From: a virus
IMG/VR virus record: IMGVR_UViG_3300025645_000446
Coordinates: 1-23,839 of that record
Length of the DNA: 23,839 nt
Direction: 5' to 3' (one strand)
Below, piece by piece: positions 1 through 23,839 of the stretch. The position numbers and the translations under genes were made by a program. Under the pieces are notes generated by a model that worked only from the letters and a program-made list of their open reading frames with translations, was not told where the DNA came from and ran no database searches. Position 1 is the stretch's first letter. Each line of letters starts with the position of its first letter.

Positions 1-2
1 AC

Positions 3-30
3 TGTAGCACCTGCTACATTACGTGCTACA
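3..30. promoter_or_regulatory. Cluster of three TGTAGCA/TGCTACA half-sites
   Basis: TGTAGCA (3-9) and TGCTACA (12-18) form a perfect 7-bp inverted repeat with a 2-bp spacer, and a third half-site TGCTACA follows at 24-30. The cluster ends about 12 bp before the candidate -10 box of the early operon. That placement is typical of an operator or activator site. No regulator gene is visible in the window, so the binding protein is unknown, and more copies may lie to the left of the window edge. Confidence 0.4.
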
Positions 31-41
31 CTATTTTTCTT

Positions 42-47
42 TATAGT
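42..47 (+). promoter_or_regulatory. Candidate -10 box of the early operon
   Basis: TATAGT matches the sigma-70 -10 consensus at five of six positions and lies in an AT-rich stretch just before the first early gene. No good -35 box is found 16-18 bp upstream. If real, the promoter probably depends on an activator at the half-sites at 3-30. The predicted leader before the TTG start would be very short, about 15 nt. Confidence 0.3.
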
Positions 48-68
48 AAATTTTAGAAAGGAAACATT

Positions 69-395
69 TTGAAAGTGTTAAGGGAGCGCGACATCGAACG
101 TTACCTGGTCAAGCGGGTAAAAGATCTGGGCGGCGAAGTGCGCAAAGTCGAATGGGTCGGCCGCGCTGGTGCGCCCGACCGCTTGGTGATGTTCCCAAAC
201 GACGAGCAGCGTTTTATCGACGGCGCCTATGGCACCACGCTGTGGGCCGAGCTCAAAAACCCCGAGACAATCAAGACGTTTCCCGCCAATGCCCACGAAC
301 GCGCACAGCACCGCGAGCACCAGCGCATGCGGAGGATGGGCCAGCGCGTCAGGGTTATCGGCACGCTTGAACAGATCGAGGAGCTGCTGGCATGA
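69..395 (+). CDS. VRR-NUC domain nuclease
   Basis: Small single-domain protein of 108 residues. The core of a PD-(D/E)xK nuclease is visible: Asp37 in GAPDR, then Glu61 and Lys63 in WAELKNPE, with a helix after it (AQHREHQRMRRMGQRV) as in VRR-NUC (virus-type replication-repair nuclease) proteins. Family members act on branched or damaged DNA, and stand-alone phage copies are thought to process replication or recombination intermediates. The start is TTG at 69, chosen because AGAAAGGA at 56-63 is well spaced for it; GTG at 75 is the alternative. The stop overlaps the next start as ATGA (392-395). The helicase two genes downstream is a common phage partner of this family. The nuclease call is firm, the exact substrate is not known. 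Confidence 0.85.
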   Translation: MKVLRERDIERYLVKRVKDLGGEVRKVEWVGRAGAPDRLVMFPNDEQRFIDGAYGTTLWAELKNPETIKTFPANAHERAQHREHQRMRRMGQRVRVIGTLEQIEELLA

Positions 396-856
396 AAAAG
401 CGCAGCAAGTACCGGCCACGCCATGTCTTAGTCAACCCGGTGGGCTACGTAGTGGAAGGCCTCAAGCCGGTGTCCCAGCACGATGACTACCTGATCGACC
501 TGCGCATCAAGAACCACGGGGCAATGGCCGCCCTGACCCAGGGCAAAGCTACCCACGAAGACATGCGCACCATGACCGCGATGACCAACGTCACGGTCGC
601 GCTCTGGTCGCTCGGCTTTGGCAAAGAGTATTCGGATGACGTCACCGCCGGGCGCATTGCACTAATGTGCATCGCTGAAAGAGGCAGGGAGAACCAACAC
701 TTCGTGATGCGAGCCGGCGAGATGGCCGCGCTCAACATGCTGCTCGAGTTGCATGATGCCCAGCTCGACATCATCTCGATCAAGGACATGGAGAAGGCCG
801 TCGCGGTTGTCCATAAAGCAGCGCGTGAAGGTAAGTTTGAAAGACTCGCCGGATGA
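392..856 (+). CDS. Hypothetical phage protein between nuclease and helicase
   Basis: I do not recognise a named family for this 154-residue protein. It has a basic N-terminus (MKKRSKYRPRH) and a largely helical body with no membrane segment or signal peptide. The second half carries a methionine- and alanine-rich helical stretch (residues about 95-150). It overlaps the nuclease stop (392-395) and the helicase start (853-856), both as ATGA, so it is very likely translated with them. Position alone suggests a role in phage DNA metabolism. It is clearly coding: the frame is open across its length with tight junctions at both ends. Confidence 0.75.
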   Translation: MKKRSKYRPRHVLVNPVGYVVEGLKPVSQHDDYLIDLRIKNHGAMAALTQGKATHEDMRTMTAMTNVTVALWSLGFGKEYSDDVTAGRIALMCIAERGRENQHFVMRAGEMAALNMLLELHDAQLDIISIKDMEKAVAVVHKAAREGKFERLAG

Positions 857-2262
857 CCCGCGAGTACACGCCCCGTGCCTTCGCCCCCCTGGCGATGGAC
901 CACTTCAACCAGCAGGAACGCTGCGCCCTGTGGGCCAAGCCAGGCATGGGCAAGACGATCCTCACCCTGACGCACCTGGACATCCTCCACCGGGTCTGGG
1001 GCGAGAGTAAGCCCACGCTCGTGCTGGCGCCTCTGCGCGTCGCACGCGACACCTGGGCCACCGAGGCGGGCAAGTGGCAGCACCTGCGCGGGCTCGATGT
1101 GGTGCCCATCGTGGGCGATCCTAACGCACGCAAGGCAGCGCTGCGCAAGGACGCGCCGGTCTACGTCACCAACTACGAGCAGCTGCCCTGGCTCATCGAC
1201 ACCCTCGGCAGCAAGTGGCCGTTCGCCACCGTCGTGGCGGATGAAGCTGTCCGGTTGAAAGGGTTCCGGCTCCAGCAGGGAACCCAGCGGGCCCAGGCCC
1301 TGGGCAGCATGGCGCACAAGCGGGTGAAGCGATTCATCCAGTTGACTGGCACGCCGGCCAGCAATGGCCTGAAGGATCTGTGGGGCCAGATGTGGTTCCT
1401 CGACGCCGGCCAGCGCCTGGGGCGCACCTACTCCGCATTCGAGAATAGATGGTTTGCCTACAAGCGGGTCGTCGATGCGATCAGCAAGAAGCCCGGCATC
1501 GTGCCGGTCATCCTGCCGAACGCGCACGAAGAGATCCACGCCAAGCTGGCCGACATCTGCATGACGCTGGACCCCAAGGACTGGTTCGATCTGAAGGACC
1601 CCATCGTTAACGTGATCGAGGTCGAGCTGCCGAAGTCAGCCCGCACCAAGTACCGTGAGATGGAGCGCGAGCTCTTCACGATGATCGATGGCAAGGAGGT
1701 CGAGGTGTTCAACGCCGCCGCCCTGTCCAACAAGTGCTTGCAGATGGCCAATGGCGCTGCCTACCTGGACGCCGAACGCTACGGCGCGGGCACATGGATC
1801 GAGGTGCATCGCGAGAAGCTCGACGCGCTGCAAGAGTTGATGGACGCCACCGGCGACGACCCATTGCTGGTGTCGTATGAATTCAAGTCAGACCTGGCCA
1901 GAATAAAACGCGAGTGGCCAGACGCGCTCGACTTAGCCGATGAGGGTGACTTGTCCTTGGCCAAGCAAGGCAAGGGCAAGCTGTGGGTCGGCCACCCGGC
2001 CAGCATTGGCGAGGGAATCGACGGCCTGCAAGAGCACTGCAACACCATCGTGTTCTTCGGCCAGACCTGGAGGCTTGACCTCCATGACCAGATCATTGAG
2101 CGCGTGGGACCCATGCGCCAAATGCAGGCGGGCAAAGACCGCAATGTCTTTGTCCATTACATAGTGGCGCGTGGCACGGTAGATGCCGTAGTAGTAGCGC
2201 GTCGAGACGGAAAGAGGTCAGTGCAGGACGCACTGATGGATTATATGAAAGGAACGGCATGA
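853..2262 (+). CDS. SNF2-type DNA helicase/ATPase
   Basis: A 469-residue superfamily 2 helicase of the compact phage SNF2 type. Motifs in order: Walker A KPGMGKTI (residues 29-36), motif Ia VLAPLRV (57-63), motif II as DEAV at 130-133, motif III LTGTP (164-168), then a second RecA-like lobe with a motif V region (GEGIDGLQ) and motif VI QIIERVGPMRQ near residue 415. Motif VI carries the arginines expected for ATP hydrolysis. The protein is near the minimum for two lobes, with no extra DNA-binding domain. Phage copies sit beside VRR-NUC genes, as here, and are thought to remodel or translocate on DNA during replication or recombination. The start overlaps the previous stop as ATGA and the stop overlaps the next start the same way. 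No primase or polymerase gene is in the window. Confidence 0.9.
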   Translation: MTREYTPRAFAPLAMDHFNQQERCALWAKPGMGKTILTLTHLDILHRVWGESKPTLVLAPLRVARDTWATEAGKWQHLRGLDVVPIVGDPNARKAALRKDAPVYVTNYEQLPWLIDTLGSKWPFATVVADEAVRLKGFRLQQGTQRAQALGSMAHKRVKRFIQLTGTPASNGLKDLWGQMWFLDAGQRLGRTYSAFENRWFAYKRVVDAISKKPGIVPVILPNAHEEIHAKLADICMTLDPKDWFDLKDPIVNVIEVELPKSARTKYREMERELFTMIDGKEVEVFNAAALSNKCLQMANGAAYLDAERYGAGTWIEVHREKLDALQELMDATGDDPLLVSYEFKSDLARIKREWPDALDLADEGDLSLAKQGKGKLWVGHPASIGEGIDGLQEHCNTIVFFGQTWRLDLHDQIIERVGPMRQMQAGKDRNVFVHYIVARGTVDAVVVARRDGKRSVQDALMDYMKGTA

Positions 2263-2552
2263 CGACCGCTAATAGCTTGCTTATCAAAGCGTTTGCATTG
2301 ATGGAGCAGCGAGGGCAGCAGTATGACCAGCCCGAGGGCGAGCGCAGTATGGGCCGCGCTGTAACCGCACTAAATACGATTCTTGACCGGCCCGCATTAA
2401 CTGAAAGTGAAGGCTGGCTTCTGTTGCAAATACTCAAAGATGTCCGAGACCGTCAGCGCGAACCCGCCCATATTGACAGCCTTCAAGACTGTATTGCTTA
2501 CGCTGCGCTGAAAGCAGAAGCCCGGATAAAGGAGATTAGTAATGCCGGATGA
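2259..2552 (+). CDS. DUF6378-like phage protein
   Basis: A 97-residue helical protein. The order of short motifs (LMEQRGQQYDQPEGERSMGR near the N-terminus, then a block ending DSLQDCIAYAALKAEA) is like the widespread phage DUF6378 family, whose members share a pattern of an early Y-x-x-P/G turn and a late D-S-x-x-D-x-x-x-Y-A helix. The late acidic helix recalls all-alpha NTP pyrophosphatases such as MazG, but the usual ExxED pattern is not evident, so activity is not claimed. Translation is coupled to the helicase by an ATGA overlap, and AAAGGA lies a few bases before the start. It overlaps the next gene by 11 nt. Confidence 0.65.
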   Translation: MTTANSLLIKAFALMEQRGQQYDQPEGERSMGRAVTALNTILDRPALTESEGWLLLQILKDVRDRQREPAHIDSLQDCIAYAALKAEARIKEISNAG

Positions 2553-2745
2553 ATTGGACCTTGCTTCTGAGCGGGAAGAGTTTGCCCGTACCCATGCCCG
2601 CAATGTGCGTAAGCCCGAGGCCCCTGCGGCAACGGGACTCTGCCTGTACTGCGACGAGGACGTTGCATCTCCCCGCCGCTGGTGCGACACCGATTGCCGT
2701 GACGCTTGGGATAAGCGCAGCAAACTCAATAGGAGTACGCAATGA
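2542..2745 (+). CDS. Small zinc-ribbon protein
   Basis: 67 residues with four cysteines in a C-x2-C-x10-C-x3-C pattern: Cys34, Cys37, Cys48 and Cys52 (CLYC ... RWCDTDC). The block RRWCDTDCRDAW is typical of small phage zinc-binding proteins whose role is not known. The N-terminal 30 residues are charged and probably disordered or helical. AAAGGAG at 2528-2534 supports the start at 2542, although this lies inside the preceding gene by 11 nt. The stop overlaps the start of the PrtN-like gene as ATGA. It may bind DNA or protein; the sequence does not decide. Confidence 0.7.
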   Translation: MPDELDLASEREEFARTHARNVRKPEAPAATGLCLYCDEDVASPRRWCDTDCRDAWDKRSKLNRSTQ

Positions 2746-2996
2746 TTACATCCTTAGCCTTGATGTCGATCTACAAGACGCCAACCATTCCGCTGTCAGA
2801 AGTGTGCGAGCGTTACTTCAGTTTGTCTTACGAAGAGGCCCTGAAAAAAGCAGCACGCAATGAACTGCCAGTGCCAACATTTCGCCTGACCAGCAGCAGG
2901 AAGTCGCCCCTGATGTTAAGTGCAGAAACACTCGGCCAGTGGATCGATGCAACCGAAGCTGCGGCCCGTGCGCAGTGGGAGCGGAGCCAAGTGTGA
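2742..2996 (+). CDS. PrtN-family DNA-binding protein, candidate excisionase
   Basis: An 84-residue protein that follows the PrtN (pyocin activator) family pattern: an N-terminal LMxxY-x-x-P-x-I-P-L-x-x-V motif, then YFSLSYEEALKKAARNELPVPTFRL, a wing-like SSRKSPLML turn and the helix LGQWIDATEAAARAQWE. PrtN activates pyocin genes in Pseudomonas, but many phages carry a copy beside the integrase, where a recombination directionality or control role is more likely. Here it is the last gene before the attachment region and its end touches the first GTGCATCA repeat. The start overlaps the previous stop as ATGA and AGGAG lies just upstream; Met8 is a less likely alternative start. Family call is good; the excisionase role is inference from place and size. 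Confidence 0.75.
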   Translation: MITSLALMSIYKTPTIPLSEVCERYFSLSYEEALKKAARNELPVPTFRLTSSRKSPLMLSAETLGQWIDATEAAARAQWERSQV

Positions 2997-3043
2997 TGCA
3001 CTTTCTTTACCCGAAACTGGGGCAAAGCACACCGTTCGGTGCA

Positions 3044-3184
3044 TCACAGCAAAGAGGAAATCTCAAAACCCGCACGGAGTAACGCTTTTGGCAGAGGCTG
3101 CTTCGCATCCATCATCGGGGCCACACAGATTCTACGACCCTTTTTTTTCGTGGTAACTAGTTGATTTTTAAAGGCTTCATTCAT
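3044..3184 (-). CDS. Short frame supplying a dusA-like 5' end
   Basis: A 46-codon frame read leftwards from ATG at 3184 to TGA at 3044. Codons 17-26 read RRICVAPMMD, close to the conserved start of tRNA-dihydrouridine synthase A (typically R-R-L-S/C-V-A-P-M-M/L-D-W-T-D-R-H). Before this it has a short basic leader ending TTKKKG, and after Asp26 it goes on as AKQPLP with no DusA likeness, ending soon. After recombination in the core, the phage-encoded first 26 codons would be joined in frame to the rest of host dusA, restoring a start codon. In the free phage it probably makes nothing useful. No convincing ribosome site precedes the ATG. Confidence 0.5.
   Translation of the reverse strand: MNEAFKNQLVTTKKKGRRICVAPMMDAKQPLPKALLRAGFEISSLL
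3107..3133 (-). other. attP: Putative attP core for dusA integration
   Basis: On the minus strand these 27 bases encode RICVAPMMD, which matches the N-terminal conserved block of DusA, while bases on either side do not continue the match. A family of tyrosine integrases is known to insert prophages and islands into the 5' end of dusA, with a core of about 20 bp inside this block. The integrase gene starts about 200 bp away and GTGCATCA repeats flank the core on both sides. Phage genes lie on both sides, so this is an intact attP and not attL or attR. The exact crossover point cannot be set from one sequence. Confidence 0.7.
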
Positions 3185-3200
3185 GCTTTATGCTGGTTTC

Positions 3201-3206
3201 TATAAT
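3201..3206 (+). promoter_or_regulatory. Candidate -10 box of the integrase gene
   Basis: TATAAT is a perfect -10 hexamer in the only AT-rich stretch between the att core and the integrase start. The -35 region (about 3176-3183, TTCATTCA) is poor, so the promoter may be weak or activated. Transcription from here would give a leader of about 130 nt holding four GTGCATCA copies. On the opposite strand the same region offers TAAAAT (3205-3210), a possible -10 for the dusA-like leader; this is weaker. Confidence 0.35.
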
Positions 3207-3264
3207 TTTATTTGGTACTTAACCGGGTAAAAAAGGGTATTTCTTGGGCTGGAGTGCATCAAAT

Positions 3265-3300
3265 GGTGCATCATAGAGGCCTTGATGCACCGCCTTTTTA
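3265..3300 (+). promoter_or_regulatory. Inverted repeat in the integrase leader
   Basis: GGTGCATCA (3265-3273) and TGATGCACC (3283-3291) form a perfect 9-bp inverted repeat with a 9-nt loop, followed by GCC and a run of five T (3294-3298). It could be two arm sites in opposite orientation, an operator, or a weak intrinsic terminator or attenuator in the integrase leader. The three bases between stem and T run weaken the terminator reading. Confidence 0.4.
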
Positions 3301-3341
3301 GGGTTTGGTGCATCATCCCCTACCCACCCAAAGGAAATAAC

Positions 3342-4418
3342 ATGGCCTCAATCACTCAGCGCGGGGATTCTTGGTTCGCCCAGGTTCGTATCAAAAAACA
3401 AGGCGTCATCGTCTTTACTGAATCGAAAACATTTCCCAGCAAACCCCTGGCCGAATCTTGGGCCGAGCGGCTCGAGGATAAACTTAAAAAAGATGGCGTT
3501 TCCGGCACTGCCCAGCGAAGTATTACCGTGGGCGACCTAGTGCTTACGCACTTGGCCTATCTTAAAAAACTCAGGCCGATAGGGCGATCATGTATCCATA
3601 CCTATGAAGCTGCGGCGACTGAATTCGCGAAAGTCAAGGTGTCCGAGTTTACCAGCAAACATTTAGTCGACTACGCCGTTCGGAGGAAGGCGTTGGGACT
3701 AGCACCTTCAACGATCAACGCCGATGTAATGCCAGTATCCGCAGCCCTCCACGCTGCTCCTTTTGCCCACGGGGTTAGGGTCGATCCCACGGAGCTCGAC
3801 CTAGCAATCAAGTATCTGCATGAGAATCACATCATAGGTAAATCTCGCGAAGTGACCCGGCTAGTCGACGATGAGGAAGAGGAAGCGCTACTAGAAGAGT
3901 TTGCCCGTCGTAATCTCCACCACCAGACGTCGATTGATATGGTGAAGATCTACCACTTCGCCCTTGCTTTCCCTCGGCGTGCCAGCGAGATTACACGCAT
4001 CCGTTGGGCGGACGTCGATTTCAAACGCAGAACCGTCATTATCCGTGACGTCAAGCACCCCAAGCGCAAGATCGGTAATGACCAGGTGGTACCTTTGCTG
4101 GGGAAAGCGTGGGACATTCTCGAAGCGATGCCCAAACTGGAGGAGCGTATTTTTCCGCACAATCCCGAATCAATGGAAGCGGCATTTGAACGCGCTCGCA
4201 ACCGCATCGCCGTGACAGGCATTCCTAAAATAAAGGATCTGCGTTTCCATGATCTGCGCCACACGGGCATTACGATGCTGTTTTGGGCAGGTCTAAAAAT
4301 TGAGGAAGTCGCGCAGGTGTCAGGTCATACTAACTGGCAGACACTGAAGCGGTACACGCATATTAGGCCAGAAGATGTCCACCGCAGGTGGGATGCGTTA
4401 CATGCGCTCCGCGTCTAG
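3342..4418 (+). CDS. int: Tyrosine integrase, probably dusA-specific
   Basis: Phage integrase of 357 residues from ATG at 3342, chosen because AAGGAA at 3331-3336 is well placed; an in-frame ATG at 3282 would add 20 residues with no ribosome site. The N-terminal part (MASITQRGDSWFAQVRIKK) is the three-strand arm-binding domain, followed by a SAM-like core-binding domain (about 60-150) and the catalytic domain. Catalytic residues: Arg213 in RRASEITRIRW, a lysine in the VKHPKRK hairpin, His303 and Arg306 in HDLRH, His329 in SGHT, and Tyr338 in KRYTH. It should cut and rejoin attP and attB. The DusA-like sequence about 200 bp upstream gives the likely target. It converges on the lysozyme gene, only 6 nt away. 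Confidence 0.95.
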   Translation: MASITQRGDSWFAQVRIKKQGVIVFTESKTFPSKPLAESWAERLEDKLKKDGVSGTAQRSITVGDLVLTHLAYLKKLRPIGRSCIHTYEAAATEFAKVKVSEFTSKHLVDYAVRRKALGLAPSTINADVMPVSAALHAAPFAHGVRVDPTELDLAIKYLHENHIIGKSREVTRLVDDEEEEALLEEFARRNLHHQTSIDMVKIYHFALAFPRRASEITRIRWADVDFKRRTVIIRDVKHPKRKIGNDQVVPLLGKAWDILEAMPKLEERIFPHNPESMEAAFERARNRIAVTGIPKIKDLRFHDLRHTGITMLFWAGLKIEEVAQVSGHTNWQTLKRYTHIRPEDVHRRWDALHALRV

Positions 4419-4424
4419 GTAATA

Positions 4425-4904
4425 TCAAGACAAGAACAAGGCACGTTCATCGTTGCGCCGCTTGACCAGGCCTGGCAATACCTTGCCAGCTGCCTTGGTC
4501 CATTTCAGAAACTCATCCGCCGCGCCTTGGTAATCGCCTCGGTTGGTCTTCATCCGAATGCCGCTACGTTGCAGGCTGCCGAGCCCGACGTTAAATGCAA
4601 AACTCACCAAAGCATCAAACATGCCTTGGCTGCCAGCAATACCAGGACAATATCGCAGTACGCCGGACTCAAAGCGTTCAAGGTCTTTTGCAAGGATTGC
4701 ATCTACTTCTCCGAGTGTCAGTGTCCGGTTCCAGTCGGCCGGGCAGGCAAGGGCCAGCCGGTCCTCAAACTTGACCCGCGCATGGTCGGGCACAATTACG
4801 TGCCCTACTCCCACGGTCCATAGCCTGGCTGGGCAGCGGTACGGTTTCAACCGCACGCCCTCATGGTGCCGGACCATCCCGATGGCTTTGGCGCTGGTCT
4901 TCAT
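4425..4904 (-). CDS. Endolysin, GH24 (T4-type) lysozyme with E-C-T triad
   Basis: A 159-residue muramidase that cleaves cell-wall glycan for lysis. Glu15, Cys24 and Thr30 have the T4 lysozyme spacing (Glu11-Asp20-Thr26) in the stretch HHEGVRLKPYRCPARLWTVG, with Cys in place of Asp. Cys at this place is known and active in phage P1 Lyz. The FNVGLGSLQRSG block and the C-terminal LPGLVKRRNDERALF are standard for the family. There is no N-terminal hydrophobic anchor or signal peptide, so it should stay in the cytoplasm until a holin opens the membrane. The start overlaps the end of the holin-like gene as ATGA (4901-4904), so the pair is co-translated. Confidence 0.93.
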   Translation of the reverse strand: MKTSAKAIGMVRHHEGVRLKPYRCPARLWTVGVGHVIVPDHARVKFEDRLALACPADWNRTLTLGEVDAILAKDLERFESGVLRYCPGIAGSQGMFDALVSFAFNVGLGSLQRSGIRMKTNRGDYQGAADEFLKWTKAAGKVLPGLVKRRNDERALFLS

Positions 4905-5416
4905 TTGCCGAAAGCGCGGCCGCCAAAATGGAAGGCAATAATGGAGGCGAAAAGCGCCTGCGTTTCGTTATCCCAGAGCTGGTCGGCCAGTGTTTCAAAA
5001 GACACCCCGGCGATCATGCCCTGGTAGGCCAGCACGATGTCGATGCCGCACAGCAAAAAGAAGAACCCGTAGGTGATGACTGGGCGCACGCTGGCACGCA
5101 GGTCTTTCATCCAACGGCTCGTGCCCTCGCCCAGGCTGGCATCGTGCGCATAGATCGCCTGCATTTCGGCCTGCCGCGCACCGATCAAAGATTGCTGCGT
5201 GTCGGCCGATGTCTGTATCTGTATTTCATCCAGCCTGATCTCTTCGATCTTGGCTTGCGAAGCAAAGCCCGCCGCTGCCAGCGCCAGCTCGCGCTCGGTC
5301 TGCATCGAAGCAAGTTTCAGCTCGTGCGACTTGTCCGATTTGTCCTGGAAGAAATCGAGGATCTTGGGCAGGCCGCCCATCAGGAATGACACGAGTGTGG
5401 AAAATATAGTGAGCAT
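4901..5416 (-). CDS. Three-segment holin-like protein (GTA_holin_3TM type)
   Basis: 171 residues with an N-terminal hydrophobic stretch (about 1-23), a long charged helical middle with glutamine- and alanine-rich heptads (30-100), then two strong membrane segments: PVITYGFFFLLCGIDIVLA (about 112-131) and TQALFASIIAFHFGG (152-166). The order, the RASVRPV lead-in and the C-terminal FHFGGRAFGK resemble the 3TM holin family found in gene transfer agents and many phages. It lies directly upstream of the lysozyme with an ATGA overlap, which supports release of that cytoplasmic enzyme. AAGGGTAACC just before the ATG is a fair ribosome site. The family call is by eye; the holin role leans on context. 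Confidence 0.75.
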   Translation of the reverse strand: MLTIFSTLVSFLMGGLPKILDFFQDKSDKSHELKLASMQTERELALAAAGFASQAKIEEIRLDEIQIQTSADTQQSLIGARQAEMQAIYAHDASLGEGTSRWMKDLRASVRPVITYGFFFLLCGIDIVLAYQGMIAGVSFETLADQLWDNETQALFASIIAFHFGGRAFGK

Positions 5417-5418
5417 GG

Positions 5419-6000
5419 TTACCCTTGTTGGAACATCCAGTAAATACCGTAAATCAGTACCGTGCAGGCGATGGCACCCAAGAGCAGGCTTATCGTGTCG
5501 ATGATTAGGTCTATGCGTTGCTGACGCTTGCGACGAATTGCCATTTGCCGGCGCTTCTCCGCAAGCAGGCGCTCGGTCTCAGCCGCACGCGCAGCCGCTT
5601 CTTGCTCGGCACGTGCATTGGCAATGGCATCGCGGCGCCGACACAGATCATCGTAAAGACCAGACTGCTTGCATTTGTAAATCAAATACGTCTTGATCTC
5701 TTCCTCGTCGTCTTGCAGTTGCATTTCGTACTGCATCGCCTCGAGCGCAATTGCGGTAGCTGAACGCTGACTACTTGATGCGTCGGCTTCAGCAGCCGGC
5801 TGCTTGGATTCGATCAACGCTTTCTTGACTTCACCTTGCGCGGTGAAGAACTTCACAAGCGATCCCATGCTGTGCTTGGCGTCGACGCCTGATTCTGCGC
5901 AGGCGCGGATCTCGTCCATCGCCTCCTTCGCGGTGTCGAATGCCGACTTCAACGCCTTGGCGCCGGAGATGACCAGGCCAATTGTGATGGGATCAATCAT
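5419..6000 (-). CDS. C-terminally anchored membrane protein of the lysis block
   Basis: 193 residues. It begins MIDPITIGLVISGAKALKSA, a start seen in many small phage proteins, continues with a charged region, a long glutamate-, arginine- and alanine-rich helix likely to form a coiled coil (about 118-160), a basic patch (RRKRQQR, 156-162) and one C-terminal membrane segment (about 165-189). The basic patch before the segment predicts a cytoplasmic body with a tail anchor. An inner-membrane spanin would have its anchor at the N-terminus, so that role is unlikely. It sits between two membrane-protein genes, 2 nt from the holin-like gene. A part in lysis control or in virion ejection is possible. 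I cannot name the family. Confidence 0.7.
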   Translation of the reverse strand: MIDPITIGLVISGAKALKSAFDTAKEAMDEIRACAESGVDAKHSMGSLVKFFTAQGEVKKALIESKQPAAEADASSSQRSATAIALEAMQYEMQLQDDEEEIKTYLIYKCKQSGLYDDLCRRRDAIANARAEQEAAARAAETERLLAEKRRQMAIRRKRQQRIDLIIDTISLLLGAIACTVLIYGIYWMFQQG

Positions 6001-6009
6001 CTCGTTCTT

Positions 6010-6249
6010 CTACCTGCCGGCATGATTACGAACAAAATCGAGAATCATGTAACCAAGGCCGGCGATGGCCGACCAGGCCAGGGCGCTCAGTGTTTTTTCG
6101 ATGATTGCTTTGCGCAGCTCAATCGACTGTGCTTCTTTGCGTATCGCCATCCTGACCCAGCGTTGCTCATCGTCGGAAAGCGTAGTGGGCACCGCCTGGA
6201 TGGCAGCGGCGACGTCTGATATGAATTCGGCGCGTTCGGCTGGTGTCAT
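6010..6249 (-). CDS. Small membrane protein, possible holin or antiholin
   Basis: 79 residues. An acidic N-terminal half (TPAERAEFISDV, then LSDDEQRWVRMAIRKEAQSIELR) is followed by one hydrophobic segment (about 54-72, LSALAWSAIAGLGYMIL) and a short basic tail. The block D-E-x-x-W-V-R-x-A-I-x-x-E-A-Q-S-I is common in small proteins near phage lysis genes, usually annotated hypothetical. One segment and small size fit a pinholin, antiholin or accessory protein. The ribosome site before the ATG is weak. It is the first gene after the terminator at 6324-6352, so it probably has its own promoter or relies on readthrough. Confidence 0.65.
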   Translation of the reverse strand: MTPAERAEFISDVAAAIQAVPTTLSDDEQRWVRMAIRKEAQSIELRKAIIEKTLSALAWSAIAGLGYMILDFVRNHAGR

Positions 6250-6407
6250 TTGCAGGGGGACGGGTGTCTGGGTTTAGGTGTTTCCGCATGGTAGAGGGCG
6301 CCATCCCCACCACGGACACGGGCAAGAAAAAGCCCGCTCAGTGGCGGGCTTTACGGGGGCTTGAGCGCAGGTCAATCTTTGCGCGGGTCCATTATTTTTT
6401 CAGCGTA
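6250..6407. other. Gene-free spacer between structural operon and lysis block
   Basis: This 158-bp spacer holds the leftward intrinsic terminator described at 6324-6352. I see no sigma-70 promoter for the lysis genes here, and no sequence like a T7-class phage RNA polymerase promoter. Confidence 0.6.
6324..6352 (-). terminator. Intrinsic terminator of the structural operon
   Basis: On the minus strand AAAGCCCGC and GCGGGCTTT form a perfect 9-bp stem with a 6-nt loop, followed by a T run (GGGCTTTTTCTTG). On the plus strand the stem is followed by ACGGGGG, so it stops leftward transcription only. It lies just past the end of the oxygenase gene and before the lysis genes. Confidence 0.85.
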
Positions 6408-6995
6408 TTAACTGGACACAAAATCTTGAAGTTCAACGCGATCTTTTACAAACGGCATATAGGAAAACCGCCCATCGCCATTTGACCTTGTAAGAAGACC
6501 ATTTGCCCGTACAAAAAATAGTGAGGCCTGAGCAGTTATGTAGCCGTCAGGGCCACCGCAGGGTTCACGCCAGTGGTCTATTTTCGACCCCTCCGCAATG
6601 ACTCCACAGCCCTCGTCTAATTCAAACACTTCATCACCGTAATGAATAGGCCATCGGTAATCATGGGTACGGCCTAGCTGTATTGTTACGCTAATCTCAG
6701 AGAAGCCTTTATCGCTATGGCGTTCTAAAGTGTTTCCATTACAGTGTAATCTCGCATAACCATAGCTTGGGTAAAGTGCCTCCCCAACTGTATCCTCGAC
6801 GCGCCCCCAGATTTGCTCCATCACTACATCCAAAAACATTGGATGACTTACAACCGTCAACGCTTGTGTGGCCAAAGGATCACCAGCGTTTCCTTCAATA
6901 GCGTGTTTAAACATCAATAGTCGCAGAAAATACTTTGACATTTCCTGCGAGAGCAGCCCATCAATTTTAACTGGATGAACTAAATCAGACATCAT
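6408..6995 (-). CDS. 2OG-Fe(II) oxygenase, prolyl-4-hydroxylase-like
   Basis: 195 residues, likely an iron- and 2-oxoglutarate-dependent dioxygenase. His93 and Asp95 in ERHSDKGFSEISVTIQL give the HxD iron ligands on the double-stranded beta-helix, with SYGYARLHCNGNTL just before it, as in phage P4H-like enzymes. His141 in KIDHWREP is the likely distal iron ligand, and Arg143 may help bind 2-oxoglutarate. Phage relatives have the same HWRE block. It is the last gene of the structural operon, 4 nt after a small accessory gene and two genes after a glycine-rich adhesin, so a role in modifying a tail-tip protein is possible but not shown. Its base composition is clearly poorer in GC than the fibre and core genes, which suggests separate acquisition. 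Confidence 0.8.
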   Translation of the reverse strand: MMSDLVHPVKIDGLLSQEMSKYFLRLLMFKHAIEGNAGDPLATQALTVVSHPMFLDVVMEQIWGRVEDTVGEALYPSYGYARLHCNGNTLERHSDKGFSEISVTIQLGRTHDYRWPIHYGDEVFELDEGCGVIAEGSKIDHWREPCGGPDGYITAQASLFFVRANGLLTRSNGDGRFSYMPFVKDRVELQDFVSS

Positions 6996-6999
6996 GATT

Positions 7000-7317
7000 T
7001 CAAAGTTGAGGGCCAGCTAATGAGGCAACGCTAAATTCATAATCCTGTCCCACCAGTGCTTGAAGCGAATTGATGGTCTGTGAGTTGTTCGCAAACGTCT
7101 CCATATTCTCTATCTGTGCAGCGCATACAACACCCGCTTCCGCGATCTTTCGGAGTATCTGTTGAACATCCGTGACATCAGGCCACATCTGCGCTGGGCT
7201 AAAAGCAAGCGAGGCATACTCCCCCGCGCTTAACTGGGTGGTGTCGGAAGCAAACGACACAAGCAACGATTGTGTTGCTTGATCGTAGCCGGTGATTTTC
7301 ATTTTTATTGTGTTCAT
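7000..7317 (-). CDS. Small tail-fibre-associated protein
   Basis: 105 residues beginning MNTIKMKITGYDQATQSLLVSFASDTTQ, a beta-rich N-terminal half, then PAQMWPDVTDVQQILRKIAEAGV and a helical C-terminal half. The phrase on a 'tail' region rests on place: it follows the glycine-rich adhesin by 12 nt and precedes the oxygenase. AGGAA with good spacing supports the start at 7317; the internal Met6 is less likely. Similar proteins next to phage fibre genes act as assembly factors or minor tip proteins, so a chaperone role is possible. No family is assigned with confidence. Base composition is low in GC, like the oxygenase gene. Confidence 0.7.
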   Translation of the reverse strand: MNTIKMKITGYDQATQSLLVSFASDTTQLSAGEYASLAFSPAQMWPDVTDVQQILRKIAEAGVVCAAQIENMETFANNSQTINSLQALVGQDYEFSVASLAGPQL

Positions 7318-7329
7318 TGAAATTCCTAA

Positions 7330-8034
7330 TTAAGAAACATTTCCGGATCGAGTACCCGTAACTGTCCAAGTAGCGTTTGCATTTCCGACAGTATAATAAC
7401 CAGCCGCACCACCTCCGGCTCCACCATTAGCTCCTCCACCCGCAGCACCTCTTGCTCCTCCTGCGCCGCCAGGGTTAGACCCTCCGCCTGAACTACCAGC
7501 TCCCCCTGTAGTGGCAGTCCCCGATGAAGCACCACTACCACCAGCACCTGCATTAGTGCCTGCGCCACCACCACCGCTGCCACCTAAGGCACTTTGCGTA
7601 CCCATCAACATGCCACCAACATATGTGTAATTGGCTCCACCACTGCCCCCACCACCGCCGCCAGCAACTAGGCCGTTGTTGGTGATAGAGGTTGCTCGAC
7701 TAAGGCTTATTGCATGACCACCAGCTCCCCCTGCGCCTCCGGTAGAGCCATTATTTCCCCCATTGCCGCCCTTACCAACGATTGTGCCATTGTTGATGAT
7801 GGTGACGGTATCACCAGCCGCAAAGCTATTCGATACTGTGAGCGCATAGGCCGCTGTCGAAGTGCTACCAACAATGACTCCGCTATTGATCGTGACGGTG
7901 ATGTCCGATTTTCCGGCAACATAAGCTCCACCACGATTGGTGTAGACGTCGTAGTTGTTCGTGTTGGCTGAGATCGTCAGGGCAACCATTGCCCTGTTCT
8001 TACCCCCCGCAGCCAGAATCGACATGATTCCCAT
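7330..8034 (-). CDS. Glycine-rich tail adhesin (polyglycine-type tip)
   Basis: 234 residues. The first 90 hold beta-strand repeats (ITVTINSGVIVG, then VTIINNGTIVGKGG and ITNNGLVAGGGG), and residues about 88-211 are extremely rich in glycine with GGxGG runs. The end, YYTVGNANATWTVTGTRSGNVS, matches a C-terminal signature seen in phage receptor-binding proteins and J-type host-specificity tips. Polyglycine-helix sandwiches of this sort form the adhesin tip in T4-like phage S16 (gp38), where surface loops between glycine runs pick the receptor. The gene starts 1 nt after the tail-fibre stop (TGATATG), so the two are co-made and this protein may cap the fibre. Met4 is an alternative start. Confidence 0.82.
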   Translation of the reverse strand: MGIMSILAAGGKNRAMVALTISANTNNYDVYTNRGGAYVAGKSDITVTINSGVIVGSTSTAAYALTVSNSFAAGDTVTIINNGTIVGKGGNGGNNGSTGGAGGAGGHAISLSRATSITNNGLVAGGGGGGSGGANYTYVGGMLMGTQSALGGSGGGGAGTNAGAGGSGASSGTATTGGAGSSGGGSNPGGAGGARGAAGGGANGGAGGGAAGYYTVGNANATWTVTGTRSGNVS

Positions 8035-8035
8035 A

Positions 8036-9970
8036 TCAGCTCAACCCCGCGCCAGTGATTGCGAAGACGTTGGAAGCAACGCAAAGCACAGTCGCTAAAC
8101 CCCGCGCACCAAGCGTGCGGTTGCCGGTAGTGCCATCACCTGCGTTGTAAACCGTGGTGCTTGCTCCCTGCGTAATCGTCTGAGCGGAAGCCGAGTTGTT
8201 GAAAATAACAACGGACTGGCCGACGCTAAACACCCCGGATGGCACGGTAACGCCACCCGTCGTGATCGAGATGTGCTGGCCGTTGTCTGTTGCAGCAAGC
8301 GTATACGACGCCGTCTTCGCGTTCTGTGGAATCGAGCGTGCATTTCCAATTGCGTCAGATAGCGCGGTTGCGACCACGGGCCCAGTGAATGTTTCACCTG
8401 CTTTGTTCGCTGGCGTATAGCCGATATTTGCCGCTGCTGCGCCGGATGCTAGTTTCGCACTTGTCACGGAGGTATCGGCCAGCTTGGACGTCGTTACCGC
8501 AGCATCAGCCAGCTTAACGGCACTCACTGTGCCATCGCTCGGCGTGCCAATTGCAATCGGGACAGACCAGGACACCTCGAAGAGCACACCATTTGGGGGC
8601 GCTGCACTGAAAGTGATGACGGCGCCGGCCAGGGAATAGCTCGACTTGAGCTGCCCCACTCCGCCCAGAATTATCAGCGTATTGTTTTTGCTACCGGGCT
8701 CCCCTGATAAAGTGAAAGCCGTTGTGCTGCCGTCGCCCGTGAACGCGTCGACGACGATGTTGGTGCCGCCGCTGCCGGTGCCGGCGCCAAACCAGGTATT
8801 GGTCTCAAAGTCGGCAACGAAGGTCGCGCTCTTGTACTGCGCGTCGAGCACGTAAGTAGTGGAACCGTTTATAAGATCGCTGCCTGAGCACTGGACCGTG
8901 ACGGTGTTTGCGTCTCCCGTCCACTTAACGATGGCCACCTTAAAGCCGTCGTCCTGGGAGCTGATCGCGGGTAGCGTAATCGTACGCGCACCACCGCTGC
9001 TATCGACGCGCAGCAGGTCGCCTGCGTCCCCCGCCACGACGGTATAGTTCGCGCTCTTGTCCTGGACGCTCGAGTACATGCCGGATGCAGCAGAGGCAGC
9101 AGCAGCGGCAGCGCTTGCAGCAGCGGCAGCAGCCTGGCTGGGCGCGGCGATGATCGCAGAAATATTCGTAGCGGCGGTGTTGACTGCGGTGATGTTGGTC
9201 GCGACGGTGTTGACGTTCGTGTTATTGGAAGCGACCGTGTCGATGTTTGTCTTGTTCGCATTGACCGCGTTGATGTTGGTTGCGTTGCCAGCTACAGCGT
9301 TGATGTTAGTGGCATTGCCGGCGACGGTCGTCACGTTGGCGCTAATGCCCGCGACCGTGGTTACGCTGGTGATGTTGGTGCCGACGGCGTCGACGTTCGC
9401 GATGGACACGGCCACGGTGTTGATTTCAGACACCGGCTCATTCAGGTCGCTCGCGACAGTCTGGATCGCGGCAATATTGGCAACGGCGGTGTCGATGTTG
9501 TCAGCGCTGTCAGCCAGGCGCACAAGGTCCGCGACCAGGGCATCGGCATCGACCGAACTGGTAACCGGTAATTTTGCCGAGCGGTCAACCTGTTCTTTGA
9601 GCTGCTGGATCTGCATCGTTGCGCGATCAAGCTGGTTTTCAATTGCCAGTGGGCTGAAGTTGCCGCCACTTGGCAGGTCCAGTGGCTGGTCGTAGTCGAC
9701 ATCGCCGCTGACCGTGAGCACGCTGCCCGAGGGTAATGCGCTACCAGAGATCGGGTACGTGATCGTACCGCCGGGGCTGGTCTCTTGGTTTGAGTTGAGT
9801 GCTACCGAGTAGTCGGTGTTGAGCACGAGCGCAGTTTCGACGCCAGCGCTGTTGGCAATCGTGACAGCAACGTCACCCGCGGCGAACACCTTGAAGGCGA
9901 ACGGCCAGGCGGTTTGCGAACCCGTGCCGAGCAGTGGGCCTGCTTTACGGGTGGTTGATGCGATGGTCAT
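8036..9970 (-). CDS. Tail fibre (T7 gp17-type N-terminus)
   Basis: 644 residues. Residues 1-135 match the N-terminal tail-attachment domain of T7-like fibres (MTIASTTRKAGPLLGTGSQT ... SPLAIENQLDRATMQIQQLKEQVDR). Then come 10-residue repeats with consensus TNINAVAGNA (about 180-272), an alanine-rich stretch (280-297), a beta-rich shaft containing FTGDGSTTAFTLSG (about 400) and a GYTPANKAGETFTG module (about 520), and a beta-rich C-terminus. The trimer should hang from the tail hub and reach the host surface. The ATG at 9970 follows GCAGGAG with 8-nt spacing, but that site is buried in a long hairpin (9971-10020). The glycine-rich adhesin starts just after its stop. In T7 order this position is gene 17. 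Confidence 0.92.
   Translation of the reverse strand: MTIASTTRKAGPLLGTGSQTAWPFAFKVFAAGDVAVTIANSAGVETALVLNTDYSVALNSNQETSPGGTITYPISGSALPSGSVLTVSGDVDYDQPLDLPSGGNFSPLAIENQLDRATMQIQQLKEQVDRSAKLPVTSSVDADALVADLVRLADSADNIDTAVANIAAIQTVASDLNEPVSEINTVAVSIANVDAVGTNITSVTTVAGISANVTTVAGNATNINAVAGNATNINAVNANKTNIDTVASNNTNVNTVATNITAVNTAATNISAIIAAPSQAAAAAASAAAAAASAASGMYSSVQDKSANYTVVAGDAGDLLRVDSSGGARTITLPAISSQDDGFKVAIVKWTGDANTVTVQCSGSDLINGSTTYVLDAQYKSATFVADFETNTWFGAGTGSGGTNIVVDAFTGDGSTTAFTLSGEPGSKNNTLIILGGVGQLKSSYSLAGAVITFSAAPPNGVLFEVSWSVPIAIGTPSDGTVSAVKLADAAVTTSKLADTSVTSAKLASGAAAANIGYTPANKAGETFTGPVVATALSDAIGNARSIPQNAKTASYTLAATDNGQHISITTGGVTVPSGVFSVGQSVVIFNNSASAQTITQGASTTVYNAGDGTTGNRTLGARGLATVLCVASNVFAITGAGLS
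9155..9433 (-). repeat. 30-bp tandem coding repeats in the tail fibre
   Basis: This DNA encodes consecutive 10-residue units such as TNINAVAGNA, TNINAVNANK, TNIDTVASNN and TNVNTVATNI, so the DNA has a 30-bp period. The units are degenerate. They probably form a trimeric rod in the fibre shaft, and copy number could change by recombination. Confidence 0.75.
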
Positions 9971-10020
9971 GGATACGCTCCTGCGAAGTTACCTTGATGG
10001 TAGGTCGCAGGGGCGTATCC
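9971..10020 (-). promoter_or_regulatory. Long hairpin covering the tail-fibre ribosome site
   Basis: GGATACGCTCCTGCGA (9971-9986) pairs with TCGCAGGGGCGTATCC (10005-10020): 15 of 16 pairs, with one C-A mismatch in the mRNA. The loop holds a further TACC/GGTA pairing. In leftward mRNA the 3' arm contains the AGGAG of the tail-fibre gene and ends at its ATG. No T run follows, so it is not a terminator. It probably limits fibre translation or is an RNase III site. Confidence 0.75.
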
Positions 10021-10035
10021 ACGGACACTGCCACC

Positions 10036-13000
10036 TTACTTGCTGCCTGGGCTCGGCGTGCCGGTCACCAGGCCCCGTGCAGCGTCGAGCGGGCTGGTTG
10101 GGTTGACCTTCCCGCTTTCCAGTGCAGCGATGTAGCCGAGGGGTCGTGCAATCGCCGTGGCTGGTAGGCCGGTCAGCAGGCTGATGGCGCTCGCCACATC
10201 GCGTACGGCGTTGCGCTTGTTCAGCTTGTCGGGATCGGTGATTGCCATGTAGACGTCCTTCGGCACACCGACCGCCGCCTCGAGCATGCTGACCGCAGGC
10301 GACAAGCTCATCTTGTCGTCGGCCGGGTTGTTGTTGAAGCGATTGATCGCGGCGTTGCCGAGCGTGCCCACGAATGGAATCATCGCGAGCGTGCCCTTGA
10401 TCGTGCCCATGCCGAACACCGCAGCCAGCCAGTCGTCCAGGTAGCCGTCATCGTCCTTATCGTCCGGGCCCCCGCGCATCGCGATAGCGATTGCCTCGGC
10501 GGTCCAGAGTGGCACGAGCATGCCCAGCGCCACGATGCCGAGCATCTTGCCGGCGCCCTTCTTGACACCCATCTCCTGCGATACCTGCTTTAAGCTGGTG
10601 GCGTTGGTGTTGGCCATCATGTTGAAGTAGCCGATGAACTGCGTGAACACCCTGGCGTAAGCAGGACCCGTCTCGATCCGGCTCACATCCTCCGGCAAGG
10701 TCGAGCCCTGGGTCTGGCGGATGAGGCCATCTGCGTAGCGCACGGCTTCCTTCTCGCTCATGTTCTTTTCGAGCGCTGCGTTGTAGCCGGCGCTCCAGAT
10801 GATCGGCTCCATCGTGTTGGCCAGTGCGCTTTGCAGGAAGTAGGCGTGCTTCTGGGTCCAGGCCTGTGCCTTCTGGTACAGGTTCGGGTCCAGCAGGATC
10901 GCGTCCATTGCATCATTGATGGCCGAGATCTCGTTCTCCATCCGCGTGGCCATGAACGGGCTGGCATCGCTCACTGCCTGGGCCGACTTCCTCGGGCTCG
11001 TGATGAACTGCGCGGTGGCCTTCATCATGTGCGACTCGAGGCCATCGGCTTTGAGTTTAGAAAAAGCCGTCGAGAAGCCGGTGAGCTGCTGGATGGCGTT
11101 GCTGATATTGCCGAACATCAGCGCCATGCCTGCACGGCCTCGAGCTGCTGAGAGCACGCGGGAGATGCCGCCGTCGCCCACGATTGGGGTCTCGACGATC
11201 TGGCGTGCGCTGCGGTTGAGCCAGGGCGTCAGCATGCCGGCGTAGATCGTTGGGTCGATGCGACCGAGCGAGTAGCTCACGCCCTTGCGGGACAGCAGCT
11301 TGTTCACATCGCGCACCGCTGGCTCCATGTGCGAGAACAGCAGCACCTTGTCGATGTGCTGGCCGATGGTGCGCAGGTCCAGTAGCAGCGGCCGGTTGTA
11401 TTCGACGCGGCCCTTGGTGAAGCCTTTGTTGGTGCCTGGGAATGAGAACGCCATGTTCTCGTTCTCGGTCGATGCGAGATCCCGCAGAGCGGCATCCTGC
11501 ACAATGCGCGGGTCAGCTTGTGCTGGCACGTAGCCGCCACGGTAGGTGCCAAAAGGCGTCTCGAACTCGTCCGCCGTGACCTCGGCAAAGTAGCGACCGA
11601 ACACATCGCGGTGCGTCTTTTGGGCCAGGGGCTTGGTCTGCTCGAGCAGGTCCCACACGCCTTGTGCGAAGGTGTAGTGGTCGCCAGTCAGGACGCCGGT
11701 CGACCACATGCGCTGGATAAAGTTGTCCCAGTCCGTGGTGTCGAGCGTGCCGTCTTCGTTCTCTGTCGCCCACTTGCGACCCAGCAACAGCTTGCGCTTG
11801 TTGGACTCGTTGCCGGTGTGCAGGATCGCGTGGAGCAGCTCAGCGTGGCCGATGCCATTGTGGCCCTTGCCGAACGTGTAGTTCAGCTCAGGGGCGGCGA
11901 TGGTGCCCTTGCGCAGGTACGGCGCGACCTTGTCGACCAGTGCCTGGTAAGCCTTGCGGTACTTCACCCGGTCAGCCCGGTAGGCGTTGGCTGCATCCTT
12001 GATTGGCTGGAATACCAGCTTCGTGAATGCGGAGCCCATTCCATCGGCCCACTGCTCTGCACGGCGAAGCAGCGATCCAGCAAACTGGAGCGCCCGGCCA
12101 GCGGCCTCGCGCTTCGTGATGGCGCCGGTCTCGCCTGGCATTGCGTCAGGTACACCGATTTCCTGCATGCGCTCTTGGAGCTGCTCGGCGGCGTCGTCGA
12201 TCTCCATCATGTCGCCGTCGACTTCCATCTGGCGCGAGCGCTTGGCCAGGTGCCACATGGCCTGGATCTCTTCGTGCAAGCCGCGCAGCTCTTCCATCGT
12301 CAGCGCGTCCAGTGGCTGCGCCATGTTGAGCGCACCCTGCACTGAGGATTGCAGCGCGGCGAACATGGCTGGGTCGTTCTTGGCGACCAGGTCCATGTAC
12401 TCGGCGGCGTTCTTTGCGCCCTTCGGTGCGATACCGTAGGCGCCCAGGATGGCACGCGCTGCGTTGACGACGTCAGGATCGCGGCCCTTCTCGACCGTTT
12501 TCTCGTTGCCGTCTTTAATGACGCGCTTGAAGAACGTCAGGATCTTGCGCATTTCTTCCTGCGCTTCGACTGCCGCCTTGGCTGCGGCGTTATTGAGCAC
12601 CTGGTCCTGCTTGGCCTTGACGGCTTCCTGGGTCTCGCCCTTGGCCGTGTGTTCCTGCCAGCGCTTGCCGGCACGACGCTCGGCCGCGGTGTGCTGCACA
12701 ACCTTGGATTTCAGATCGCGCAGTGGGGTGCGTGCGATCACGTTGGCAGCGAACTGCTTGGCTGCCTCGACGATGGCGTTAACCGTGATCTTGCTGCCCT
12801 TCGCGTTGACTTCACCGGTGTCGGTGCGCGGGTTCAGCATCTCTGCCTGGCTGCGCAGCTCGGTTGCCAGGCTGCGTGCGCGGGCTTCGTTGTGGACGGC
12901 TTCATTGGCCGCTGACGCAATGGCACGCTGGTCGATCAGGTCGCCATGTTCCTCGAGCATGCGTTGATCCGTCATGCCCTCGACAACGCTGGCCATTGGC

Positions 13001-16000
13001 TCGGCAGTCAGTAAGCTGCGGACCAAGGCGTCTCCACTTTCGAAGCCAAACATGTCGGCAATGATGTCAGGATGGACGCCATCCGTACCGGCTAGTTTCT
13101 GGTCAGATAGCGTTTTCCAGTCGAGGAGTGCGTACTTGTCGCCTTCGCCCATGTACATCTCGCTCAAGGTCGCGGTGTCGAGCTTGGTGTCGGTCTTTAA
13201 AAACTGTCGCGCTGCGTAGACTGGCTGGGCTCCAACCTCGGCGCGGATCTCGGCCTCGACACCCTTGCGCAATTCGGCAGCCTGCTTTTGCAGCGCCTTG
13301 ATTGCTTTGCTGCGGGCGTTTACGGTCCACTTCAGATCGCGCAGCGAGCGAGCTGTCAGCTTCTCGACTGCCTCGGCGGTGGCGTTTTCTTCAGGTAGCA
13401 GGCCGGCGACCTGCTCGGCTTCGGCGATCTGTGCCTCGCTGGCCAGCATGCGGTCGAACACCTGGCGCACTTCGTCGGAGAGCTGGACGTCGCCTTCCGG
13501 GTGCGCTGCGATGAATGCCTTCAGCGATTTGTAAACATTGAGCATCCACGCCCGGAACTTACGGAACAGCGGTTGCAGCTCGACGCTCGGCGCCTTGCCC
13601 TCGAGCAGGTACTGCTCGAAGGACTCGGCGAAGCGTTCATGGTATGGGCGCTTCTGGTCCAGGCTCATGGCATTCCATGTAGCCAGGTCAGCGATGCCAA
13701 ACCACTTTGCAAGCTCGGCCATGTCCGACTGGATGTCGGCCGGCGCGTCGGGTTGGCTGGCCAGGTCGGCCATCACCTCGAGGAAGAAGTGGCCAGTCTC
13801 ATGCAGGAACGTGGAGAGGTCGGCGTTCTCATTGAGCGCCAGCTCGAGGGTCTTCGGGTTGAAGGTGCCGCGTGCCCCCTGGAACAACGCCTGACCGCCC
13901 ATGACCAATTCGCGCATGGCGTCGGTGATGGTGAAGCCGGCTTGCTCGGCAATTTCTGGTGCAGCACCTTCTTGCGCGATTTCGTAAAGAGCCATGCTAG
14001 CCTGCTCGTATTCTCGTGAGCCAACTTCGCTTTCGTTTCGTTGTTTGAGAAGTCTTTCACGTTGACTCTTAAACGCAATCGTCTCGATCTTCCCGCCACC
14101 GAGTTTTTTCAATACGTCATTGGCTGTCTGCGGCACGATCTTGTCGTAGAAGGACTTCATGCCTTCGCCGCCAACTTTCAGATCTTGGTTCTCAAGGTCC
14201 ACAAACCCGCTGGCATCAGGTGTTCTCGACAAAATCCGCTCTGCAATTTCTTTACCCACCAAGTCGGAAAGGTCTGCATCACTTACGTTTGATTTTGAGA
14301 CGACTTCCTGACGACGAGCATCGTAGGCTTTAAGCTCACCACCAAGCCCATTGGTTCCGGGCAGCCACACAATGCGGTCAACCTGCTTGCTCAAATTATA
14401 GCGATCAGCAGACTGCTCGCCGTTAACAAAAGCGACCTTGTCGTAGCCGTTCTCGGCTGCGTAGCGAATCATTCGCTTGATGCCGAGCGAGAGCCAGGCC
14501 TTGGTCTCGCCGACGAATGGGGCGGTGGGAACACCGATTTTGAGGACGCCGAGTAGCTTTGCTTTCTTCTCAACCTTTTCAAGGCTTCCGTAGGCAAGCG
14601 GCAGCGAGCTTTCTTTATCCCGCAAATGGTAGAACCCCGGCTCTTGCTCAACCAGAGAATAGCCATCCATCAACTTGTCGCCGAATCCCCTCTTCCGCCC
14701 GTCCTGCGCCCAGTCGGATTGCAGCTCCTCAATGAACAGCACCTTCTTGCCATCGGCATCGATGCGGTCATTGAAGCGGATGTGGGCGAGGATGTTCTTT
14801 TCTTCCCAGTGGTTGGACCGGTAGTCTGTCGAGGGCTTGCCGCTAGGTTTCCAGCCCTTTGACAAAGCGACGGCGTCATAGTCGGCGGGGTTTGTGAAGC
14901 CGTAATAGGCCTCTGGGTCCTCGCCAAGGCTGCGCAAGAAATCCCTGGCATCAGTGTTAGTGCTGCCGCTCGGTAGCGTCAGCAGCAGCTCGCGGTAGTT
15001 CTCGCCACCGGGTAGTTGGTAGCCCGCGTACTTTGTGCTATCCGTCTGCTCTTGCCCTGCTTCAATGTATTCAGATGGTGAGCGGTTATCGCCAGCTTCG
15101 GATAATTTTTCTTCAAGGAGAACTCCAGCTTGTCGAGCCATCTGCGAGTCCGGCGCGCTAGTAAGCCACTGGTCAAGCGCCGACTGCGCGTCTATGTCAA
15201 AGCTGCCCCCGGCTTCCATCGTCTCGCGCATGTCATCAGCAGCTTGCTGGCGGGCCGCAACCGGATCGGCCTCACCCTTCATCACCTCATCAACCTGCAC
15301 GCCGTTGGCTGCGAGGTAGTCGCTGATCTCTTGCTTGGTGACCTGGTCTTTGCCTCGGAGCTCAAGGTATTCACGCAAGCCGGTCCATTCGACCTCTTCG
15401 GCCTTGACGCCGGGCAGCTTGGTGATGATGGCGAGCCAGTCTTTAGCTGGCGCCTTGGATTGCTTTGCGCCCTCGACAGCGCGTGACAGCGCCGAGTAGA
15501 AGGTCGGGGACTGGTTTAGGACTCCGTCGGATTCGTTACCGGCGTTGTAGATTTCTTCGCCGAGAGGTACTCCTCCTTCAGCTGGGTCAGAATCTTCATC
15601 TTCGTCTGGGGACTCGAGTTCTGAAATATCGATTCCGTTGTTTCGGGCATCGACGACGATTCTTGCTGCTTCTTCGTAGCTGATTTTGCCGGAGGATCTT
15701 GCGCCAAGTTCGCCATATAGTTTTTTCTCGTAATACCACAGGATTGCCTGGATGTCGGCAATAGACAGATTATACCCTTCAGCTGCCAGTTTCTTCTGGG
15801 CTGCGTTGGTCGCATCCAGCATGAACGTGCGGTCTTTTGCACCGAATGGGGCATCTTCCAAGTTAACAAAAGCCATCTTGTAGATGGTGTTTGCAGCACG
15901 TTCGATGTTGTGTTCTTTGTACAGCTTGTCGAACTTGGCGCCAGCCAGCCGTTTGGCTTCCTCCATCCAAGCGACTTTCTCGGCTGTCTTGCCCGGCTCT

Positions 16001-19000
16001 GACTTGCCGACCATCACTGCCAGCTGAGTCTTAAAGCCACGGGCTTCCAGTGCAGCCTGCGGTTTGAGAACCGCCTGCAATACCCTGTCATCGCTCATGC
16101 GCGGCTTGCCAATGAGAGCGGCAAACGTGCGCAGGCTTGAATCGCTCGGCTTGGTCAGCAGGCCACCGCGATAACGGTTGAACGTGCGCGACCACCAGCG
16201 GTCCATTGTCAGGTAGCCGTGCGAGCCCATTAGGTTGGCATAGAACGCACCGAGCTTTGGGCCCAGGGCAACGACTGCCATTGGCATCTTGATGATGGCC
16301 TGGTAATCCGATTTGAGTTCTGTGCCGTTGGCCTTGGCGATCTTCTTTAGATCCGAGATGGATTTCTCGTTCATCAGGAAGTCGCGCATACCTTCTGCGC
16401 CCAGCTCATCGAACAGATTCTGCAAAACCTCAAGGTTGCCGTCGATGCTGTCCTGGCGCTGGTGTCCGATGTCGGTGGTGAACTGGCCTGTCTCGCGGAA
16501 ATTCGCGTAGATGTCCATCGCCTGATTTGTATTGCCCATCACCTTCTGGCCATCTGAAGTGATGGCGATCAGTGAGGTCATCACATCGCGGGCATTCTGG
16601 TCGGTCAGCAGCTCAGGGAAGGTTTCGCCCATTGTGTTGAGCGCATTCTGGAATTTCTCCGAATACCAGCCCACGCCGGAGTTCGAAGGGTTCTCCATCT
16701 CAAACTTGACCTCGGCCATGATCCAGTCAGCAATCTTGCTGATGGCTTCCTGGCTGCGGTCATCGCGGGCGATGCTGCCGTACTTCTCGAGCTGGCGTGC
16801 TTCCAGCGCCTGCGCAATCTGGCGGGTGTTGTACTGCTTGCCCGGCTCTAAACCGTAGGCTTGCAGGGTTTCATCGCCTGCGCGGATACTTGCGGACTGG
16901 TTAAGGACTTGTCTTGCGATGATGCCTGCGCCAACATCACGCTCTGATTCATACCGCACCACATCCTGCATCGGGTACAGGTACTTTTGCCCGCCGGGTG
17001 CAATGTCAAAAGTACTGCCCGGAGGCACCAAGTGCTGTGCCTGCATCTCACGAAACCGAGCCTCGTCAACCAAGATGGGTTCGCCAAGTGTTACTTCGCC
17101 GATGGCTTTTGCCTTGCCAGCGCCGGTACGAACTATCGCGACCCGTTGGCCAACGTAGGGGCGCAATGAATCTGAATTGCGCGTTTCAAAAGTTTTTGTC
17201 CCGTCAACGATGGCATCGGCATACGCCAAGCCTGCGCCCGAGTCGTTGCGGACGTTGATGCCCATTAGCCGACCGTCTTGATTGAAGAAGTCGGCTTCTT
17301 CATTGAGCACCGACCCCTGGCCGGTTTTGCTGACGGGTTTCAGTGAGTACCTTGCCTGCATCTCTTCAGGCGTAATGCCATAACGCCCGGCCATCGTCGT
17401 ATAAAACGCGGTGGTCCAGGTTGCGTAGGCGTCGTTCACATCCTTGCGGAATCGGCCGGCGGTGTTGAGCTGGTCCAATATGGACTGCTTCACGCGGTCA
17501 TGCGACTCCTGCATGGCCTGCTGGTCATTGGCTTGCTGGATGACGCGCTGCGTTTCTTGCGCCAGGAACTCTTCGGCTTTGGCGCCGGCTTCCTTCGACT
17601 CGAACTGGCTCATCGCCCTCGAGTCGCCGATGCGTGAGTGTTCGACCAGGGTCTGCTCGAGCGGGGTGCCAGGGGCAACCGCGAGCACATCGCCAATCGA
17701 AATGGACACTGCGCCATTGGCAGCCAGCGCGGCTTCCATCTGCTCGGCAACGCCTGGCAGTTGTGCCAGCACCTCGGGCGCCAGTTGGTTCAGTACCTCG
17801 GCATCGACGAACACTTCCGTCGGTGCGCCTTCAGTCTGGTCGGCCATTGCCTGGACCAGGGTGCGGAACTCTTCCGGGTTGCGCTCGCGCAGCTTTGAAG
17901 TGGCTGCGGTCTGGATCGAGGATCGAAGCGTCTCTGCATGCGTGTTAGCGTCGTTCTGTTCCTGAGCTCGACGGTTAACGGTTTCCTGCACCTTTGTGAC
18001 TGCGTTACGCGCTGTTGCTGCGCCACCGCCTGCACCGGCTCCGCCCATGAAGGACGCCACGACACCCTCGAGCAACGATTGCGCGTTGTCGAACGACAGC
18101 ATCGTCGCGAGGTTACTGTTGACCTGTTGCAGGGATTCGGTAAAACCTTCACCGAAAATCGCACCGACCACGCCGCGCACGCCCTTACCTTGGGCGCCGA
18201 GTACTTTGTCCAGGCCGGTTTTTTCGAGCCAGCTATTGACCAGTGCGGTCTGCATGGTGGCTTGTGTAAAGTCGGCGTCGCTAATCTTCTGGCCCGTGCG
18301 GCGCTCAAAGTCGGCAGCGCTACTGGCCTGCTCCATGCCCTCCATCCATGCCATGAACGGCACGGAACCGCCAGACTTCATGGCGGTATAAAGCGACGGG
18401 ATAGCCTGGCCAATAAATGCGGTCCAGTAGTTTTTGTCAGTTAGCACCTGGCCGAGCTGGCCTACTTGGCCGGTCTGCACCGCCGTCTTGAGCGCGGTGT
18501 CTGCGTTTTGTGCCAGCTTACGTAGGTCGCTGAAACTGTTGCCAAACGTGGCCGGGTCGTCTGCCAAGGTCTTCGTCGCGGAAGAGATGGCGTCGGCAAC
18601 CTGGCTTGTGCCGGCGAACATTTTCGTACCGGCTGGCAGTTGGCCTTGCGACAGAATGCGCAGGACGTCTTCCAAGCCGCGAACCGGGTTGACGATGGCG
18701 GGCAGGCCGGTCTTTTCAACCAGGCCGGCGACGTAGCCGGTAACACGTTGCGCGGCGTCAGGCGTGCGGAATAGGCTTTCAGATACGCCCAACACCGCCT
18801 GGCTGGCGCCGGCGGCAGCGAGCGCAACAAAACTTGACTCAACCTTTTTGAGTGGCTCGACGTCATCGTGCGCTTGCACGGCAAGGCGTACGCGCTCGCG
18901 CATCTGCTTGGCCAGGATTGGCGAACCCTTCAACGATTCATCGGCCTTGTTGACCGCTGCCTGGAACTCGACATCCATCAGGTTCCGGGCCACGACATCG

Positions 19001-19182
19001 TCCGGAATGCCGGTCTCTTTCGATAGCTGGGTGGCGCGTGCCGCCTGGTCCGGGTTGGTCTTGACCGCAGTCTCGAGGACTGTTTTTAAAGGGATGCCGG
19101 TATCGAGTTGTGCAGAATTCGGGTCAAAGGTGGTGTCGGGGCTGGCAGTGGATGGATCGAAGGTCATTGAGCGGGGTTCCAT
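10036..19182 (-). CDS. Giant ejected polyvalent protein in the T7 gp16 position
   Basis: 3048 codons, over twice the length of T7 gp16, in the slot between the gp15-like gene and the fibre, so probably an ejected internal virion protein. Map by residue: helical N-terminus with hydrophobic patches (about 110-400); ASCH-like domain (about 640-750, with TKTFETRN and GEVTLGEP); an unnamed conserved module (about 755-1200, with MDRWWSRTFNRYRGG near 990); a second one (about 1455-1690, HWEEKNILAHIRF, FIEELQSDW, KVGGEGMKSFYDKI); a zinc-peptidase-like block, HETGH at 1794-1798 with HERFAESFEQY at 1848-1858; a long helical region (about 1880-2860); a hydrophobic stretch (2879-2903); and a C-terminus like the large polyvalent protein-associated domain LPD38. 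The start is uncertain: ATG 19182 has AGGA very close, while ATG 19167 gives an ATGA overlap with the previous stop. Confidence 0.88.
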   Translation of the reverse strand: MEPRSMTFDPSTASPDTTFDPNSAQLDTGIPLKTVLETAVKTNPDQAARATQLSKETGIPDDVVARNLMDVEFQAAVNKADESLKGSPILAKQMRERVRLAVQAHDDVEPLKKVESSFVALAAAGASQAVLGVSESLFRTPDAAQRVTGYVAGLVEKTGLPAIVNPVRGLEDVLRILSQGQLPAGTKMFAGTSQVADAISSATKTLADDPATFGNSFSDLRKLAQNADTALKTAVQTGQVGQLGQVLTDKNYWTAFIGQAIPSLYTAMKSGGSVPFMAWMEGMEQASSAADFERRTGQKISDADFTQATMQTALVNSWLEKTGLDKVLGAQGKGVRGVVGAIFGEGFTESLQQVNSNLATMLSFDNAQSLLEGVVASFMGGAGAGGGAATARNAVTKVQETVNRRAQEQNDANTHAETLRSSIQTAATSKLRERNPEEFRTLVQAMADQTEGAPTEVFVDAEVLNQLAPEVLAQLPGVAEQMEAALAANGAVSISIGDVLAVAPGTPLEQTLVEHSRIGDSRAMSQFESKEAGAKAEEFLAQETQRVIQQANDQQAMQESHDRVKQSILDQLNTAGRFRKDVNDAYATWTTAFYTTMAGRYGITPEEMQARYSLKPVSKTGQGSVLNEEADFFNQDGRLMGINVRNDSGAGLAYADAIVDGTKTFETRNSDSLRPYVGQRVAIVRTGAGKAKAIGEVTLGEPILVDEARFREMQAQHLVPPGSTFDIAPGGQKYLYPMQDVVRYESERDVGAGIIARQVLNQSASIRAGDETLQAYGLEPGKQYNTRQIAQALEARQLEKYGSIARDDRSQEAISKIADWIMAEVKFEMENPSNSGVGWYSEKFQNALNTMGETFPELLTDQNARDVMTSLIAITSDGQKVMGNTNQAMDIYANFRETGQFTTDIGHQRQDSIDGNLEVLQNLFDELGAEGMRDFLMNEKSISDLKKIAKANGTELKSDYQAIIKMPMAVVALGPKLGAFYANLMGSHGYLTMDRWWSRTFNRYRGGLLTKPSDSSLRTFAALIGKPRMSDDRVLQAVLKPQAALEARGFKTQLAVMVGKSEPGKTAEKVAWMEEAKRLAGAKFDKLYKEHNIERAANTIYKMAFVNLEDAPFGAKDRTFMLDATNAAQKKLAAEGYNLSIADIQAILWYYEKKLYGELGARSSGKISYEEAARIVVDARNNGIDISELESPDEDEDSDPAEGGVPLGEEIYNAGNESDGVLNQSPTFYSALSRAVEGAKQSKAPAKDWLAIITKLPGVKAEEVEWTGLREYLELRGKDQVTKQEISDYLAANGVQVDEVMKGEADPVAARQQAADDMRETMEAGGSFDIDAQSALDQWLTSAPDSQMARQAGVLLEEKLSEAGDNRSPSEYIEAGQEQTDSTKYAGYQLPGGENYRELLLTLPSGSTNTDARDFLRSLGEDPEAYYGFTNPADYDAVALSKGWKPSGKPSTDYRSNHWEEKNILAHIRFNDRIDADGKKVLFIEELQSDWAQDGRKRGFGDKLMDGYSLVEQEPGFYHLRDKESSLPLAYGSLEKVEKKAKLLGVLKIGVPTAPFVGETKAWLSLGIKRMIRYAAENGYDKVAFVNGEQSADRYNLSKQVDRIVWLPGTNGLGGELKAYDARRQEVVSKSNVSDADLSDLVGKEIAERILSRTPDASGFVDLENQDLKVGGEGMKSFYDKIVPQTANDVLKKLGGGKIETIAFKSQRERLLKQRNESEVGSREYEQASMALYEIAQEGAAPEIAEQAGFTITDAMRELVMGGQALFQGARGTFNPKTLELALNENADLSTFLHETGHFFLEVMADLASQPDAPADIQSDMAELAKWFGIADLATWNAMSLDQKRPYHERFAESFEQYLLEGKAPSVELQPLFRKFRAWMLNVYKSLKAFIAAHPEGDVQLSDEVRQVFDRMLASEAQIAEAEQVAGLLPEENATAEAVEKLTARSLRDLKWTVNARSKAIKALQKQAAELRKGVEAEIRAEVGAQPVYAARQFLKTDTKLDTATLSEMYMGEGDKYALLDWKTLSDQKLAGTDGVHPDIIADMFGFESGDALVRSLLTAEPMASVVEGMTDQRMLEEHGDLIDQRAIASAANEAVHNEARARSLATELRSQAEMLNPRTDTGEVNAKGSKITVNAIVEAAKQFAANVIARTPLRDLKSKVVQHTAAERRAGKRWQEHTAKGETQEAVKAKQDQVLNNAAAKAAVEAQEEMRKILTFFKRVIKDGNEKTVEKGRDPDVVNAARAILGAYGIAPKGAKNAAEYMDLVAKNDPAMFAALQSSVQGALNMAQPLDALTMEELRGLHEEIQAMWHLAKRSRQMEVDGDMMEIDDAAEQLQERMQEIGVPDAMPGETGAITKREAAGRALQFAGSLLRRAEQWADGMGSAFTKLVFQPIKDAANAYRADRVKYRKAYQALVDKVAPYLRKGTIAAPELNYTFGKGHNGIGHAELLHAILHTGNESNKRKLLLGRKWATENEDGTLDTTDWDNFIQRMWSTGVLTGDHYTFAQGVWDLLEQTKPLAQKTHRDVFGRYFAEVTADEFETPFGTYRGGYVPAQADPRIVQDAALRDLASTENENMAFSFPGTNKGFTKGRVEYNRPLLLDLRTIGQHIDKVLLFSHMEPAVRDVNKLLSRKGVSYSLGRIDPTIYAGMLTPWLNRSARQIVETPIVGDGGISRVLSAARGRAGMALMFGNISNAIQQLTGFSTAFSKLKADGLESHMMKATAQFITSPRKSAQAVSDASPFMATRMENEISAINDAMDAILLDPNLYQKAQAWTQKHAYFLQSALANTMEPIIWSAGYNAALEKNMSEKEAVRYADGLIRQTQGSTLPEDVSRIETGPAYARVFTQFIGYFNMMANTNATSLKQVSQEMGVKKGAGKMLGIVALGMLVPLWTAEAIAIAMRGGPDDKDDDGYLDDWLAAVFGMGTIKGTLAMIPFVGTLGNAAINRFNNNPADDKMSLSPAVSMLEAAVGVPKDVYMAITDPDKLNKRNAVRDVASAISLLTGLPATAIARPLGYIAALESGKVNPTSPLDAARGLVTGTPSPGSK

Positions 19183-20756
19183 TTTCCTGCGCCTGCATAC
19201 GTGGCGCGGTTGCCTTTGGCGTCGGTGTACGTCTGGCCAACGGTGAATTTTTCTTTTGGTGCGGTAGCAGGTGCCGTGGTTGGCTGCATTGTTGAGCGGA
19301 CCTGGTCGCGGGGTAGCGTGTACGCGGGCGCAGTGTCATCCCACAGGAACCCTTTCTTGGTCACGACGCTGGTCGTGAGCTTGTCGAGGATCTTCTGGCG
19401 CTCGTCGAAGTCTGGCTCTTTGCCGGTACGCTTCAGGTGTTCGTTGAAAAGGTCTTGCGCCGCGCCGGTGAACTGGCCGCGCTTGGTGGCGTTGTTTTCG
19501 CCCCCGAGATTCAAGGTGTTGGTGTAGGCACCGATTTGCTGCTCGGACGTCGCTACCTCGGGCAACTTGCCCGGCTTTGACGTTTTGGTCTGAATGTCCA
19601 GCAGCTGCTCGAGCTGGGCGGGCGCGATCTTCTCGGTGAGCCCGGCGAGGTTTACCTTCGTGCCGTTGAACAGCGCCTCGCGGGTATCGATGTACGTCTT
19701 CCAGTCGGTCTTGACGGTCTTACCCACGGTCAGGCGATCAGCCTTGACGCGGAGGTGCTCCTGGAGCTGCACGCGCTCGCGGCCGTCCATGCCCATCAGG
19801 ATCGCTTCCGGCACTTTCTTGTTCTTGCCCACCAGCTGCCAAGCGTCGTCGGCAAACTTCTGCTCGACCTCGCGCTTGGCTTCCCTGGCCAGCGAGTAGT
19901 TGTTCTTCATTTGCATGAGCGTCTTCTCACGCAGCGCCGGGTCTTCGATCTTGGCCGCAAGTGCGAGCTGGTCCGCCAGGGGTAACGGGGCGGCTTCAGC
20001 GGCAGTTTGTGTAGCCTTCTGGTTATCGACCTCGGCCTTGATGACCTGCTCGATCTTCGGCTGCGCAGCGAATGCGATTTCTGTCTTGTTATCTTGGTAG
20101 TACTTGTCGGCCAGTGCGGCGCCGCCCGGCAGCTCTGTCAGCTTGGCAATCTGGGAAACGTGGAGCTGCGATAGATTCTTGAGAGTCTCGGCCTGCACCT
20201 CTTCGGTGTTCCAACCCTTGCGGGCGCCGACCTGCGCGGAGAGCTCACGCACGCGCTGGGAGCCACCCGCAACGTCACCGCTCGAAACGGCAAACTGGAC
20301 CGAGGTAGCGACATTCGCTGCGTAGGTGTTGTCGGCGTGCTTTTCTTTTTCGACTTCAACGAACTGCGCGACCTGGCCAAGCGATGCTGCCTGCCGGCGA
20401 TTCAGGGACTGGCTGACCAGCCCCTTTGCCATCGGGTCCAGGCTTGAGCCGTAGGTCTGCGCAGCCTTGCCCCACCATTGCTGGGCAGCAGCCTGATACC
20501 CGTCGGCCTTCTCGCCTTGGAAGTTTTTGCGGTTCGCAGCGTCCCACTGCAACCAGCCGGCAGCGATCTCGGTGTCTGCTTTACTCGAGGCAGCCTCGGC
20601 CTCACGGATGACGCCACGGTCCAGCATCTGGCCGGCGACGCCGAGGCCCTGCGCCAGGGCGCGGGCATTCTTGGTGACGTCGACCTCTTGTTGAAAGCCG
20701 CCTTGCAGTGCTTGGTCGCGGACCTGATTGGTTTGGTAGACGGGTACGGTCGGCAT
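19164..20756 (-). CDS. Internal virion (core) protein, T7 gp15 position
   Basis: 530 residues, almost wholly helical and rich in Gln, Ala and Lys. It starts MPTVPVYQTNQVRDQALQGG, a form common in phage core proteins, and has repeated long helices (for instance KEKHADNTYAANVATSVQF near 130-150 and the LADQLALAAKIEDPALREKT block near 250). The last 30 residues (FTVGQTYTDAKGNRATYAG) resemble a small C-terminal tag of other ejected proteins. There is no enzyme motif and no membrane segment. In T7 the equivalent protein forms part of the periplasmic ejection tube with gp14 and gp16. The 19-nt overlap with the giant's first ATG shows coupling. Confidence 0.8.
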   Translation of the reverse strand: MPTVPVYQTNQVRDQALQGGFQQEVDVTKNARALAQGLGVAGQMLDRGVIREAEAASSKADTEIAAGWLQWDAANRKNFQGEKADGYQAAAQQWWGKAAQTYGSSLDPMAKGLVSQSLNRRQAASLGQVAQFVEVEKEKHADNTYAANVATSVQFAVSSGDVAGGSQRVRELSAQVGARKGWNTEEVQAETLKNLSQLHVSQIAKLTELPGGAALADKYYQDNKTEIAFAAQPKIEQVIKAEVDNQKATQTAAEAAPLPLADQLALAAKIEDPALREKTLMQMKNNYSLAREAKREVEQKFADDAWQLVGKNKKVPEAILMGMDGRERVQLQEHLRVKADRLTVGKTVKTDWKTYIDTREALFNGTKVNLAGLTEKIAPAQLEQLLDIQTKTSKPGKLPEVATSEQQIGAYTNTLNLGGENNATKRGQFTGAAQDLFNEHLKRTGKEPDFDERQKILDKLTTSVVTKKGFLWDDTAPAYTLPRDQVRSTMQPTTAPATAPKEKFTVGQTYTDAKGNRATYAGAGKWNPAQ

Positions 20757-20759
20757 CGG

Positions 20760-21389
20760 TTAGCCCGCCGTCTGGTAACGGGTGTCCAGGTTGCCGCTTT
20801 TGTAGCGGTACCACTTGTCAGCGACCTGTGCGCCACCAGCGAGCAGCGAGCCGCCGGCCGCCATATAAGGGCTGTTCGACATCGCTTCCGCCTGGTAGTT
20901 GGCGCCACGCGCACGCATCGACCAGGCCTCTTTTGCGGCGTTGGTACGTGCGGTGGCAGCGTCTGATTGTGAGAAGAAATCTGTCTGATCTTGCAGGTCA
21001 GCAGCGGTGCCATAGGCAAGGTCGAGCCCTTTGGTCGCCAGGCTTACGCGCTGTGCGCTCTTGAATGCGGCGCCCTTCTGTTGGATCGCGATGGCGTCTT
21101 TCTCGCCCCGGCGCTGCGCGTCTTGTGCCTGGATCTCGGCGGTCTTGGCGTTGTTGTTTGCCGTCTGCTGCGCGATCTGGCTCTGCTGGTAAGCGGAGCC
21201 GGCGGCCATCACGGTGCTACCGACGGTCGCTGCCAGGCTCAGTGCCTGCATCGTCGTCATAGTGGTAGCCACGGTTGCGGCTGTCGTCGCAGTTGCCGCG
21301 GTGGCAGCGGTTGCGCCAATGATGCCGGCGCTCGCGGCGCCATAAGTACCAGCTGCGGATAATGCTGCAAGGGTAATGGGTTCACACAT
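20760..21389 (-). CDS. Internal virion (core) protein, T7 gp14-like
   Basis: 209 residues. It has the gp14-like start MCEPITLAALSAAGTYGAASAG, an alanine- and threonine-rich hydrophobic stretch (about 6-65), then charged helices (QQSQIAQQTANNNAKTAEIQ and on) and a C-terminal segment with MAAGGSLLAGGAQVADKWYRY. The hydrophobic first third fits insertion of gp14 into the outer membrane during genome ejection in T7. It lies between the GNAT-fold gene and the gp15-like gene, with 2- and 3-nt gaps. The order and features agree with gp14, although similarity at this level is weak by eye. Confidence 0.8.
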   Translation of the reverse strand: MCEPITLAALSAAGTYGAASAGIIGATAATAATATTAATVATTMTTMQALSLAATVGSTVMAAGSAYQQSQIAQQTANNNAKTAEIQAQDAQRRGEKDAIAIQQKGAAFKSAQRVSLATKGLDLAYGTAADLQDQTDFFSQSDAATARTNAAKEAWSMRARGANYQAEAMSNSPYMAAGGSLLAGGAQVADKWYRYKSGNLDTRYQTAG

Positions 21390-21391
21390 GT

Positions 21392-21853
21392 TCAGGCTCG
21401 CAGTTCAAAACGGTGGAAGGCTTCGCCCAGAGCGCCGAATGGTGCAGCCTCATGGAGGGTGAACCCGAGGCGCTTGAGCCAACGCACGCTGGTCACGTTC
21501 TTTGCATGAACGAAATTCACCAGGTGCGGAAAGGCCTTTAGCATTTGCCCAATGTACTTGGGTGTCCTGCGCACAAGGACACGGCGCTGCGTGTCGAGCA
21601 CCGGGGTGCCGAGCATCCAGGGGGAGCCGATGCCGCTGATGATTGAGACGGCCGAGACGCCGATGATGCAGGCGAGCTCGCCATCAGCGAACGCTGACCA
21701 GCACAGCATCGAGTGGCCAACGCTGCGTTGGACCACCCAGAGCGGGTCTGCGTGCCCGCAGGCTGCCAGCTCCTCGATGTCGCTGGTCCGCATGTTCGCG
21801 GCCAGCAGCTCAGCGTCACCGGGTTCGGTGGCGCGGATGAGGATCTCAGCCAC
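21392..21853 (-). CDS. GNAT-fold virion protein, T7 gp13-like
   Basis: 153 residues from GTG at 21853 (VAEILIRATEPGDAELLAANMR), which overlaps the nozzle stop by 8 nt. A longer frame to 21970 lies wholly inside the nozzle gene and its extra residues are low in likeness to anything, so it was not used. The body follows the acetyltransferase (GNAT) plan: beta1-alpha1 as above, a beta hairpin (CWSAFADGELACIIGVSAV), and the last helix and strand NVTSVRWLKRLGFTLHEAAPFG. T7 gp13 (DUF2833) shares this fold and the same position between gp12 and gp14. Phage versions lack a known acetyl-CoA function; it may act in assembly. No strong ribosome site is seen. Confidence 0.78.
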   Translation of the reverse strand: MAEILIRATEPGDAELLAANMRTSDIEELAACGHADPLWVVQRSVGHSMLCWSAFADGELACIIGVSAVSIISGIGSPWMLGTPVLDTQRRVLVRRTPKYIGQMLKAFPHLVNFVHAKNVTSVRWLKRLGFTLHEAAPFGALGEAFHRFELRA

Positions 21854-23839
21854 CGGTCTGGATTTCGAGGGCCATCGAGAGCACGGTGAGTGGGACCGGT
21901 GCGTCCTGGCGCACGCACACGGCGCCGTCTTGGCCCCAGCTCGGGTCGATAGAGAGCGAAAGCTCGCCATCGCGTAAGGCCGGCGGCGAGCCGTAGGGGT
22001 CGGTCACGGCGCGTGCCGGGTACTCGCGCAGGCGGTCAAACGAAGGACCGACCTTGACCAGGGAGGATTGCCCCACGCGGAGGTGGACCTTGTTCACATT
22101 CTTGGTCGTGCCCTGCCCCGAGGCCTGCACGCCCTCGAGGGCAAGCGGCAAGGTGCGCAGATCAGACACGTAGCCCAGGCCCACGCTGATGGTGCTGGCA
22201 GCGGAAACTAAAGTGATTGCCCCGTTGGTGACGTTCTGCTCCGGTTGCACGGCGCCATCGGCCAGGATGCTGACCGTCTTGCCTTCAAGGTGCGACAGTC
22301 CAGACAGCGAGCTGGTTGGGGTACCTGAGTAGGTGAGACCGCAGTCAACAAAAAAAGAGTTTTTGAGTTCGCTGAAAATCCGCGTGCGTAGGCGTTCGAT
22401 GTAGCGCACGGTGCGCCCATTGATGACGCGCTTGACGATAACGTAGAGAACATCCTCATTACCTTCGGCCACGACGCAGGCGCTCTCGAAGAGGCCGTCG
22501 GTGTCGTGCGCGTGCCATCCGTAAACCTTCTGGTCCGGCAGGTAGGTCATCCCTAACAACACCCCATCGTCGCGGATCGCCCAGAGCATCGGGTCCGGTG
22601 CGCGGGCGAAGGCAACCTGGCGCAACGTGTAGCCGTTAAAGCGATGCGGCGCCATGATGGAGACGTCGAGCGTGCGGTAGGAATTGGCTTCCCAGCTATA
22701 GGACAGCTCGCGCACGCGTGAGCCCTGTGCCTGCACGTACAAGATCGAGCCCGAGGTGATGGCGGGCTGCACGTTGCTTGCGCCGGCGTAGCCTTGCGGT
22801 TTGATCGTGACAGAGGTCGGGGTGATCGCGGGGGCGCCTTCTGCGTAGATTCGAAACTCACCACCGGCGGTGAGTGCGATCATGTCGGAGAGCGCGACCA
22901 GGTGTCGAATCTGGTTGTACTGCGCGTTTGCGACCCGTAGCTCCATGCCGTCGGCTTCGCGGGAGGGGATCGAGCTGGTCATATTTTTTTCAGTGCCGGT
23001 GCGGGTAGCCCACAGCACTTGGGGTTTGTTGTTGGTACCGGCAAACCAGCGGCGTTGTTCGTGGTAGGTGGTCGCGCTTGGGTAGTCATCGGCCTCAGCA
23101 TTCAAGGCGATGATGTCTTCCGGTGGGCTCGAGGTAGTGTCGGCGAGTACATTGTCATCAACCAGGGTTAGGGCGGGCTTACTGGCTACCCCGCCCGATG
23201 AGCTGGCGTAGGCGTTCTTCGTTGATAGAAAAGTAAACGTGGTGGTGCTGGTAACGGTAATTTGAAAGTAACCGTTCAACCAGGAGTTTGACGCCCCGGA
23301 GAGGAGTACATAGTCCCCGGTAGTAAAGCCGTGAGCGGCTGACGTCGTGACGGTGACCGTGGTTGACTTTATCTGGTTGGCCCCACTCAAGGATCCCTGC
23401 ACTATCGTGCTGATGGCCTTGGTGACGCCAGCCACTGGTACGGTCTGACCGATATAGCCATAGATGCCGCCACGTAGTTTGTAGACGTTATAGCGTGCGG
23501 CGCCATTTACGCCGGTCCAACTGATCGTGTTGAAATTTCCTGCCAGGGTCAGGTTGTTGGTTGCAGTGGCGCTTGCGCTAGCCAAGGTTTCAGTCACGCC
23601 ATCCGCTTGAACGGCGGTGACGGCGTACTTGGTCTGGGTTAGGTTAGTGCTGGCGGCAACGGTTGGTGTTGCCGTTACCCCCGTCGGCGCCGTGCTCGGC
23701 GCGGCAAACGATACGGTCGTCAACGTCCATTCCGTAGCACCTAATCGGGCGAGTTCCCGCACTGGGTATTTTGGGTGGGTCAAGGTGATGATGTCGGACG
23801 ACTGCGCGTAGTGGAGATCGAATAGGTCGGCTTCTTGGT
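21846..23839 (-). CDS. Tail nozzle protein, T7 gp12-like, 5' end missing
   Basis: The frame is open through the right edge of the window, so the start lies outside; at least 664 codons are seen. Residues read from the edge, DLFDLHYAQSSDIITLTHPKYP, are the family signature (an xxYxQSxDxxxxxHPxYP block) of podovirus nozzle and related tail proteins. After ELARLGATEWTLTTVSF comes an insertion: a fibronectin type III-like domain (about 23700-23420) and a short beta domain like the FCCH type (VTTSAAHGFTTGDYVLLSG, about 23370-23220). Then the beta-propeller-like body returns (EQRRWFAGTNNKPQVLWATR and so on). It closes the portal and tail and lets DNA out. The gp13-like gene overlaps its end by 8 nt. 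Confidence 0.85.
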   Translation of the reverse strand, partial: QEADLFDLHYAQSSDIITLTHPKYPVRELARLGATEWTLTTVSFAAPSTAPTGVTATPTVAASTNLTQTKYAVTAVQADGVTETLASASATATNNLTLAGNFNTISWTGVNGAARYNVYKLRGGIYGYIGQTVPVAGVTKAISTIVQGSLSGANQIKSTTVTVTTSAAHGFTTGDYVLLSGASNSWLNGYFQITVTSTTTFTFLSTKNAYASSSGGVASKPALTLVDDNVLADTTSSPPEDIIALNAEADDYPSATTYHEQRRWFAGTNNKPQVLWATRTGTEKNMTSSIPSREADGMELRVANAQYNQIRHLVALSDMIALTAGGEFRIYAEGAPAITPTSVTIKPQGYAGASNVQPAITSGSILYVQAQGSRVRELSYSWEANSYRTLDVSIMAPHRFNGYTLRQVAFARAPDPMLWAIRDDGVLLGMTYLPDQKVYGWHAHDTDGLFESACVVAEGNEDVLYVIVKRVINGRTVRYIERLRTRIFSELKNSFFVDCGLTYSGTPTSSLSGLSHLEGKTVSILADGAVQPEQNVTNGAITLVSAASTISVGLGYVSDLRTLPLALEGVQASGQGTTKNVNKVHLRVGQSSLVKVGPSFDRLREYPARAVTDPYGSPPALRDGELSLSIDPSWGQDGAVCVRQDAPVPLTVLSMALEIQTGG

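Follow-up and report, generated by a model that had tools for sequence, protein, structure and literature searches.

A dusA-type attP carrying a replacement dusA start in an uncharacterised phage group

Repair of dusA by a start that the integrating element itself encodes is already known in principle. Farrugia et al. (2015; PMC4482086) described dusA-associated integrase (DAI) islands and prophages that encode new 5' ends for dusA, assigned about a sixth of the DAI family to targets other than dusA, and listed the phages H66, BcepMigl, BcepIL02, DC1, mEp460 and AH2 as carriers of such integrases. Durand et al. (2021; PMC8409611) found that the element IMEVchUSA3 gives dusA a new promoter and a restored reading frame, with lower expression, and that RdfN is the recombination directionality factor of dusA-specific elements. 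What the locus described here adds is a phage group not characterised before and, possibly, the architecture of its att site.

The locus lies in an IMG/VR record of 23.8 kb, the whole of which is referred to here as the window (features in Table 1). A reading made from the sequence alone had claimed a 46-codon minus-strand frame at 3184-3044, opening with its own ATG and encoding RRICVAPMMD, with no DusA likeness outside that block. The frame is present as claimed; the full peptide is MNEAFKNQLVTTKKKGRRICVAPMMDAKQPLPKALLRAGFEISSLL, of which residues 1-26 end at MMD, and it passes from MNEAFKNQLVTTKKKGRRICVAPMMD into a short tail beyond the core that is indeed non-DusA. In the near-identical contig L002 the frame is intact, with substitutions only. 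The DusA likeness of the peptide is short, ten residues: a Pfam search gave no match, a PDB sequence search gave chance matches only, and DusA (PRK11815) was the sole NCBIfam model matched, weakly (E 0.069) and in the N-terminal register (peptide 10-37 to model 6-33). Such protein-level evidence is weak taken alone, and it is the identity of the DNA core that is decisive. The 20-mer TGTGTGGCCCCGATGATGGA (3127-3108, minus strand) has 15 exact matches in genome_contigs, a genome collection of 257 Gb, where an estimated 0.5 or so would be expected by chance in 257 billion bases. Fourteen of these are at the start of a dusA gene and in the same frame, the fifteenth is in a displaced dusA start, and in Marinobacter shengliensis and SAR92 H921 exact identity reaches 23 bp (3129-3107). 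The core had been proposed at 3107-3133, with which this identity is consistent, and the roughly 20-bp exact match in dusA by which the proposal was to be judged has thereby been found. As in the DAI family, the attP core is identical to a conserved stretch of the dusA 5' end; the leader and core are confirmed as real.

Table 1. Coordinates of the features of the attP region and its flanking genes in the window
Feature	Position	Strand	Evidence or remark
PrtN/RdfN-like gene, probable recombination directionality factor	2742..2996	+	PF11112, E 4.9e-19
Arm-type candidate site (TGATGCAC), PrtN side	2994..3001	+	
Arm-type candidate site, PrtN side	3039..3046	-	
DusA-like leader frame	3044..3184	-	26 codons that would replace the dusA start, then 20-codon non-DusA tail and stop
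attP core	3107..3129	-	matches dusA genes exactly over 20-23 bp, TCTGTGTGGCCCCGATGATGGAT
IHF-consensus site AATCAACTAGTTA, inside leader codons	3154..3166	-	45 bp from core Ala codon
Arm-type candidate site 1, int side	3254..3261	-	
Arm-type candidate site 2, int side	3266..3273	-	
Arm-type candidate site 3, int side, opposite orientation	3283..3290	+	
Arm-type candidate site 4, int side	3308..3315	-	
dusA-type tyrosine integrase, 358 aa	3342..4418	+	PF00589, E 9e-18

The genes that flank the core are also those of the DAI family. The integrase, for which a longer TTG-started frame begins at 3282, is a related tyrosine recombinase in which the catalytic residues are invariant; it is 39% identical to the integrase of H66, and its best phage relatives (34-39% identity) are the six phages named above. 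The integrase alone leaves the choice of dusA as target uncertain, because three of its relatives (L137, L139 and L140) are without a nearby dusA motif and other targets are on record in Farrugia et al. Across attP from int stands the PrtN/RdfN-like gene, whose product is 82% identical to its equivalent in L015.

Given the core identity, the gene set, the conserved layout and the chimeric dusA genes seen in relatives, we infer that the site serves as attP for a temperate phage whose insertion target is the dusA 5' end of its host, where the phage start and codons 1-26 keep DusA made, a reading to which we give a probability of roughly 0.93. The integrase would recombine the 20-23 bp core with the same sequence in dusA, by which the host gene would lose its own start and promoter, and the phage start codon with codons 1-26 would then lead into host DusA from WTDRH on, giving the enzyme a new N-terminus. 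At the other end of the prophage the old dusA start would remain, now continuing into the tail peptide of the phage, and excision would be driven by the PrtN-like protein. The interpretation offered by the sequence-only reading is thus supported as right in kind. Its anatomy is in place, in that the window supplies a start codon and an open frame to the core as an in-frame replacement for the dusA 5' end, as DAI elements do, while the actual joining of such codons to DusA has been seen only in relatives.

Around the core are repeats that may well complete the recombination site. All six copies of TGATGCAC/GTGCATCA in the window fall within 2994-3315, two to the left and four to the right of the core, where 1.36 are expected in the whole window, and a pattern drawn from three of the int-side sites matched nine IMG/VR contigs, in the alignment of which the repeat sites and the core are the best conserved blocks. 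A match to the IHF consensus (WATCAANNNNTTR) stands at the same 45 bp from the core Ala in the window, L002, L014, L015, L126, L129 and L130, its coordinates in the window being derived from the Ala codon at 3121. As a sequence pattern, repeats on both sides of the core with IHF sites between are those of a lambda-like attP, and the flanking repeats are probably arm-type integrase sites and the IHF-like site probably the bending site of the intasome. The IHF consensus was also considered as a general feature of dusA attP sites and rejected, being present only in this phage group. Other dusA-type att regions carry different repeats in similar places (GTAGCAA, GTACCAC, GTGGTAA, GTGCAGA, TGGTACA, GGGAACC and others), and 43 of 52 distinct regions, which are not independent in that many are from related Pseudomonas elements, have three copies of one 7-mer at given spacing, with 0.003 expected in shuffles.

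The GTGCATCA repeats might instead be operators, bound by a repressor or by the PrtN-like protein, and their place, flanked by the divergent starts of leader and int, is one where an operator would be expected. This is rather unlikely, since many elements have such repeats to the left and right of the core, at distances that are conserved, and since among 28 integrases of less than 90% identity (some with imperfectly trimmed N-termini) similarity of the motif tracks the N-terminal domain beyond the catalytic domain, with a partial correlation of 0.43 (permutation p 0.0005) and a reverse partial correlation of 0.29. Arm-type sites are preferred. Neither arm sites nor IHF are mentioned in the main text of Farrugia et al. 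or in the text of Durand et al., and a literature search restricted to sources outside the subscription journals gave no paper that combines dusA with arm-type sites, so the att architecture of arm-type repeats and IHF-like site is possibly new.

Relatives give a view of what becomes of such leaders. All ten related phages that were opened have a VAPM(M/L/I)D leader on the opposite strand to int, divergent from it and 120-210 bp upstream, with an unrelated tail at its end. From IMG/VR 80 further loci were obtained, and in those long enough to tell the leader either stops soon after the core, as in a free phage, or continues as DusA, as in a lysogen. In five of them (L037, L041, L063, L075 and L085) the leader is fused to a complete DusA of about 314 further residues, and both curated DusA cut-offs are passed by three of these five fused genes and by a chimera from a Lysobacteraceae genome (those tested). 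The Lysobacteraceae contig has the chimeric dusA and int at 24.8 kb and the displaced host dusA start, running into a short foreign tail, at 80.2 kb; the two halves, 55 kb apart, fit the attL and attR that a 55-kb element would leave. Modelled with AlphaFold2, the Lysobacteraceae chimera gives a mean pLDDT of 90 and matches Thermus Dus (3b0u, 3b0v), with residues 1-18 disordered and the first strand, FCV, lying within the phage-derived leader. Farrugia et al. (PMC4482086) had earlier come to the same view for other elements, and the enzyme that integration of the present phage would produce would presumably remain functional.

Related prophage integrases had also been expected beside dusA, which holds in good part: of the ten best integrase matches in a sample of 399 genomes from a single order, six adjoin a complete dusA, and three, the L137, L139 and L140 relatives, which possibly have other target genes, do not have a dusA motif nearby. 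The predicted chimeric dusA with a phage leader, and attL and attR at dusA, are likewise seen for related elements, but for this phage group no lysogen was found. Separately, a Rhodanobacter MAG (G003, contig C38, 69.8-72.4 kb) has a displaced dusA start only 2.6 kb from a complete dusA, which may be a dusA element that is very small or has decayed.

The DusA-like leader might be no more than a by-product of a core shared with dusA, in which the identity that recombination requires encodes DusA residues by chance, a functional DusA not being selected for. Codons 1-16 vary freely between phages (three amino acid changes within them separate the window from L002), dusA is dispensable in laboratory strains (PMC4482086), and no clear promoter is found upstream of the leader. 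Against this, an in-frame ATG, GTG or TTG lies 8-40 codons before the core in 35 of 35 loci (those whose frame terminates or is truncated no more than 60 codons from the core, free-phage attP forms included), dusA stays expressed in IMEVchUSA3 (PMC8409611), and in the phage group the start is fixed at -21 codons though the codon itself changes. The distance from this start to the core Ala is exactly 21 codons in the window, L002, L015, L124, L126, L128, L129 and L130, as ATG in the first two and as TTG or GTG in the other six. Because the surrounding codons change while the start stays at -21, it is the frame and the start, and not those codons, that seem to be what is kept, and we regard the by-product explanation as distinctly improbable. 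That imprecise excision left the phage with a piece of host dusA, and not with a working attP, would suit the shortness of the frame's DusA likeness (ten residues) but can scarcely be credited, the same layout of PrtN-like gene, core and int being present in L002, L014, L015 and other phages, with repeats at the same distances across relatives and, in every attP form, a tail past the core without relation to dusA.

It had also been claimed that dusA in the lysogen would gain a new promoter, and that host tRNA modification would thereby fall under phage control sequence. A consensus scan gave no significant sigma-70-like promoter upstream of 3184, the best hexamer pair there (9/12, with a 15-nt spacer) being equalled in 39% of shuffles; the stretch 3134-3260 is AT-rich (36% G+C against 58%). 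Only the analogy with IMEVchUSA3 (PMC8409611) favours the claim, and promoter activity from the phage side may be supposed on that ground.

As for the phage group, the window encodes a giant protein of 3048 aa (10036-19182, minus strand) whose closest relative is in Limnohabitans phage DC33 (42%), which hints at a freshwater betaproteobacterial host; the protein is also related to virion-type proteins of other podovirus-like phages. The likeness to DC33 is in this giant virion-type protein, and unlike the window DC33 shows no integrase in its gene list, by annotation or by inspection. No host or lysogen of the group was found in genome_contigs, in the 399-genome order sample or in a family-level sample of only 5 genomes. 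A genome_contigs search with the integrase protein gave no relative, and in the order sample the core, exact or near-exact, had only three matches, each with 3 mismatches, which gave no host. The contig L015 (IMGVR_UViG_3300034110_000364) is a 41.9-kb phage with a closely related PrtN-attP-int module (integrase 68%, PrtN-like protein 82% identical) and a repressor-like protein. It was rejected as a whole-phage relative: a search with an 899-aa stretch of the giant protein found no match there, and only the integration module is common to both. It would seem that the module passes from one phage type to another, since L015 has it without that match.

Target-gene repair by a phage-encoded start appears general among phages that integrate at dusA, extending to a group with giant virion proteins whose members are known here only through metagenomes, and the constant spacing and changing sequence of the arm sites offer a natural series for comparing the DNA specificities of related integrases. 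A wider conjecture, which we hold to be doubtful, is that all dusA-type integrases use fixed-spacing, lineage-specific arm sites that co-evolve with the N-terminal domain of Int, and that binding of Int or RdfN there also sets expression of host dusA in the lysogen, as could happen because the arm sites occupy the stretch that separates the divergent starts of leader and int. If true, tRNA modification would be coupled to the integration machinery via dusA expression.

Compared with the described systems, the locus shares with the DAI islands and prophages (PMC4482086) the integrase family, a 21-bp core in the dusA 5' end, an element-encoded replacement 5' end and a prtN homologue, found in 64% of DAI elements, whereas the phages named in that paper do not include its group. 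Of the six phages listed above, the five that were opened (H66, BcepMigl, BcepIL02, AH2 and mEp460) likewise have a DusA-like leader upstream of int, but their arm motif, where found, is GTAGCAA, GTAGCAC or GGTTCCCA, and they have no IHF consensus near the core. In IMEVchUSA3 (PMC8409611) too, attP has int on one side and rdfN on the other; the element differs in being an IncC-mobilised Vibrio island and not a phage, and its new dusA N-terminus and promoter are demonstrated, whereas the promoter of the window is putative.
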